64,000 nucleotides of DNA from Jiella pacifica (GTDB lineage Bacteria > Pseudomonadota > Alphaproteobacteria > Rhizobiales > Rhizobiaceae). The stretch spans positions 124,001-188,000 of the forward strand of contig NZ_JAAAMG010000007.1 in the NCBI RefSeq assembly GCF_010500815.1, given 5' to 3'. The position numbers and the translations under genes were made by a program. The notes below the pieces were generated by a model. The model saw only the letters and a program-made list of their open reading frames with translations. It had not been told where the DNA came from and ran no database searches. Shown here one piece after another: positions 1 to 64,000 of this stretch. Position 1 is the first letter of the stretch, and the number at the start of each line of letters is the position of its first letter.

Positions 1-791
1 ACGTTGACGAGCGGCGATCTGAGGTCGTGGGAGACGATGTAGGCGAAGCGCTGGATCTCGGCATTGGCCCGCTGCAGTTCGCTGGTGCGTTCGACAACCG
101 CCGATTCCAGATCGTCGTTCAGCTCCTGGAGCTGGACACCGATCGAGGTGAGTGCACGCAGCGTGCGACGGGTCGCCCAGATGGTTCCGGCAGCGACGAC
201 GATCAGAAGGATCGCCGCGGCGATCGCGACGGCAGTCGAGAGGTAAACGCTGCCATTCGCCTCCGCTTCGCGCGCCACCAACAGCCGCCGCTCCTCCAGG
301 GCCATCGCGTCGGAAATGTCCCGCAGTTCCTGGACGACAGTAATGTCCTCCTCATCCAGAAGACTGGCGCCTCGAACGCCGGTTCCGCCGGCCTGTTTGT
401 CGACGATCGAATTGCGCAGAAGTTCGAGATATTGCCGCGTCAGGTCGCGAAAATGGTCGAGCCGCTCCATCTGGCTCGGATTGTCGGCGGTCAGTCCGGC
501 GATCCGATCGATCTGCACCGGAATGTCGGCAGCGGTTTTCTCGAAGACCTCCAGAAACCGCGAGTCGCCTTCCAGCAAATAACCGCGGCGGGATGCCTCG
601 ATCCGCTCGACCAGCCGATTGAGATCGGCCACGGATGCCTCGACCTCGATCGTGTGAGACACCAGCTCGGCGTAGTCCTGGCTCCGCATGAAGGTCCAGA
701 CGACGGCGAGGGCAGCCACGGCGAGCATGACGAACCCGGCGGCGACGGCGAGGAAGATGACGCGGTTGGCGCGCCGTTGACGTGTCATCAT
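1..791 (-). CDS. CHASE3-domain sensor histidine kinase, 5' part only
   Basis: The gene runs off the left edge, so only about 263 N-terminal residues are present. It starts with two consecutive ATG codons (791 or 788). A membrane segment near residues 10-35 (IFLAVAAGFVMLAVAALAVV) is followed by an extracytoplasmic four-helix region carrying the CHASE3 signature RRGYLLEGD near residue 70. A second membrane segment lies near 190-210. A short coiled linker then leads to the dimerisation/phosphoacceptor motif IVSHDLRSPL at the window edge, with the His that would be phosphorylated. The catalytic ATPase domain lies outside the window. CHASE3 kinases sense an unknown periplasmic signal; no partner response regulator is visible. 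Domain assignment is from motif reading and is fairly secure; the signal and target are unknown. Confidence 0.85.
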   Translation of the reverse strand, partial: MMTRQRRANRVIFLAVAAGFVMLAVAALAVVWTFMRSQDYAELVSHTIEVEASVADLNRLVERIEASRRGYLLEGDSRFLEVFEKTAADIPVQIDRIAGLTADNPSQMERLDHFRDLTRQYLELLRNSIVDKQAGGTGVRGASLLDEEDITVVQELRDISDAMALEERRLLVAREAEANGSVYLSTAVAIAAAILLIVVAAGTIWATRRTLRALTSIGVQLQELNDDLESAVVERTSELQRANAEIQRFAYIVSHDLRSPLVN

Positions 792-976
792 CGGGTCGGA
801 TGGCCCATTCAGGGTGGAGCGGTCCCGCCAAAAGAGCGCGGGCGCTGGCGCATGGCTCTCCGTTCTTCAGGAGAGGTGCTGACATTTCGTGAAAACGTTC
901 ACTAATCAAGTCGCCGCGCTCACTCAAGTGCCGAAAAGCATCCTTGGCGGCGCAAGAGGCGGGATGGCTGCGTCGC

Positions 977-3046
977 CTACTTCACGAAAACCTCGGCGCT
1001 GGCCGCCGCGCCCGTGGCATCGACCACCGAGATCGCCAGAAAGCCGGGCTCCTTCGGCTGGAAAGTCGACTGGCGGAGCAGCTGGTCCCGATCCACGGGC
1101 AGGCCGTCGACATACCAGGTGAAGGGCGGGCGACCGTTGCGGACCTTGAGATAGAGGGGCGTGGCGCTTCGGGCTCCATCGCTGAGCTCGATGCGGCTTC
1201 CCGCCGGCGGATAGACGATTTCCGGCTTCAGCCCCGCCTGGCGGCGTTCGGCTGCCCTCCCCACGCGCTTCAGGGGCGGCGGCAGGCCCGCTCCCGCCGA
1301 GGCGAGGATGCCGGGCGGCGGACCGGCGAGGCGCGTCACCGGACCGATGCGGGCGAACACGTCGTGCATCACCGGCACGGCGGCATCCTGGCCGACGAGG
1401 CCCGGCACCGGCGCCCCGTCCGGCCGACCGAGCCAGACGCCGACGACGTGCTTGCCGTCGTAGCCGATGGTCCAGGCGTCGCGGTAGCCGTAGGAGGTGC
1501 CGGTCTTGTGGGCGATCTCGCCGGGCGAACCCTTGGTGGTGGAGGTCGCGCCGGCGATGATCGAGGTGACGTACCAGGCCGCCTGCTCGGAAAGGATGCG
1601 TCGTTGCGGGCCCGGCTCCGCGGCTTCCTCGACATGCAGCGGCACGGACACACCGCCATTGGCGATGCCGGCATAGAGCCTGACCAGATCCTCCAGTGTC
1701 AGCCCGAGCCCGCCGAGGCCGATGGCGAGGCCTGGCAGCGAGCGGTCGCCGAGCTCGGGTCTCGCGCCGGTGCGGCGGATGCGCTGGACGAGCCGACTCG
1801 GCCCGACGGCCGACAGGAGTTCCACCGCCGGCAGGTTGCGCGACAGTTGCAGCGCCCGGCGGGCGGTGATGATGCCCTGGAACTCGTGGTCGAAATTCTG
1901 GGGCGTATAGCCGGCAAAGCCGCCGGGGGAATCGTCGACGAGGCTTTCGGGATGGGCCACCCCGCGCTCGAAAGCGAGGCCGTAGATCAGCGGCTTCAGC
2001 GTCGAGCCCGGTGAGCGCAGCGCCTGGGTCAGATCGACGAAGCCCTGGCGGGAGCGATCGAAATAGTCGGGCGAACCGACCTCGGCGAGGATCTCGCCGG
2101 TCGAATGATCGGCGACGACGAGGGCGAGCGAAACCGGGCTTTTCAGGCTCCTCGCCTTGTCCCGCGCATAGGTTTCCAGCCGTTGCTGCAGGCGTTCGTC
2201 GATCGTCAGGTTGATCGGGCTGCGCTGGGGATTTTCGGCGTGAAGCCGCTCGGCGAGATGGGCGGCCATCACCGGCATGTCGCGCCGGACGGGCGGAACC
2301 GGCTCGCGCTCGGCCCTGCCGGCTTCCCGCTCGTTCAAGATGCCGAGTTCGGCCATGCGCGCGAGAACGCGGTCCCGCGCCGCCTTGGCGCGCTCGATGA
2401 AGCGGTCCGGCCGGTAGCGCTCGGGCGATTGCGGCAGGGCAACGAGCAGCGCGGCCTCGGCGGCCGTCAGCCGGCGCGGCTCCTTGCCGAAAAGCGAAAG
2501 CGAGGCAGCCCTGATGCCTTCGACGTTGCCACCATAGGGCGCGAGGCGGAAGTAGAGCGACAGGATCTCGGCCTTGTCGTAGCGCCGCTCCAATGCGATC
2601 GCCGTCAGCATCTGCTCGATCTTGGCCGAATAGCTGCCGGTCGGCAGGTTCTCCAGCATCCGTGCCACCTGCATGGTCAGCGTCGAACCGCCGGAGACGA
2701 TGCGGCCGTGGCGGGCCGACTGCCAGACGGCGCGCAGGAGCGCCAGCGGATCGATGCCGCCGTGATCGAGGAAGCGGCGGTCTTCCCAGGCCAGCAGCAT
2801 CTTCAGAAAGCGCGGATCGACGTCGCTGCCGGAGGCGGCCAGCCGCCAGCGGCCGTCTCGAACGGGAAACGCCCGCAGCAGCATGCCTTCGCGGCCAACC
2901 ACCTCGACGCCCACCTCCGGCCCCGTGAGCGCCGCAACGCGGCGCGACACCGCCTGTTCGAAGGCGGAGTAGGCCCACAGGCCGGCGACGAGAAGGAGGA
3001 GCAGGCCGATGACCCCGGCCTGGGCCGTGCGGCGCAGGGGGGACAT
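977..3046 (-). CDS. pbpC: Penicillin-binding protein 1C
   Basis: Bifunctional class A penicillin-binding protein of 689 residues that polymerises glycan strands and can cross-link peptides on the periplasmic face of the inner membrane. A single N-terminal membrane anchor spans about residues 10-28. The glycosyltransferase-51 domain follows, with the catalytic-Glu motif AWEDRRF near residue 88 and GGSTLTMQVARM near 125. The transpeptidase domain has the serine motif SPGSTLKP near 347 and KTGT near 513. The C-terminal region (about 600-689) fits the PBP1C-specific BiPBP_C domain. The length is within the family range. It lies downstream of a macroglobulin gene on the same strand, the arrangement also seen for E. 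coli yfhM-pbpC. The 381-bp gap to that gene, which holds a palindromic repeat pair, suggests that pbpC may have its own promoter. Confidence 0.95.
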   Translation of the reverse strand: MSPLRRTAQAGVIGLLLLLVAGLWAYSAFEQAVSRRVAALTGPEVGVEVVGREGMLLRAFPVRDGRWRLAASGSDVDPRFLKMLLAWEDRRFLDHGGIDPLALLRAVWQSARHGRIVSGGSTLTMQVARMLENLPTGSYSAKIEQMLTAIALERRYDKAEILSLYFRLAPYGGNVEGIRAASLSLFGKEPRRLTAAEAALLVALPQSPERYRPDRFIERAKAARDRVLARMAELGILNEREAGRAEREPVPPVRRDMPVMAAHLAERLHAENPQRSPINLTIDERLQQRLETYARDKARSLKSPVSLALVVADHSTGEILAEVGSPDYFDRSRQGFVDLTQALRSPGSTLKPLIYGLAFERGVAHPESLVDDSPGGFAGYTPQNFDHEFQGIITARRALQLSRNLPAVELLSAVGPSRLVQRIRRTGARPELGDRSLPGLAIGLGGLGLTLEDLVRLYAGIANGGVSVPLHVEEAAEPGPQRRILSEQAAWYVTSIIAGATSTTKGSPGEIAHKTGTSYGYRDAWTIGYDGKHVVGVWLGRPDGAPVPGLVGQDAAVPVMHDVFARIGPVTRLAGPPPGILASAGAGLPPPLKRVGRAAERRQAGLKPEIVYPPAGSRIELSDGARSATPLYLKVRNGRPPFTWYVDGLPVDRDQLLRQSTFQPKEPGFLAISVVDATGAAASAEVFVK

Positions 3047-3170
3047 GTCAGGTCGCTCGGCCCAATTGCGGTTTGTCGAAAGCCAGCCGTATCGAGGTCC
3101 ACGTCACCCTTCGACAGGCAGTGCCAGAGCCACTCGACCGCCGTTGAAGAGATGTCAAAGGCAGAAATTC

Positions 3171-3300
3171 GTCATCCTCGGGCTTGTCCCGAGGATCTAC
3201 TGCCGTCGGTAAGGATGGACGGGCGTTGGCGAGAGACGGTTCTTCCAGGATTTTGTGGCGGACGTTGCAGTAGATCCTTGGGACAAGCCCAAGGATGACG
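3171..3300. repeat. Two facing copies of a palindromic intergenic repeat (REP/RIME-like)
   Basis: Arms at 3171-3202 and 3269-3300 are 32 bp each and are reverse complements of each other except at two positions. Each arm is itself a hairpin: CCTCGGG-CTTGT-CCCGAGG in the left arm. Read on the opposite strand, the right arm is CCTTGGG-CTTGT-CCCAAGG. The two differences between arms are paired changes that keep the internal stem intact. The spacer is 66 bp. The core resembles short palindromic elements that are common between genes in Rhizobiales; I infer a dispersed repeat rather than a gene-specific site. It lies in the 381-bp gap 3047-3427 between pbpC and the macroglobulin gene; I see nothing else in that gap. 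Confidence 0.8.
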
Positions 3301-3427
3301 GTGCGTCGGGGATGTCGCCTCATCCGCGAGCGCTGAGTACCCTCACTGGCGGCTGGAAGCTCACTGACTTGGCCCAGTCCACAAATCAGGCGGTTCCTGT
3401 CCGCGCTGCATATCAATCCGGCGCAAG

Positions 3428-6400
3428 TCACCGAAGCGCCCCAATGACCGTCACCCGTCCGGCATCGGTACGACCGCGGCGGCTCGGATCGTACATGTTC
3501 TCGATCGTCGCCGCCGGATGCTCGAATTCGCCGGGCGCAACGGCACGGACGATATAGGCGAAGCGCCGCATCGCGGTGTCGTTAGTGCCCTGGTCGATCG
3601 CCGCGAGGAACCGGTCGGAGCGGAACTCGGTATGTGCCGCCTCGCCGGAAAGCTCCAGCCAGTCGAGCGTGGCGACGTCGCCGGCCCGCAGGATCGCCGG
3701 GTTGTCGATGGCAAAGCCCGCCGGCAGCGGATCGTCGAGCATCAGCCTTGCCGGGCCCGGATCGACCAGCGTCACCTCGTCGACGACCACCAGCCGGTCG
3801 CCCTGGCCGATCTTCGCCGGATCGGCGGGCTCGCCCTCGAGCGTGTAGTAGCTGCGGGCGACGGCATAGCCATTGGCAGAGGCAGGCGGCGCGACCTGAG
3901 GCACACCGCGGATCGTCACCTCAGCCGAGACCGGTGTCTCCGCCCGGTTGGCGATGTCGATGCCGCTCGAAAGGTCGGCTTCGTCGAGCGCGGCGGAATA
4001 GGGGCCCTCGACGGTCTTGCCGGCGACCGTCAGCTTCGGCGGATTGCGACCCAGGAGCGCATGGGCAGCGAGCAGCGACCAGGCGTCCTCCTGGGTGGAG
4101 GTGTGGCGCTGGCTGCGGCGTTGATCGTTCACCTTGCCGACCAGTTCATCGAAGGAGACGCCGTCCACCGCCGTTTCGAGGCCGAGGGTCAGGACGGCGG
4201 CATCGTCGCGCAGCGCCGTGCCATAATCGGACCGCCCGATGTTGGACTGCGGCGCCATGGTGTCGTCGAGCGACGCGCGGAACACCCGCTCGGCGCGGGT
4301 CCGGTCGCCGTAAAGCGCCAGAGCGGCGGCCATCTGCGCCTTGGAGAGCGGCGTCGGAAAGCCCGACAGCTCGTTGTCGGCATAGTAACGCAGGTCGCCG
4401 ATCGAGGCCCGGCCGTTGCGCGCGAGGACGTAATAGGCGTAGGCCACCGGTCCCCAGTCGGGCTTTTCCGGCAGATAGGCGAGGCTGTTGCGCAGATTGT
4501 CGACTGCGAGGGTGAATCCCTCGTCAGGCACCGCATAGCCTGCCTCGCGGGCCCGCGTCAGGAAGTCGGTGACGTAGGCGTCGAGCCAGAGGTCGCCATA
4601 GCCGGGGCCCCAGAGGCCGAAGGAACCGTTCGACGCCTGGTTCGAGAGAACGCCGGAGATCGCGTCGCTGACGCGCTTCTTGACGTCCTCGCCGGCCCCG
4701 AGCCCTGCCGAAAGGATCGTCTGATCGAGATAGACCAGCGGCATCGCCCGCGAGGTCAGCTGCTCGGTGCAGCCATAGGGATAGCGGTCGAGGCTGCGCA
4801 CGACGCCGGCGACGTCGAACTCGGCAGCCCCGGTGACCGAGACGGTCGCCGACGCCGTGCCGGGGACGTAGCCGGCGAAGAGCTGCGGATCGAGGCTCAG
4901 CCTGCCGCCATTCGCCGCGATGGCGAGCCGCGACTTGTCGATGTCCTTCGGGGCGTTCGAGCGCACCGGCAGGACGACGGTCTTGCGCAGTGTCTCCCCT
5001 GAGGGCGAGACGAGCGCGACCTCGATCGTCGCCTCGCCGATCTCCCCGCCCGTCACCGGCACGAGCACCCGCTCGCGGCCGCCTTCGGAAAGCGTCAGCG
5101 TCGTCTCCTCATTTGCACCGAGCGAGACGATCTGGCCGCCACCGCGCAGCGACAGCGTCGTCTCGCCGGCTGGCCCTTCGACATGGGTGACGTCGACCGC
5201 CAGCCGCGAGGTGTCGCCGGGCGCAAGGAACGCCGGGCGGCTGACCGCGATGACGATCGGATCGCGGACCACCATGTCGCGGCTGGCTTCGCCGACGGCC
5301 GATGGCGACCAGGCAATGGCCATCAGCTTCAGCGTGCCGTTGAAGTCCGGGATGTCGAGAGCGACGGTGGCGCGGCCCTCGCCATCGACGGCCACCGGCC
5401 CGGAATAGAGCGAAACCAGCTCGTCCATCGGCGGCGGGCTCTCGTAGCTGGCCGATGCATCGCCGCCCGAGCGCACCGTGCCCGGCGCGCCGGCCATCCG
5501 GTCGATCAGCTTGGAATAGAGGTCGCGGATCTCGACGCCGAGCCGCCTCTGGCCGAAATAATAGCCCTGCGGTGACGGCGGCTTGAAACCGGTGACGTTG
5601 AGGATGCCGACGTCGACGGCCGCCAGCGTGACATAGGCGGTTTCGCCGGCGGCGACGCCGCCGATCTCGATGCCGATCTCCTGGGTCTGCCGCGGCGTGA
5701 TCTTCTCCGGCGCGTCGATCGCGACGGACAATGCCAGATCGCCCGGCTCGACCTTGACGTGGGCGATGCCGATCGCCCGGCCGGGCATGCGCTTTGCGCC
5801 GAGATCCATCGGCCGATAGACCACCGCCGCGACATAGGCACCGGGGCCCCAGTCACGGGTGACAGACAGATCGACCGTGCCGCCCTCAGCGGGAATGTCG
5901 GCGGTCTTTCGTGCGATGATCCGCTCGTCCATGACGAAGATCTCGGCCTTGCCGGCAAAGCGCGGCTCGATCTTCACTTTCGCCGTCTCGCCCACCTTGT
6001 AGGTCGGCTTGTCCAGTGAGACCTGCGCGACGTCCGGCGTGTCGAGCGAGGTGGCCGAGACGTACCAGCCGGCCTCGAAGGACAGGCTGGCGGGAACGGC
6101 GGCGCCCGACGGGTCGACGACGGAAAGCTCGTACTCGCCCCATTCGACCGGCAGCGACAGCGCGGCGGGCTCGCTCTGGCCGACGTCCAGCGTGCCGCTG
6201 GCGACGCGCGATGCGGTCTTCACCGGCTCGTAGTTCCACGAGCCGGAGCTCTGATACCACTGGAAGTCGACGCGGACCTTCTTCAGCTGCCATTCGAGGC
6301 CGGAAGCGGCGATCCGCTCGCCCGCGGCGTCGAGGGCGACGACATCGAATCCGGCCTCAGAGCCCTCGGGCACCGACCCATCGGAGCGCGGCTTGACGCC

Positions 6401-8908
6401 GATCCGCTGGTTCGAGCCCGCCACCGGGAGGTCCTTCGTCCGCTCCACCGGCTTGCCGCTGGCATCGACGATGCGCAGCTGCAGCTCGGCCGAGAGCGGC
6501 CGCGTCGTCACCGGCGGCTCGAAGGCGGCCAGGGACAGCTCGGCCTTGCCGTCCGCGTCGGTGCGCGCCGTGTCGAAGGGCTGGCGCGTCGCCGTCACCT
6601 CGTCGCTGGAAAGGCCGAAGGAATAGCCCGGATAGGCCGCGATGCCGGCAGATGCCGTCAGCACCGCCTCGCCGTTCACCTCGAGATCGCCCGCCGACGC
6701 GCCGAACAGATAGCGCGCATCGACCGCGACGCTCGGCGGCGCGGTGGGATCGAGGGCGTCGGCAGCGGTCGCGATCTCGAAGTCGATCTTCTCGGGCTCG
6801 AAGTCCTCGACGAGGAAGCTCGTCTCGGCCAGCGCCGGCTGCTTGGGATCGGTGTGGAGCGCGACCTTCCAGAGGCCGCGCATCGCCCCGCCGGGCACGG
6901 CGAGATCGAAGGCGTAGCCGCCGGCGGCGAAGTCCGAGACGCTCTGGCGGGAGAACTCGACGCCGTCGGGCCGCTTGACGATCCGGGTGAGCGACAGGCC
7001 GGCCATCGCCTTGCCCGCCGCATCGCGGGCGAGCGCGTTGAAATGCGCCGTGTCGCCGGCCCGGTAGATGCCGCGATCGGCGGTCAGGAAAACATCGATC
7101 GGCCCCGCCGGAGCGCGGCCGTCGACGCCGCGGTCGGTCAGGTCGAAGGGCGTGTCGCCGACATTGAAGAAGACGAAATCGGCCCCCTTCTTCGCCACGA
7201 TCAGCGACGGCCGATCGCCGCCGGTGCCGCGCATCAGTCCGGCGGGCAGGCGCAGATGGCCGTCGGCGTCGCTGGTCGCCTGCCCAAGGATCTGATTGTT
7301 GGCGGCGATCAGCTCGACCGAAACGTCCGCCAGCGGCGCGGCGCTGCCGAGCGAACGGGCGACGACGTAGAAGCCGTCGACGGCGGAGAAGGTCGACAGG
7401 CCGATATCGGAAACGACGAACCACTGGGTGGCGAGCTGGTCCTGATATTGCGGCCCGTTCTTCGCTTTGGCCGACAGCACATAGACGCCGGGCTTCATCT
7501 CCCCGGCGATCTCTGACACCGGGATCGCGGTGGTCGTCTCCGCATTGGTCTCGCGCTGCACCGAGACCGTCCCGGTCCACACGTCCTCGCCGCTCTGGCC
7601 GGAGATCTCGTCGATCTGCCATTGCGACAGGGCCTTGAGAAACTGGCCGCCCGACAGCGCGCCGGCAAGGCCGCGCTCGCCGATCCGCTGGACCTTTGCC
7701 TCGATCGTATCGGCATTGACGGTGACGACGGGGATCGTGGCATTGCCGCCGGACGGCAGGACATAGGCGTTGACGGCAAAGCGCACCGCCGGGTCGCGGT
7801 CGCGGACATAGACGGAAAGCTCGGCCTCTTTCGCCAGCGTCTCGCCGTCGACCGAGGTGATGCCGGGGCGCGCGACGATGCGGTAGCGCTCGCCGTGCTT
7901 CACGCCGTCGACGCAGATCTGCGAGCCTTCTGCGGTGACCGGCAGCGTGTCGCCGCCCTCGATGCTCAAATAGTCGCCCGGATTTTCCGACGTCGTCAGC
8001 TTGCGCGACAGCTGGTCGGAGAAGGTCAGGCAGATGCGCGGGTTCGCGGCATTGTTGTCGACGGTGTTCTCGAGGATCCGAAATCCGTGGGAGGCGAGGA
8101 CGGATTCGAGGCGCGTTGCGACTTCCGGATCGCTCGCTTCCGCGACGCTCCGGCGATAGGCGCGGATCGCCAGCTTCCAGTTTTCCTCGGCCTCGAAACT
8201 GCCGGCGATGGCCGCAAGGGCCGCGGCCTTTTCGGCTTCGCCGCCGGCGGTGAGATAGGCGTTGACGGCCGCGTCCTTGCGCAGGGCCGCGTTCTGCTGC
8301 TGCTGGTCGTATTCGCTGGGCTGGTGGGCGAGTGCGGCTGCGGCCAGGCTCTGCCAGGCGCCCTGGTCGAGCGGCTCGCGCTTCAGGACCTCCTGCCAGA
8401 GACGGATCGCCTCGGGAAAGGCCAGCGCCGATCGCGCCTGGCTGGCGAGACCGTCGGCGGGGACGGGGGCGAGCTCCTTGTCACGCTCGGCACCGGCCAG
8501 CTCCAGCCGGTAGCGATTGGCCGCCTCGACGCTGGCGGCGGGGATGAAGTCGAGTTCCTTCGCCCGGGCCGAGATGGTGGTCTCGTCGACGGCCGGAACG
8601 TCGACGATCTCGCCGGAGACGGCGCCGGCCACCCGGCGCAATTCGCCCACGCCGTCCTTCAGGAAGCACCACCGACTGCGCTCGTTGATGGTGAAGGCCT
8701 TGCAGCGTTGGTCCGCCTTGCAGGCCGCCGAGCAGCCGTCGAGGTCGGTGTTCTTCAGGATGTCGTAGTCGCGGCCGAAATAGTCCGCATCGCGCGTGAC
8801 GACCACGCTGCGCTCGCCGCTCGCCTGGGCGAATGCGACCGAAAGGCTGGCGCCGAGAATGGCAAGTGCGGCCAGAGCCGCGAGACAAAAACCGCCGAAC
8901 CTTTGCAC
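3428..8908 (-). CDS. Alpha-2-macroglobulin family protein with N-terminal PAN domain
   Basis: A protein of 1,826 residues, longer than E. coli YfhM (about 1,650). A Sec signal peptide occupies residues 1-27 and ends AFA-QA; there is no lipobox, unlike the YfhM lipoprotein. Residues about 35-85 contain evenly spaced cysteines in a PAN/apple-like pattern (DLDGCSAACKADQRC, then WCFL). MG1/MG2-type beta domains follow. The thioester site YGCTEQ is intact, with Cys near residue 1380, inside the alpha-helical thioester domain (SFGLWGPGYGDLWLDAYVTDF nearby). Family members trap or tether incoming proteases in the periplasm and are thought to work with PBP1C in envelope defence. The neighbouring pbpC on the same strand supports that role. 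Confidence 0.92.
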   Translation of the reverse strand: MQRFGGFCLAALAALAILGASLSVAFAQASGERSVVVTRDADYFGRDYDILKNTDLDGCSAACKADQRCKAFTINERSRWCFLKDGVGELRRVAGAVSGEIVDVPAVDETTISARAKELDFIPAASVEAANRYRLELAGAERDKELAPVPADGLASQARSALAFPEAIRLWQEVLKREPLDQGAWQSLAAAALAHQPSEYDQQQQNAALRKDAAVNAYLTAGGEAEKAAALAAIAGSFEAEENWKLAIRAYRRSVAEASDPEVATRLESVLASHGFRILENTVDNNAANPRICLTFSDQLSRKLTTSENPGDYLSIEGGDTLPVTAEGSQICVDGVKHGERYRIVARPGITSVDGETLAKEAELSVYVRDRDPAVRFAVNAYVLPSGGNATIPVVTVNADTIEAKVQRIGERGLAGALSGGQFLKALSQWQIDEISGQSGEDVWTGTVSVQRETNAETTTAIPVSEIAGEMKPGVYVLSAKAKNGPQYQDQLATQWFVVSDIGLSTFSAVDGFYVVARSLGSAAPLADVSVELIAANNQILGQATSDADGHLRLPAGLMRGTGGDRPSLIVAKKGADFVFFNVGDTPFDLTDRGVDGRAPAGPIDVFLTADRGIYRAGDTAHFNALARDAAGKAMAGLSLTRIVKRPDGVEFSRQSVSDFAAGGYAFDLAVPGGAMRGLWKVALHTDPKQPALAETSFLVEDFEPEKIDFEIATAADALDPTAPPSVAVDARYLFGASAGDLEVNGEAVLTASAGIAAYPGYSFGLSSDEVTATRQPFDTARTDADGKAELSLAAFEPPVTTRPLSAELQLRIVDASGKPVERTKDLPVAGSNQRIGVKPRSDGSVPEGSEAGFDVVALDAAGERIAASGLEWQLKKVRVDFQWYQSSGSWNYEPVKTASRVASGTLDVGQSEPAALSLPVEWGEYELSVVDPSGAAVPASLSFEAGWYVSATSLDTPDVAQVSLDKPTYKVGETAKVKIEPRFAGKAEIFVMDERIIARKTADIPAEGGTVDLSVTRDWGPGAYVAAVVYRPMDLGAKRMPGRAIGIAHVKVEPGDLALSVAIDAPEKITPRQTQEIGIEIGGVAAGETAYVTLAAVDVGILNVTGFKPPSPQGYYFGQRRLGVEIRDLYSKLIDRMAGAPGTVRSGGDASASYESPPPMDELVSLYSGPVAVDGEGRATVALDIPDFNGTLKLMAIAWSPSAVGEASRDMVVRDPIVIAVSRPAFLAPGDTSRLAVDVTHVEGPAGETTLSLRGGGQIVSLGANEETTLTLSEGGRERVLVPVTGGEIGEATIEVALVSPSGETLRKTVVLPVRSNAPKDIDKSRLAIAANGGRLSLDPQLFAGYVPGTASATVSVTGAAEFDVAGVVRSLDRYPYGCTEQLTSRAMPLVYLDQTILSAGLGAGEDVKKRVSDAISGVLSNQASNGSFGLWGPGYGDLWLDAYVTDFLTRAREAGYAVPDEGFTLAVDNLRNSLAYLPEKPDWGPVAYAYYVLARNGRASIGDLRYYADNELSGFPTPLSKAQMAAALALYGDRTRAERVFRASLDDTMAPQSNIGRSDYGTALRDDAAVLTLGLETAVDGVSFDELVGKVNDQRRSQRHTSTQEDAWSLLAAHALLGRNPPKLTVAGKTVEGPYSAALDEADLSSGIDIANRAETPVSAEVTIRGVPQVAPPASANGYAVARSYYTLEGEPADPAKIGQGDRLVVVDEVTLVDPGPARLMLDDPLPAGFAIDNPAILRAGDVATLDWLELSGEAAHTEFRSDRFLAAIDQGTNDTAMRRFAYIVRAVAPGEFEHPAATIENMYDPSRRGRTDAGRVTVIGALR

Positions 8909-9199
8909 GGATCGACTCTCCCAACGTCAGTTTCGCCCCAGGCGTTCATTACGCCGAAGCAAGGTTGGCGGCTAGTCGAAGCGAGCAAAAGATTCGGTGA
9001 TCGCACGAGCCGCGCAGGCATTGGCAATCCGGCCGCCATCCAGGCCGTGTTGGCGATGGCGCGGCGCACGGCGTCGCTTTCGCGAATCTCCGCCGGCGTT
9101 TTCTTCGCCCTGTCCCTCGCCCAATCCGCTCTGGGCTTTTCACTCATCGGGCATCGGTCGCAGCGACCGGCATCGATCCACCCCCAGGAGAGCCCGACA

Positions 9200-9418
9200 A
9201 TGATCCGCAACACCATCATCGCCCTCGCCACCGTCGTCGTCGCCGGCGCCGCCTTCTCGGCCCCGGCCAGCGCCAGGAGCTGGCACAAGCCGCACTACGG
9301 CTACGAAAACGTCACTTACAAGCAGTCCTGCCACGTCCAGAAGAAGAAGGTCTTCGCCGGCTACGACGAGTGCGGCAACAAGCTCTGGGTCTGGAAGCGC
9401 GTCCGCTCCTGCCACTGA
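9200..9418 (+). CDS. Small secreted basic cysteine-containing protein
   Basis: Seventy-two residues from an ATG preceded by a good ribosome site (AGGAG at 9185-9189). Residues 1-25 form a clear Sec signal peptide (hydrophobic ALATVVVAGAAF, cleavage after PASA). The mature part of about 47 residues is basic and aromatic, with three cysteines (SCHV, DECG, RSCH) and several Lys, Tyr and Trp residues. It has a strong terminator just downstream, so it is probably its own transcription unit. The family is not recognised; similar short secreted proteins of unknown function are common in rhizobia. An odd number of cysteines would allow an intermolecular disulfide. A longer reading frame runs in from upstream, but this ATG with its ribosome site and signal peptide is the natural start. 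Confidence 0.75.
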   Translation: MIRNTIIALATVVVAGAAFSAPASARSWHKPHYGYENVTYKQSCHVQKKKVFAGYDECGNKLWVWKRVRSCH

Positions 9419-9507
9419 GCATATCCGCCCCCTCCTCCAGCTGTCCGGCCATCCTTCGTCACCGGTCCCCCTCCCCCGCCGATCGAAAGAGGCCGGACAG
9501 TTCACGG

Positions 9508-9538
9508 AAAACCGCCCCGTCCTCCCCGGGGCGGTTTT
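9508..9538 (+). terminator. Rho-independent terminator, 12-bp perfect stem
   Basis: Arms 9508-9519 and 9527-9538 pair over 12 bp (AAAACCGCCCCG with its complement) around a 7-nt loop. The right arm ends in TTTT followed by CGTCGTTT. It lies 90 bp after the small secreted protein and before the LacI-type regulator. The A-run on the left means it could also stop transcription from the other strand. Confidence 0.85.
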
Positions 9539-9634
9539 CGTCGTTTCGGCCGGCCGCCCGAGAGAACCAGAGGAGCGTGGTGACATCCGGGGCTTCCCGC
9601 GTCCCGCTGCTTTTGCAATAGATCGCCGATCGGA

Positions 9635-10675
9635 ATGAAGAAGCATCGGGCGTTCGTGGCGCAGAAGGTGAAATTGTCGACCATCGCGGAGGCCCTCGGG
9701 CTTTCGACCGCGACCGTGTCGCTGGCGCTGCGGGACAGCCCGCTGGTGGCGGATGTCACCCGCGAGCGGATCAAGGAGGCGGCCCGCGAGCTCGGCTACA
9801 TCTACAATCGCCGCGCCGCCTCGCTTCGAACCTCGCGCTCGGGCATCGTCGGCGTCTGCGTCCACGACGTGATGAACCCGTTCTATGGCGAGATCCTGAG
9901 GTCGATCGAGAGCGAACTCGACCGTAACCGCCAGACCTTCATCCTGTGCAACCACCATGACGACCTGTCGAAGCAGCGCGCTTTCGTCGACACGCTGCTG
10001 CAGCTCGGCGCCGACGGGCTGATCCTGTCGCCGGCACTCGGCACACCCGCCGCCGATATCGGCCTTGCCGAGGAGAACGGCCTGCCGGCGATCCTCATCG
10101 CCCGCACGATCGAGGGTGCCGGGGTCCACGGCTTTCGCGGCGACGACGCCTATGGCATGGGCCTTGCCGTCGATCATCTCGTCTCGCTCGGCCACCGGTC
10201 CATCGCGATGATCGGCGGCACCCGGGCCACCTCCACCGGCCGCGAGCGCGAGGCGGGCTATCTCGCCGGCCTTGCCCGCGGCGGCATCGCATTCCGGACG
10301 GAGTGGCGGATGGAGGGACCGCGCGATCGCCACTCCGGATTCGATTCCGCTGCCGCCTTCCTGGCCCTCGCCGAACGCCCGACGGCGATCGTCTGCTTTT
10401 CCGACCTCGTCGCCCTGGGCCTGATGTACGGCCTCGCCCGCGGCGGCGTCCGGCCGGGCATCGACATCGCCGTCGTCGGCTATGACGACATCGAGGAGGC
10501 CGGTATCGCGACGCCGCCGCTCACCACCGTTTCCAACGGCCAGAGCGAGGTCGGCGAACGCGCCGCCACCGCCCTGCTCGAAAGGCTGGCGGGGATGCCG
10601 GCGATGGAGCACACCACGCTGATCCGGCCGGAACTGAAGGTCCGCCAGTCCTGCGGCTCGGGCGGCGAAGAGTAA
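9635..10675 (+). CDS. LacI-family transcriptional regulator
   Basis: A regulator of 346 residues. The N-terminal helix-turn-helix spans about residues 12-60 (LSTIAEALGLSTATVSLALR, then the hinge-helix region YIYNRRAASLR). A periplasmic-binding-protein-like effector domain follows (GIVGVCVHDVMNPFYGEIL, GADGLILSP, VVGYDDIEEAG). It fits the GalR/LacI family, which usually responds to a sugar or related small molecule. No sugar transport or catabolic gene lies beside it, so its target is not evident from context. The start is the first ATG after the upstream terminator; only a weak ribosome site is seen. Confidence 0.92.
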   Translation: MKKHRAFVAQKVKLSTIAEALGLSTATVSLALRDSPLVADVTRERIKEAARELGYIYNRRAASLRTSRSGIVGVCVHDVMNPFYGEILRSIESELDRNRQTFILCNHHDDLSKQRAFVDTLLQLGADGLILSPALGTPAADIGLAEENGLPAILIARTIEGAGVHGFRGDDAYGMGLAVDHLVSLGHRSIAMIGGTRATSTGREREAGYLAGLARGGIAFRTEWRMEGPRDRHSGFDSAAAFLALAERPTAIVCFSDLVALGLMYGLARGGVRPGIDIAVVGYDDIEEAGIATPPLTTVSNGQSEVGERAATALLERLAGMPAMEHTTLIRPELKVRQSCGSGGEE

Positions 10676-10879
10676 GGACGGCCGGACGGCGCGGTCTCGC
10701 GCAGGGGCGCGCGATCTTGCTCCATCCGGCGCGTCGGCGCCGCAAGGTGGCGCTCATCGACGCCGTTCGATCGGGAGGATCACGGCGAATTCATAACGAA
10801 ACATGACGATCGCCGCCTCGTCTCAACGTTCGGTTAAGCTTTTCACGTCGATAATGCGCTTCAGTCAATTTTAACGGAA

Positions 10880-11341
10880 ATGAGCCCCATGAATTTCACG
10901 GCCACCGTTCTCGGCACCGGCGTTGCGGCTCTCGTCCTGGTCGCCAAGCTTCAGGCAGCTCCGGAGCCGGGCGCCAGCCTCGGCGCCCCCCTCCTCGGAC
11001 CCGGTGTCGTCACCGTCGATCCGACGATCGTCGGATCCGTCCGACCCAGCGACGCCAAGCCCTCCGCCATGCGGCTGATCGACCTCAGATCGGGCGAAAG
11101 CTGCAAGATTCTGGGCGGCCAGCCGAGCTCGGGCGCCTTCGAGCCCGCCCCGCTCCTGCCCGACTGCAGCTCTTCGCAGATCTCCCGCGTTTCACAGTGG
11201 CGCGCCGAGAGCGACGGCACGCTGGAAATGGCAGACACCCACGGCGAAACGGTGATGCGCTTCATGCCGGGGGACGGCGTCCTCTATGAATCCGTCTATC
11301 CGTCCGACGCCCTGGTGACGATCGTCCCGGCAAGGGGCTGA
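10880..11341 (+). CDS. Secreted protein resembling AprI/Inh metalloprotease inhibitors
   Basis: A 153-residue protein with a weakly hydrophobic N-terminus (VLGTGVAALVLVAKLQA) that may be a signal peptide or anchor. The C-terminal half (about 65-150) has two cysteines (ESCKILG and LPDCSSS), then VSQWRAESDGTLEMADTHGETVMRF. This order (Cys, Cys, Trp, 'LxMADxxGxxxxxF') resembles the small beta-barrel of Inh/AprI inhibitors of serralysin-type proteases. That assignment is by eye and tentative. No serralysin or type I secretion gene is nearby. The start could instead be the ATG at 10889. It appears to be a single-gene unit. Confidence 0.55.
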   Translation: MSPMNFTATVLGTGVAALVLVAKLQAAPEPGASLGAPLLGPGVVTVDPTIVGSVRPSDAKPSAMRLIDLRSGESCKILGGQPSSGAFEPAPLLPDCSSSQISRVSQWRAESDGTLEMADTHGETVMRFMPGDGVLYESVYPSDALVTIVPARG

Positions 11342-11524
11342 CATTGAGAGACGCGAAAGCCGGCCTCGGTTTGGTCAGTTCGGTGTTGTAATGCCTTGAA
11401 TGTGCGGACGCGTCGGCGTGTTGCTCGCTGGCGTGAACTGCCGATCCACTCTTTCGCCCGGCTCGCTCGAGGCTGCGCATCCGCGCGGCCTCGACTGCGT
11501 TTCGCTCCGACTTTGCAGGCCGGC

Positions 11525-12808
11525 TTACCTGCTGAGCCGAGTCGACAACACGCTCGCGGTATTGGCAACGGAGAGCGCCGGCGAGACGACGCCGCTGAAG
11601 GCGTCGAGGGCCTGCTTGACCGGGACGAAGGGAGCGGTCGCGACATAGACCATGTCGCCGTCGTGGATCCTGAAGTCCTGGGCGTGGAGAAGGCCGGACG
11701 GCTCGCGCAGGTCGAAGCGGTAGATCACCGGGATCTCGCCGGAAAGACGGGTGGCGTCCTCGCCCGGCCCGGCGCGGGTGAAGGCCTGGCCCTCGTAGCG
11801 GGCGACCATCTCGGCCCCCGGCTCGCGCCTGAGCACGAAGACGCCCTTCGGATTGGCGAGGTTGGGGTTCAGCCCGCCGACCTGGGCGAGCGCCTCGGCC
11901 AGCGACATCTCGTAGCCCTGCAGCGGCAGCTGATCGCTCTTGCCGGTCGCGCCCAGCGCCACGTAGGTGCGCGGCTGGCGGGTCAGAAGCACGACGTCGC
12001 CGGGGCGCACATAGACGTCCTCGGTCGGATCGTTGGCGAGTTCGGAGAACGGCATCTGCACCGTCCGCCCGCCGCGGGTGAGCGACACGGCGGTCTCGTA
12101 GATCGGCGTCTTCGGCCCGCCGACCCGGGCGATCAGGTCGAGCAGCTTCAACCCGGAGGCCGGGATCGGCACCGAGGCGCCGGTGACCGCATCGCCGGTC
12201 ACCGTCACCGTCGTCGAATTGCCCTGCGCCACGGCGACGACGGCCTGCGGCTCGATCGCGCGGTCCCGGAGCGCGGCGACGATGCGTTGCTCGACGGCCG
12301 AGGCGGTCGAGCCGGCGACGCGGACGCGGCCGGCATAGGGAATGGTGATCGAGCCGTCGCGGGCGACCTGCTGCTCGGGCAGACGCACCGAGGACGAGCC
12401 CTGGCCGCCGGCATTGAGCGAGGAGAACAGCCCGCCGACGCCGGCCTCGAACAGCGTCACCTGGACGACGTCGCCGACGCCGATGCCGGTGTCGGAGGGC
12501 AGCGACCGGCTGGCGATGCCGCGAAAGCTCGGCCGCGGCTCTTCCTGCTGATAGGCGAGGACGGTGTCGTCGACCGGCACGAGGAGATAGCCGTTGCGCC
12601 ACTGCACCGCGCTCTCGTCGACATTGCCGACGAAGGCACCCGCCGTCGGCCCCGCCGCCGGCAGCGCCGCGCAGCCCGACAGGAGCCCCGCCGCCAGCGC
12701 CGCAAGGACCACCCGCGCCCCACCGCGCCGATGCGGCCTCGACCGCCCGGCCACCCCGCCCAGCGCCGCCGTCGAGGAGTTCACTTGCGTCACCGTCCCG
12801 GCCGTCAT
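11525..12808 (-). CDS. Polysaccharide export outer-membrane lipoprotein (Wza/GumB type)
   Basis: A protein of 427 residues. A lipobox LLSGC is preceded by the hydrophobic stretch ARVVLAALAAG, placing the lipidated Cys near residue 46; the basic 40-residue lead is long, so a downstream GTG may be the true start. A poly-export domain follows (GIGVGDVVQVTLFEAG, then VRLPEQQVARDGSITIPYAG) and at least two SLBB-like beta-grasp units (VTVTGDAVTGASVPIP; YVALGATGKSDQLPL, with GYEMSLAEALAQVGG). These proteins form the outer-membrane channel for exopolysaccharide or capsule. No glycosyltransferases or Wzc-type kinase are adjacent, so the rest of the pathway must be elsewhere. It faces the sulfate-activation operon across 406 bp. 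Confidence 0.9.
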   Translation of the reverse strand: MTAGTVTQVNSSTAALGGVAGRSRPHRRGGARVVLAALAAGLLSGCAALPAAGPTAGAFVGNVDESAVQWRNGYLLVPVDDTVLAYQQEEPRPSFRGIASRSLPSDTGIGVGDVVQVTLFEAGVGGLFSSLNAGGQGSSSVRLPEQQVARDGSITIPYAGRVRVAGSTASAVEQRIVAALRDRAIEPQAVVAVAQGNSTTVTVTGDAVTGASVPIPASGLKLLDLIARVGGPKTPIYETAVSLTRGGRTVQMPFSELANDPTEDVYVRPGDVVLLTRQPRTYVALGATGKSDQLPLQGYEMSLAEALAQVGGLNPNLANPKGVFVLRREPGAEMVARYEGQAFTRAGPGEDATRLSGEIPVIYRFDLREPSGLLHAQDFRIHDGDMVYVATAPFVPVKQALDAFSGVVSPALSVANTASVLSTRLSR

Positions 12809-13214
12809 TCACATCCCCCAATGCCGCCGGGGCAAACGGCACGACGCTCTCGCATCGCCCCCGGCCCCTTCGCCGTCCGGACGAGCAGCGTCCCCCGACG
12901 TGCCCGTCTCGAAATGGCGGCCTTATACCCCTGCCCCAACCTACCACGAGACCGATTTCGAGTTGACCTCCGAATCGCCTGCAGAGCAGCGCAGTGAGGT
13001 TTTCACCGAGCGCTGTGCGCCATTCGACACAGGCCGTTTCGGCCCTCGTGGCTCGCCTGCGGGCGCGGCTTGCGCGGGCGGGACCATCTGCTATGCCTAG
13101 CGGCAAGCGACATCGGCAGGCGCCGAGTGCGGGCGCGACCGCCGGCTTCGCCTGATTCACCGATGCTCGATCCACGAACGACCTGCTTCGGCAAAAGAGA
13201 CGAGCGAGCCCGCA
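12809..13214. other. 406-bp divergent intergenic region between export gene and cysQ
   Basis: No gene is supported here. It must hold the promoters of the export lipoprotein (leftward) and of cysQDNC (rightward). I see no clear palindrome or confident -10/-35 pair. Confidence 0.6.
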
Positions 13215-14024
13215 TTGACCCTTGCAGAGCTGATCGCGATTGCGCTTCTGGGCGGCGAAGAGGTCCTCGCAGTCTACGCGACGCCCTTCGATGCGAAGAC
13301 GAAAGCGGACGCGTCTCCGGTGACGCAGGCCGATCTCAGATGCGAGGCGGTGATGAAGCCGCTGCTGGCGGAACTTTCGCCCGACGTCGTCATCGTCGCA
13401 GAGGAAGCCGTGTCGGCCGGCGACATGCCGGCCGAGGCCGAACGGCTGTTTCTGGTCGATCCGCTCGACGGGACGAAGGAGTTCGTCAACCGCAACGGCG
13501 ATTTCACGGTGAACATCGCCCTCGTCGAGAACGGCGTTCCGACCGCCGGCGTCGTCTACGCTCCGGCGATCGGCAAGCTGTGGGCGGGATCGGCGCGCGA
13601 AGGCGCTTCCATGGCGGACGTCGTCGACGGGCGGCTCGTCACGCAGCGAAAGATCGTCGCGCGCAAGGCGCCGGATCGGCTCGTCGCCGTCGCCAGCCGG
13701 TCGCACGGTTCGGCCGAGACGGAGGAATGGCTGAAGCGTCACGAGGTGGAGCGCTTCGTCTCGCGCGGCTCCTCGTTGAAATTCTGCCTTCTCGCCGAGG
13801 GTGAGGCCGACGTCTATCCGCGGCTCGGCCGGACGATGGAATGGGACACGGCCGCCGGCGACGCCGTGCTGCGGGCCGCCGGCGGTATCGTCACGACCCT
13901 CGACGGCGCGCCGCTTGTCTATGGCAAGCGCCGGCAAGCGGAGGACGTCGACTTCGCCAATCCGCATTTCGTCGCCTTCGCCGATCCTCTTCTTGCCCGG
14001 ACATTGGCGGAAGATGGCGCCTGA
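13215..14024 (+). CDS. cysQ: 3'(2'),5'-bisphosphate nucleotidase CysQ
   Basis: A 269-residue inositol-monophosphatase-fold enzyme that converts PAP to AMP, clearing the by-product of PAPS use. The Mg-binding motifs are present: VAEEA near residue 60, DPLDGTKEF near 82-90 and, near the C-terminus, [17 protein letters not shown]. It is the first gene of a cysQ-cysD-cysNC operon, which fits recycling of PAP made by the CysC activity. The start used here is TTG at 13215 without an obvious ribosome site. No in-frame ATG occurs before residue 47, which would remove conserved sequence, so an alternative start codon is likely. Confidence 0.93.
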
Positions 14025-14079
14025 AAGCTCCGACCCGTCGCCATGTCGCGATGGCGCCCGCCGTGGGAGGGAAGGACTG

Positions 14080-15006
14080 ATGTCGGCATCGCCGGACGCC
14101 GCGCCCCGACAACTCACCCATCTGCAACACCTCGAGGCGGAATCGATCCACGTCATGCGCGAGGTGGCGGCCGAGTTCCGCAATCCGGTCATGCTCTATT
14201 CGATCGGCAAGGACTCCTCGGTCATGCTGCATCTGGCGAAGAAGGCCTTCTACCCTTCGCCGCCGCCCTTCCCGCTTCTCCACGTCGACACGACCTGGAA
14301 GTTCCGCGAGATGATCGCATTCCGCGACCAGGCCGCCAAGGACGCGCGGATGGACCTGATCGTCCACACCAACCAGGAGGGCGTGAGACGGGGCGTCACC
14401 CCCTTCACCCACGGCGCGTCGGTCTACACCGCCGTGATGAAGACCGATGCCCTGAAGGAAGCGCTGACCACCTACGGATTCGACGCGGCCTTCGGCGGCG
14501 CTCGGCGGGATGAGGAGAAGAGCCGCGCCAAGGAGCGCATCTTCTCGTTCCGGACCGAGAACCACGGCTGGGACCCGAAGAACCAGCGGCCGGAACTGTG
14601 GAACCTCTACAACGCCCGCGTCCGCAAGGGCGAGTCGATCCGCGCCTTCCCGCTGTCGAACTGGACCGAGCTCGACATCTGGCAGTACATCCTCAAGGAA
14701 AACATCCCGATCGTGCCGCTCTATTTCGCGGCAAAGCGTCCCGTCGTCGAGCGCGACGGCATGCTGATCATGGTCGACGACGACCGCCTGCCGCTCGCCC
14801 CCGGGGAGACGCCGCAGATGCGCCTCGTCCGCTTCCGCACGCTCGGCTGCTACCCGCTGACGGCGGCGATGGACTCTTCCGCCGCAACCCTGCCCGAGAT
14901 CGTCCACGAGATGCTGATCGCCCGCACATCGGAGCGGTCCGGCCGGCTGATCGACCAGGACGAGGCCGGATCGATGGAGAAGAAGAAGCGCGAGGGCTAT
15001 TTCTGA
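14080..15006 (+). CDS. cysD: Sulfate adenylyltransferase small subunit
   Basis: A 308-residue ATP-PPi pyrophosphatase-fold subunit that, with CysN, makes APS from ATP and sulfate in the cytoplasm. The PP-loop [10 protein letters not shown] sits near residue 42. Other family blocks are [31 protein letters not shown] and [15 protein letters not shown]. The ATG at 14080 has GGGAGG-GAAGG just upstream and follows cysQ by 55 bp. The stop codon overlaps the start of cysNC (TGATG), indicating translational coupling. Length and motifs are normal for the family. Confidence 0.96.
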
Positions 15007-16895
15007 TGGAGCGGTTCGGCCCCGCGGCACTGGCGGAACATCTCGGCCGGCACGAGCGCAAGGGTCTGCTGCGCTTCCTCACCTGCGGTTCGGTGGACGA
15101 CGGCAAGTCGACGCTGATCGGCCGTCTGCTCTACGACACCAGGCTCCTCTTCGAGGACCAACTGGCGACGCTGCGGAAGGAGAGCGCCCGGCACGGCACG
15201 GCCGGCGAGGACATCGACTTCGCCCTCCTCGTCGACGGGCTGGAAGCCGAGCGCGAGCAGGGCATCACCATCGACGTCGCCTACCGCTTCTTCGCCACGG
15301 AAAAGCGCAAGTTCATCGTCGCCGACACGCCGGGCCACGAGCAATACACCCGCAACATGGTCACCGGTGCCTCCAACGCCGATCTCGCCGTGATCCTGAT
15401 CGACGCGCGCAAAGGCCTCCTCACCCAGACCCGGCGGCATGCCTACATCGCCTCGCTGCTCGGCATCAAAAACATCGTCCTGGCGGTGAACAAGATCGAC
15501 CTCGTCGGCCATTCGAAGGCGGTCTTCGACCGGATCCGCGCCGACTTCGACGGCTTCGCCCAAGCTCTCGGCTTCCAAGGCGTCCAGCCGATCCCCCTGT
15601 CGGCGCGTTTCGGCGACAACGTCACCCGGCGCGGCGGGAGCCTTTCCTGGTACGACGGTCCGACGCTACTCGAGCACCTCGAGGCGGTCGAGGTGGGCCG
15701 CCACGAGACGGAACGTCCCCTGCGCTTCCCCGTCCAATGGGTCAACCGGCCCGGTCCCGACTTTCGAGGCTATTGCGGCACCATCGCCTCGGGCGGCGTC
15801 ACGGTCGGCGAGGAACTCGCCGTCGCCGCCTCCGGGCGCACGAGCACGGTGAAGTCGATCGTCACCTTCGACGGCGAGAAAGAAAGCGCCGTCGCCGGCG
15901 AGGCGGTGACCATCACGCTTGCCGACGAGATCGACGTTTCCCGCGGCGACCTTCTGTGCAGCGCAAACCAACGGCCGGAAGTCGCCGACCAGTTCTCGGC
16001 CCACGTCGTCTGGATGCATGAGGAGCCGCTGGTTCCCGGCCGCTCCTACCTCTTCAAGATCGGAACCAAGACGGTCTCGGGCTCGGCGACTGAGATCAAG
16101 TACAAAGTCGAGGTCAACGCGTTCCAGCATCTGGCCGCCAAGAAGGTCGATCTCAACGAGATCGCGGTCGTCAATCTGTCCTTCCGCGAACCGATCGCCT
16201 TCGATCCCTATGCGGAAAACCCCGCCACCGGCGGCTTCATCGTCATCGACCGGCTGAGCAATCTGACCGTCGGCGCGGGCATGATCGACTTCGCGCTGCG
16301 GCGCGCCGCCAACATCCACTGGCAGCCGGTCGACCTCGACAAGCACAGCCGCGGCGCCGTGCTGGGCCAGCGCCCGGCGGCGATCTGGTTCACCGGCCTG
16401 TCCGGCGCCGGCAAGTCGACCGTCGCCAACATTGTGGAAAAGCGCCTCTTCGCTCTCGGCAAGCACACCTATCTCCTCGACGGCGACAACGTCCGCCACG
16501 GACTCAATCGCGATCTCGGTTTCACCGAGGTCGACCGGGTCGAGAACATCCGCCGCGTCGCCGAGACGGCGCGGCTGTTCGTCGATGCCGGGCTGATCGT
16601 GCTCTGCTCCTTTATCTCGCCCTTCCGCTCCGAGCGGCGATTGGCCCGCGACCTGCTGGAGCCGGGCGAATTCGTCGAGGTGTTCGTCGACACGCCGCTG
16701 CACGTCGCCGAGAGGCGTGACGCGAAGGGCCTCTACAAGAAGGCGCGGGAAGGCAGGATCAAGAACTTCACCGGCATCGACAGCCCCTACGAGGCGCCCG
16801 AACGCCCCGAGATCACGCTGGCCGGCGGCATGGCCGCGCCGGAGGACCTGGCCGACCAGGTGGTCGAATATCTGCGCGACCAAGGGTATATCTGA
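15006..16895 (+). CDS. cysNC: Bifunctional sulfate adenylyltransferase GTPase / APS kinase
   Basis: A 629-residue fusion. The N-terminal EF-Tu-like GTPase (CysN) has P-loop GSVDDGKST near residues 28-36, [12 protein letters not shown] and NKIDLVG, then two beta-barrel domains. The C-terminal APS kinase (CysC) has P-loop GLSGAGKST near 464-472, [10 protein letters not shown] and the lid region [19 protein letters not shown]. The product is PAPS, used for cysteine synthesis or for sulfating glycans, as known for rhizobial NodQ-like fusions. It overlaps cysD by one base. The facing polysaccharide-export gene makes a role in surface sulfation conceivable, but this is inference: no sulfotransferase is in the window. 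Confidence 0.96.
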
Positions 16896-17056
16896 GGGAT
16901 GGCGGAGCAGAACCGGAAGTGGGCACTCCCGCACTGACGTTCGAGGCGACGCTTTGGCTCGAGCGAACGCCTATCCCCTCCGTCCTGCCTGGCATTTTCC
17001 CCGCAAGGGGGCAGGATCTGACCCTTTGCCTCGTTGCGAGCGTCGGCGGCGCCGGC

Positions 17057-18055
17057 TCAATCCCCCTGCAATTCCTGAGGATCGAACTCGTAGTTCGTGC
17101 CGCAGAACTCGCAGGTCACCTTGATGGTGCCGTCTTCGATGCTCTCCTCGATCTCCTCGGCGGAGAAGTTCGACAGCACCTCGCCGATCCGCTCACGCGA
17201 GCAGGAGCAGTCGTCGATCACCTTGTCCGCCGGAAAGACCCGGACGCCGCGCTCGTGGAACAGCCGGAAGAGCAGCCGCTCGACGCCGACTTCCGGATCG
17301 GTCAGCTCCGAGGCGTCGACCGTATCGACCAGCGCCCGCACCTCGAGCCATGCGTCGTCGAACTCGTCGCCCTCTTCGTACTCCTCGGCCCCTTCCGGCA
17401 GATCGCCGCCCGGAAGGTCGGGCATACGCATGCGATCGGGGGACTCGGGCAGGAACTGGGCAATCAGCCCGCCCGCCCGCCAGCTTTCGACGAAGCCGTT
17501 CTGGCCGCGCCGGGCGATCTTGGCGACGGCGAGCTTCACCGTCGTCGGAATCTGTTCCGACTGACGGAAATAGGCCTCGGCGACGGACTCGATGCCCTGG
17601 CCGGCAAGTTCGACGATCCCCTGATAGCGCTGGGTGTAGGAGCCCTGATCGACCGTCAGGGCGAGGGTGCCGTTGCCCAGAAGCTCTTCCGAACTCGTCG
17701 CGCCGGCCTCGACGGCGGCTTGCAGCGCCTCCTCGTCGTACCGGGCATAGGCCCGGACGCTCGACGGGGTCGCATAGTCGACGACGAGCAGATCCACCGG
17801 GCCGTCCGTCTGGGTCTGGACGATGAACTTGCCCTCGAACTTCAACGAGGTACCGAGCAGCACCGTCAAGACGATCATCTCGGCGAGAAGCCGCGACACC
17901 GGCTCCGGATAGTCGTGCCGGGCCAGGATCTGGTCGAGCATCGAGCCGAGCTGGACGCCGCGGCCGCGCGCGTCGAGCACCTCGACCGCGAAAGGCACCA
18001 CGGCGTCGTCACCGACGAGCTCGCCGGCCGAAAGAACCCGCTCGTTCTCAGCCAT
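17057..18055 (-). CDS. hslO: Redox-regulated chaperone Hsp33
   Basis: A 332-residue cytoplasmic holdase activated by oxidation. The N-terminal substrate-binding core includes [11 protein letters not shown]-like sequence near 50-65 and the block [19 protein letters not shown]. The C-terminal redox switch has the four zinc cysteines in the expected pattern: CSC near residue 281 and CEFC near 314. It is the last gene of argD-argF-hslO; its start overlaps the end of argF by 8 bp, so it is probably translationally coupled. This arrangement with arginine genes is common in rhizobia. Confidence 0.95.
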
Positions 18056-18998
18056 GGGCAGGGCTTCCGGGCGTCACCTCGCCAAAGCACCAGGCGAGGA
18101 TCGACTTTTGCGCATGCAGGCGGTTCTCGGCCTCGTCGAAGACCACCGACTGCGGCCCGTCGATGACGCCGTCCGTCACCTCCTCGCCCCGATGGGCCGG
18201 CAGGCAGTGCATGAACAGGGCCTCGGGCTTGGCATGGGCCATCAGCCGCTCGTTGACCTGATAGGGCATGAAGACGTTGTGGCCGCGCGCCCGGTCCTCG
18301 CGCCCCATCGACACCCAAGTGTCGGTGACGACGCAGTCGGCGCCGGAAACCGCCTCGACGGGGTCCTCGGTCGTCAGGATCTTCGCTCCCTCGCCGCGGG
18401 CCCACTCGATGTAGCGGCCATCGAGATCGGAGCCGCTCGGGGTGGCGATCCGCAGCTCGAAATCGAAACGCGCCGAGGCCTCGGCGAAGGAGGCGAGCAC
18501 GTTGTTGCCGTCACCCGACCAGGCGAAGACCTTGCCCTTCACGGGCCCGCGCTTTTCCTCGAAGGTCATCAGGTCGGCCATGATCTGGCAGGGATGGGTA
18601 TCGTCGGTGAGGCCGTTGATCACCGGCACCGTCGCATTCTCGGCCATCTCGGTCAGCCGCTCGTGCTCGGTGGTGCGGATCATGATGGCGTCGACGTAGC
18701 GCGACAGGACGCGGGCGGTGTCGGCGATGGTTTCGGAGCGGCCGAGCTGCATCTCGGTGCCGGATAGAAACAGCGTCTCGCCGCCGAGCTGGCGCATCGC
18801 TACGTCGAACGAAACACGCGTGCGGGTCGACGGCTTGTCGAAGATCATCGCCAGCATCTTGCCGGCGAGCGGCTTGTCGCCGCCCGGCAGAAGCTGCTTG
18901 CGCCGGCAGGCGTCGTCGATGATCGACCGGAGATCGTCCTTCGAGACTTGCGACAGGTCGAGGAAATGGCGCGGGTTCTGGCTCGTCGTCATCGTCAT
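18048..18998 (-). CDS. argF: Ornithine carbamoyltransferase
   Basis: A 316-residue enzyme transferring the carbamoyl group to ornithine to give citrulline in arginine synthesis. Carbamoyl-phosphate contacts are the STRTR motif at residues 57-61 and HPCQ. The ornithine loop and catalytic-Cys region appears as [14 protein letters not shown] chose the ATG at 18998, immediately after the argD stop. A GTG nine bases upstream (19007) and an ATG at 18992 are alternatives. It sits between argD and hslO in a tight operon. Confidence 0.95.
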
Positions 18999-18999
18999 C

Positions 19000-20214
19000 T
19001 CATGCACTCGCGCGCTGCAGCGCCGGCGACAGCCGCGCCGCCGCGTTCTCGATCCGCTCCATGGCCGTGCGGATCTCCTCCTCGGTGACGTTCAACGGCG
19101 GCAACAGCCGGACGACGTTGTCGCCCGCCGGCGCGGCGAGGACGGCTTCCTCGCGCAGCGCCGCGACCATCTCGGTGTTCGGCACCCGCATCTTCAGGCC
19201 GATCAGCAGGCCCTCGCCGCGGATCGCCTCGACCACGTCGGGATAGCGGTCGGCGAGCGAGGCGAGCGATTGCTTGAAGAGCAGCGCCTTGCGACGGACC
19301 TCCTCGAGGAAGCCCTCTTCGAGCACGACGTCGAGGACGGCGTTGCCGACCGCCATGGCCAGCGGGTTGCCGCCGTAGGTGGTGCCGTGGCTGCCCGGCG
19401 TCATGCCTTTGGCCGCCTCTTGCGTGGCGAGGCAGACGCCGACCGGAAAGCCGCCGCCGAGGCCTTTGGCCGAGGCGAGGATGTCCGGCACCACGCCGGA
19501 ATTCTCATAGGCGTAGAAGCGCCCGGTGCGCCCGATGCCGGTCTGCACCTCGTCGTAGATCAAGAGCAGACCGTAGGTGTCGCAGAGCTCGCGGATCAGC
19601 TGGAGGAACGGCGTCGGAACGGTGCGGATGCCCCCCTCGCCCTGGATCGGCTCGATCAGGATCGCCGCGACGTCGGCGCCCGCCGCCGCCTGCCGCAGCG
19701 CCGCCTCGTCGCCGAAGACGAGTTGGTCGAAGCCTTCGACCTTCGGGCCGAAGCCTTCCAGATACTTCGCCTGGCCGCCCGCCGCGATGGTCGCCAGCGT
19801 GCGGCCGTGGAAGGCGCCCTCGAAGGTGAGGATGCGGTAGCGCTCCGGCTGGCCGGAGACATAGTGGTAGCGCCGCGCGGTCTTGATCGCGCATTCCAGG
19901 GCTTCGGCACCGGAATTGGTGAAGAACGCCTTGTCGGCGAAGGTGTTGGCGGTCAACCGCTCGGCCAGCCGGCGCTGGCCGGGAATCTCGAAGAGGTTCG
20001 AGGTGTGCCACAGCTTCTCGGCCTGGTCCTTCAGGGCGGCGACGAGATGGGGATGGGCATGGCCAAGGACGTTGACTGCGACACCGCCGGACAGGTCCAT
20101 GAACCGTCGCCCGTCTCGCGTCTCCACCCAGACGCCCTCGCCGCGCTCGAAGGCGAGCGGCGCGCGCTGATAGGTCTGGTAGAGAGGAGAGGTGTCGAGC
20201 GGCTGCTTGTCCAT
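19000..20214 (-). CDS. argD: Acetylornithine aminotransferase
   Basis: A 404-residue PLP-dependent class-III aminotransferase that converts N-acetylglutamate semialdehyde to acetylornithine. Recognisable blocks are the N-terminal [16 protein letters not shown], the PLP phosphate site [20 protein letters not shown], the Asp motif [14 protein letters not shown], and the Schiff-base lysine in [13 protein letters not shown] near residue 248. It is the first gene of argD-argF-hslO. Its 5' leader carries a stable hairpin (20280-20302), described separately. Length and motifs are normal. Confidence 0.95.
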
Positions 20215-20279
20215 GGCGTGTCAACTCTTCTTGGAGCGCCGTGACCGAAAGGCCTACGGCGATGCCCCTGAAAACGTCA

Positions 20280-20302
20280 AAGCCTGCCGACGGGGCAGGC
20301 TT
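20280..20302 (-). promoter_or_regulatory. Stable hairpin in the argD 5' leader
   Basis: Arms 20280-20288 and 20294-20302 pair perfectly over 9 bp (AAGCCTGCC) with a 5-nt loop. It lies 66 bp upstream of the argD start, inside the probable leader transcript, and is followed on the minus strand by TTGACGTTTT. This looks like a terminator stem with a poor U-run. It could serve attenuation, but that is inference. Confidence 0.4.
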
Positions 20303-20483
20303 CGCATGCGCTTCCGATGTCTCGGACGCATTCCTATAACATGCCCCCTGACGCGGTGCGAGACAAGAGCCCCCAATTTCCGGGCCGGACGGCGCCGCTC
20401 TCGGCAGGGGCCGCTGGTTTTACGACGCGCAATACCCATATTGGCTGGGGAAAAACATCAGAAGGGTCGTTTCCTTGACATGC

Positions 20484-20518
20484 GACTCTTGTCAGCGAGT
20501 CGGGCGATACGGTAAATT
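20484..20518 (+). promoter_or_regulatory. Candidate gcrA promoter with CcrM (GANTC) sites
   Basis: GACTC at 20484-20488 and GAGTC at 20497-20501 form the ends of an inverted repeat. TTGTCA (20489-20494) and TAAATT (20513-20518) make a plausible -35/-10 pair with 18-bp spacing, and the second GANTC lies inside that spacer. In Caulobacter, GcrA acts with sigma-70 at promoters bearing methylated GANTC near -10/-35. Sequence match is direct; function is inferred. Confidence 0.45.
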
Positions 20519-20649
20519 CCGTGCCTAGATACTAGACTTCGAGCGGCGGACCTAGTCTCACCATACATCTTGTGTCCCCAATCGCGCATTGGCTTGCGCG
20601 AGAGGGTGTTGGATTCCGGGCGCCGCTTCCGTGAAGAAGGAGCAAGCCA

Positions 20650-21198
20650 ATGGGTTGGACGGACGAACGCGTGGAGATGCTGCGCCGACTCTGGTCCGAA
20701 GGCCACAGCGCCAGCCAGATCGCCGAGAAGCTCGGCGGTGTCAGCCGCAATGCGGTTATCGGCAAGGTGCATCGCCTGAAGCTGGAATCCCGCGCGAAAT
20801 CGGCGCCGGAGGAAAAGCCCGTCGTCGCCGCCATCGCCGAGCCGGCTGTGGCTGCGACCCCGCGTGTCGTCGCCTCGCAGGTCATTGCCGCCCAGGTGAT
20901 GCAGGCGAGCCGGCCCGTCGCCCGGACCATGGGCGCGACGGCGTTGAAGGTCGAGGTCGAAGATGAGATCGAGGAACAGGTCCAGCCGATCGTGCGCAAG
21001 GGCGCCGAGGTGGTTCCGATGATGCGCAAGCTGTCGCTCGTGCAGCTCACCGAGCGGACCTGCAAGTGGCCGATCGGCGATCCTCTGTCGCCGGACTTCC
21101 ACTTCTGCGGCGATCATTCCGGCGATGGAACGCCCTACTGCTCGTTCCATGCCAAGCTCGCCTTCCAGGCGGTGACGGAGCGTCGGCGCGTCCGCTGA
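20650..21198 (+). CDS. gcrA: Cell-cycle regulator GcrA
   Basis: A 182-residue alphaproteobacterial regulator that binds sigma-70 and CcrM-methylated promoters. The N-terminal DNA-binding helix-turn-helix is diagnostic: MGWTDERVEMLRRLW, then GHSASQIAEKLGG and SRNAVIGKVHRLKL. A variable Ala/Pro/Val-rich linker follows (about 50-130). The C-terminal sigma-contact domain has LTERTCKWPIGDP, HFCGDHS and YCSFHAKLAF. The ribosome site AGGAG lies 9 bp before the ATG. A terminator follows at 21233-21264, so it is monocistronic. Confidence 0.97.
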   Translation: MGWTDERVEMLRRLWSEGHSASQIAEKLGGVSRNAVIGKVHRLKLESRAKSAPEEKPVVAAIAEPAVAATPRVVASQVIAAQVMQASRPVARTMGATALKVEVEDEIEEQVQPIVRKGAEVVPMMRKLSLVQLTERTCKWPIGDPLSPDFHFCGDHSGDGTPYCSFHAKLAFQAVTERRRVR

Positions 21199-21232
21199 GG
21201 CGAGCCGCGACGAATTTCTGCGGGACCGACCG

Positions 21233-21264
21233 AAAGCCCGGGGCAGCTGATGCCACGGGCTTTT
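21233..21264 (+). terminator. Rho-independent terminator after gcrA
   Basis: An outer stem AAAGCCCG/CGGGCTTT (21233-21240 with 21256-21263) encloses an inner stem GGCA/TGCC (21242-21245 with 21251-21254). The structure is followed by TTTTCGTTTG. Confidence 0.8.
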
Positions 21265-21331
21265 CGTTTGCTCTTGAGACGAAACGAGCATCGCCTGTCC
21301 ATCGGTCGGCTCCCTGTTGAGAGAAGACACA

Positions 21332-22471
21332 ATGACCCGCTCGATGATCCTCGCAAATGCCCGCCTCGTTCTGTGCGATGAAATCGTCGAGGGTGCCATC
21401 GCGATCGAGGATGGCCGCATCGCCGAAATCCTGCCCTCGAGATCGACCGGCGGGGAGGACGTGGACGGCGACTATCTGCTGCCCGGCCTCGTCGAACTTC
21501 ACACCGACCAGATCGAGGGGCACCTCAACCCGCGTTCCGGCGTCGTCTGGAACGCGATGGCGGCGGTGCAGGCCCATGACGGCCAGGTGGCGACCTCGGG
21601 CATCACCACGGTCTTCGATGCGGTGCGCGTCGGCTCCGACGAGAACACACGCGCCGATGCCGAAGCGGTGGCCCGTCTCGCCGACACGATCGAGCGAGCG
21701 GTGGCCGAAGGACGGCTGCGGGCCGAACACTTCGTCCATCTGCGCTGCGAAGTCTCGGCCGACGACGTGGTCGAAGGCTTCGATCTCCTGAAGGATCACC
21801 CGCGGCTGCGGCTCGTTTCGCTGATGGACCATGCGCCCGGCCAGCGGCAGTTTCACGATATGGCTGCCCTGCGTGCCTATCTGACGGACAAGTTCAAGAT
21901 GAGCGAGGCCGACTTCGAGGCCTTCGCCGCCGCCCGCATCGCTCAGTCGGAGAAGAATGCCGGGCCGCACCGGCGGGCGATCGCTGCCGAATGCCAGACG
22001 CGCGGCATCGCGCTCGCGTCTCACGACGACGCGACGATCGCCCATGTCGCGGAATCGATCGCGCTCGGCACGCGGATTTCGGAGTTTCCCACGACGATCG
22101 CGGCGGCCGAAGCGTCACGGGCGGCCGGCATGAAGGTGCTGATGGGCGCGCCGAACGTGGTGCGCGGGCGCTCCCATTCCGGCAACGTCTCGGCGATCCA
22201 GCTTCTTCGGGCAGGGCTGCTCGACGTCCTGTCCTCGGACTACGTGCCCTTCAGCCTGATCCAGGCGGTGTTCACGCTCGCAGACACCGGTCTCGTCCCA
22301 CTACCGGCCGCAACCCGCCTCGCCTCGGCCAATCCCGGCGAGGCGGCAGGTCTCGCCGATCGCGGTCGCATTGCCGCGGGGCTGCGCGCCGATCTGATCC
22401 GGGTTGCCCATCAGCCGGGCGAGCCGCCGGTGGTCCGCGCCATCTGGCGCCAGGGCAAACGGGTGGCGTGA
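21332..22471 (+). CDS. phnM: Alpha-D-ribose 1-methylphosphonate 5-triphosphate diphosphatase PhnM
   Basis: A 379-residue amidohydrolase-fold enzyme of the C-P lyase pathway that removes diphosphate from the phosphonylated ribose triphosphate. The family metal motif appears as LPGLVELHTDQIEGHL near residues 50-65. Downstream blocks include GVVWNAMAAVQAHDGQ, ASHDDATIAHVAES and GAPNVVRGRSHSGNVSA. The ATG at 21332 is preferred over a TTG 15 bases upstream; GAGAAG lies just before it. No other phn gene is in the window, so this copy is separate from any core operon. Confidence 0.93.
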   Translation: MTRSMILANARLVLCDEIVEGAIAIEDGRIAEILPSRSTGGEDVDGDYLLPGLVELHTDQIEGHLNPRSGVVWNAMAAVQAHDGQVATSGITTVFDAVRVGSDENTRADAEAVARLADTIERAVAEGRLRAEHFVHLRCEVSADDVVEGFDLLKDHPRLRLVSLMDHAPGQRQFHDMAALRAYLTDKFKMSEADFEAFAAARIAQSEKNAGPHRRAIAAECQTRGIALASHDDATIAHVAESIALGTRISEFPTTIAAAEASRAAGMKVLMGAPNVVRGRSHSGNVSAIQLLRAGLLDVLSSDYVPFSLIQAVFTLADTGLVPLPAATRLASANPGEAAGLADRGRIAAGLRADLIRVAHQPGEPPVVRAIWRQGKRVA

Positions 22472-22511
22472 GCCGCCGCCGATTGCGTCCGGCAGCCAGA
22501 AACGGCTCTGT

Positions 22512-23252
22512 TCAGGCCGGGTCCTGATAGGTCAGGAAGCGGTTCTCCCGCACGTCGAAGATCTTGCCCGTCTCGGTGACGTCGTCAAAAGCCAGCGGCA
22601 GGATCTTCGCCGCAACTTCGCGGGCGGTCGGCAGGGTCTTGGGGTCTTCGCCGGGCATCGCCTCGGCGCGCATGCGGGTGCGGGTCGCGCCGGGATTGAC
22701 GGCGTTGACGCGCAGCTTCGTGTTCATCGTCTCGTTGGCCCAGGAGCGGACCATCGCCTCGCAGGCCGCCTTGGTCGCCGCATAGAGCGACCAGTAGGCC
22801 TTGGCCGAATGGGCCGCCCCCGACGACATGACGATCGCCCGGCCCGCCTCGGAGGCGCGCAGCAGCGGGTCGACCGAACGGATCAGCCGCCAGGTCGAGG
22901 TGACGTTGACGGTCATGGTCTTGTCGAAGACCTTTGCCTCGATGTGGCCGATCGGCGAGAGGACACCGAGCAGGCCGGCATTGGCGACCAGGACGTCGAG
23001 CTTGCCCCAACGCTGCTTGATCGCCCCGCCGAGCCGGTCGATACCGCCCATGTCGGTGAGGTCGAGGGGAACGAGGGTGGCCGAGCCGCCGGCCGACTTG
23101 ATCTCGTCATCGAGCTCTTCCAAGCCGCCGACGGTGCGCGCCAGCGCGATCACGTGCGCGCCCTCGGCCGCCATCTGCTTGGCGATCTGATAGCCGATGC
23201 CGCGCGAAGCGCCGGTCACCAGCGCGGTCTTGCCTTCGAGCCGTCCGGCCAT
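22512..23252 (-). CDS. Short-chain dehydrogenase/reductase
   Basis: A 246-residue classical SDR. The NAD(P) motif is TGASRGIG at about residues 14-21, the NAG motif is VANAGLLG near 90, and the catalytic Ser...Tyr-x3-Lys is SSGAAHSAKAYWSLYAATK near 145-163. The substrate is unknown. It lies 31 bp after purF on the same strand and probably shares its transcript; purF-SDR adjacency is conserved in many rhizobia. Confidence 0.9.
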   Translation of the reverse strand: MAGRLEGKTALVTGASRGIGYQIAKQMAAEGAHVIALARTVGGLEELDDEIKSAGGSATLVPLDLTDMGGIDRLGGAIKQRWGKLDVLVANAGLLGVLSPIGHIEAKVFDKTMTVNVTSTWRLIRSVDPLLRASEAGRAIVMSSGAAHSAKAYWSLYAATKAACEAMVRSWANETMNTKLRVNAVNPGATRTRMRAEAMPGEDPKTLPTAREVAAKILPLAFDDVTETGKIFDVRENRFLTYQDPA

Positions 23253-23283
23253 CGGCGATCCCTCCCTATCGTCGTTTTCGCGT

Positions 23284-24735
23284 TCAGCCGGCGCCGCCGA
23301 GCAGCGACAGCTGGCGGACGTTGTCCGCCCCGTCCTGATCGGTCAGCGAAGTCGGATAGTCGCCGGTGAAGCAGGCGTCGCAGAACTGCGGCGCGATCTT
23401 CGTGCGCTCTTCCTCGCCGCAGGCCCGGTAGAGCCCGTCGATCGACAGGAAGGCGAGCGAGTCCACCTGGATGAACTCCGCCATTTCCTCGATCGTCATG
23501 CGCGAGGCAAGCAGCTTGGCCTTTTCCGGCGTGTCGACACCGTAAAAGCACGAGGCCCGAGTCGGCGGAGAGGCAATGCGCATGTGGACCTCGCGGGCGC
23601 CGGCCTCGCGGACCATCTGCACGATCTTCTGGCTGGTGGTGCCGCGCACGATCGAATCGTCGACAAGGACGACGCGCTTGCCTTCGATCATCATCCGGTT
23701 GGCGTTGTGCTTCAGCTTGACGCCCATGTGGCGGATCGAATCCGTCGGCTGGATGAAGGTGCGCCCGACATAGTGGTTGCGGATGATGCCGAGTTCGAAG
23801 GGAAGCGCCGCCTCCTGCGCATAGCCGATCGCCGCAGGAACGCCGGAATCGGGCACCGGCACAATGACGTCCGCGTCGACATGGCTCTCGCGGGCGAGCT
23901 CCATGCCGATCTTCTTGCGGATGTCGTAGACGTTGCGGCCCTCGACGTTCGAATCCGGCCGGGCGAAATAGACATATTCGAAGATACAGAACCGCGGCCG
24001 GCGCGACTGGAACGGAAAGATGCTCTCGATCCCGCTCTCGGTGATCACGACCATCTCGCCGGGGGCGATGTCGCGGATGAAATCGGCGCCGATGATGTCG
24101 AGGGCGCAGGTTTCCGAGGCGAGGATGAGCGAGCCTTCGAATTCGCCGAGGACCAGCGGCCGAATCCCGAGCGGGTCGCGCACGCCGATCAGCGAATTTG
24201 CCGAAAGACCGACAAGCGAGAACGCCCCTTCGAGCCGCGACAGGGCGTCGATCAGCTTGTCGACGAAGGCCCGCGCGCCGCTGGTGGCGACGAGATGGAG
24301 GATCGTCTCGGTATCCGACGTCGACGAGAAGATCGAGCCGCGCCGCTGCAATTCGCGCTGCACGGTCATCGCGTTGGTGATGTTGCCGTTGTGGGCAACG
24401 GCAAAGCCGCCGGCGGACAGCTCGGCGAAGAACGGCTGGACGTTTCTGAGGCCGCCGCCGCCGGTGGTGGCATAGCGGGTGTGGCCGATCGCCGACCGGC
24501 CCGGCAGGCGCTCGAGCACCTGCGGCTTGGTGAAGGTGTCGCCGATCAGCCCTGAATGGCGCTCGACATGAAACTGCGCACCGTCGTGGGAGACGATGCC
24601 GGCCGCTTCCTGGCCGCGATGTTGAAGCGCATGCAGCCCGAGCGTGACAACGGCGGCGGCGTCCGCCCGCTCGAAAATGCCGAAAACGCCGCATTCTTCA
24701 TGCAGCGTGTCGTCGCCGAACGGCGTCTCGTCCAT
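23284..24735 (-). CDS. purF: Amidophosphoribosyltransferase
   Basis: A 483-residue enzyme catalysing the first committed step of purine synthesis (PRPP + glutamine to phosphoribosylamine). A 14-residue propeptide precedes the catalytic Cys15 in HEECGVFGIF, the Ntn-hydrolase nucleophile after processing. Other blocks are LQHRGQEAAGI, VAHNGNI and the PRPP-binding motif VVLVDDSIVRGTT in the phosphoribosyltransferase domain. It lies downstream of cvpA, the conserved cvpA-purF order. Confidence 0.97.
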   Translation of the reverse strand: MDETPFGDDTLHEECGVFGIFERADAAAVVTLGLHALQHRGQEAAGIVSHDGAQFHVERHSGLIGDTFTKPQVLERLPGRSAIGHTRYATTGGGGLRNVQPFFAELSAGGFAVAHNGNITNAMTVQRELQRRGSIFSSTSDTETILHLVATSGARAFVDKLIDALSRLEGAFSLVGLSANSLIGVRDPLGIRPLVLGEFEGSLILASETCALDIIGADFIRDIAPGEMVVITESGIESIFPFQSRRPRFCIFEYVYFARPDSNVEGRNVYDIRKKIGMELARESHVDADVIVPVPDSGVPAAIGYAQEAALPFELGIIRNHYVGRTFIQPTDSIRHMGVKLKHNANRMMIEGKRVVLVDDSIVRGTTSQKIVQMVREAGAREVHMRIASPPTRASCFYGVDTPEKAKLLASRMTIEEMAEFIQVDSLAFLSIDGLYRACGEEERTKIAPQFCDACFTGDYPTSLTDQDGADNVRQLSLLGGAG

Positions 24736-24865
24736 ATCTATCCGCGTTCCGCTGGCTGGTGTGATTGCACAGATATAGGGACTCTCCTCGCATATCGCGA
24801 GTCGCGTGTCGGGGAGAGAGGGTTCACCCCTTGCCCCGCCCCATCGGCCCCGATGCGAAAGCCCG

Positions 24866-25504
24866 TCAATTCGTCGGTCCCTCGTCGACGTCCGGGGCTG
24901 GACTTGCGGGCTCCGCCCCCTGGATGGCGCCGTCGATCGTCGTCGGCTCCTCGCCGGCCGGCGCCTGTCCGTCCGCCGGCTCGCCGCCCTCCTTGAGATT
25001 GTCGATCTGATCCATGATCAGACCTTCCGGATTCTCCGGAAGCGCGGCGACCAGCTGCTTGCCGAGATCGTCGAGATAGGGCTTGGAGGCGGAGTTGGCG
25101 ATCCAGGCCGGCTGGTTCTCAGGGGCCAGCCAGTTGAAGAACAGCATGGCGACGACGACGAGGAGAAGCCCGCGCACCGCGCCGAAGACGAAGCCGAGCA
25201 CCCGGTCGAGAGCGCCGATGCGGCTGTCGATGATGAAGTCGGCAATCCTCAGCGTGATGAAGGAGACGATGATCAGCGTGACGATGAAGATCGCCGCCGC
25301 CGAAGCCGCCATCGCGACGGTCCGCGAAGAGATGTACTGTTCGGCATAGGGCGTCAGATCGGCGTAGAACAGGAAGGCGACGATCGCCGCGACCGCCCAG
25401 GCGACGATCGACAGAACCTCGCGCGAAAAACCGCGCACCATCGCAAGCAGGGCCGAGACCAGCATGATCGCAACGAGACTGGCGTCGAGCAGTGTGAGTG
25501 ACAT
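24866..25504 (-). CDS. cvpA: CvpA family membrane protein
   Basis: A 212-residue protein with four likely membrane helices in the first 140 residues (VAIMLVSALLAMV, VAWAVAAIVAFLF, AAAIFIVTLIIVSF, GAVRGLLLVVVAMLFF). The CvpA signature region RIGALDRVLGFVFGAVRG is present. A polar, Pro/Asp/Glu-rich tail of about 60 residues follows. The family is linked to colicin V production and purF co-expression in E. coli; its exact role is unknown. It sits between radA and purF. Confidence 0.9.
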   Translation of the reverse strand: MSLTLLDASLVAIMLVSALLAMVRGFSREVLSIVAWAVAAIVAFLFYADLTPYAEQYISSRTVAMAASAAAIFIVTLIIVSFITLRIADFIIDSRIGALDRVLGFVFGAVRGLLLVVVAMLFFNWLAPENQPAWIANSASKPYLDDLGKQLVAALPENPEGLIMDQIDNLKEGGEPADGQAPAGEEPTTIDGAIQGAEPASPAPDVDEGPTN

Positions 25505-25607
25505 CGTAGAGACTTCCAGGGTCGAGGGGTCGGCAGCGGCCCGTCGCGGCCGAACACCCCATTACCGTTTTGCGGCATAATTTTCACTAAAAGATTCGCG
25601 GGCGGCT

Positions 25608-27011
25608 TCAAGCCTCTTCGCCGGAGCCGGGGATGGCGCCTCCGGCCGCGACCTTGGCGACGAGATCGGGCAGCGCTTCCACCGCCTCGACCCGCATGCC
25701 GGGGGATTTCGGCAGATCTGCGGTCGAGTCCGGCAGGACCGAGCGGGAGAAGCCGAGTTTCTCGGCCTCCTTCAGCCGCTGCGCCGCATGAGCGACGGGG
25801 CGCACGGCGCCGGACAGGCTGACCTCGCCGAAATAGACGCAGTCGGACGGCAGCGGCGCGCCCGACAGCGAGGAGACCAAGGCGGCGGCGACGGCGAGAT
25901 CGGCCGCCGGCTCGGAAATGCGGAACCCCCCGGCGACGTTGAGATAGACGTCGTGCTGGCCGAGGCGCACGCCGCAATGAGCGTCGAGCACGGCAAGCAC
26001 CATGGCAAGCCGCGGCTGGTCCCAGCCGACGACGGCGCGGCGGGGCGTTCCCAGCGCCGAGGGCGCGACGAGCGCCTGGATCTCGACCAGCACGGGGCGC
26101 GTGCCCTCCATGCCGGCGAAGACGGCGGCGCCGGGCGACTTGGCGTTGCGCTCGCCGAGGAAGAGTTCCGACGGGTTGGCGACTTCCCGCAGGCCTTCCC
26201 CGCCCATCTCGAAGACGCCGATCTCGTCGGTCGGGCCGAAGCGGTTCTTCACCGTGCGAAGAATGCGGAAGTGATGACCGCCCTCGCCTTCGAAATAAAG
26301 CACCGCATCGACCATGTGCTCGACGACCCGCGGTCCGGCGATCTGGCCGTCCTTGGTCACGTGGCCGACGAGGATCACGGCCGAACCCGACGACTTGGCG
26401 TATTTCACCAGCGCCTGCACGCCGGCCCGCACCTGGGTGACCGTGCCCGGCGCCGATTCGGCAAAGTCCGACCAGAGAGTCTGGATCGAATCGATGATCA
26501 GGAGATCGGGGCGCTTGGCCTCGGCGAGGGTCGCCAGAATGTCCTCCACATTGGTTTCGGCCATCAGCATCACGTCGGTGTCCGCCGCCTGCAGCCGCTG
26601 GGCCCGCAGCCGCACCTGCGCCACCGCTTCCTCGCCGGAGACGTAGACGACCGAATTGCCGCGCCGCGCCAGGGCGGCGGCCGCCTGCATCAAAAGCGTC
26701 GACTTGCCGATGCCGGGATCGCCGCCGATGAGGATCGCCGAGCCGCGCACGATGCCGCCGCCGGTGGCACGATCGAGTTCGTCGATGCCGGAGACGATCC
26801 GCGGCGCCTCCTCGATCTCGCCGGAAAGAGGCAGCAGCGCCGAAGGGCGGCCCTTGCGCCGCGAGCCGCGCTGCGGCCCGCCGCCGATGCCCCCGGAGGC
26901 GTTCTCCTCGACGATGGTGTTCCACTCGCCGCAGGATTCGCACTTGCCCTGCCAGCGCGTATAGACCGCGCCGCAGGCCTGGCAGATGAAGGTGAGCTTG
27001 GATTTGGCCAT
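25608..27011 (-). CDS. radA: DNA repair protein RadA
   Basis: A 467-residue RecA-like ATPase that processes recombination intermediates. The N-terminal zinc finger is CQACGAVYTRWQGKCESCGEW. Walker A is GGDPGIGKSTLL near residue 95, the RadA-specific motif is VKNRFGPTDEIGVFEM near 250, and the C-terminal Lon-like domain contains VNVAGG-like NVAGGFRISEPAADLAVAAAL. The reading frame stays open upstream for about 190 codons, but the ATG at 27011 begins the conserved zinc finger directly and gives the usual family length. Confidence 0.96.
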   Translation of the reverse strand: MAKSKLTFICQACGAVYTRWQGKCESCGEWNTIVEENASGGIGGGPQRGSRRKGRPSALLPLSGEIEEAPRIVSGIDELDRATGGGIVRGSAILIGGDPGIGKSTLLMQAAAALARRGNSVVYVSGEEAVAQVRLRAQRLQAADTDVMLMAETNVEDILATLAEAKRPDLLIIDSIQTLWSDFAESAPGTVTQVRAGVQALVKYAKSSGSAVILVGHVTKDGQIAGPRVVEHMVDAVLYFEGEGGHHFRILRTVKNRFGPTDEIGVFEMGGEGLREVANPSELFLGERNAKSPGAAVFAGMEGTRPVLVEIQALVAPSALGTPRRAVVGWDQPRLAMVLAVLDAHCGVRLGQHDVYLNVAGGFRISEPAADLAVAAALVSSLSGAPLPSDCVYFGEVSLSGAVRPVAHAAQRLKEAEKLGFSRSVLPDSTADLPKSPGMRVEAVEALPDLVAKVAAGGAIPGSGEEA

Positions 27012-27125
27012 GGAACTCCTTGGGTCAGCCTTGAGCGGCTTGATCGAGACGGCCGCATGATCCGGCACGCCCACGGGCCGACTACCGACCGCTACATCGA
27101 CTTCATCAGGAGCAGAGCGACCACG

Positions 27126-27479
27126 ATGCACGGCACCTTGACGGACGACAGCATCATGCTCGCCATCGGCTTCTATCTCATCGCGATCAACTGCGCCGCC
27201 TATCTGGCTTTCCTGTTCGACAAGGCGCGGGCGCGTCAAGGTGGCTGGCGAATTCCCGAGCAGCGGCTCCTCACCCTGGCGCTCGTGGGAGGCAGTATCG
27301 GCGCGATCGCCGGCCAGAAGCTGCTTCGCCACAAGACCCGCAAGGAGCCGTTTCGAACGCAACTGCTCCTGATCACAATGTTCCACGGCACCGTCGTCGT
27401 TGCGATAACCGCAACGCTCGTCATCGTCGGGCCCCACGTCGCCAGCAACTGGCTCAGAACAGTCTTGAGCGAAGCCTGA
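27126..27479 (+). CDS. DUF1294 family small membrane protein
   Basis: A 117-residue protein, on the opposite strand to its neighbours. It has a first membrane helix (IMLAIGFYLIAINCAAYLAFL). The DUF1294 signature FDKARARQGGWRIPEQRLLTLALVGGSIGAI follows, then LLRHKTRKEPFRTQLLLITMFHG and a last membrane helix (VVVAITATLVIVG). The function of the family is unknown. An in-frame ATG at 27057 is an alternative start, but the conserved region begins after 27126. It lies head-to-head with radA. Confidence 0.8.
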   Translation: MHGTLTDDSIMLAIGFYLIAINCAAYLAFLFDKARARQGGWRIPEQRLLTLALVGGSIGAIAGQKLLRHKTRKEPFRTQLLLITMFHGTVVVAITATLVIVGPHVASNWLRTVLSEA

Positions 27480-27522
27480 GGCGGGTCGGCGGCGATGGTG
27501 CCCCCCCGAGCAGATCAACGGG

Positions 27523-27753
27523 TCATGCGTCGCCCCGCGGCCACGACTTGTCGAGCCAATCCCTGAGAGCACCGTACACCCGTGTCTGCCATCCCTTCCC
27601 CGACGACCGCAGCGCCTCCACGACGTCGTGATCGAGACGCAGCGTCACGCGCTGCTCACCCGTCGGCTGGTCTATGGGAGCGAACTTCAATCCGACGCCG
27701 ACGAGGAGAGGCAAGAACGGCAGAAGTCCACGTCCAATCGTACCGAGCTTCAT
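27523..27753 (-). CDS. BrnA/DUF4415-like antitoxin-type small protein
   Basis: A 76-residue protein. The C-terminal half matches the BrnA-type ribbon-helix-helix pattern: VTLRLDHDVVEALRSSGKGWQTRVYGALRDWLD. The N-terminal half is unlike BrnA and hydrophobic (GLLPFLPLLVGVGLKF). Its ATG overlaps the stop of alr (ATGA), so it is probably translated by coupling to alanine racemase. No BrnT-like toxin gene is adjacent, so I read it as an orphan antitoxin-like DNA-binding protein. The family call rests on one motif. Confidence 0.6.
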   Translation of the reverse strand: MKLGTIGRGLLPFLPLLVGVGLKFAPIDQPTGEQRVTLRLDHDVVEALRSSGKGWQTRVYGALRDWLDKSWPRGDA

Positions 27754-28901
27754 CAGTAAACCCGTTCAACCCGTTTCCCCAGCCCCGTCAACAATTCATA
27801 CGCGATCGTCCCCGCAGCATCGGCCACCGCGTCGATTGACACGTTCGCTCCAAAAAACTCCGCCCGCATGCCCGGTTCCACCAGATCCGTGGGAACGCTG
27901 GTCACGTCCAGCAACGTCAGATCCATCGACACCCGGCCGAGCACCGGCACCATATGCCCCGCCACGAAGGCCATCGCCCCCGGCCTTGTCTCGCGCAGCG
28001 GCACACCGGCGCCGGAGGCGGCGCGGGGGTAGCCGTCGGCATAGCCGAGGCCGACGGTGGCGATGCGGGTGTCGCGGGCAAGCTTCGCCGCCGCGCCGTA
28101 GCCGGCGGCCTCGCCGGCCTTTGCGGCGCGGACCTGGAGGATGGCGGCGGTGAGCGTCGCGACCGGTTTCAGCTTGCCGTCGGAGGGTGCGCCGGCCCGG
28201 CCGCCATAAAGGGCGATGCCGGGACGGGTGAGATCGAAGGCGTAGCCCTCGCCGAGAAACGAGCCGGCGGAATTGGCCAGCGAACGCTCGACGCCCGGAA
28301 AGTTCTCGCAGATCGCCAGGAACTGCAAGCGCTGCGCCTCGCGCTGCTCCGTGCCCTCGTCGGCGCTGGCGAGATGGCTCATCAGAAGGCGAATGTCGAG
28401 CGCGCCCCCCGCCTGCGCCGCCTTGACGATCGGGATCTCGGCCGCGTCGAGGCCGAGGCGGTTCATGCCGGTCTCGAACTGCAGCGCCGCGGGGGCGCTG
28501 CAGCCGGCGCGTTCCAGGCCCTCGCCCCAGGCGGCGATCTCGGCGAGGTTCGACAGGACCGGGATCAGCCCGGCTTCGAGACAGGCCGGCACGTCGGCGA
28601 GCGCGAGACCCTGCAGCACGTAGATCCGCGCGTCGCGCCTGTCCGCCCCGTCGAGCGACGCGCGCAGCGACACGCCCTCTTCCACCCAGGCGACGAAGAA
28701 GTCCCGGCAGCCGGCCTCGAAAAGCGCCTCCGCCACCAGCCCCGCACCGAGGCCGTAGCCGTCGGCCTTCACCGCCGCACCGGTGCGGGCCTTGCCGTTC
28801 AGGGCATCGAGCGTCCGCCAATTGGCCTTCAGCGCCTCGGTGTCGATGGTGACGCGCGGCATGCGCGAATTTGAAGACGCCAATGCGGTCGATGCTGCCA
28901 T
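27753..28901 (-). CDS. alr: Alanine racemase
   Basis: A 382-residue fold-type III PLP enzyme making D-alanine for peptidoglycan. The PLP lysine lies in AAVKADGYGLGA near residue 45. Other blocks are MSHLASADE, NSAGSFLGEGYAFDLTRPGIALYGG and the C-terminal catalytic-Tyr region AAGYGAAAKL and VGLGYADGYPR. The frame is open for 40 codons further upstream; I chose the ATG at 28901 because the family domain starts soon after. It lies between dnaB and radA, a conserved rhizobial order. Its stop overlaps the start of the BrnA-like gene. Confidence 0.94.
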   Translation of the reverse strand: MAASTALASSNSRMPRVTIDTEALKANWRTLDALNGKARTGAAVKADGYGLGAGLVAEALFEAGCRDFFVAWVEEGVSLRASLDGADRRDARIYVLQGLALADVPACLEAGLIPVLSNLAEIAAWGEGLERAGCSAPAALQFETGMNRLGLDAAEIPIVKAAQAGGALDIRLLMSHLASADEGTEQREAQRLQFLAICENFPGVERSLANSAGSFLGEGYAFDLTRPGIALYGGRAGAPSDGKLKPVATLTAAILQVRAAKAGEAAGYGAAAKLARDTRIATVGLGYADGYPRAASGAGVPLRETRPGAMAFVAGHMVPVLGRVSMDLTLLDVTSVPTDLVEPGMRAEFFGANVSIDAVADAAGTIAYELLTGLGKRVERVY

Positions 28902-29140
28902 GATGTGCCCCGTCGGATGGGATTGCCCAAGACCCGGCACCTCCCCTGCCCGATCGTCAGAGCGGAGCGTAGCAGAGAATGGGGATTTTGGGCGAGCAGG
29001 CGGGTGACGCCGGCCGGTCATTGATCTGGGTTCGTCGTGCGACCGGGATCCGACAGGGCTGCATGCAGGGAACCACCGCCGGCGAGCGCCGGCGCAGCGT
29101 CTTCCTTATGATGCTGCCAAGGTCGCGGCGGCAGCAGTTG

Positions 29141-29228
29141 CCCTCATGGTGAGCCTGTCGAACCACGAGGGCACCCCGAGGCGATCTGGAGCCTTCACCC
29201 TCGTGGTTCGACAGGCTCACCATGAGGG
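29141..29228. repeat. 31-bp perfect inverted repeat with 26-bp spacer
   Basis: Arms 29141-29171 and 29198-29228 are exact reverse complements over 31 bp. They contain the core TTCGACAGGCTCACCATGAG on one strand. This core is like a short repeat seen many times between genes in alphaproteobacterial genomes. The 262-bp gap between dnaB and alr (29022-29283) holds this element and nothing else I can support. The repeat could fold as a long RNA hairpin and act as a terminator for dnaB. Confidence 0.8.
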
Positions 29229-29283
29229 TGAAGGTGTCGCCGCGTTCCCCGCTCGATGCCTTTGCAGCACCCCGTCCGCCCAC

Positions 29284-30771
29284 CTACTCGAACCGCTCGG
29301 GCAGATAGGCCTCCTCGGCGAGATCGGTGAAGCGGGTGTATTCAGCCTGGAAGGCGAGCGGGATCGTGGCGGTCGGGCCGTGGCGCTGCTTGGCGATGAT
29401 CACCTCGGCCTTGCCGCGCGCGTCGTTGAGCGCCTGCTCCCATTTCAGATGCTCGTCGGTGCCGGGCTTGGGCTCGCGGTTGGCGAGATAATATTCGTCG
29501 CGATAGACGAACATCACGACGTCGGCGTCCTGCTCGATCGAGCCGGATTCGCGCAGATCCGACAGCTGCGGGCGCTTGTCGTCGCGCGATTCGACCTGGC
29601 GCGACAGCTGCGACAGGGCGATGATCGGCACCTGCAGCTCCTTCGCCAGCGCCTTCAGGCCCGTGGTGATCTCCGTGATTTCCTGGACACGGTTCTGCGA
29701 GGACGCCTTGGACGAGCCCTGCATCAGCTGGACGTAGTCGATCACCATGACGTCGAGGCCGCGCTGGCGCTTCAGCCGGCGGGCTCGCGCCGAAAGCTGG
29801 GCGATCGAGATGCCGCCGGTCTGGTCGATATAGAGCGGCAGGCGCTGCATCATCTCCGAACAGGCGATCAGCTTGGTCAGTTCCTGGTCGTTGATCTGGC
29901 CGCGGCGGATCTTCGAGGAGGAGATCTCAGTCTGCTCGGAGATGATACGCGTCGCCAGCTGCTCGGCCGACATTTCCAGCGAGAAGAAGCCGACGACGCC
30001 GCCGTTCTTGGCCTTGAACGAGCCATCGGCCTGCTCGGCCGGCTCGTAGGCGGCGGCGATGTTGAAGGCGATGTTGGTGGCGAGCGAGGTCTTGCCCATG
30101 GCCGGACGGCCGGCGAGGATGATCAGGTCGGAGGGCTGCAGCCCGCCCATCTTGCCGTCCATCGCCATGATGCCGGTGGAGACGCCGGAGAGGCCGCCGT
30201 CCCGGTCCTTGGCCGCCGTCGCCATCTGCACGGCGAGGGTGACGGCGTCGGTGAAGGACTGGAAGCCGCCATCGTAGCGGCCGGTCTCGGCGAGCGTGAA
30301 GAGCCGTCGCTCGGCCTCCTCGATCTGGTTCTTCGGCTCCATGTCGAGCGGCGCGTCATAGGCGAGATTGACCATCTCCTCGCCGATCCCGATCAGCGAT
30401 CGGCGCAGCGCCAGATCGTAGACTGCCCGGCCGTAGTCGAGCGTGTTGATGATCGTCGTCGCTTCGGCCGCGAGCCGCGCAAGATACTGCGCGAGGGTCA
30501 TCTCGCCGATCTTGTCGTTCGCCTTCAGGAACGTCTTGATCGTCACCGGATTGGCGATCTTGCCCATCCGGATCATTTCGGAGGTCTTTTCGAAGATCTC
30601 CTTGTGGATCGGCTCGAAGAAGTGGTCGGGCTTCAGGAAGTCGTGGACGACGTAATAGGCGTCGTTGTTGACGAGAATCGCGCCGATCAGCGCCTGCTCG
30701 GCCTCGATGTTGGCCGGTGCCTCGCGATAGATCGCCGCCTCTTCCTCGAATTTGCGCGCAGGCTCCGCCAT
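29284..30771 (-). CDS. dnaB: Replicative DNA helicase
   Basis: A 495-residue RecA-type hexameric helicase. The N-terminal primase-interaction domain (PANIEAEQALIGAILVNNDAYYVV) precedes the motor. Walker A is GRPAMGKTSLA near residue 225 and Walker B is DVMVIDYVQLM. Further blocks are LSQLSRQVESRDDKRPQLSDLRESGSIEQDAD. There is no intein. The length is normal. The downstream neighbour alr on the same strand fits the conserved rhizobial order. Confidence 0.97.
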   Translation of the reverse strand: MAEPARKFEEEAAIYREAPANIEAEQALIGAILVNNDAYYVVHDFLKPDHFFEPIHKEIFEKTSEMIRMGKIANPVTIKTFLKANDKIGEMTLAQYLARLAAEATTIINTLDYGRAVYDLALRRSLIGIGEEMVNLAYDAPLDMEPKNQIEEAERRLFTLAETGRYDGGFQSFTDAVTLAVQMATAAKDRDGGLSGVSTGIMAMDGKMGGLQPSDLIILAGRPAMGKTSLATNIAFNIAAAYEPAEQADGSFKAKNGGVVGFFSLEMSAEQLATRIISEQTEISSSKIRRGQINDQELTKLIACSEMMQRLPLYIDQTGGISIAQLSARARRLKRQRGLDVMVIDYVQLMQGSSKASSQNRVQEITEITTGLKALAKELQVPIIALSQLSRQVESRDDKRPQLSDLRESGSIEQDADVVMFVYRDEYYLANREPKPGTDEHLKWEQALNDARGKAEVIIAKQRHGPTATIPLAFQAEYTRFTDLAEEAYLPERFE

Positions 30772-30847
30772 CGCCGTCGCATCCTTTTCATCAATTGCCC
30801 GAAAGCGGATGGCCTACACCATCGGGTGATTCGTCACAAAGCAAAGA

Positions 30848-30868
30848 AGCCGCCCGAATGGGGCGGCT
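30848..30868 (-). terminator. Probable terminator after grpE
   Basis: On the minus strand the 8-bp stem AGCCGCCC/GGGCGGCT closes on a 5-nt loop and is followed by TCTTTGCTTTG. It lies about 50 bp after the grpE stop. Confidence 0.6.
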
Positions 30869-30918
30869 CCTCATCAGCCTGAAAACCTCTGGATAACAGC
30901 GGGGAAAACCGTCTGGGA

Positions 30919-31620
30919 CTATTGCCCCGTGCCGGCCTCCGCCTCGGCGCCCCTTGCCTCGGCCGGCGCCGCCTTCGGCCCACCCTTGGAGACGCCGACC
31001 ATCGCCGGCCGCAGCACCCGCTCGCCGATGGCATAGCCGGCCTGGACGACCTGCAGCACCGTGCCGTTCGGCACCTCGGGATTGGGGATTTCGAACATCG
31101 CCTGATGGAAGTTCGGATCGAAGCGCTGGCCCTGCGGCTCGAGCTTCCTGACCCCGTGCTTTTCGAGCGTCGCGAGAAGGCCCTTCTCGGTCATGTCGAC
31201 GCCTTCGATCAGCGCCTTCAGGCCGGAGCTCTCGTCGGCCCGATGCTCCTCGGGCACCGCATCGAGGGCGCGCGAAAGATTGTCGGCGACCGACAGCATC
31301 TCGCGGGCGAAGCTCGTGACGGCGTAGGTGCGCGCGTCCTTCACTTCCCGCTCGGTGCGGCGACGCAGGTTCTCCATGTCGGCGGCCAGCCGCAACAGCC
31401 GGTCCTTGACGTCGGCGTTCTCCGCTTCCAGCGCGGCGATGCGCGCCTGCTGCTCGTCGCCGTCGCGGGCGCCATCCTCGTCGCCCGCCGCCTCGCCATA
31501 GGCCGCGCCCCACTTCGAAGATTGCGGTGTCGCCGTCCCCGCAGCCGCGCTCTCGCCCGCAGCCGTCTCGGCGGCATCGGTCTCGTGGCTCTCGCCCTCG
31601 GGTTTGCCGGTCTCGCTCAT
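30919..31620 (-). CDS. grpE: Nucleotide exchange factor GrpE
   Basis: A 233-residue DnaK co-chaperone. An acidic, disordered N-terminus (about 1-75) leads into the long coiled coil ([33 protein letters not shown]). The C-terminal beta domain carries the family motif [17 protein letters not shown] and [22 protein letters not shown]. The ATG at 31620 has GAGGGAAG just upstream, which favours it over an earlier in-frame ATG. It lies downstream of hrcA on the same strand. Confidence 0.96.
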
Positions 31621-31797
31621 CTTCCCTCTTTCATCCTGTTTTCTCGACATCCTGCCCCGCCCGTTGCGGGGCTCGAACCATCGGACGTCCTCGTCTTGGC
31701 GGCATGACCGGAGGGCCCGCAGTTCTCGACGACCACGGCCCCGTCCGATGCACGAATGCGTTATCGCAGCGGCATATCGAATTGGCGGGCTCGAAAA

Positions 31798-32895
31798 TCA
31801 AGCCTCGCCGTCGGCGGCCTTCTGCTGCAACAGCCGCGAGACGATGCGCGCGGTGTAGTCGACCATCGGCACGACGCGGCGATAGTTCAGCCGTGTCGGA
31901 CCGATGACGCCGACGGCGCCGACGACGCTCTCGGTGCCGCCCTTGTAGGGCGCGACGATCAACGACGAGCCCGACAGGGAGAACAGCTTGTTCTCCGAGC
32001 CGATGAAGATCCGGACGCCGTTGCCGCCCTCGGCGAGGCCGAGCAGCTCGATCATGCCGTTCTTCGTTTCGAGATCGTCGAACAGCAGCCGCAGCCGCTC
32101 GATGTCGTCGGCGGCGGAGATGTTGTCGAGAAGGTTCGCCCGGCCGCGGACGATGAGCTGCGCCGGCTGCCCGGCTGCGGCACCCGACCAGATGGCGAGC
32201 CCCTGATCGACGAGCGCCTGGGACAACAGATCGAGGGCCGTTGCCGTCTCGTCCTTCAGCGCGGCGATGCGCTCGCGCGCCTCGCCGAGGGTGCGGCCGA
32301 CGACATGGGCGTTGAGAAAGTTGCCGGCCTCGACGAGCTGCGAGGCGGTCACCCCCGCCGGCAGGTCGAAGATCCGGTTCTCCACCTCGCCATTGGCGCC
32401 GACGAGGACGGCAAGCCCCTTGGTCGGCTCGAGGCGGATGAACTCGATGTGCTTCAGCCGCAGGTCGGACTTGGTCGTGACCACGATGCCGGCGCCGCGC
32501 GACAGGCCGGAGAGCAGGTTGCTTGCCTCGGTGAGGAGGTTCTCCATGCCGCGCCCGTCGCCGACGAGCCGCACCTTCTCCTCGATCTCGTCGCGCTCCG
32601 AAGCGGCGAGATCGCCGACCTCCAGGAAAGCGTCGACGAAGAAACGCAGCCCGATCTCGGTCGGCATCCGCCCGGCCGAGACATGCGGCGAGTATATCAG
32701 GCCGAGCGCTTCGAGGTCGCTCATGACGTTGCGCACCGAGGCTGGCGACAGCGACGACGTCAGGAGCTTCGACAGCATGCGCGAGCCGACGGGCTCGCCC
32801 TGGTCGAGATAGCTTTCGACGATCAGCCGAAAGATCTCCCGGGCGCGCGCATCCAGCGGAAGCTGAGCTCGGGCCAAGTCGCTGACGGACATCAT
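31798..32895 (-). CDS. hrcA: Heat-inducible transcription repressor HrcA
   Basis: A 365-residue repressor of CIRCE-controlled chaperone genes. The N-terminal winged helix contains [15 protein letters not shown] and [18 protein letters not shown]. The family block [25 protein letters not shown] follows. The C-terminal part has the GAF-like region and the motif [26 protein letters not shown]. The start is one of two adjacent ATGs (32895 or 32892). No CIRCE-like repeat was noticed in the 113 bp upstream. It precedes grpE. Confidence 0.95.
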
Positions 32896-33017
32896 GAAAC
32901 GCAAAATTCTGGGTAAACCATGCCCATACTATAGGTGTGCGCCCGGGCGGATGAAAGCCGGGCGCGTCGTCATCTGCGGCACGGCCGGGAGATCGCGGGC
33001 TCGCCGCCGGTTCCGCC

Positions 33018-34265
33018 TCACGAAAAGCGCCTCGGCGAAAGGGCGTCGAGCACCGGGCCGGGAGCGCCGGCCTTGCCGCCATCCGCCATCAGATCGGCGA
33101 TCAGCATGCCGGTGGTCGGCCCGAGCGTGAAACCCTGATGGCCGTGGCCGAAATCGAACCACAGCCCGTCATGGCGCGGCGCCTTGCCGACGACGGGCAG
33201 CATGTCGGGCATGCAGGGGCGCGTTCCGTGCCAGGGCTGGTTCTCGACCGGGCCGCCGAAATCGAGCACCTTTCGTGCCCCCGCCTCGGCTTCGCCGAGT
33301 TGGCGCAGGTTCTGGGTGGCGGTCATGGCGGTCAGTTCGGCGCCGGTGGTGATGCGCATGCCGAGCTTCATCGGCACGAACACCGCGCCCACCGAAGCGT
33401 CCATCAGCGGCTTGTCCAGCGGATTGTTCTGGTAATGCTGGTGATAGCCGCGCTTTTCGATCATCGGGATCCTGTAGCCGAAGCGCTTCAGGAGCTTCGG
33501 CGACCAGGCCCCGAGGCAGACGACGACGTCCTTCGCCTCCAGGGGGCCGTCGACGGTGTCGACGCGCCAGCCGGCACCCGACTTCGCCAGCGTCTCGGCG
33601 TCGCCGTCGACCAGCCTGCCGCCGCGCTTCAGGAAGAGTTCGCCATAGGCGCGGGTCAGATCGCCGGGGCTCGAGCAGCACCAGGGATCGGTCCAGTGAA
33701 TGGCGCCGGCATAGCCGGGCTTCAGCGCCGGCTCGGCCGCCATCAGGCCGCTCGCATCGAGCGCCGTATACCCGACGCCGTATTCGCGGTTCACCCGCTC
33801 GGCCTTGGCGACGGCGGCAGCGAGCTTGCCCTCGTCGCGCCAGGCCTGGTGGAAGCCGTCCTTGCGGATCAGCGCGTCGGCGCCGGCATCCGAGATGTAG
33901 AGCGCGTGGTCCTCGCGCGAGCGGCGGATGAGGACGCTGTAGGTCGCGGCGATGCGGTGGAGGCTCTTCGGCTGGGAGTAGCGAAAGTAGCTGAAGAGGT
34001 TCCTGACCTCCGAGGACACCGCCTCGAAGCTCCATTCGACGTCGTTGGTGCGCTTCAGCGCGATGGCGATCAGCGAGGGTATGTCCGTCGGCATGGCATA
34101 GGGCTCGACGGCCTCGGCCTGGATGATGCCGGCGTTGCCGTAGCTCGTCTCCCCGGCAAATCGCGGCTGCCTGTCGAGGATGACGACGTCCTTCCCCTGC
34201 GCCTGCAGAGCGAGCGCTGCGCCCACCCCCACCATGCCGGCGCCGAGCACGATCACGTCGGTCAT
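33018..34265 (-). CDS. FAD-dependent D-amino-acid dehydrogenase-like oxidoreductase
   Basis: A 415-residue DAO-superfamily protein. The N-terminal dinucleotide motif is VIVLGAGMVGVGAALALQ, followed by ILDRQPRFAGETSYGNAGII, typical of DadA-like enzymes. A C-terminal flavin-contact block reads GLWFDFGHGHQGFTLGPTTGMLIADL. The likely reaction is oxidation of a D-amino acid or another secondary amine with electrons passed to a respiratory carrier; the substrate cannot be told. It lies between hrcA and rph with Uma2, an interruption of an otherwise conserved gene pair. It might use D-alanine, but the racemase alr in the window is not linked to it. Confidence 0.85.
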   Translation of the reverse strand: MTDVIVLGAGMVGVGAALALQAQGKDVVILDRQPRFAGETSYGNAGIIQAEAVEPYAMPTDIPSLIAIALKRTNDVEWSFEAVSSEVRNLFSYFRYSQPKSLHRIAATYSVLIRRSREDHALYISDAGADALIRKDGFHQAWRDEGKLAAAVAKAERVNREYGVGYTALDASGLMAAEPALKPGYAGAIHWTDPWCCSSPGDLTRAYGELFLKRGGRLVDGDAETLAKSGAGWRVDTVDGPLEAKDVVVCLGAWSPKLLKRFGYRIPMIEKRGYHQHYQNNPLDKPLMDASVGAVFVPMKLGMRITTGAELTAMTATQNLRQLGEAEAGARKVLDFGGPVENQPWHGTRPCMPDMLPVVGKAPRHDGLWFDFGHGHQGFTLGPTTGMLIADLMADGGKAGAPGPVLDALSPRRFS

Positions 34266-34394
34266 GGGCAGTTCATCCTTCTCTACGCTGTACCGGTGAG
34301 GAGGGTAGTCGGCTCGCTGCGGAGAGCAAGCGGATTTTGCGGTGCGAAAGAGGCGGTCCGATCAGCCCGTCGACGCCATGACACTCACGACGCC

Positions 34395-35036
34395 TCAGCG
34401 GAAGGGTCGCTCTTCCACCAGCCGCAGCCGAGGTCGCGTCGCCGGATCGAGCGTTTCGTAGATCTGACCGACGGCAAGCGATCCGCCGATCTCGGCAAGC
34501 GCGACGATCTGATCGAGATCGTCATATTTCTCGACGTCCCATCCGCCATCCTTGTCCCGCCTGTAGAGCTTGACCGAGATGACGTCGGGATCGACGAAAA
34601 GGATGAGCCGGATCTCGGCATGGGACCGGTATTCGTCGAGCTTGTCGGTCGCGTCGATCGCCGAGGTCCCAGGCGACGCCACTTCCACCACCAAGGTCGG
34701 CCGTGACGCTTCGAGCGCGTCACGATCGTTCGGCCCGCAGTCGACGACGACGTCGGGATAGCGAATGGTCTGTGGTCCTGTTCTCACGGCGGTATCGCTG
34801 GAGGTGGTTCGGCAACCGCCACGTCTCGCCTGCGGCAACAGCGTCGCGACGATGTTCGCCGTGACGACGTTGTGGCTCTGCTTGGCCCCCGTCATCATCC
34901 GGAAGATCCGGCCGTCGACGAGTTCGAACCGACCGTCTTGGGCGCACACCCACCGGAGGAACTCGCCCGCTGACACGAGATCATGCTCGGGAATGGCCAC
35001 GTGAAACCCATCTGCCAGCGTCGGGATTTTCAACAT
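34395..35036 (-). CDS. Uma2-family (DUF820) PD-(D/E)XK nuclease-fold protein
   Basis: A 213-residue protein. Typical Uma2 blocks are FLRWVCAQDGRFELVDGRIFRM near residues 25-45, then SHNVVTANIVATLL and the nuclease-fold core YPDVVVDCG and PTLVVEVASPGTSAIDATDKLDEYRS, carrying the Asp and Glu expected at the active site. The function of the family is unsettled; genes are often found singly and in many copies. I chose the ATG at 35036 for family length; the frame is open further upstream. It is encoded 130 bp upstream of the DadA-like gene, same strand. Confidence 0.85.
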   Translation of the reverse strand: MLKIPTLADGFHVAIPEHDLVSAGEFLRWVCAQDGRFELVDGRIFRMMTGAKQSHNVVTANIVATLLPQARRGGCRTTSSDTAVRTGPQTIRYPDVVVDCGPNDRDALEASRPTLVVEVASPGTSAIDATDKLDEYRSHAEIRLILFVDPDVISVKLYRRDKDGGWDVEKYDDLDQIVALAEIGGSLAVGQIYETLDPATRPRLRLVEERPFR

Positions 35037-35269
35037 ACGCCCGAGAAAGAGGGCCATCAACATGGCCGCTCCCCGCGACGATTGCCCAACCATCCGCGGT
35101 GGCGCGTCGTCGAACACCCGCACCCGGCCGGCAAGTGACGTCCGGCCCTTCAAGAAACGAAAGATCCTCTCCCGAATCCTTTGCGCGTTTCAGCCTTTCC
35201 CGATACAAGCCCGGCACAATAACACTCCGTTAACCATGAAAATTCGAAGCAAAAGCGAGACATCGAGCC

Positions 35270-35992
35270 ATGCGCCCTTCCAAACGACCCAATGACGCCA
35301 TGCGCGACGTCTCGATGGACACCGGCGTCTCGCGCCATGCGGAAGGCTCCTGCCTCGTGCGCTTCGGCAATACCGAGGTGCTGTGCATGGCGAGCCTCGA
35401 AGAGCGGGTGCCGCCGTTCCTGAAGAACACCGGCAAGGGCTGGGTGACGGCGGAATACGGCATGCTGCCGCGGGCGACCGGCGAGCGCATGCGCCGCGAG
35501 GCAGCCCAGGGCAAGCAATCCGGCCGCACCCAGGAGATCCAGCGGCTGATCGGCCGGTCGCTCCGGTCGATCGTCGACCTCCAGGCGCTCGGCGAGCGCC
35601 AGATCACCATCGACTGCGACGTCCTCCAGGCCGATGGCGGGACGCGCACGGCGGCGATCACCGGCGGCTTCGTGGCGCTGTCGGAATGCCTCAAATGGAT
35701 GGAGGAGCGCTCGATGGTGAAGCGCCACGACGTCCTTCTCGGCCACGTCGCGGCAGTGTCCTGCGGCATCTACAAGAACCAGCCGGTGCTCGATCTCGAC
35801 TATGCCGAGGATTCCACCGCCGAGACCGACGCCAATTTCGTCATGACCGGGGCCGGCGGCATCGTCGAGATCCAGGGCACCGCCGAGGGCGCGCCCTTCT
35901 CCGAGGACGAGTTCCTCGAACTGTTGAAGCTCGCCCGCAAGGGAATCAACGAACTGGTCGCGACGCAGCGCCAGGTTCTCGGAGAGCACTGA
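35270..35992 (+). CDS. rph: Ribonuclease PH
   Basis: A 240-residue phosphorolytic 3' exoribonuclease that trims tRNA 3' ends. Family blocks are [65 protein letters not shown], the phosphate and catalytic region [23 protein letters not shown]-like sequence near 110-135, and the C-terminal [16 protein letters not shown]. It is the first gene of rph-rdgB-hemW, the stop overlapping the start of rdgB by one base. Confidence 0.97.
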
Positions 35993-36636
35993 TGCCGCTT
36001 CTGACGCCGGCCGACGGGCCGCTTCTCGTCGCCAGCCACAACAAGGGCAAGATCTGGGAAATCCGCGAGTTGATGGAGCCCTTCGGCTTCGAGGTGACGT
36101 CGGCCGCCGACAAGGGTCTCGACGATCCGGAAGAGACCGGCACGACCTTCGAGGAGAACGCCGCGATCAAGGCGCTGGCGGCGATGGAGGCGACGGGGCT
36201 CGCCTCGCTGTCGGACGACAGCGGCATCGCCATCGAGGCCCTGAACGGCGACCCCGGCATCTATTCGGCCCGCTGGGGCGGGCCGGACCGCGACTTCGCC
36301 ATGGCGATGCGCAACGTCGAGGAAAAGTTGCAGGCCGCCGGCGCGACGACGCCGGACAAGCGCCGCGCCACCTTCGTCGCCGTCCTCTGCCTGGCACGGC
36401 CCGGCCATGAGCCGATGTTCTTCCGCGGCGAGGTGGACGGCACGGTCGTCTGGCCGCCGGTCGGCGACAAGGGCTTCGGCTACGACCCGATCTTCCTGCC
36501 GGACGGCGAGAGCCGCACCTTCGGCGAGATGATGTCGGCGGAAAAGCACGCCTGGGAGCCCGGCCAGAAGACGGCGCTGTCGCACCGGGCGCGGGCCTTC
36601 CAGAAATTCGCCAAGCTCGCCCTCGGGGTGGAATGA
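35992..36636 (+). CDS. rdgB: XTP/dITP diphosphatase (non-canonical purine NTP pyrophosphatase)
   Basis: A 214-residue HAM1/RdgB enzyme that hydrolyses dITP and XTP to keep them out of nucleic acids. Blocks are [17 protein letters not shown] near residue 10, [19 protein letters not shown] with the metal-binding [13 protein letters not shown], and the C-terminal [21 protein letters not shown]. The ATG overlaps the rph stop (TGATG). A much longer open frame extends upstream across rph but is a shadow. Normal family length. Confidence 0.96.
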
Positions 36637-36646
36637 GAGGGGCCCG

Positions 36647-37849
36647 ATGAACCTGATGTCGCCGCACCTAGCCGCCGGGGTCCTCCCCTTCGCCAAGACG
36701 CCCGCGGCACCGGGCTTCGGGGTCTACATCCATTGGCCGTTCTGCGCGGCCAAATGCCCCTACTGCGACTTCAACAGCCATGTCCGCCGCTCGGCCATCG
36801 ACCAGCCGCGCTACGTCGCGGCCTTCACGCGCGAGCTGAAGGAAGCCGCGCGGCGCTCCAAGGGCGAACTCGTCACCTCGATCTTCTTCGGCGGCGGCAC
36901 GCCGAGCCTGATGGCGCCGGAGACCGTCGGGGCGATCCTCGATGCCGTGGCGGCCAACTGGGCGATCGCGCCCGACGCCGAGATCACCCTGGAGGCCAAT
37001 CCGTCGAGCGTCGAGGCGTCGCGGTTTCGCGGCTATCGGGCGGCGGGGGTCAACCGGGTGTCGCTCGGCGTCCAAGCGCTGAACGATCCGGACCTGAGGC
37101 GTCTCGGCCGCCTGCATGACGTTTCGGCCGCGCTCGAAGCCATCCGTCTCGCCCGCGAGATCTTCCCGCGGCTGTCCTTCGACCTGATCTATGCGCGGCC
37201 AAGCCAGACGGTGGAAGCCTGGGAGGCCGAGCTCAACCAGGCGATCGATCTGGCCGCCGACCATCTGTCGCTCTACCAGCTGACCATCGAGATGGGCACG
37301 CCCTTCTTCGACCTGCACAAGGCCGGCAAGCTGAAGGTGCCGGACGGGGAACTCTCGGCCGAGCTCTACGAGGCGACGCAGTCAATCACCGCCGCGCGCG
37401 GCCTGCCGGCCTACGAGATCTCCAACCACGCCGTGCCGGGCGCCGAATCGCGCCACAACCTCACCTATTGGCGCTACGGATTCTATGCCGGCGTCGGTCC
37501 CGGCGCCCATGGCCGCCTCAAGGGCGAGAACGGCCATCGCCACGCCATCGCCAACGAGCCGTTGCCCGAGACCTGGCTGAAGATGGTGGAAAGCTGGGAT
37601 TCGGGCGCCGTGACCGACGAGGCGCTGTCGCTCGAAGAGCAGGCGGACGAGCTGCTCTTGATGGGCCTTCGCCTCACCGAGGGGATCGATCTCTGCCGCT
37701 GGCGCAAGCTCGCCGGCCGGGACATCGACAAGGCGAGCGAACAGGACCTCGCCCATCATGGCATGATCGAGCGCCTCGGCCCGGATCGCATCCGTGCGAC
37801 GCCGGCGGGCATGCTGGTGCTCGACGCGGTGGTCGCGGACCTGGCCTGA
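36647..37849 (+). CDS. hemW: Radical-SAM heme chaperone HemW
   Basis: A 400-residue protein of the coproporphyrinogen-III-oxidase-like radical SAM family; HemW delivers heme to respiratory enzymes rather than oxidising coproporphyrinogen. The cluster motif CAAKCPYCDFNSH lies near residues 32-44 and lacks the extra cysteine context of HemN. Further blocks are FFGGGTPSLM, GVNRVSLGVQALND and the HemW C-terminal YEISNHAVPGAESRHNLTYWRYG. GAGAGGGG lies before the ATG. Third gene of rph-rdgB-hemW, followed closely by a cytochrome oxidase operon. Confidence 0.94.
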   Translation: MNLMSPHLAAGVLPFAKTPAAPGFGVYIHWPFCAAKCPYCDFNSHVRRSAIDQPRYVAAFTRELKEAARRSKGELVTSIFFGGGTPSLMAPETVGAILDAVAANWAIAPDAEITLEANPSSVEASRFRGYRAAGVNRVSLGVQALNDPDLRRLGRLHDVSAALEAIRLAREIFPRLSFDLIYARPSQTVEAWEAELNQAIDLAADHLSLYQLTIEMGTPFFDLHKAGKLKVPDGELSAELYEATQSITAARGLPAYEISNHAVPGAESRHNLTYWRYGFYAGVGPGAHGRLKGENGHRHAIANEPLPETWLKMVESWDSGAVTDEALSLEEQADELLLMGLRLTEGIDLCRWRKLAGRDIDKASEQDLAHHGMIERLGPDRIRATPAGMLVLDAVVADLA

Positions 37850-37900
37850 GCGGCCCTGCCCCGCGCCACCGCCCGAGGATCGGCCGTCGGCAGCGGCATT

Positions 37901-39133
37901 ATGGACATCATCGGCATAGTCGTGGCGAGAGCCGGCGGCCGTTGCGATGCCATGCCGCGACATCGCAGGCTGGAATCGTCACAGCTTCGCAGCGATCATC
38001 TTGCAACGCGAGCCGGCGGCGATAATTGCTCGTGCAACGAGCGGCCATCCGCAAATCCAAACGGCCCTCCTCTCCTGCAATTTTCACCCGCGAGATCGTC
38101 CATCCTCATCCCCTCCGAACCCCGCGCCGACGAAAACTCCCGCCCGGCCCTTCCCTGGCTGGTCGCCGTCTGCGCCGGGCTATCGGGCTGCACCAGCCCG
38201 CAATCGGCGCTCGACCCGGCCGGAGTCGAGGCGCAATCGGTCGCGACTCTGTTCTGGGTCATGCTCGTCGGGGCGGTCCTGATCTGGGTCGCTGTCATCG
38301 GCCTTTCTGTTTTTGCGACAAAGATCCGGCCGGGGGCCTATGGCGAAAAGGCCGGCCTGCGGCTGATCATCTGGGGCGGCTGCGTCTTTCCCGTCGTCGT
38401 GCTGACGGCGCTGCTCGTCTGGGGGCTCCAGATGATGCCGGTGCTGCGGGCCGAGGCGAACGGACCGACCATCGCGGTTTCGGCCGAGCGCTTCTGGTGG
38501 CGGGTGGCCTATGACGTCGAGGGGGAGTCGGGCGTCGCCAGATCGTTGCCCGAGGGCGGGGTTCCCAGTGCCAACGAGATCTGGCTGCCGGTCGGCCAGC
38601 GCAGCGAATTCCTCATCGGCAGCCCGGACGTCATCCATTCTCTCTGGATCCCGTCGATCGCCGGCAAGATGGACGCCATTCCCGGCCGGGTGAACCGCCT
38701 CGTCGTCGAGCCGACCAAGCCCGGCGTCTATAACGGCGTCTGCGCCGAGTTCTGCGGCGACGCCCATGCCCAGATGGCGCTCAGGGTCGTCGTCGTCTCG
38801 CCCGAAGAATACGACGCGTATGTCGCCCGCCAGAGCGAGCCGGCGTCGGTCGGGGCCGAGGACGAAGGCTTCCGGCGTTTCATGGAGAATGGTTGCGACG
38901 CCTGCCACACCGTGCGCGGCACCGCGGCGAACGGCAGGGTTGGGCCGGACCTCACCCATCTCGCCTCGCGGCGCACCATCGCCGCCGGCACGCTGCCGAT
39001 GTCACCGGAGAACTTGGCGACCTTCGTCGGCTTCACCCACCGGGTCAAACCCGGCGTCCAGATGCCGGGCTACGGCATGCTCGCCGAAGACGAGATCGCC
39101 GCCATCGCCGGCTGGCTGGAGACGCTTCAATGA
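37901..39133 (+). CDS. Cytochrome c oxidase subunit II with C-terminal cytochrome c domain (caa3 type)
   Basis: Subunit II of an alternative terminal oxidase. A lipobox-like segment (LVAVCAGLSGC) is followed by two membrane helices (VATLFWVMLVGAVLIWVAVIGLSVF; LIIWGGCVFPVVVLTALLVWG). The periplasmic cupredoxin domain has the CuA ligand cluster CAEFCGDAHAQM near residue 280. A fused cytochrome c domain has CDACH near 331 and a distal Met (GVQMPGYGML). The start is uncertain: the only in-frame ATGs (37901, 37952) would leave 65-85 residues before the lipobox, with no ribosome site. It begins an operon with fused subunits I+III. Confidence 0.9.
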   Translation: MDIIGIVVARAGGRCDAMPRHRRLESSQLRSDHLATRAGGDNCSCNERPSANPNGPPLLQFSPARSSILIPSEPRADENSRPALPWLVAVCAGLSGCTSPQSALDPAGVEAQSVATLFWVMLVGAVLIWVAVIGLSVFATKIRPGAYGEKAGLRLIIWGGCVFPVVVLTALLVWGLQMMPVLRAEANGPTIAVSAERFWWRVAYDVEGESGVARSLPEGGVPSANEIWLPVGQRSEFLIGSPDVIHSLWIPSIAGKMDAIPGRVNRLVVEPTKPGVYNGVCAEFCGDAHAQMALRVVVVSPEEYDAYVARQSEPASVGAEDEGFRRFMENGCDACHTVRGTAANGRVGPDLTHLASRRTIAAGTLPMSPENLATFVGFTHRVKPGVQMPGYGMLAEDEIAAIAGWLETLQ

Positions 39134-41763
39134 GCGACGTGCCTCTCGATCAGAGCGCCACGCGCTGGGCCGGCAAGAGCGACGCCGAGACTGCTGAGGC
39201 GGATCTGAACTTCGGCAACGTCCCCCCAGCCTCGGAGCGGGACCAGGACGACCCCGACGTGCGCGCCGGCCAAGAGGCGCGGCTGCGCCATGTCTGGGCC
39301 GAGCCGAAGGGCTGGCGCTACTGGTCGGCGGTCAACAACACCGAGGTGGGGCTCTGGTACACGGCCACCTCCTTCGCCTTCATGCTGTTTGCCGGCGTCC
39401 TCGGCCTGATGATGCGCGTGCAGCTGTCGGCGCCCGACAACGACTTCCTCACCGCCAGCTTCTACAATCAGGTCTATACGCTGCACGGCACGGTGATGAT
39501 GTTCCTCTTCGCCGTGCCGATCTTCGAGGCGGTGGCGATCATCCTCCTGCCGCAGATGCTGGGCGCCCGCGACCTGCCGTTCCCGCGGCTCTCGGCCTTC
39601 GGCTACTGGTGCTTCCTGATCGGCGGCGTCTTCGTCTGCGGCTCGATCTTCTTCGGCGCCGCGCCCGAGGGCGGCTGGTTCATGTATCCGCCGCTGACGA
39701 CGCAGGAGCGCTTCTCGCCAGGCTACGGCCCCGACATCTGGCTGCTCGGCCTGTCCTTCATCGAGGTCGCCTCGATCGCGGCGGCGGTCGAACTCATCGT
39801 CGGTACGCTGAAATGCCGACCGCCGGGCATGCGGCTCAACCTGATGCCGCTCTACGCCTGGTACGTCCTCGTCGTCGCCGGGATGATCCTCTTCGCCTTC
39901 CCGCCGCTGATCGCCGGCGACATCCTGTTCGAGCTGGAGCGGCTGTTCAACTGGCCGTTCTTCGATCCCGAACGCGGCGGCGACCCGATGCTGTGGCAGC
40001 ACCTGTTCTGGATCTTCGGCCATCCCGAGGTCTACATCGTCTTCCTGCCGGCGATCGCGCTGCTCGCGATGATCATCCCAACCTTCGCAAGGCGGCCGAT
40101 CGTCGGCTATTCCTTCATCGTGCTCGCCGCCGTCGGCACGGGATTCCTGTCCTTCGGCCTGTGGGTCCACCACATGTTCGCAACCGGGCTGCCGGCGATC
40201 TCGCTCGGCTTCTTCTCTGCGGCGTCCGAAGCCGTAGCAATCCCGACGGCGGTGCAGATCTTCGTGTTCCTGGCGACGCTGCTCGCCGGCCGGGTGATCT
40301 ATTCGGTGCCGATGCTGTTCGTCTCGGGGGCTCTCGCGATCTTCGTCATCGGCGGCCTCACCGGCGTCATGGTGGCGCTTGCCCCCTTCGACTGGCAGGC
40401 CCACGACACCTATTTCGTCGTCGCCCACCTCCATTACGTCCTTCTCGGGGGCATGCTGTTCCCGGTGGTCGCCGGCGTCTACTACTACTGGCCGATGATG
40501 GGCGGGCGGCGTCTGTCCGACAAACTCGGCAAGATCGCCTTCTGGCTGATGTTCATAGGCTTCAACACCGCCTTCCTGCCGATGCACTGGTCGGGCCTGA
40601 TCGGCATGCCGCGACGGGTCTGGACCTATCCCGCCGATATCGGGCTCGAACTGCCCAACCTGATCTCCTCGATCGGCGCCTTCATCTTTGCCGCCGGCTT
40701 CGTCACCGTCGTGTGGGACGTCCTTCGCCCCCGCAAGGGCGAGCCCTATGCAGAACGAAACACCTGGAACGCCGGCACGCTGGAATGGCTGGCCGAAGTG
40801 CCGGACGAGGCCTGGGGCGTGCGCTCGGTGCCGATCGTCACCTCGCGCTACCCGCTCTGGCAGCAGAAGAACTTCATGGCCGATGTCGACATGGGCCGGT
40901 ACTACATGCCCGACGCGGAAGAAGGCATGCGCGAGACCATGGTGACGAGCGTGCTCGACGCCGAGCCGCTGCAGTGCCTGCGGGTGCCGGGCCCGACCTT
41001 CATGACCATGTGGGCGGCGATCTTCCTCGGCGCCGTGTTCATCCTCGCGACCTTCCATCTGTGGACGCTGACGCTGATCACCGCCGTCTTCGCCGTCGCG
41101 GCGATCCTCGTCTGGCTCTGGCGCGGCACGGCGATGCAGCCGGAAAAGGCCGAGAAGGACGTTGGGCTCGGCCTGAAGCTGCCGCTCTACAAGTCAGGCC
41201 CGCAGTCGGTCGGCTGGTGGGCGATGTTCATCACCATGACCGGCGATGCGACCGCCTTCGTCAGCCTGATCTTCGGCTATTTCTTCTACTTCACCGTCAG
41301 CCCTGTCTTCCCGCCGCCGATGATGGCGGGCGAAGAGATCGGGCCGGGTGTCTTGTGGCCGCTGGTCGCGCTGGGGCTGTTCGCGGCCTCTTGGCTGGCG
41401 GCGCTCCTCGCCCGCAACACCAACAGCAAAGGCGCGGTTGGGACGGCGCGGCTCCTCATGGGCGGCGGCGTCGTGCTGTCGCTCGCCGCCTCCGCCGCGA
41501 TCCTCTGGGGCCCTTATGTCACCGGCCTGATCCCGACGGTTCATGTCTATCCGGCGACAGTCTGGGTGCTGGCGATCTGGACCGCCTGCCACGGCACCGC
41601 CGGCGCGCTGATGCTGGCCTATTGCCTCGCACGCTCGCTGGCCGGCCGGATGACACCGACCCACGACATCGACATCGTCAATGTCGCGCTGTACTGGCAT
41701 TTCATGGCCGGCACAGCCCTCTTCACCGTCGCGACCATCGCGCTCTTTCCGCTGGCGGTCTGA
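39130..41763 (+). CDS. Fused cytochrome c oxidase subunits I and III
   Basis: A membrane protein of 877 residues. Residues about 60-590 are the subunit I core: heme ligand in TLHGTVMMF, CuB/cross-link motif GHPEVY, the His pair WVHHMF, and the heme a/a3 ligands VAHLHYV. The Glu of GHPEV and the D-channel Asp (GARDLPFPRL) are present. The K-channel motif is altered: PTAVQIF, with Gln376 where family-A enzymes have Lys. Residues about 640-877 are a subunit III-type helical bundle (VGWWAMFITMTGDATAFVSLIFGYFFYF). The ATG overlaps the upstream stop by four bases. Confidence 0.94.
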   Translation: MSDVPLDQSATRWAGKSDAETAEADLNFGNVPPASERDQDDPDVRAGQEARLRHVWAEPKGWRYWSAVNNTEVGLWYTATSFAFMLFAGVLGLMMRVQLSAPDNDFLTASFYNQVYTLHGTVMMFLFAVPIFEAVAIILLPQMLGARDLPFPRLSAFGYWCFLIGGVFVCGSIFFGAAPEGGWFMYPPLTTQERFSPGYGPDIWLLGLSFIEVASIAAAVELIVGTLKCRPPGMRLNLMPLYAWYVLVVAGMILFAFPPLIAGDILFELERLFNWPFFDPERGGDPMLWQHLFWIFGHPEVYIVFLPAIALLAMIIPTFARRPIVGYSFIVLAAVGTGFLSFGLWVHHMFATGLPAISLGFFSAASEAVAIPTAVQIFVFLATLLAGRVIYSVPMLFVSGALAIFVIGGLTGVMVALAPFDWQAHDTYFVVAHLHYVLLGGMLFPVVAGVYYYWPMMGGRRLSDKLGKIAFWLMFIGFNTAFLPMHWSGLIGMPRRVWTYPADIGLELPNLISSIGAFIFAAGFVTVVWDVLRPRKGEPYAERNTWNAGTLEWLAEVPDEAWGVRSVPIVTSRYPLWQQKNFMADVDMGRYYMPDAEEGMRETMVTSVLDAEPLQCLRVPGPTFMTMWAAIFLGAVFILATFHLWTLTLITAVFAVAAILVWLWRGTAMQPEKAEKDVGLGLKLPLYKSGPQSVGWWAMFITMTGDATAFVSLIFGYFFYFTVSPVFPPPMMAGEEIGPGVLWPLVALGLFAASWLAALLARNTNSKGAVGTARLLMGGGVVLSLAASAAILWGPYVTGLIPTVHVYPATVWVLAIWTACHGTAGALMLAYCLARSLAGRMTPTHDIDIVNVALYWHFMAGTALFTVATIALFPLAV

Positions 41764-41766
41764 CCC

Positions 41767-42144
41767 ATGGCCATCCGCAACAAGACCCGCGACAATCTCT
41801 GGACCCTGATCACCACGCCGACGATCTGGGCCGTGCATTTCGTCCTGTCCTACGGCTCGGTCGCCTATGGCTGCGCGCCGAACGAGAACATCTTCCAGGG
41901 CATCGGCGGCTACAGGATCTTCGTCGGGGGGCTGACGGTGGTGGCGCTCGGCGCCATCGGCTTCCTCTTCTTCCGGGCCCTCGGCGAATGGCGGCGCAAT
42001 GGCGGCAGGATTCCTCATGAGGAGGATTCGGTCGAGGTGCGCGAGCGCTTCCTGGAGTTCTCCACCGTGCTGCTCGCGGGCCTCTCCTTCATCGCGGTGC
42101 TCTACACAGCCCTGCCGGCGGCGATGATGGTGGACTGCCGATGA
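41767..42144 (+). CDS. Small membrane protein of the oxidase operon
   Basis: A 125-residue protein with three likely membrane helices (TIWAVHFVLSYGSVAYG; FVGGLTVVALGAIGFLFF; FSTVLLAGLSFIAVLYTALP). It lies 3 bp after the fused oxidase subunits and overlaps ctaG by four bases, so it belongs to the operon. Its position matches the small fourth subunit found in some alternative oxidase operons such as rhizobial coxMNOP. I cannot name a family with certainty; a role as accessory subunit or assembly helper is inference. Confidence 0.75.
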   Translation: MAIRNKTRDNLWTLITTPTIWAVHFVLSYGSVAYGCAPNENIFQGIGGYRIFVGGLTVVALGAIGFLFFRALGEWRRNGGRIPHEEDSVEVRERFLEFSTVLLAGLSFIAVLYTALPAAMMVDCR

Positions 42145-42878
42145 GCGCCGCGACACCTCTTTCGCCGGCATCGGGCCGCGCCTTTGGAGAAGCCGACGGT
42201 GCGCCCGGCCTGTCGCCGCTCTCCCTCTGGCCTTTGGCGCTGGCGCTGGTCATCCTCGCGAGCCTCTGGCTCGGACCGCTGCCGCAGCGGGCGCAGGGCT
42301 CCTTTGCCGCTCACATGGTCATGCATATGGGCGTCGTGGCCGTGGCCGCGCCGCTGCTCGCCATCGGCCTTCTGCGGCTCTGGCCGCAGCGCTTCGCCCG
42401 GGTGACGCCGGCGCTGGCGATCCTCGCCTCCTTCGTCGAATTCGCCGTCGTCTGGACGTTTCATGCGCCGGCTCTCCACGATGCCGCCCGCACCAGCTTC
42501 ACTTTGCTCCTCGTCGAGCAGGCCTCGTTCATCGGTGCCGGCCTGTTCGTCTGGATCACCGCCATCGGGACCGCGAGGGCCGGCGACGGCAAGGGCCTCG
42601 GCGGCCGCGCCGCGGGCACCCTGGCGCTGCTCGTCACCTCGATGCACATGACGCTGCTCGGCGCCCTCCTCCTCCTCAGCCCGCGGCCGCTCTACGCCTG
42701 TGCCAACCTCTGCTCGCCCGCTGCCAGCTTCACGCCGCTCGGCGACCAGCAGTTCGGCGGCGTCGTCATGCTAATCGTCGGAGGCTCCAGCTATCTGATT
42801 GGCGGCCTCGCCTTGCTCGCCACGGTGCTGAGGGAGCACGAGCCGGCCGAGGGCGAAATGCCGGAGGCGACATCGTGA
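42141..42878 (+). CDS. CtaG-family (caa3-type) cytochrome oxidase assembly protein
   Basis: A 245-residue polytopic membrane protein with six or more helices. Conserved polar residues fit the caa3_CtaG family: HMVMHMGVVAVAAPLLAIG, WTFHAPALHDAA, and SMHMTLLGALLLLSPRPLYA followed by LGDQQFGGVVMLIVGGSSYLIGG. The family is associated with CuB insertion in caa3 oxidases and is unrelated to Cox11. It overlaps its neighbours by four bases on both sides, in line with tight coupling within the oxidase operon. Confidence 0.88.
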   Translation: MSAATPLSPASGRAFGEADGAPGLSPLSLWPLALALVILASLWLGPLPQRAQGSFAAHMVMHMGVVAVAAPLLAIGLLRLWPQRFARVTPALAILASFVEFAVVWTFHAPALHDAARTSFTLLLVEQASFIGAGLFVWITAIGTARAGDGKGLGGRAAGTLALLVTSMHMTLLGALLLLSPRPLYACANLCSPAASFTPLGDQQFGGVVMLIVGGSSYLIGGLALLATVLREHEPAEGEMPEATS

Positions 42879-44167
42879 AACTCTCGGTCACCCTCACCCG
42901 CCGGCGCGTCATCACCGCGATCGTTCTCGTCGCCGTCGCGCCCTTCGCGCTCGCCGCCTCGGGCCTCGTGTCGATCGGCGCTTCCTCGGGCCATTTCGCG
43001 CCGGTCGGCTGGTTCCTGCACTGGACGATGCAGCAGACCGTCTCGCGCCGGTCCTGGCTGGTGGAAAAGCCGGAGGACCTCGACCTCTCCGATCCCGCTC
43101 TGGTGCAGCGCGGCTCGGGGCATTTCGCCACCGGCTGCGCCCCCTGCCATGCGGCGCCGGGCGTTCGCCAGTCGGAAGTCGTCGAGCACATGACGCCGAT
43201 GCCGCCGCAGCTGCATGTCGGCGACCAGGTCGCCGAATGGGCCGATCGTGAACTCTTCTGGATCGTGCAGCATGGCATCAAATATTCCGGCATGCCGGCC
43301 TGGCCGACCCAGGAGCGCCCCGACGAGGTCTGGTCGATGGTCGCCTTTCTCCGCGCGCTTCCGAACATGACGCCGGAGCGCTACCGGGAGCTGGCCCTCG
43401 GCATCGATGCAGGCGGTGCGCCCGAAGAGGTCGACATGGAGGCCGGCGGCGAGGCGCTGGGCGGCCTCGACGGCATCCTCCGCGAAGCCGTCGCCGACTG
43501 CACGCGATGCCATGGCGAAGATGGCCTGGGCCGCGGACCGGAAGGCGCCTTCCCGATCATCGCCGGCCAGCCGCAAGCCTATCTCGCGGCGACGCTGAAG
43601 GCCTATCAAATGGGCACGCGCCAGAGCGGCTACATGCAGTCTGCTGCCGCCCGCTACGACGACGCGGTGCTGGAACGGCTCGCCGCTTACTATGCCGATC
43701 AGCCGGCGGCAGCGCCGGGCGACGCGGCACTGTCGCAAGTCGCCGAGGAGGCCGTGGCGGAGTCTGCACCGGGGCCTGAGCAGGCGACCGACGTCAGGCC
43801 GATGACCGAGGTGTTCGCCATCGATCCCGCGGCGGCGACCGGCTTTCCCATCGGCCAAAACGAGACGCTGGCCCTCGGGCGTCGCATCGCCGAAACCGGC
43901 CTGCCGGAGCGCAAGATCGCCGCCTGCGACAGCTGCCACGGGCCGGATGGCATCGCCCGCAACCCGCTCTTTCCGCGGCTCGACGGCCAGCCCTTCTGGT
44001 ATCTGAAGACCCATCTGGAACTCTGGAAGGAGGGCCATCGCGGCGGCACGCGCTTCGCGCATTTGATGAGCCCGATCGCCATCAACATGACGCCCGAGCA
44101 GATCGAGGCGGTGTCGCTGTGGTATGAAAGCCGGGAAATCCGGCCGATCGATTGGGCGGGCCGGTAA
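42875..44167 (+). CDS. Triheme c-type cytochrome
   Basis: A 430-residue protein starting with GTG that overlaps the ctaG stop. An N-terminal membrane anchor or uncleaved signal (VITAIVLVAVAPFALAASG) precedes three heme-c sites: CAPCH near residue 88, CTRCH near 208 and CDSCH near 351. Distal Met candidates follow each (MTPMPPQ, QMGTRQSGYMQ, LMSPIAINM). The layout is one single-heme domain followed by a diheme cytochrome c4-like pair. As last gene of the oxidase operon it probably feeds electrons to the caa3-type subunit II. Confidence 0.9.
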   Translation: MKLSVTLTRRRVITAIVLVAVAPFALAASGLVSIGASSGHFAPVGWFLHWTMQQTVSRRSWLVEKPEDLDLSDPALVQRGSGHFATGCAPCHAAPGVRQSEVVEHMTPMPPQLHVGDQVAEWADRELFWIVQHGIKYSGMPAWPTQERPDEVWSMVAFLRALPNMTPERYRELALGIDAGGAPEEVDMEAGGEALGGLDGILREAVADCTRCHGEDGLGRGPEGAFPIIAGQPQAYLAATLKAYQMGTRQSGYMQSAAARYDDAVLERLAAYYADQPAAAPGDAALSQVAEEAVAESAPGPEQATDVRPMTEVFAIDPAAATGFPIGQNETLALGRRIAETGLPERKIAACDSCHGPDGIARNPLFPRLDGQPFWYLKTHLELWKEGHRGGTRFAHLMSPIAINMTPEQIEAVSLWYESREIRPIDWAGR

Positions 44168-44310
44168 AGCCGTTCGCCGGCCGAACGTCCCAGCGATCCG
44201 CCGCGGCGACTGGGCTATTTGATCGGAAAATGCGCGCCGCGGATCATTGCATGATCTGACGGCGACGGGCATCCTGCAGTCTGGAAGCCTTCCATCAATC
44301 GGGTCTTGCC

Positions 44311-45453
44311 ATGAACGTCCATTCTCCCGTCGCGACGCCCGCCGAGGAGCTCAGGGCCAACGTTTCCGTCCCCTTCGAGGCGGCGAGGGCGATGCCGCGC
44401 TCGGTCTACACCGCGCAGGACTTCCTCGACCTCGAACTCGAGCACATCTTCTCCAGGGAGTGGATCTGCGCCGGACGGACCGACGCGCTCAAGGCGCCGG
44501 GCGACTATCTCACCCTGGAGATCGCCGGCGAGCCGATCATCGTCCTGCGCGATCGCGAGGGCACGCTCCGGGCGATGTCGAACGTCTGCCGCCACCGCAT
44601 GTCGACGCTGCTCGAAGGCCGCGGCAACACCCGCGCCATCGTGTGTCCCTATCACGCATGGACCTACAATCTCGACGGATCCTTGCGCGGCGCGCCGGCG
44701 ATGAGCCGCAACGAGAGCTTCTGCAAGACGGACGTGAAGCTGCCGGCGGTGCGCTGCGAGGAATGGCTCGGCTTCATCATGGTGACGCTCGATCCGGCCA
44801 CGCCGCCGCCGTCCAAAACCCTCGCCGAGGCCGAGGCGATGATCGCCCATCTCGATCTCGCCGGCTATTCGGAGACCTTTCGCGAAAACCACGTCTGGGA
44901 CACCAACTGGAAGGTCCTCGCCGAGAACTTCATGGAGAGCTACCACCTGCCGGTCTGCCATCGTGAGACCATCGGCGGCTCGACCAACATCGACGAGATG
45001 GTCTGCCCGGAGGGCACCGAGGCCTTCAACTGGCACACCATCCTGCGCAACGACGCAGTGCCGCTCGCCCTCGCCCATCCGAACGACACGCGGCTCACCG
45101 GCGACGAACGCCGCACCACCTGGCTTTTCGCGATCTATCCCTCGCTGATGATCTCGATCACCCCAGGCTATTTCTGGTGTCTCAGCCTCCACCCAGAGGG
45201 ACCAGGCAAGGTACGCATCCTCTTCGGCGGCGGCATGTCGGCGCCCTACATGGCCGATCCGCAAGCGCCGGCCCAGCTCGCCACCGTCAAGGCGATGCTC
45301 GACCACGTCAACGCCGAGGACCGCGGCTGCACCGAGCGGGTCTATCGCGGCCTTCTCAGCCCGCTCGCCGACCCAGGCGCCCTGTCGCATCTGGAGCGCC
45401 CGAACTTCGAATTCGCGCAATATGTCTCGCGGAAGGTGAACGGCGCCGGGTGA
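44311..45453 (+). CDS. Rieske-type aromatic ring-hydroxylating oxygenase, alpha subunit
   Basis: A 380-residue oxygenase. The Rieske [2Fe-2S] ligands are CRH near residue 91 and CPYH near 112. The catalytic domain (SRPBCC fold) has the mononuclear-iron motif NFMESYHLPVCH near 206-217. Such proteins hydroxylate aromatic rings or demethylate quaternary amines; the substrate cannot be told. No ferredoxin or reductase gene lies beside it, so its electron donor is elsewhere. It stands alone between the oxidase operon and the octapeptide-repeat gene, converging with the latter. Confidence 0.88.
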   Translation: MNVHSPVATPAEELRANVSVPFEAARAMPRSVYTAQDFLDLELEHIFSREWICAGRTDALKAPGDYLTLEIAGEPIIVLRDREGTLRAMSNVCRHRMSTLLEGRGNTRAIVCPYHAWTYNLDGSLRGAPAMSRNESFCKTDVKLPAVRCEEWLGFIMVTLDPATPPPSKTLAEAEAMIAHLDLAGYSETFRENHVWDTNWKVLAENFMESYHLPVCHRETIGGSTNIDEMVCPEGTEAFNWHTILRNDAVPLALAHPNDTRLTGDERRTTWLFAIYPSLMISITPGYFWCLSLHPEGPGKVRILFGGGMSAPYMADPQAPAQLATVKAMLDHVNAEDRGCTERVYRGLLSPLADPGALSHLERPNFEFAQYVSRKVNGAG

Positions 45454-45527
45454 GACGCAGAGGCGCACCGTCGAGGTCACACGGATGGCGCGGCTTTGCT
45501 GGATGCCGGAAGCGGCCTTTCCCGGTC

Positions 45528-45554
45528 AGCCTTTCGGGGGAATCCCGGAAGGCT
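45528..45554. terminator. Hairpin between convergent genes
   Basis: An 11-bp stem with one non-Watson-Crick position (45528-45538 with 45544-45554) and a 5-nt loop lies between the ends of the Rieske gene and the repeat-protein gene. There is no U-run, so it is only a possible bidirectional transcription stop. Confidence 0.35.
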
Positions 45555-45593
45555 GTAGCGGTGCGGCATCCCTGCCGATCGGCTCTCTGTCGG

Positions 45594-48500
45594 TCAGACC
45601 GACTGATAGGATCTGTACGCCGACATGATCGCCGCGATCTGCAGCGAATCCAGCGCCTGGGTCTGCGTCGGCGTGATCGCCTGCAGCTGTTCAAGTCTCA
45701 GGCTGCCGATATCCGTCTCGGAAAGGCCGGGTAGTGCGTAGTTGCTGATGGCCGCGATATCGTCCGTCGAGAAGGTCGCGAGTTGTTCCGTGCTGAGGGC
45801 ATCGATCTGCGCCGCGCCAAGCCTCGCAACCTGCGTCGAGGTCAGGGCTTCGGCCTGCTCTGCGCTGAGAAGCGGGATCAGGTCGAGGGTCAGCCCGGCC
45901 ACCGACGTCGGATTGAGCGCGGCGATCTGCGCCGGCGAGAGCGCGGTGATCTTGTCGGTGCCGAAGGTCGCGAGTTGCACGGCGTTGAGTGCGGCGATCT
46001 GCGTCGTCGTCAGCGCCTGGATCTGCGCGGTGTCGAGCGCCCGCAACTGATAGTAGGACAGGGCCTCGATCTGGCCCGTCGTCAGGGCGGCGATCTGGTC
46101 GCCGCCGAGCCCGGCGATCTGGTCGGCGGAAAGCCCGGCGATCGCCGCCGGCTTGATCGCCGCAAGATCGCTGGGGGAGAAGGTGGCGAGGTCGGCGGCG
46201 CCGAGCGCGGCGATCTGGCCCGAAGTGAGGGCCGCGATCTGCACGGTCGAGAATGCGTCGATCTGGGCGGAGTTCATGGCTTCGATCTGGGTCGGCGTGA
46301 TGCCGGAAATCGCCCTGGTGGTCAGGGCGGCAAGCTGCGCCCCGGTCAGCGCGGCAACGGCCTGCGGGCCGAAGGCGGCCGCCTGGGTAGCGCTGACGGC
46401 GGCGATTTGCGTCGGTGTCAGCGCCTCGACCTGCGAGGGCGTCAGGGCCGCGACCTGGCTTGTCGTGAGCCCGGCTATCTGGGTCGCCTTGAGAGCCGCC
46501 ACCTGATCGACGCGCAGGCTGGCGATCTTTTCCGCCGGCAGGCCGGCGATCCCGGTGGCACTGAGTGCGGCAATCGCGTCCGCCGACAAGGCTTCCAGTG
46601 ACGCGCTGCTGAGCGAAGCAACCTGCGCCGCGTTCAGCGCCGCGATCTGGCTCGTCGTCAGGCTTTGAACCAGGCTGGGGCTGAAGGCCTCGATCTGCGT
46701 GGTGGTCATGCCGGCGATCGCCTTGCTGCCGAGCGCGGCGAACTGCTCGGTGGACAGCCCGGTGACCTTGTCGGCCGACAGGCCGGCGATCTGGCTCGCC
46801 GTGAAGGCGCCGACTTGTGCGGTCGTCAGGGCGTTCATCTGCGCCGGAGAGAGCGCTTCGATCTGGCCGGCCGTCAGTCCGGCGATCTGGCTCGTCGTCA
46901 GCCCGGAAAGCTGTTCGGCGGAAAGAGCGGCGGCATTGTCGTTCGACAGGCCGGAAATGGCGCCGGCGTTGAGTGCCGCAATGTCGGCGGCGGAGAAGGT
47001 CTGCAGGGCCGCGGCCGTCAGCGCGCCCAGCTGCGTCCCCGTCAGGGCCCCCAGCTGCGTTGCCGAGAGAGCGTCGACCTGCTCGACGGTCAGGCCGGCG
47101 ATTTGACCGGCACCGAATCCCGCGACGGCCTTGGCGCTGAGCTCGGCGACTTGATCGGGCGACAGGGCGGCGAGTTGACCCGCCGAAAGAGCCCCGGTCT
47201 GCGCCGCCGTCAGGCCGCGGACCTGGCTGGTGGAGAGGCCGGCGATCTGGCCCGGCGTCAAGGCGGTTATCTGAGCCGTCTTCAGCCCGGCGACCTGGGC
47301 CGGCGTGAGAGCGGCCACCTGCTCGACGCTGAGACCGGCGACGACGTCGCTCGACAGGCCGGCGAGCGCGCTCGTTCCGATGGCCGCGATGTCGGCGGGC
47401 GAGAACGTCGCGAGATCGTCCGCCGTCAGCGCCGCCATCTGCGTCGCGTTCAAGGCGGCGACCTGCGCCGGGGTCAGGGCTTCGGCCTGCTGGGTACTCA
47501 GGCCGGCGACATGGGCGGCGGTGAGGCCGGACACGGCTTTGGCGTTGATCGCTGCGATCTGGTCGCCGGACAAGGTGGCCAGGGCATCGCTCGACATCGC
47601 CGCGAGCTGCGTCGAGTTGAGGCCGCGGACCTGTGTTGCGGTCAGCGATTGGACTTGCGACGGCGTCAGCGCACCGACCTGGGCCGGTTTCAGCCCAGCG
47701 ATCTGCGTCGCGGTCAGCGCTGCGACCTGGCTCTGGCTGAGACCGGGGATCGCCTCGACCGAAAGTCCGGAAAGCGCCGAGACGCTCAGCGCCGCCATGT
47801 CTTCCGGCGCGAACGTCGCCAGCTGGTCGGCGCTGAACGCCGCCAGCTGCTGGGTCTTGAGGGCCGCCACCTGGCTCGGCGCGAGGGCTTCGACCTGCGT
47901 GGGCATCAAGGCCGCGACCTGGGCGGCGGTCAGGCCGGGAATGGCCTTGGCGCCAAGAGCGGCCACCTGTTCGGCCGACAGGACGGCGACACTCTCCATC
48001 GGCAGGGCGCCGAGCTGCGTCGCCGTGAAGGCGCGGATCTGCGTCGTCGTCAGCGTTTCGGTCTGGGCGGGGGTGAAGGCCGCAATCTGGGCGGGCTTGA
48101 GCAGCCCGAGCTGGGCCGGCGTCAATCCGGCGAACTGGTCGTTGCTCATGAAGGCGATCGTTTCGGGCGAAAGGCCGGAAATCGCCCTCGTGCTGATCGC
48201 CGCGACATCGGCGCGGGAGAATTTCTCGAACGCCTCCGTCCCGAACGCGGCAAGCTGCGGCGCCGTGAGATTGGCAATCTGCGCCGAAGTCAGAGCCTCG
48301 ACCTGGGCCGGCGTGAAAGCCGCGACCTGGGCGACCGTCAATCCGGCGACCGCGCCGGGTGTGATGGCTGCGATCTGCTCGGGCGAAAATTCCCGGATCG
48401 CTTCGACCGACAGGGCGGTGAACTGCCTGCCATTCATCACCCGAAGCTGCGCAGGCGACAGGACGTCGGCCTGGCTGGCGCTGAAGGCGGCGACCTGGCT

Positions 48501-49844
48501 CGGTTTCAGCGCCGCCATCTGCGGAGCCGTCAGGGCGGAGACCTGCTCGAGCGACAGGCCGGCGACGTTTTCCGTGGAGAGCCCCGCGATGGCGTAGGAG
48601 TTGATCGCCGCCACGTCGCCGGTCGAAAAGGTCGCGAACTGCTCGCCCGTCAGGCTGGCGATCTGGGTCAGGCCGAGATTCGAGACCTGCGCCGGCGTCA
48701 AAGCTTCGATCTGGGTGGCGGAGAGGCCGGTCACCTGGGCGGCGGTGAGACCCTTGACGGCCTTGGCATCGATGGCCGCGATCTGAGCGGAGGAGAAGGC
48801 CGTCAAGGCGTCGCCGAGTGCCGTGACATGGGCCGCATTGAGGGCGCCGATCTGGCTGGCGGAAAGGGCCGCCACCTGGCTCTCCGAAAGCCCCTTGATC
48901 TGGCTGGCCTTCAGCGCGGCGATCTGGCTCGTCGTCATGGCGCCGAGCTGATCGGTCGTCAGCGCTGAGACCGCCGGGACGGAGAGCCCGCTGACGGCCC
49001 TCGGACTGATCGCCGCGACATCGGCCGCCGCGAAGCTCGCCATCTGCTCGGCACTGAAAGCCGCGATCTGCCGCGAGCTCAGACCGGCGACCTGCTGCGA
49101 CGTCAGCGCCTCGACCTGGGAGGGGCTCATCACCGCGATCTGCTGGCTCGTCAGGCCGGTGACGGCCCGCGTGCTGAGGGCGGCGATCTCGGGGGCCGAG
49201 AGAGTGGCGAAGTTTTCCGGCGAGAGCGCGGCGACTTGCGCCGAGCCGAATGCGGCGACCTGGGTCGTGGAGAGGGCCTCGACCTGATCGACAGTCAGCG
49301 CCTTCACCTGATTGGCGTTCAGGACGGCGATCTGGCTGGGCGTGAAGGCGGAGGTCTGCTCGACGCTCAGCGAGACGATCTTGTCGCCGGACAGCCCTGC
49401 AAGACTGGGCACGCTGATGGCGGCGATGTCCGCCGGCGTGAAGGTCGCCAGATCCTCGATGCTTAGGTTCGCGATCTGCGTCCGGCTGAGATTGGCGATC
49501 TGGGACGGCGTGAGCGCTTCGGCCTGGTCCGTCGTGAAGCCAGCGATCTGCGAGCTGTGCAATGCGCTGATCTGCGAGCCGGTCAGGCCGGCGATCTTGT
49601 CGGCGCCGAGCGCGGCCAGCTGTTCCTGGGTCAGGCCGGGAATGGCCTTGGCCGAAATCGCCGAGACCTGATCGGAGGACAGAGAGGCGATCCCATCGCT
49701 CGACAATGCGGCGATTTGCGAAGCGGACAACGCGCCGACCTGGGCCGTCGTCAGCACCGCCAGATCTTCGGCGGTCCAAGTGGCCAGCGTCCTGGCCGGG
49801 ATGGACTTGGTCTGCAGGGTGCTTTGGGAGGAGATCGTCGTCAT
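45594..49844 (-). CDS. Giant octapeptide-repeat protein, family unknown
   Basis: A protein of 1,416 residues. Residues 1-23 are non-repetitive and end in the only Trp. Then come 173 consecutive octads, 172 of eight residues and one of seven (octad 41, nt 48795-48815), and a 10-residue tail (MSAYRSYQSV). The consensus is [S/T]-x-x-Q-[I/V]-x-[A/G]-[L/F]. There is no Cys, few aromatics and little charge. Special octads of the form x-x-x-A-[I/V]-x-G-L recur every 10 then 7 octads. No signal peptide, lipobox, membrane helix or known secretion tail is seen. A frame remains open upstream to 50090, but that part is unlike the rest; the ATG at 49844 has GAAGGG upstream. The hut operon is 427 bp upstream. 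I do not recognise the family; a solenoid or filament is a guess. Confidence 0.85.
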   Translation of the reverse strand: MTTISSQSTLQTKSIPARTLATWTAEDLAVLTTAQVGALSASQIAALSSDGIASLSSDQVSAISAKAIPGLTQEQLAALGADKIAGLTGSQISALHSSQIAGFTTDQAEALTPSQIANLSRTQIANLSIEDLATFTPADIAAISVPSLAGLSGDKIVSLSVEQTSAFTPSQIAVLNANQVKALTVDQVEALSTTQVAAFGSAQVAALSPENFATLSAPEIAALSTRAVTGLTSQQIAVMSPSQVEALTSQQVAGLSSRQIAAFSAEQMASFAAADVAAISPRAVSGLSVPAVSALTTDQLGAMTTSQIAALKASQIKGLSESQVAALSASQIGALNAAHVTALGDALTAFSSAQIAAIDAKAVKGLTAAQVTGLSATQIEALTPAQVSNLGLTQIASLTGEQFATFSTGDVAAINSYAIAGLSTENVAGLSLEQVSALTAPQMAALKPSQVAAFSASQADVLSPAQLRVMNGRQFTALSVEAIREFSPEQIAAITPGAVAGLTVAQVAAFTPAQVEALTSAQIANLTAPQLAAFGTEAFEKFSRADVAAISTRAISGLSPETIAFMSNDQFAGLTPAQLGLLKPAQIAAFTPAQTETLTTTQIRAFTATQLGALPMESVAVLSAEQVAALGAKAIPGLTAAQVAALMPTQVEALAPSQVAALKTQQLAAFSADQLATFAPEDMAALSVSALSGLSVEAIPGLSQSQVAALTATQIAGLKPAQVGALTPSQVQSLTATQVRGLNSTQLAAMSSDALATLSGDQIAAINAKAVSGLTAAHVAGLSTQQAEALTPAQVAALNATQMAALTADDLATFSPADIAAIGTSALAGLSSDVVAGLSVEQVAALTPAQVAGLKTAQITALTPGQIAGLSTSQVRGLTAAQTGALSAGQLAALSPDQVAELSAKAVAGFGAGQIAGLTVEQVDALSATQLGALTGTQLGALTAAALQTFSAADIAALNAGAISGLSNDNAAALSAEQLSGLTTSQIAGLTAGQIEALSPAQMNALTTAQVGAFTASQIAGLSADKVTGLSTEQFAALGSKAIAGMTTTQIEAFSPSLVQSLTTSQIAALNAAQVASLSSASLEALSADAIAALSATGIAGLPAEKIASLRVDQVAALKATQIAGLTTSQVAALTPSQVEALTPTQIAAVSATQAAAFGPQAVAALTGAQLAALTTRAISGITPTQIEAMNSAQIDAFSTVQIAALTSGQIAALGAADLATFSPSDLAAIKPAAIAGLSADQIAGLGGDQIAALTTGQIEALSYYQLRALDTAQIQALTTTQIAALNAVQLATFGTDKITALSPAQIAALNPTSVAGLTLDLIPLLSAEQAEALTSTQVARLGAAQIDALSTEQLATFSTDDIAAISNYALPGLSETDIGSLRLEQLQAITPTQTQALDSLQIAAIMSAYRSYQSV
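45627..49775 (-). repeat. 24-bp tandem coding repeat with 408-bp higher-order period
   Basis: This is the DNA encoding the 173 octads. The basic unit is 24 bp. Marker octads sit at ordinal positions 6, 16, 26, 33, 43, 50, 60, 67, 77, 84, 94, 101, 111, 118, 128, 135, 145, 152, 162 and 169. From octad 16 on the steps alternate 10 and 7, so the structure repeats every 17 octads (136 residues, 408 bp). Confidence 0.9.
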
Positions 49845-50270
49845 CGAGCCGGCCCTTCGGGTCCCTGACACTGTGAGCGTTCTACGGTCGTGAGCTGCCG
49901 CACGAAAGCGGGTGAAGCTGCATCGACGACAGCTCCAACTGCTCTTTGGCCGGCGAATTCTTGCATTTCGGACAGGCTCCGGCGCCACGGCGGCCAGCAG
50001 ATCGTCTGGCCGCCTTCGCATTTGCTCTTGTATGTGGCTGGTGGCTTGCCCAAGGCTGTGCTTGGCTTCCGCAAGGCAAGGAGCGGCCATCGGCTGTCAG
50101 CGGCGGTGGTTTTCGCCGCGCAGCGGCGCGCGAGCCTCAGCGGGATCCGCTTCAACTTTCGCTACCAGCCGTCGACGTAGACGAAGCTCTGCATCGGCTT
50201 GCCAACCAAGCCCGTCTGACGGGCTCGACTCTCGCAGGGCTCAGCTACAGAGCTCGTTACGGAGCAGCTC
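49845..50270. other. 426-bp gap between hutU and the repeat-protein gene
   Basis: No convincing gene. It should contain the end of the hut transcript (a weak 6-bp hairpin AGCCCG/CGGGCT at 50209-50225) and the promoter of the octapeptide-repeat gene. I see no clear promoter hexamers or HutC-type operator here. Confidence 0.55.
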
Positions 50271-51938
50271 TCACCCCAGGATCCCCGGCAGGTCGAGCTG
50301 CATGTCCCGGGCACAATCGAGCGCCTCCTCGTAGCCCGCATCGGCGTGGCGCATGACGCCGGTGGCCGGGTCGTTCCACAAAACGCGGCCGACTCGGGCA
50401 GCGGCCTCGTCGGTGCCGTCGCAGACGACGACCATTCCGGCATGCTGGGAAAAGCCCATGCCGACGCCGCCGCCGTGATGCAGCGACACCCAGGTGGCGC
50501 CGGATGCGGTGTTGAGGAGGGCGTTGAGCAGCGGCCAGTCGGAGACGGCGTCCGAGCCGTCCTTCATCGCCTCGGTCTCGCGGTTGGGCGAGGCAACGGA
50601 GCCGGAATCGAGGTGGTCGCGGCCAATGACGACGGGGGCGGAGAGTTCGCCCTTCGCCACCATCTCGTTGAAGGCGAGGCCGAGGCGGTGGCGGTCGCCG
50701 AGGCCGACCCAGCAGATCCGTGCCGGCAGGCCCTGGAAGGCGATGCGCTCCCGCGCCATGTCGAGCCAGCGGTGGAGATGGGCGTCGTTCGGCATCAGCT
50801 CCTTCACCTTGGCGTCGGTGCGGTAGATGTCTTGCGGATCGCCGGAGAGCGCCGCCCAGCGGAACGGGCCGACGCCCCGGCAGAACAGCGGCCGGATATA
50901 GGCCGGCACGAAGCCCGGAAAGGCGAAGGCGTCGGTCACCCCCTCCTCCAGCGCCATCTGGCGGATGTTGTTGCCGTAGTCGACGGTCGGAACGCCGACG
51001 CGATAAAGGTCGAGCATCGCGCGAACATGGACCGCCATCGAGGCCCGCGCGGCCTTTGCGACGGCCTTCGGATCGCGCTCGCGCTTGTCCTCCCACTCAG
51101 CCATGGTCCAGCCGGCCGGCAGATAGCCGTTGACGGGATCATGGGCCGAGGTCTGGTCGGTGAGGATGTCGGGATGAACGCCGCGCCGCACGAGTTCGGG
51201 CAGCACCTCCGCCATGTTGCCGAGCAGCGCGACCGAGACCGGCTTCTTCTCGGCGTTGGCTCGTCCGATGATCGACAGCGCGTCGTCGAGGTCTTTCGCC
51301 TCGACGTCGACATAACGTGTCTTCAGGCGGAACTCGATCGAGGATGGGCGACACTCGACGGCAAGGCAGGAGGCGCCGGCCATGGTGGCGGCCAGCGTCT
51401 GGGCGCCGCCCATGCCGCCGAGGCCGGCCGTCAGGATCCACTTGCCGGCGAGATTGCCGCCATAATGCTGACGGCCCATCTCGACGAAGGTCTCATAGGT
51501 GCCCTGCACGATGCCCTGGCTGCCGATATAGATCCACGAGCCGGCCGTCATCTGGCCGTACATGGCAAGGCCCTTCTTATCCAGCTCGTGGAAATGGTCC
51601 CAGGTCGCCCAATGGGGCACGAGGTTGGAATTGGCGATGAGGACCCGAGGCGCGTCCTTGTGGGTCTTGAAGACGCCGACCGGTTTGCCCGACTGGACGA
51701 GCAGCGTCTCGTCGGCTTCCAGCCGCTTCAGTGTCGCAACGATCCGGTCGAAGCTCTCCCAGTCTCGCGCCGCCCGGCCGATGCCGCCATAGACGACGAG
51801 CTCTCCGGGCTTTTCGGCGACGCCCGGATCGAGATTGTTCATCAGCATGCGCATCGGCGCTTCGGTGAGCCAGCTCTTGGCGGACAGCTCGCTCCCATGC
51901 GGGGCGCGGATGTCGCGGGCATTGTCGATGCGGGTCAT
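50271..51938 (-). CDS. hutU: Urocanate hydratase
   Basis: A 555-residue enzyme that converts urocanate to imidazolonepropionate using tightly bound NAD as electrophile. The NAD site is [13 protein letters not shown] near residue 170; other family blocks are GNAEVLPEL-like [30 protein letters not shown] and [16 protein letters not shown]. The C-terminal Gly/Asp-rich tail is present. It is the last gene of hutI-hutH-hutG-hutU, 19 bp after hutG. Confidence 0.97.
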
Positions 51939-51957
51939 GGATGGGCCATCCTCTCGG

Positions 51958-52776
51958 CTAACGGACCGGTTTGGCGAAGGCGAAGCAGGCGGCGATCACC
52001 GCCCGCAGGATTTCGATCATCGGCGCAGCGCGGTCGGGGGCGAAGGCCGTCGGCCAAGCGTCCGGCGCCACGTCCTCCGGCTCCTCCATGTAGCCGCGGC
52101 AGGCAAGTTCCATCTGGACCGCATGGACGCCGGAAGCAGGATCGCCGAAGAAGCGGGTGATGAAGCCGCCCTTGAAGCGGCCGTTCGAGATCGACGACAG
52201 CCCGCTCGCCGCCGTGACGGCCTCTATCGCCGCCTGCAGCGCCGGGTCGCAGGAGGCGCCGGAATTCGTGCCGATGTTGAACTGCGGCAGTTCCCCGTCG
52301 AAGAGCCGAGGGATCACCGAGCGGATCGAGTGGCAGTCATAGAGGACGATCCGCGGGTGGAGCGCCCGCAGCCGGGCGAGCTCGGCCTTCAGCGCCGCGT
52401 GATACGGCTCGTGATAGAGCGCCTTGCGCCGCGCGATCTCGGCCGCGTCCGGCTCGCGCCCCGGCTCGTAGAGCGGCTCGCCGTCGAAGCTGGTCGTCGG
52501 GCAGAGTTCCGTCGTCGCCTGTCCGGGATAGAGCGAGACGCCGGAGGGATCGCGGTTGACGTCGATCACCGTGCGCGAGATCGCGGTGCGGACGATCGTC
52601 GCGTCGAGCTCCTCCGCAAAGCCGTAGAGCCGATCGATCCACCAGTCGGCATCACGCCGCGCCAGCCAGAGCGAGACGAGGCCGCCCTGAAGCTCGGCCG
52701 GGATCTCGGTGCCGGTGTGGGGCAGCGAGACGAGGAGCGGGGCGTTGCCGCGGCGGATGGTCAGCCAGTCGTTCAC
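51958..52776 (-). CDS. hutG: N-formylglutamate deformylase
   Basis: A 272-residue zinc amidohydrolase that cleaves N-formylglutamate to glutamate and formate, the last step of the HutF/HutG branch. Metal and active-site blocks are [12 protein letters not shown] near residue 17-28, [24 protein letters not shown] and [13 protein letters not shown]. The start is GTG at 52776 with GGGAGG eight bases before it. It lies between hutH and hutU. Despite the shared name it is not the formiminoglutamase (HutG of Bacillus). Confidence 0.93.
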
Positions 52777-52792
52777 GGGCGCAGCCTCCCTC

Positions 52793-54337
52793 TCATGCCC
52801 CCTCCCCGACCGTCGGCAGCGCCAGCGGCGCCACGGCCTCGGCGAGCGATCCGGCCGCCACGAGGCCGAGCGCCGCCTCGATGTCCGGCGAAAAATGCCG
52901 GTCTTCGCGCAGCGTCGGCACCTTTTCGCGCAACATCCTGCGGACGGCTTCGAGCGGCGGGCTCGACGGCGGCCCGGCGATGAGGTCGCAGCCCTGCGCG
53001 GCGGCGAGCAGCTCGATCGCCACCACCGCCATGGCGTTTTCGGCCATCTCCTTCAGCCGCCGCGCCCCATGGGCCGCCATCGAGACGTGGTCTTCCTGAT
53101 TGGCGGAGGTCGGGATCGAATCGACGCTCGCCGGAAAGGCCTTCTGCTTGTTTTCCGAAACCAGCGCCGCGGCCGTCACCTGGGCGATCATGAAGCCGGA
53201 ATTCAGCCCCGGCTTCGGCGTCAGGAAGGCCGGCAGGCCCGACAGCGCCGGGTCGACCAGCATCGCCGTGCGGCGTTCGGAGATCGAGCCGATCTCGCAG
53301 ATCGCCATGGCGATCATGTCGGCGGCGAAGGCGACGGGCTCGGCGTGGAAGTTGCCGCCCGACAGTGCCTCGTCCTCGCCGGCAAAGATCAGCGGATTGT
53401 CGGAGACGCCGTTCGCCTCGATCAGAAGCGTTCGCCCGGCCTGGCGCAGGATGTCGAGCGCCGCGCCCATCACCTGCGGCTGGCAGCGCACGCAATAGGG
53501 GTCCTGCACGCGCGGATCGTCGATGCGGTGCGAAGCGCGGATCTCGGAGCCTGCCATGAGGGAGAGCAGCGCGGCCGCCGTCTCCTTCTGGCCAGCATGG
53601 CCGCGCAACGCGTGGATGCGCGGATCGAAGGGCGTGTCGGAGCCCTTGGCGGCGTCGGTGGCGAGCGCCCCAGTGACGAGCGCCGCCTGATAGAGCCGCT
53701 CGGCCTCGAACAGGCCGGCCAGCGCGTTAGCCGTCGAGAATTGCGTGCCGTTGAGGAGGGCGAGGCCCTCCTTGGCCTGCAGGGTCACCGGCTCCAGCCC
53801 GGCGGCGGCGAGCGCTTCCATGGCCGGCACACGCTCGCCGCCGACGAAGAATTCACCGACGCCGATCATCGCCGCCGTCATGTGGGAGAGCGGCGCGAGA
53901 TCGCCGGAGGCGCCGACCGAGCCCTTGGCGGGGATGACGGGGGTGAGGCCCTTTTCGATCAGCGCTTCCAGCAGACGCAACGTTTCGACGCTGATGCCCG
54001 ATGCCCCGCGACCGAGGCTGACGAGCTTCAGCGCCATCATCAGCCGGGCGATCGGCACCGGCATCGGCTCGCCGACGCCGGCGGCATGGCTGAGGACGAT
54101 GTTCCGCTGCAGCGTCTCGAGGTCCTCGTCGCCGATCCGCACCGAGGCGAGCTTGCCGAAGCCGGTGTTGATCCCGTAGACGGGCTCGCCCCGCGCCAGG
54201 ATGCGGGCGACCGCCGCGGCGCTCTTTTCGACATCGCCCCAGGCGGCGTCGGCGAGCCGCGCGCCAGCGCCGCGATAGATCGCCCGCCAGGCATCCAGAG
54301 TGACGGCGCCCGGTTCGAGGACGAGTGTCTCGCTCAT
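52793..54337 (-). CDS. hutH: Histidine ammonia-lyase
   Basis: A 514-residue enzyme deaminating histidine to urocanate. The internal Ala-Ser-Gly that forms the MIO cofactor lies in [15 protein letters not shown] near residue 142. Other blocks are [11 protein letters not shown] (with the catalytic Tyr) and [15 protein letters not shown], and [16 protein letters not shown]. Its ATG overlaps the hutI stop by four bases (ATGA), indicating coupled translation. Length and motifs are normal. Confidence 0.97.
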
Positions 54338-55557
54338 TGGCCGCCCCTGAAGCGTTGGTGGAGTGGATTGAAGCCGATCCGGTAGACGAGTTCGGCCGGA
54401 TCATCGACGCCCCAGAGGCAGAAGTCGGCGCGCTTGCCGGCTTCGAGCGTGCCGATCTCGTCGCCGAGGCCGAGCGCCTCGGCGCCGTTTCGCGTCACAG
54501 CGAGAAGGCACTCGTCGACGGTCATGCGGAAGAAGGTCGCCGCCATGTTCATGGTCAGGAGCAGCGAGGTCAGCGGCGAGGTGCCGGGATTGCTGTCGGT
54601 GGCGAGCGCGATGGGAACGCCGTGGCGGCGCAAGAGGTCGACCGGCGGAAGCTTTGTCTCGCGGATGAAGTAGAAGGCGCCGGGAAGCAGCACCGCGACC
54701 GTTCCCGCCGCGGCCATGGCCCGCGCGCCGTCTTCCGACAGATATTCGAGATGATCGGCCGAAAGCGCCCCGTAGCGGGCAGCGAGCGCCGCTCCGCCCT
54801 GATCGGAGAGCTGTTCGGCATGGAGCTTGACCGGCAGGCCGAGCGCCTTCGCCGCGTCGAAGACCCGGGCGATCTCGTCGGGCGAAAAGGCGATGCCCTC
54901 GCAGAACCCGTCGACCGCGTCGGCGAGACCCGCCGCGGCAACGGCCGGGAGCATCTCCTCGCAGACCTTGGCGATATAGGCGGCCTTGTCGCCGTTGGCC
55001 TCGGGGGGAAGCGCGTGGGCGCCGAGAAAGGTGCGGCGGATGAGGACGTCACGCGCCTCGGCCAGCCGGCCGGCCGCGCGCAGGCTCTTCATCTCGCTGT
55101 CGGTGTCGAGCCCGTATCCGGACTTTATCTCGACCGTCGTCACGCCCTCGGCGATCAGCGCGTCGAGCCGTGGCAGGGTTTGCGCGACGAGCTCATCCTC
55201 GCTGGCCGCGCGCACGCCCTTGACCGACGAGACGATGCCGCCGCCGGCCCTTGCGACCTCCTCGTAGCTCGCCCCGGCGAGCCGCATCTCGAACTCTTTC
55301 GCGCGGTTGCCGGCATAGACGAGGTGGGTGTGGCAGTCGACGAGGCCGGGGGTGGCCCAGCGGCCCTCCCCGTCGCGGCTTTCCGCGGCTCGGAACTCGG
55401 CCGGCAGATCGGCCTCGGAACCGGCAAAGGCGAAGCGACCGTCGCGGACAACCAGGGCGCCGTCCAAGATCCGGCCGATGCCCTGGCCGGTTTCGGCCAT
55501 GGTCGCAAGGCGCAGATTGCGCCACACCGTTACGGGCTGAGAGCTATCGACCACCAT
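54334..55557 (-). CDS. hutI: Imidazolonepropionase
   Basis: A 407-residue metal-dependent amidohydrolase that opens the imidazolone ring to give formiminoglutamate. Metal motif [20 protein letters not shown] lies near residue 70-90; other blocks are [38 protein letters not shown] and [12 protein letters not shown]. It is the first gene of the leftward hut operon, with a near-perfect ribosome site (AAGGAGG) just before the ATG. It is separated from hutF by 93 bp containing a HutC-type operator. Confidence 0.96.
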
Positions 55558-55587
55558 CGCCTCCTTGCAGGCTGCGTTTGTCGACGG

Positions 55588-55605
55588 TTAATGTATAGAC
55601 ATAAT
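55588..55605. promoter_or_regulatory. HutC-type operator between hutI and hutF, with candidate hutF promoter
   Basis: The near-palindrome TTAATGTATAGACATAAT lies midway between the divergent hutI and hutF starts. It shares TTATGTCTA..CAT (read on the minus strand) with the site at 57119. TTGTCG (55578-55583), 16 bp and CATAAT (55600-55605) form a plausible rightward promoter that the operator overlaps, as expected for repression by the linked GntR regulator. Confidence 0.75.
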
Positions 55606-55650
55606 GCGAGGCCGCGCAAGCGGCTGCAGCGACGTCGCGAGGGACGACCG

Positions 55651-57018
55651 ATGACCGAGACCACGATCTTTGCGGAAAATGCGCTGCTGCCGGAAGGCTT
55701 TGCGGCGAACTGTCGGATCACCATCGCCGGCACGCGGATCAGGTCGGTCGAGGTCGGCGCGGCACCCATGCCCGGCGACGAGCGGGTCGCGATCCTCATT
55801 CCCGGCATGGCCAATCTCCACAGCCATGCCTTCCAGCGGGCGATGGCCGGCCTTGCCGAGATCCGCGGGCCGGGCCACGACACCTTCTGGACCTGGCGGG
55901 ACATCATGTACCGGGTCGCGCTGGCGCTTTCGCCCGAGGAGATCGAAGCGGTCGCCGCGCAGCTCTATGCCGAGATGCTGGAAGGCGGCTTCACCCGCGT
56001 CGGCGAGTTCCACTATCTCCACCACCATCCGGACGGCGCGCCCTATGACGACGTGGCGCGGCTCGCCGTAGCTGTTTCGTCGGCCGCGGCGGACAGCGGC
56101 ATCGGAATGACGCTGATCCCGGTGCTCTACGCCCATTCCGACTTCGGCGGAGCGGAGCCGACGGCAGGCCAGCGCCGCTTCATCAACGACAGGGAGGGCT
56201 TTGCCCGGCTGGTCGAGGCGAGCGAAACCGCCATCGCGGCCCTGCCGGAATCCCGCCTCGCCGTCGCCGCCCACAGTCTGAGGGCCGCAACGCCCGAGGA
56301 ACTCGCCTTCACCGCCGCGCTGAGGCCCGACGCGCCTTTCCACATGCATATTTCCGAGCAGGTGAAGGAGGTGGAGGACTGCCTCGCCTGGAGCGGCCAG
56401 CGGCCGTTGGAATGGCTGCTCGACCATGCCGCGGTCGATCCGCGCTGGTGCCTGATCCACGCAACTCACATGAGCGAGACCGAAACGCGCCGCCTCGCCG
56501 CCACCGGTGCGGTCGCCGGCCTCTGTCCCGTCACCGAAGCCAATCTCGGCGACGGCTTCTTCAACGCGCCCGAATTCGTCGCAGCCGGCGGCACGCTCGG
56601 CCTGGGCTCCGATTCCAACATCCTCGTCGGCGTCGCCGCCGAACTGCGCCAACTGGAATACGCCCAGCGCCTCAACCGCCGCGCCCGCAACGTTCTCGCA
56701 CCCCATGGCGCCTCCAACGGCCGAACGATCTTCGCGGCGGCGCTTGCCGGCGGCGCCCGCGCGACGGGGATCGGCACCGCCGGGCTGATGCCGGGCGCCA
56801 TCGCCGATCTCGTCTCGCTCGCCACCGATCATCCGGCGCTGGTCGGGCGCAGCGGCGACCGCATTCTCGACGCCTTCGTCTTCGGCGCCTCCTCATCCCC
56901 CATCGACAAGGTCTGGGCTTTGGGCCAGAAGCGCGTCGAGGGCGGGCGCCATGTCGACGGCGAAGCGATCTTCGCGCGGTTCAGGGCGGCAACGGCAACA
57001 CTGGCGGAGCGAATCTGA
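55651..57018 (+). CDS. hutF: Formimidoylglutamate deiminase
   Basis: A 455-residue amidohydrolase that turns N-formimidoylglutamate into N-formylglutamate plus ammonia, the substrate of HutG. The metal motif LIPGMANLHSHAFQRAMAGLAE is near residues 50-70; others are HYLHHHPDG, SLRAATPEELAF, FHMHISEQVKEVEDC, LIHATHMS and GLGSDSNILV. The frame is open far upstream through hutI, but the ATG at 55651 lies after the operator and at the start of homology. It is the first gene of the rightward hut unit. Confidence 0.95.
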   Translation: MTETTIFAENALLPEGFAANCRITIAGTRIRSVEVGAAPMPGDERVAILIPGMANLHSHAFQRAMAGLAEIRGPGHDTFWTWRDIMYRVALALSPEEIEAVAAQLYAEMLEGGFTRVGEFHYLHHHPDGAPYDDVARLAVAVSSAAADSGIGMTLIPVLYAHSDFGGAEPTAGQRRFINDREGFARLVEASETAIAALPESRLAVAAHSLRAATPEELAFTAALRPDAPFHMHISEQVKEVEDCLAWSGQRPLEWLLDHAAVDPRWCLIHATHMSETETRRLAATGAVAGLCPVTEANLGDGFFNAPEFVAAGGTLGLGSDSNILVGVAAELRQLEYAQRLNRRARNVLAPHGASNGRTIFAAALAGGARATGIGTAGLMPGAIADLVSLATDHPALVGRSGDRILDAFVFGASSSPIDKVWALGQKRVEGGRHVDGEAIFARFRAATATLAERI

Positions 57019-57118
57019 ACGGGGCAATCGCGGCCCACCCGAAGCCACCGTCGCTGAGCAAAAATCAGGCTCTTCCAAAACTGCACAACTATTGACATTA
57101 TGAGGCGGAGCCGCTTCG

Positions 57119-57135
57119 TTATGTCTAGGCATAAT
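57119..57135. promoter_or_regulatory. HutC-type operator upstream of the ABC transporter genes
   Basis: The palindrome TTATG-TCTAGG-CATAA (57119-57134) lies 66 bp before the transporter start and after hutF. It matches the hutI/hutF site in TTATGTCTA and CAT. A TTGACA (57092-57097) is nearby, but no well-spaced -10 was found. It implies separate HutC control of the transporter-hutC unit. Confidence 0.7.
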
Positions 57136-57199
57136 GTCCCGCCGCCGATCCGCCGCGTCGATGCGGCGGTTCTTCCGACCGCCCGAACCGGAGTTCGAC

Positions 57200-58042
57200 A
57201 TGACCAAGCGCATCTTCCTGAAAGCGGCCTTCGGGCTGAGCCTAATCCTCGCGGCGCCGTTGGGCTTGCCGACCATCGCCCATGCGCAGGATGCGCTCGA
57301 GCGCGTCAAGTCCGCCGGCATCCTGTCGGTCGGCACGGAGACCGCCTTCGCGCCCTTCGACTTCATCGACGAGACCGGCGCCCATGTCGGCCTCAACGTC
57401 GACGTCTTCGAGGAAGTCGGCAAGGAGATGGGTGTCGAGATCAAGTGGGTGACGCTGCCCTGGGACGGCGTGCTGCCGGGTCTCGAAGCCGGCCAGTTCG
57501 ACATGGTCGCCGGTCCCGCCACCATCACCAAGGCCCGCGTCGAGCGCTACCGCTTCCTGACGCCGGTCGCCGAGGCGACCGTCGCTCTCCTGAAAAAGGC
57601 CGGCGACGACACGATCCAGAAGCCCGAGGACATCGCAGGCAAGCTGGCCGGCGCCGGCAAGGCGACCGCCCAGCTCGCCCAGCTGCAGGCCTATGGCGAG
57701 ACGCTGCCGGAGCCGATCGAGACCCGTGAATATGTCGGCTTCAACGAGGCCTATGCCGATCTGGCCGCCGGCCGGATCGTCGCCGTCGCCAATTCTCTGC
57801 CGAACATCGCCTTCGTCGCCGAGCAGCAGCCCTCGGTCTTCGAGGTCGTCCTGCCGCCCTTCGGTCAGAAGTCCTATTTCGGCTTCATCGGCTCGAAGCG
57901 CCCCGAGGACCAGTCGCTGCTCGACGCGGTCAATGCGGCGCTCCTGAAGATCAAGGCGGACGGCCGCATGGGCGAGATGCAGAAGAAGTGGTTCGGCCAG
58001 AGCTTCGACACCCCGGACGAAGCGCCGACCCCGAAGGTCTGA
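57200..58042 (+). CDS. ABC transporter substrate-binding protein (family 3, amino-acid type)
   Basis: A 280-residue periplasmic binding protein. The signal peptide is about residues 1-29 (FGLSLILAAPLG, cleavage after AHA). The bilobed family-3 domain has ILSVGTETAFAPFDFIDETG at its start, then GLNVDVFEEVGKEMGV and PWDGVLPGLEAGQFDMVAGPATIT. I chose the ATG at 57200 because GGAG lies just upstream and it begins the signal peptide; a longer frame starts at 57134 inside the operator region. Context points to histidine or urocanate as ligand. Confidence 0.9.
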   Translation: MTKRIFLKAAFGLSLILAAPLGLPTIAHAQDALERVKSAGILSVGTETAFAPFDFIDETGAHVGLNVDVFEEVGKEMGVEIKWVTLPWDGVLPGLEAGQFDMVAGPATITKARVERYRFLTPVAEATVALLKKAGDDTIQKPEDIAGKLAGAGKATAQLAQLQAYGETLPEPIETREYVGFNEAYADLAAGRIVAVANSLPNIAFVAEQQPSVFEVVLPPFGQKSYFGFIGSKRPEDQSLLDAVNAALLKIKADGRMGEMQKKWFGQSFDTPDEAPTPKV

Positions 58043-58158
58043 CGCTGTCAGCACCCCATCCAACTGACGACGGAGGCCGCGCCCGCCACCCGGCGCGGTC
58101 TCGTTCCGCTCGTGCGGATCCGCATCCGTCGTAACCGAAGAGGACCGGCCGTCACCAC

Positions 58159-58803
58159 ATGTCGACACGCCTCTTCGAACTGATGCTGTGGGCCGCGGGC
58201 AAGACCGTCCTCCTCAGCGCGATCTCCATCGCCATCGGGCTGGCGATCGGCCTTCTCGTCTGCGCGGCGAAGCTTTCGCCCCGCAAGCTCCTGTCGATCC
58301 CGGCGACGATCTATGTCAGCCTGTTCCGCGGCGTGCCGCTGCTCGTCCAGCTGCTGTTGATCTACAATCTCCTGCCGGTCCTCGGCATCATGGTGCCGAG
58401 CGACGTCGCGGCCATCGCCGGCCTGTCGCTCTGCACGGCGGCCTATCAGGCGGAAAACCTGCGCGGCGGTTTCAACTCGGTGCCGCGCGGGCTGATCGAG
58501 GCCGCCGACATGGTCGGCATGTCGCCCTGGCAGCAGCTGCGCCGCATCCGTGCGCCGATCGCCTTCCGCCTCACCTTGCCGGCGCTCGTCAACGAGATGA
58601 TTCTGATCCTCAAGGCCTCCTCGCTGATCTCCGTCGTCGGCGTCATCGAGCTGACCCGCATGGCGCAGAACCTGTCGGCCTCGACCTTCCGGCCGCTGCT
58701 GTTCTATTCCGTGGCCGGGGCGATCTATCTCGTCATCTGCTGGCTGGTCGCCGGCGGCGGCTCGCTCGCCGAGCGGCTGATGCGGACGGGGAGCAGCCGA
58801 TGA
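58159..58803 (+). CDS. Amino-acid ABC transporter permease 1
   Basis: A 214-residue HisM/HisQ-type permease. Membrane helices start near residues 15-35 and the family signature LFRGVPLLVQLLLIYNLLPVLG follows. The cytoplasmic EAA loop is GGFNSVPRGLIEAADMVGMSPWQQLRRIRAP, which contacts the ATPase. It overlaps the second permease gene by four bases. Part of the hut-linked uptake system. Confidence 0.92.
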   Translation: MSTRLFELMLWAAGKTVLLSAISIAIGLAIGLLVCAAKLSPRKLLSIPATIYVSLFRGVPLLVQLLLIYNLLPVLGIMVPSDVAAIAGLSLCTAAYQAENLRGGFNSVPRGLIEAADMVGMSPWQQLRRIRAPIAFRLTLPALVNEMILILKASSLISVVGVIELTRMAQNLSASTFRPLLFYSVAGAIYLVICWLVAGGGSLAERLMRTGSSR

Positions 58804-59465
58804 GCATCGACTTCTCCATCGTTTGGCAGCAGCTCCCGCAGATCCTTTCGGCCTTCTGGAACACCATCTGGATCTGGATCGTCGCGACGATCCTCGCCGT
58901 TCTTCTCGGCTTCGTCGTAGCGGCGCTGCGCCGCTACGGGCCGCTCTGGCTGAACCTTCTCCTGCGCCTCTATGTCGAGGTAATCCGCGGCACGCCCTTC
59001 CTCATCCAGCTGTTTCTCCTGTATTTCGGCGGCCCCTTCATCGGCCTCTCGCTCGAGCCGATCCCCGCCGGCCTGATCGGCATGACGATCTATGGCTCGG
59101 CCTATTTCAGCGAGATTTTCCGCGCCGGCTTCGCGGCGATCCCGCCCGGCCATGTGGAGGCGGCCGAATGCGTCGGCCTGTCGCGCGGCCAGATCGTCCG
59201 GCGCATTCTCGTGCCGGAAATGGCCATGCTCGTCCTGCCGCAGCTGGTGAACATGGCGATCATCCTGATGAAGGAGACGGCGATCCTGTCGATCATCACG
59301 GTCCCCGAGCTGACCCTCGTCGTCGGCGCCATCGGCTCCCAGCAATATGCCTTCGTCGAGGCGATGACGATGCTGGCGCTGTTCTACTGGGCGCTGGTGG
59401 AGATCTCCGGCTGGCTCGGCCGCCTCGCCGAAAAGAAGCTTTCCAAATTCAGGTTCGCCGTTTGA
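58800..59465 (+). CDS. Amino-acid ABC transporter permease 2
   Basis: A 221-residue HisM/HisQ-type permease starting at the ATG that overlaps the previous stop. It has the signature VEVIRGTPFLIQLFLLYFGGPFIG and the EAA loop RAGFAAIPPGHVEAAECVGLSRGQIVRRILVP. Its stop overlaps the start of the ATPase gene by one base. With permease 1 it should form the heterodimeric channel. A longer open frame upstream is a shadow of permease 1. Confidence 0.92.
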   Translation: MSIDFSIVWQQLPQILSAFWNTIWIWIVATILAVLLGFVVAALRRYGPLWLNLLLRLYVEVIRGTPFLIQLFLLYFGGPFIGLSLEPIPAGLIGMTIYGSAYFSEIFRAGFAAIPPGHVEAAECVGLSRGQIVRRILVPEMAMLVLPQLVNMAIILMKETAILSIITVPELTLVVGAIGSQQYAFVEAMTMLALFYWALVEISGWLGRLAEKKLSKFRFAV

Positions 59466-60259
59466 TGACCCGCCCCGCCGTCCGCATCCGCGACGTCCAC
59501 AAGTCCTTCGGCAGCACCGAGGTGTTGAAGGGCATCGATCTTTCGGTGCCGAAGGGCTCGACCACCTGCCTGCTCGGCCCCTCCGGCTCCGGCAAGTCGA
59601 CGCTCCTGCGCTGCATCGCCTTTCTGGAGGAGACCACGTCCGGGCTGATCGAGATCGACGGCGATCCGCTCGGCTTCGCCGACCCTGGCGGCGGCCGCTC
59701 GAGGACGCGGCTTTCCGCGGGCGATATCCGCCGGGTGCGGGCCAAGATCGGCATGGTGTTCCAACAATTCAATCTCTGGCCGCACATGACGGCACTCGGC
59801 AACGTCACCGAGGCGCTCGTCACCGTTCAGGGCATGAAGCGTCAGGCGGCGAACGAGATCGGCAACCAGCAGCTGGCGCGCGTCGGCCTGTCCGATCGCG
59901 GCCACCACTACCCGTCCGAACTTTCCGGCGGCCAGCAGCAGCGCGTCGCCATCGCCCGGGCGCTGGCGCTTTCGCCGGACATCCTGCTCTTCGACGAGCC
60001 GACCGCCTCGCTCGATCCGGAACTGACCGGCGAGGTGCTGAACGTCATGCGGGAACTGGCGGAGACGGGCATGACCCTCGTCATCGTCACCCACGAGATC
60101 GGCTTTGCCGCCAGCGTCGGCCAGAAGATCGCCTTTCTCGACCACGGCAAGCTCTTGCTCGACGGGCCGCCGGCTGAGATCTTCGGTACGCCCCGCCACC
60201 CGCGGCTCGAGCAGTTCCTCGAAACCTATCTCGACCGCGGCGCGGCGACGCTCGTCTGA
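59465..60259 (+). CDS. Amino-acid ABC transporter ATP-binding protein
   Basis: A 264-residue ATPase of the HisP/GlnQ group. Walker A is LLGPSGSGKSTLLRC near residue 40, the Q-loop region is VRAKIGMVFQQFNLWPHMT, the signature is LSGGQQQRVAIARALAL, Walker B is DILLFDEPTASLD and the switch is VTHEIGF. It powers the two permeases just upstream. hutC follows 6 bp later in the same transcript. Confidence 0.95.
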   Translation: MTRPAVRIRDVHKSFGSTEVLKGIDLSVPKGSTTCLLGPSGSGKSTLLRCIAFLEETTSGLIEIDGDPLGFADPGGGRSRTRLSAGDIRRVRAKIGMVFQQFNLWPHMTALGNVTEALVTVQGMKRQAANEIGNQQLARVGLSDRGHHYPSELSGGQQQRVAIARALALSPDILLFDEPTASLDPELTGEVLNVMRELAETGMTLVIVTHEIGFAASVGQKIAFLDHGKLLLDGPPAEIFGTPRHPRLEQFLETYLDRGAATLV

Positions 60260-60265
60260 CGAACC

Positions 60266-61084
60266 ATGCAGCATGTCGCGAACCCGGCGGATGAAGCGGA
60301 GGGCCCGAAGGACGGCGGCAACGGCCATCGTAGCGGGCCGCAGGCCGGCAGGAGCGGCGAAGGTGGCGCTGGCGCCGCTGGCAGAAAGAGCCTGCACCAG
60401 CAGATCCTCGACGATCTGAGGTCGCGCATCCTGTCCGGCGAATGGCCGCCAGGCACCCAGCTTCCCTTCGAACAGGACATCGCGAAGAGCTACGGCTGCT
60501 CGCGGATGACCGTGAACAAGGCGATGACGCAGCTCTCCGGCGCCGGGCTGATCGAGCGGCGGCGCAAGGCCGGCACCTTCGTTCGTCGCCCGCAGTCCCA
60601 TTCCGTGATCGTCGAGATCGTCGACATCGGCCGCGAGGTCGCGGCGCTCGGCCTGCCCTATCACTTCGAGATCATCAGCCGGGAAATCCGCGAGGCGACC
60701 CCGACCGAGACCGAACGGCTCGGCGAAGAGGCTCGGGTCCTATCCATCCAGTGCCGGCATTTTGCCGCCCGCCAGCCCTTCTGCTTCGAGGATCGGCTGA
60801 TCAGCCTCGACGCCGTACCGGAAGCCGAAGCCGCCGATTTCGAGGCGACGTCGCCGGGCGCCTGGCTGGTCTCGCGCATTCCATGGTCCGACGTCGAATA
60901 CCGCATCAAGGCCGTCGCCGCCGACCGGGAAACCGCCGGGCGCCTGCTGATCGCCGAGGCCGCCCCCTGCCTTGCCATCTGGCGCCGCACGACCAGCGAG
61001 GGCCGGCCGATCACCTTCGTTCGCCTGACCTATCCCGGCAGCGACCACGAGGTCTCGGCGTCGTTCTCGTCGAAGGCCGGCTGA
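60266..61084 (+). CDS. hutC: Histidine utilization repressor HutC (GntR/HutC family)
   Basis: A 272-residue GntR regulator. A polar leader of about 40 residues precedes the winged helix (SLHQQILDDLRSRILSGEWPPGTQLPFEQDIAKSYG, SRMTVNKAMTQLSGAGLIERRRKAGTFV). The UTRA-type effector domain follows (VVEIVDIG-like IVEIVDIGREVAALGLPYHF; PEAEAADFEATSPGAWLVSRIPWSDVEYRIKAV), the HutC-specific pattern that binds urocanate in known members. It is the last gene of the transporter unit, so it is probably autoregulated through the operator at 57119. Confidence 0.94.
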   Translation: MQHVANPADEAEGPKDGGNGHRSGPQAGRSGEGGAGAAGRKSLHQQILDDLRSRILSGEWPPGTQLPFEQDIAKSYGCSRMTVNKAMTQLSGAGLIERRRKAGTFVRRPQSHSVIVEIVDIGREVAALGLPYHFEIISREIREATPTETERLGEEARVLSIQCRHFAARQPFCFEDRLISLDAVPEAEAADFEATSPGAWLVSRIPWSDVEYRIKAVAADRETAGRLLIAEAAPCLAIWRRTTSEGRPITFVRLTYPGSDHEVSASFSSKAG

Positions 61085-61090
61085 GCGGCG

Positions 61091-61110
61091 GTTCGGCACC
61101 GCCGAATTTG
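61091..61110 (+). terminator. Weak terminator after hutC
   Basis: A 6-bp stem TTCGGC/GCCGAA with a 3-nt loop (61092-61106) is followed by TTTGCTTT. It falls in the 33 bp between the convergent hutC and Sel1-repeat genes. Confidence 0.45.
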
Positions 61111-61117
61111 CTTTCGA

Positions 61118-63829
61118 TCACTCGGCGGCAGTCTCGCGAATCGTAGCAGGGTCGGCGGCCGGCTGGCTTCGCTGCCCCGCCGCTTCGCCTTCACCGGCAA
61201 GGCCGAGTGCCTGCAACGCTGCCGTTGCATCGTCGCTGCCGCCAGCGGCGGCACGCCGATACCATTCGATCGCCTGCGTCTCGTCCTTCGGCAGGCCGCG
61301 CCCTTCCATCAGCGCCTTGCCGAGCCGAAACTGGGCCGGCGCGTCGTCTCGTTCGGCTGCCAACCGGTCGAGCGCCACGGCCGCCACCTCATCGGCGGGA
61401 ACGCCGCGGCCGGTGCGGTAGCGCTCGGCGAGGATGCCGAGGGCATCCCCACGACCTGAAGCCGCCGCCGCGCGATACCAGTGGAGAGCCGCCGCGGGAT
61501 TCCTGATCCCGCCACGGCCGTCGTCATGCAGTTCGGCCAGCTTGAGCTGGGCCTCGCCGAGGCCCTTTTCCGCCGCCTTTTCGAGCCATTGCCTCGCCTC
61601 GGCCGCATTCGCCTCGACGCCGCGGCCGCTGAGATAGGCGAGCCCCAACCCGTATTCGCCGAAGCGGTCGCCCTGGGCCGCGGCCGCGCGCAGCCATTTC
61701 ACCCCCTCCTTGGAGTTTCGCTTGGTGCCTCGCCCGTTGACATAAAGGATGGAAAGATTGGTCTGCGCGTTCGCCGAGCCATTCTCGGCCGCCTTCAGGA
61801 ACCACTCGAAGGCCTGCCCATCGTCCTGTTCAAGCCCGCTGCCTTCGAGATAAGCAAGAGCGATTTCCGTCTGGGCGTCGGCTTCGCCGGCCTCCGCGGC
61901 CTTGCGATACCAGCGCAGGGCCTCCGCCCGATCCTTGGCGACGCCGCGGCCGGTGTCGTACATCAAGGCGAGATTGTACTGGCCGATGACCTCGCCGGCC
62001 TCGGCTCCCAGGCGATAGAGCGCCACCGCCCGCGCCTCGTCCTTTTCGACGCCGCGCCCGGTCGAATAGAGATAGCCGAGATTGACCGCGCTGCCGCTGT
62101 CGCCCTGGGCGACCGCCTTTTCGTACCAGGCGGCGGCCTCGGCATAGTCCTGCCCGACCCCGACGCCGTCCTCGTACATCTTGCCGAGATTGAGCTGGGC
62201 CGTCGCGTAACCCGATTCTGCCGCCCGCTGCAGCCATCTGACGCCCTCCTCGGGGTCGGCCGCAGCGCCGGTGCCGTTGATCAGGCGGAAGCCGTAGCTG
62301 TTTTGGGCTTCGGGATCGCCGGCCTCGGCCGCCTTGGCGAACCACTGCAGAGCTTCCGCCTCGTCCTTGGCCGTGCCGTTGCCATTGGCCAGTTGCCGGG
62401 CGAGATTGACCTGAGCGTCGCGGTCTCCGGCCTCGGCTGCCTGGCGAAACAGGCGGACGGCGGCTTCGGCATCGGCGGCAACGCCGCCCCGCCCGTCCAT
62501 CGTGAAGACCCCGACCATGTTGGTGGCGAAGACATTGCCGGCCTCGGATGCCCGGCGGTAGAAATCCAGCGCGGTCTCGTCGCTCTTTGCGAGGCCGCCA
62601 CGGCCGTTTTCGTGGAAACTGCCGAGCCACATCAACCCATTGGCATTGCCTGCATCGGCTGCCTTGCCGAACCACTCCAGGGCTTCGGCCTCGCCCTCGG
62701 TGCCTCCGCCATTGTTCGCCAATTCCCAACCGAGATTGACCTGGCCATCGGCATCACCGCCTTCGGCCGCCTTGCGATAGAGGGCGACGGCCTTCTCGGA
62801 GTCCAGCGTCAGCCCGCCACGGCCGTCGGCGGTGAACAGCCCCAGCATGTTGGTCGCAAACAGATTGCCGCCCTCGGCTGCGCGGCGATAGAAGTCGAGC
62901 GCCATCTCGTCGCTGCGTTCGAGACCGCCGCGGCCATTCTCGTGAAAACTGCCGATCCACATCAAGGCATCGGCGTTGCCGGCATCCGCCGCCTTGCGGA
63001 ACCATGCGAGCGCCGCCGCATCGTCGGCCGGAAAGCCGATGCCGGCCTGCTGCATGTAGCCGACCTCCAGTTGCCCGGCGGCAAGGCCGGCCTCGGCAGC
63101 GCGCAGCAGCAGCCGGGCGGCCTCGTCGGCGTCCGGCGAAAGCCCCCCACGGCCATCCCGTTGCATCAGTCCCAGGGCATGGAGGGCCCAGGGCGTTCCC
63201 GCCGCAGCGCTCTGTTGAAACAGCGCGCGCGCCTTCGTCTCATCTTCTTCGACGCCCAGCCCGTCATCATACATCTGCCCGAGGTCGTATTGGGCAGCCG
63301 CGTGGCCGGCCCTGGCGGCCTGGTCATATGTGCGAACGGCTTCGTCGTATCGCTCGGCCGAGCGATAGGCTCGGGCGAGCTGAAAGGCGTAGCGCGGCTC
63401 GCCCGGATGGGCGGAGACGGCCGTCGTGCAGGCCGGGATGGCGCGTTCGAAGTCGACGGCGTCGGGACTGCGTTCGCCCGCAAGGCCCTGCGGCCGGGTC
63501 ACGTCGTCTGGATCGGAGGCGAGCGCGTCGCAGGTCTCGACCGCCTGTCGATTCGCCTGCGTTTCGCTGGAAGATGCGGCCGGCGGCTCGCCGGGACGGC
63601 TGTCGGCAGCGCCGGGCGACGATGCCTGTGGCGAAGGACCGCCGGGTGCGGCGAGCGGCGCCGTGCGGCGATCCAGCGTCGCCGCCGCAACGCCCGTCGG
63701 CGGCAGGCAGGCCGCGACGATCGTCAGGACCGAGATCGTGGTGACGAGGAACAGGCCGGCGGGAGCGAAGATGGAGGGGGCCAGCTGGGGCCGGCCGCTC
63801 TCATCCGGGCGTACGGGACGATGGTTCAT
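61118..63829 (-). CDS. Large Sel1-repeat (TPR-like) protein
   Basis: A 903-residue protein. The N-terminus has a membrane segment (APAGLFLVTTISVLTIVAAC) that may be an anchor or lipobox-like signal, then a Pro/Ala/Ser-rich linker of about 90 residues. From about residue 200 to the end there are 19 full Sel1 repeats and a partial one, each of the form AQxxLGxxYxxGxGVxxDxxxAxxWYRKAAxxG. Repeats 4-6 and 7-9 are near duplicates of each other. Sel1 proteins are helical scaffolds for protein partners, often in envelope or exopolysaccharide regulation; no specific partner is evident. The ATG at 63829 has GGGAGG upstream and is preferred over longer frames. Confidence 0.88.
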   Translation of the reverse strand: MNHRPVRPDESGRPQLAPSIFAPAGLFLVTTISVLTIVAACLPPTGVAAATLDRRTAPLAAPGGPSPQASSPGAADSRPGEPPAASSSETQANRQAVETCDALASDPDDVTRPQGLAGERSPDAVDFERAIPACTTAVSAHPGEPRYAFQLARAYRSAERYDEAVRTYDQAARAGHAAAQYDLGQMYDDGLGVEEDETKARALFQQSAAAGTPWALHALGLMQRDGRGGLSPDADEAARLLLRAAEAGLAAGQLEVGYMQQAGIGFPADDAAALAWFRKAADAGNADALMWIGSFHENGRGGLERSDEMALDFYRRAAEGGNLFATNMLGLFTADGRGGLTLDSEKAVALYRKAAEGGDADGQVNLGWELANNGGGTEGEAEALEWFGKAADAGNANGLMWLGSFHENGRGGLAKSDETALDFYRRASEAGNVFATNMVGVFTMDGRGGVAADAEAAVRLFRQAAEAGDRDAQVNLARQLANGNGTAKDEAEALQWFAKAAEAGDPEAQNSYGFRLINGTGAAADPEEGVRWLQRAAESGYATAQLNLGKMYEDGVGVGQDYAEAAAWYEKAVAQGDSGSAVNLGYLYSTGRGVEKDEARAVALYRLGAEAGEVIGQYNLALMYDTGRGVAKDRAEALRWYRKAAEAGEADAQTEIALAYLEGSGLEQDDGQAFEWFLKAAENGSANAQTNLSILYVNGRGTKRNSKEGVKWLRAAAAQGDRFGEYGLGLAYLSGRGVEANAAEARQWLEKAAEKGLGEAQLKLAELHDDGRGGIRNPAAALHWYRAAAASGRGDALGILAERYRTGRGVPADEVAAVALDRLAAERDDAPAQFRLGKALMEGRGLPKDETQAIEWYRRAAAGGSDDATAALQALGLAGEGEAAGQRSQPAADPATIRETAAE

Positions 63830-63942
63830 CGGGCGACCTCCCATTCCCTGACGGAAGATCGTTATACCCGACGGAGCCGCTTGTTCAAACGACGTCCCGG
63901 TATCGTGATGGCGAAACGCCGCGCCGAGCTCGCGCGGCCTGC

Positions 63943-64000
63943 CTACCGACCGTTGGCCTTGCGCCATTCCTGAAAGGCGGCGAGATGCTCGTCCTTGGTG
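63943..64000 (-). CDS. C-terminal end of a minus-strand gene (partial)
   Basis: The last 58 bases read TKDEHLAAFQEWRKANGR then stop on the minus strand. The amphipathic, charged ending and high-GC codon use look like a real protein end. The rest lies beyond the right edge, and the product cannot be named. Confidence 0.45.
   Translation of the reverse strand, partial: TKDEHLAAFQEWRKANGR

Follow-up and report, generated by a model that had tools for sequence, protein, structure and literature searches.

The 1,416-residue octad-repeat protein encoded in the window (by which we mean the whole stretch of 64,000 nucleotides of Jiella pacifica DNA that was analysed) was found to belong to a repeat family already catalogued in Pfam as ALTTAQ_rpt (PF20080), and it is confidently predicted from structural models to form a solenoid of short helices. 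On balance, we lean towards the view that this is a family of exported, O-glycosylated solenoid rods, of which the Jiella copy is an orphan, unglycosylated rod. The PF20080 profile scored 672.7 bits against a gathering cut-off of 26.4 and matched in 49 stretches, which corrected the original statement that no fitting characterised family was known, and a six-frame search of the own genome with the same profile gave 36 matches, every one inside the array gene. The likeness to ALTTAQ_rpt lies in the octad repeat itself; the profile has 38 positions, far shorter than the 136-residue period described below, and holds neither that period nor the one of 3.4 octads, so the known family covers the octads and not their higher-order arrangement. 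When the protein was compared with the NCBIfam profiles, no score came near any cut-off. The sole sequence match in the PDB with E ≤ 1e-5 was HeliScrew4 (9zem; phmmer E 1.9e-17 over 109 residues), which has the same octad sequence pattern and, as we guess from its sequence, is probably a designed protein; it differs in having 120 residues, and the likeness is one of sequence alone, HeliScrew4 being absent among the Foldseek matches listed. TAL effector repeats are 33–35 residues long and were rejected, as the period here is 8/136 and no such family occurs among the Pfam matches. CAAP1 and DUF4351 passed their whole-protein cut-offs with no single stretch passing, and these hits were taken as composition. 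A literature search by name or accession found no paper on ALTTAQ, PF20080 or HeliScrew in the library covered; the matches listed for octapeptide repeats deal with prions or prion-like aggregation or are proceedings, and those listed for Jiella with repeat proteins and glycosyltransferases include no Jiella paper.

The protein had earlier been divided into 23 residues, octads with one heptad among them, and 10 residues, and this division was reproduced as 23 + 172 octads + 1 heptad + 10. A better reading gives 7 residues, then 175 octads, the 43rd of them being the heptad, and finally 10 residues, because residues 8–23 make two further octads (Table 1). The array of J. endophytica likewise begins at residue 8 and has 175 octads. 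The heptad is a deletion of one residue private to the window genome, a full octad standing at this place in all five other aligned orthologues. The open reading frame has an alternative opening 82 codons upstream of the MTTISSQ start. MTTISSQ is common to all four aligned orthologues whose N terminus is complete, and the residues preceding it vary among the species compared, except in J. pelagia, whose sequence is very close to that of the window; therefore, the start first proposed is the likely one. The G+C content of the frame is 68.7% and its GC3 is 87%. Long open frames in other strands and frames accompany the array frame.

Table 1. Positions in the window of the octad-repeat gene, its parts and its neighbours.
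Feature	Coordinates	Strand	Basis or remark
Octad-repeat (ALTTAQ) protein, CDS including stop	45594..49844	(-)	1,416-aa ORF, PF20080 match
Head of seven residues, MTTISSQ, residues 1-7	49824..49844	(-)	orthologue alignment, octad division
Octads 1-42, residues 8-343	48816..49823	(-)	octad division
Sole heptad, residues 344-350, octad 43	48795..48815	(-)	orthologue alignment
Octads 44-175, residues 351-1406	45627..48794	(-)	octad division; residues 351-622 modelled
SYYQLRALD signature, invariant in 6/6 aligned Jiella orthologues	46032..46058	(-)	alignment
Tail of ten residues	45597..45626	(-)	octad division and model of residues 1117-1416
Rieske/ring-hydroxylating oxygenase alpha subunit, downstream neighbour	44311..45453	(+)	without evident link to array
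Urocanase (hutU), upstream neighbour	50271..51938	(-)	without evident link to array

The autocorrelation of the protein had its maximum at a lag of 136 residues (0.405, against 0.311 at lag 128 and 0.314 at lag 144), followed by lags 272, 80, 72, 56 and further multiples of 8, and that of the DNA had its maximum at 408 bp. These maxima bore out the claimed period of 136 residues. Across the six Jiella orthologues, the two claimed Gly marker phases were also recovered, with Gly at position 7 in 90% of the octads at each of phases 8 and 15 of 17. The spectrum of Asp and Glu per octad in the same six proteins showed one dominant peak at 3.40 octads with a power of 0.596, the next peak being 0.051 and the 95% limit of shuffled sequences 0.092, and Gln at position 4 peaked at 8.51 octads. 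A 17-octad repeat forces any feature onto some 17/k, and the power of the charge falls at k = 5. It follows from the 3.40-octad recurrence of acidic residues that the 17-octad super-unit, proposed earlier as the building block, is real as a period and is better explained as five screw turns of 3.40 octads each. When the 17 phases were sorted by screw angle, Asp and Glu occupied 254 through 0 to 42 degrees and the Gly marker pair stood at 127 and 148 degrees, and this ordering gave the best neighbour correlation among eight multipliers (0.75 vs 0.58 for the next). The marker steps of 10 and 7 octads could then be reread as steps of about three and two turns, with the two marker classes at neighbouring angles on one face. 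We infer that the acidic residues may line one face of the screw, with the Gly marker octads opposite.

In family f1, which includes Jiella, 33 of the 34 arrays with at least 40 octads had their top Asp/Glu peak at 3.36–3.45 octads and beyond the shuffle limit; the exception, G023a, is short of acidic residues and shows no significant peak. In arrays that are not tied to a 17-octad unit, the acidic peak stood at 3.39 and the peaks for Gln at position 4 near 8.7 and near 2.44 octads. The latter two correspond, after aliasing, to the third and second harmonics of 3.39, and all three share one fundamental of 0.294–0.295 turns per octad. Of the 16 arrays with 100 octads or more, 14 gave three estimates of the fundamental within 0.001 of one another when each peak was sought in its expected band; in the other two, the low Gln peak of G083a gave 0.301 and the weak high Gln peak of G083b gave 0.2925. 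Beyond f1, G784a and G872 have 24-octad units, equal to 7 turns at 3.43, and a strongest acidic period of 2.0, and G809b has 31-octad units, equal to 9 turns at 3.44, the harmonics in these three arrays being automatic because the units are near-identical. The undivided array G784b peaked at 3.44 (power 0.37, limit 0.10) and G809a, b and c at 3.41–3.44 octads, and the top acidic peak was near 3.4 in four of the six arrays of G784, G872 and G809. The top period in G474 was 2.38–2.44 in all five arrays (none near 3.4), a period of 3.4 being weaker; 2.44 would equal the second harmonic. In the f47 genomes, it was near 2 in most arrays and 3.39 in 1 of 13. A screw with 3.4 octads per turn is, judging from these periodicities, likely for f1 and less clear elsewhere.

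The fold was predicted by AlphaFold2. Residues 351–622, modelled with an alignment of the protein's own super-units, gave a pLDDT of 94.9 and a pTM of 0.83, with 34 helices of 4–6 residues for 34 octads and no strand. Residues 1117–1416 were modelled with five orthologues from five of six loci, J. pelagia (L094) being omitted because its frame is split, and gave a pLDDT of 93.6 and a pTM of 0.82, again with no strand; this model closes with a 16-residue helix (1400–1415) that takes in part of the last octad and the tail. The models of both segments agree with the earlier suggestion of a solenoid with one short structural coil per octad, and the S/T-x-x-Q pattern of the octad fits a helix capping box. 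Mesothelin, which is a superhelix of short helices, was the best solved match among the Foldseek matches listed (E 7.2e-6). The likeness is a helical match at 16% identity, but a TM-score of 0.31 and an rmsd of 11 Å do not establish the same superhelix. The Foldseek matches listed also include ARM/HEAT-type proteins, and a viral fold search gave TM-scores of ≤ 0.39 among the matches listed. The idea that the protein is a solenoid of leucine-rich-repeat or HEAT/ARM/TALE type, differently named, could draw on mesothelin and these ARM/HEAT-type matches, on weak leucine-rich-repeat matches in the PDB and on the whole-protein score of LRR_EndoS (57.5 bits, cut-off 27.9). Leucine-rich repeats, however, have one strand per repeat and both models are strand-free, no stretch passes the LRR_EndoS cut-off alone, the period is 8 and not 20–40, and the TM-scores among the matches listed stay at or below 0.39; we rejected the leucine-rich repeat and consider this whole explanation very improbable.

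The ALTTAQ family was found in 7 of 10 genomes of the genus, the own genome included. The frame of J. pelagia (G005) is split in two pieces, and it was left out of the counts on six orthologues and not mended. These six are 55.5–74.1% identical and have neither gained nor lost a whole octad; the gaps in their alignment are one residue in the window protein, three in G009, three at the C-terminal end of four orthologues and 11 at the contig start in G008. The dN/dS ratio was 0.23–0.45 in all 15 pairs. Invariant columns were most frequent at octad position 4 (120 of 173), followed by positions 8 (81) and 7 (71). Octads at the same position in the window protein and J. endophytica were 61% identical, against ≤ 46% at the other octad offsets tested, so that within Jiella each octad has retained its individual character. 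A functionless array, grown by selfish or neutral expansion of a 24-bp repeat in a GC-rich genome, would be in keeping with the base composition of the frame and with the long open frames elsewhere on the same DNA, but the dN/dS ratios, the unchanged octad count and the excess identity of same-position octads leave it with hardly any probability. Array lengths vary freely among genera. A rule that they differ by multiples of 136 residues was rejected, since it is true for G083b and G026b (to one residue) and fails for G039, G065b and most. Octad-for-octad orthology with the array of G070 (1,415 residues against 1,416) was also rejected, because offsets of 0, −17 and +34 align about equally (0.442, 0.441 and 0.432) and the match in length may be coincidence.

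The neighbourhoods of the arrays were compared in the 26 genomes with arrays and fetched flanks. A gene for a GT41 (O-GlcNAc-transferase-like) enzyme was found in the array flanks of 13 of them, in four families: 8 of 10 f1 genomes outside Jiella (G012, G020, G023, G026, G053, G065, G083 and G102), both of f44 (G474 and G539), both of f131 (G784 and G872) and the one of f169 (G809). None was found in the flanks of the four f47 genomes or the seven Jiella genomes (window included), the searches covering the fetched stretches, where contigs sometimes end close by. Outside the 26 stand G043 and G755, which are family-positive with no array found (in G755 by eye in the gene list), and G194, which is likewise positive and was kept out of the flank counts. 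The eight GT41 members scanned by Pfam contain PF13844 with TPRs. A close GT41, defined by at least 60% identity to the G083 enzyme, was found in 8 of 101 f1 genomes (the query genome G083 counted), and all eight are array-positive. The hypergeometric P for this co-occurrence was 2.45e-9, with 12 of the 101 genomes array-positive at E 1e-9, and 8e-10 without G043, which is among the 12; these values are nominal, because the genomes are related and the GT41 query is array-adjacent, and 12 is a lower bound, because at least Jiella G004 escapes the strict cut-off. Array-adjacent GT41s of f1 share 60–73% identity with the G083 enzyme; in the same comparison, the runner-up by score in the family shares 37% and none of the rest exceeds 42%. 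The GT41s of Jiella, present in 8 of 10 genomes, reach only 34–43%, and the best one of the own genome is 34% identical and lies on another contig. Furthermore, a UDP-galactopyranose mutase accompanies array and GT41 in all eight f1 cases (PF03275 in one scanned member, the other seven by tblastn at 75–81% identity), and three of the eight (G065, G083 and G102) also have a third gene, for which two scanned members showed a PF12248 domain. Jiella mutases were found in 4 of 10 genomes at only 33–37% identity, and none was found in the own genome.

Octad composition varied with the presence of the close GT41. In the eight f1 genera that have this enzyme, Ser/Thr at octad position 2 was 0.60–0.88 per genus, against 0.30 in Jiella, 0.30 in G039 and 0.50 in G070, which have none (Mann-Whitney one-sided P 0.006), and Ser/Thr at positions 1 and 3 did not differ (P 0.50 and 0.92, respectively). 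The window protein itself has 0.28. The copy beside the GT41 was richer in position-2 Ser/Thr than the other copy in all seven comparable genomes (G784, G083, G026, G065, G023, G102 and G809), the extremes being 0.94 vs 0.31 in G784 and 0.75 vs 0.68 in G809, and the values of G102b and G023c resting on 13 and 28 octads. The G+C content of the locus was on average lower where a GT41 is present, with overlapping ranges, as in Jiella G009 (0.616, with position-2 Ser/Thr of 0.28) and G012 (0.649, with 0.64). Pro at position 2 was 0.18–0.25 in Jiella and 0.19 in G039, against ≤ 0.09 in the other f1 proteins. It is likely that the relatives are glycosylated by GT41. The Jiella arrays have no nearby or close-sequence GT41 and are poor in Ser/Thr at position 2, and they are therefore most likely unglycosylated.

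Known substrates of type I secretion are free of Cys and acidic. Cys was absent in 18 of 18 array proteins, and the pI was 4.05–4.96 in 17 of them, G023a (6.11) being not acidic; six further array proteins have one Cys among them, in G872 and ahead of the array. In G474 and G784, the array lies next to ABC and HlyD exporter genes, joined in G474 by a gene for an outer-membrane efflux protein, and in G872 it lies next to an ABC gene, so that exporter genes were seen in 3 of the 26 genomes. Neither a GT41, a UDP-galactopyranose mutase nor a type I exporter set was found in the fetched Jiella flanks, where the ABC matches are only about 30% identical. The window protein has no RTX nonapeptides (GGxGxD) and no strongly hydrophobic N-terminal stretch (19-residue mean ≤ 1.30), and the five other Jiella loci listed (G005 left out) share no obvious neighbour, by eye, with one another or with the window. 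Together with an octad number fixed in six orthologues despite 55–74% identity, these features would suit a cytoplasmic structural rod or fixed-length ruler that is never exported, the GT41 of the relatives being an internal modifier. Such a role is unlikely, though it keeps an appreciable probability, as type I exporter genes adjoin the array in f44 and f131, the protein is Cys-free and acidic like the type I substrates, and lengths vary freely between genera. Export of the ALTTAQ family is plausible. In the literature on giant type I proteins, the available portion of PMC5156944 concerns a BIg-repeat protein.

Flagellar genes near the array in four genomes raised another explanation, namely that arrays and GT41 serve flagellar assembly or an FlmG-like glycosylation of flagellin, FlmG of Caulobacter being described in the accessible text of PMC7591256 as O-glycosylating flagellins. 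These genes are FliF and flagellin in L063 (G026), flagellin and a MotB-like gene in L072 (G083), FlhA in L096 (G539) and FlhB in L102 (G809). In the remaining 20 of the 24 genomes with gene lists (G005 and G234 having no list), inspection by eye showed no flagellar gene, the arrays of G474 and G784 have type I exporter genes as neighbours instead, and the close GT41 in f1 was found in array-positive genomes only; we consider a flagellar role improbable.

The neighbouring GT41, UDP-galactopyranose mutase and type I exporter genes thus make a glycosylated, exported rod the most likely ancestral role. In the window protein, each octad would be one short helix capped by Ser/Thr at position 1, with Gln at position 4 sitting where the capping-box partner is expected and positions 5 and 8 forming the core, and successive octads would follow a screw path, with about 3.40 octads (27 residues) to the turn and about 51 turns in the whole protein. 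In the relatives, a dedicated GT41 would glycosylate the rod in the cytoplasm, after which the rod would be brought to the surface of the cell or beyond it. In Jiella, the rod or adhesin would be of fixed length and without the glycan, and a naked surface rod is the most likely single story for the window copy. A stronger statement, that ALTTAQ represents a new class of glycoprotein rod with a screw of about 3.4 octads, a regular sugar lattice set by a dedicated OGT/SPINDLY-like GT41 at position 2 and subsequent surface export, with super-units of 17, 24 and 31 octads as 5, 7 and 9 turns and with Jiella as its naked, length-frozen member, is put forward tentatively and has somewhat less than an even chance of being right. 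What is new here is the predicted helix per octad, the 3.40-octad period of charge, the fixed octad number in Jiella and the association with GT41, and the GT41 neighbours of many relatives give a concrete clue to the role of such rods. The ALTTAQ family becomes testable in its screw geometry, its predicted partner enzyme and its predicted modification site, and Jiella offers a natural contrast in which the close GT41 and most position-2 sites are both absent. If true, a bacterial case of repeat-directed O-glycosylation would be added, along with a rod of modular build in which the octads encode both the length and the spacing of the sugars.

Three known systems offer a comparison. HMW1C belongs to GT41, and HMW1 is a beta-helix adhesin. 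According to the available part of PMC3012730, HMW1C glycosylates HMW1 by N-linkage and the adhesin uses two-partner secretion; the likeness is a GT41-type enzyme tied to a large surface protein, whereas the ALTTAQ systems have helical octads rich in Ser/Thr, and the exporter genes, where any were seen, are of type I. FlmG of Caulobacter, as far as the accessible text of PMC7591256 describes it, is like the predicted partner enzyme a cytoplasmic O-glycosyltransferase of an alphaproteobacterium, but its substrate is flagellin, and this comparison is one by description. The serine-rich repeat adhesins, in the portion of PMC6973325 that was available, resemble the proposed ALTTAQ rods, by description only, as repetitive, O-glycosylated, exported surface proteins with dedicated glycosyltransferases, whereas the Gram-positive host and the accessory Sec route of export belong to the adhesins.

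The gene for the ALTTAQ octad-repeat protein, a gene for UDP-galactopyranose mutase and GT41, which is an O-GlcNAc-transferase-like gene, formed a recurrent gene group at seven loci in other genera of the family (L060, L063, L067, L068, L072, L097 and L098), with a PF12248-domain gene as an occasional extra member, and this gene group was not found in the literature searched. Two of the ALTTAQ/GT41 groups, spanning 609–17722 in L072 and 165–20000 in L063, were surrounded by flagellar or chemotaxis genes (flagellins, MotB-like and FliF). In genome G474 (L079, 1–9303), the array has a terminal domain whose acidic motifs, as judged by eye, resemble LDLDGNG and DIDGDGD. After the array come GT41 and a group of genes for ABC, HlyD and outer-membrane efflux proteins.

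The long alternative-frame ORFs lying over the array in the window are probably by-products of the 24-bp repeat together with the high G+C content. The orthologue in the close relative J. pelagia (L028, 7662–12034) is shared between two frames, with open frames of 1,289 and 226 aa, and this split may be an error or reflect a pseudogene.

Other repeat and ORF features of the window
Feature	Size	Position	Strand	Location
Alternative-frame ORF	767 aa	46665–48968	+	over array
Alternative-frame ORF	1,362 aa	45691–49779	-	over array
Short tandem repeat, ~2 copies	24 bp	12665–12716		away from octad gene
Short tandem repeat, ~2 copies	32 bp	30922–30988		away from octad gene

The f47 genomes (L075–L078) have open frames ~3,200–5,700 residues long whose octads mostly alternate, giving a 16-residue period; this is an octad architecture of another kind.
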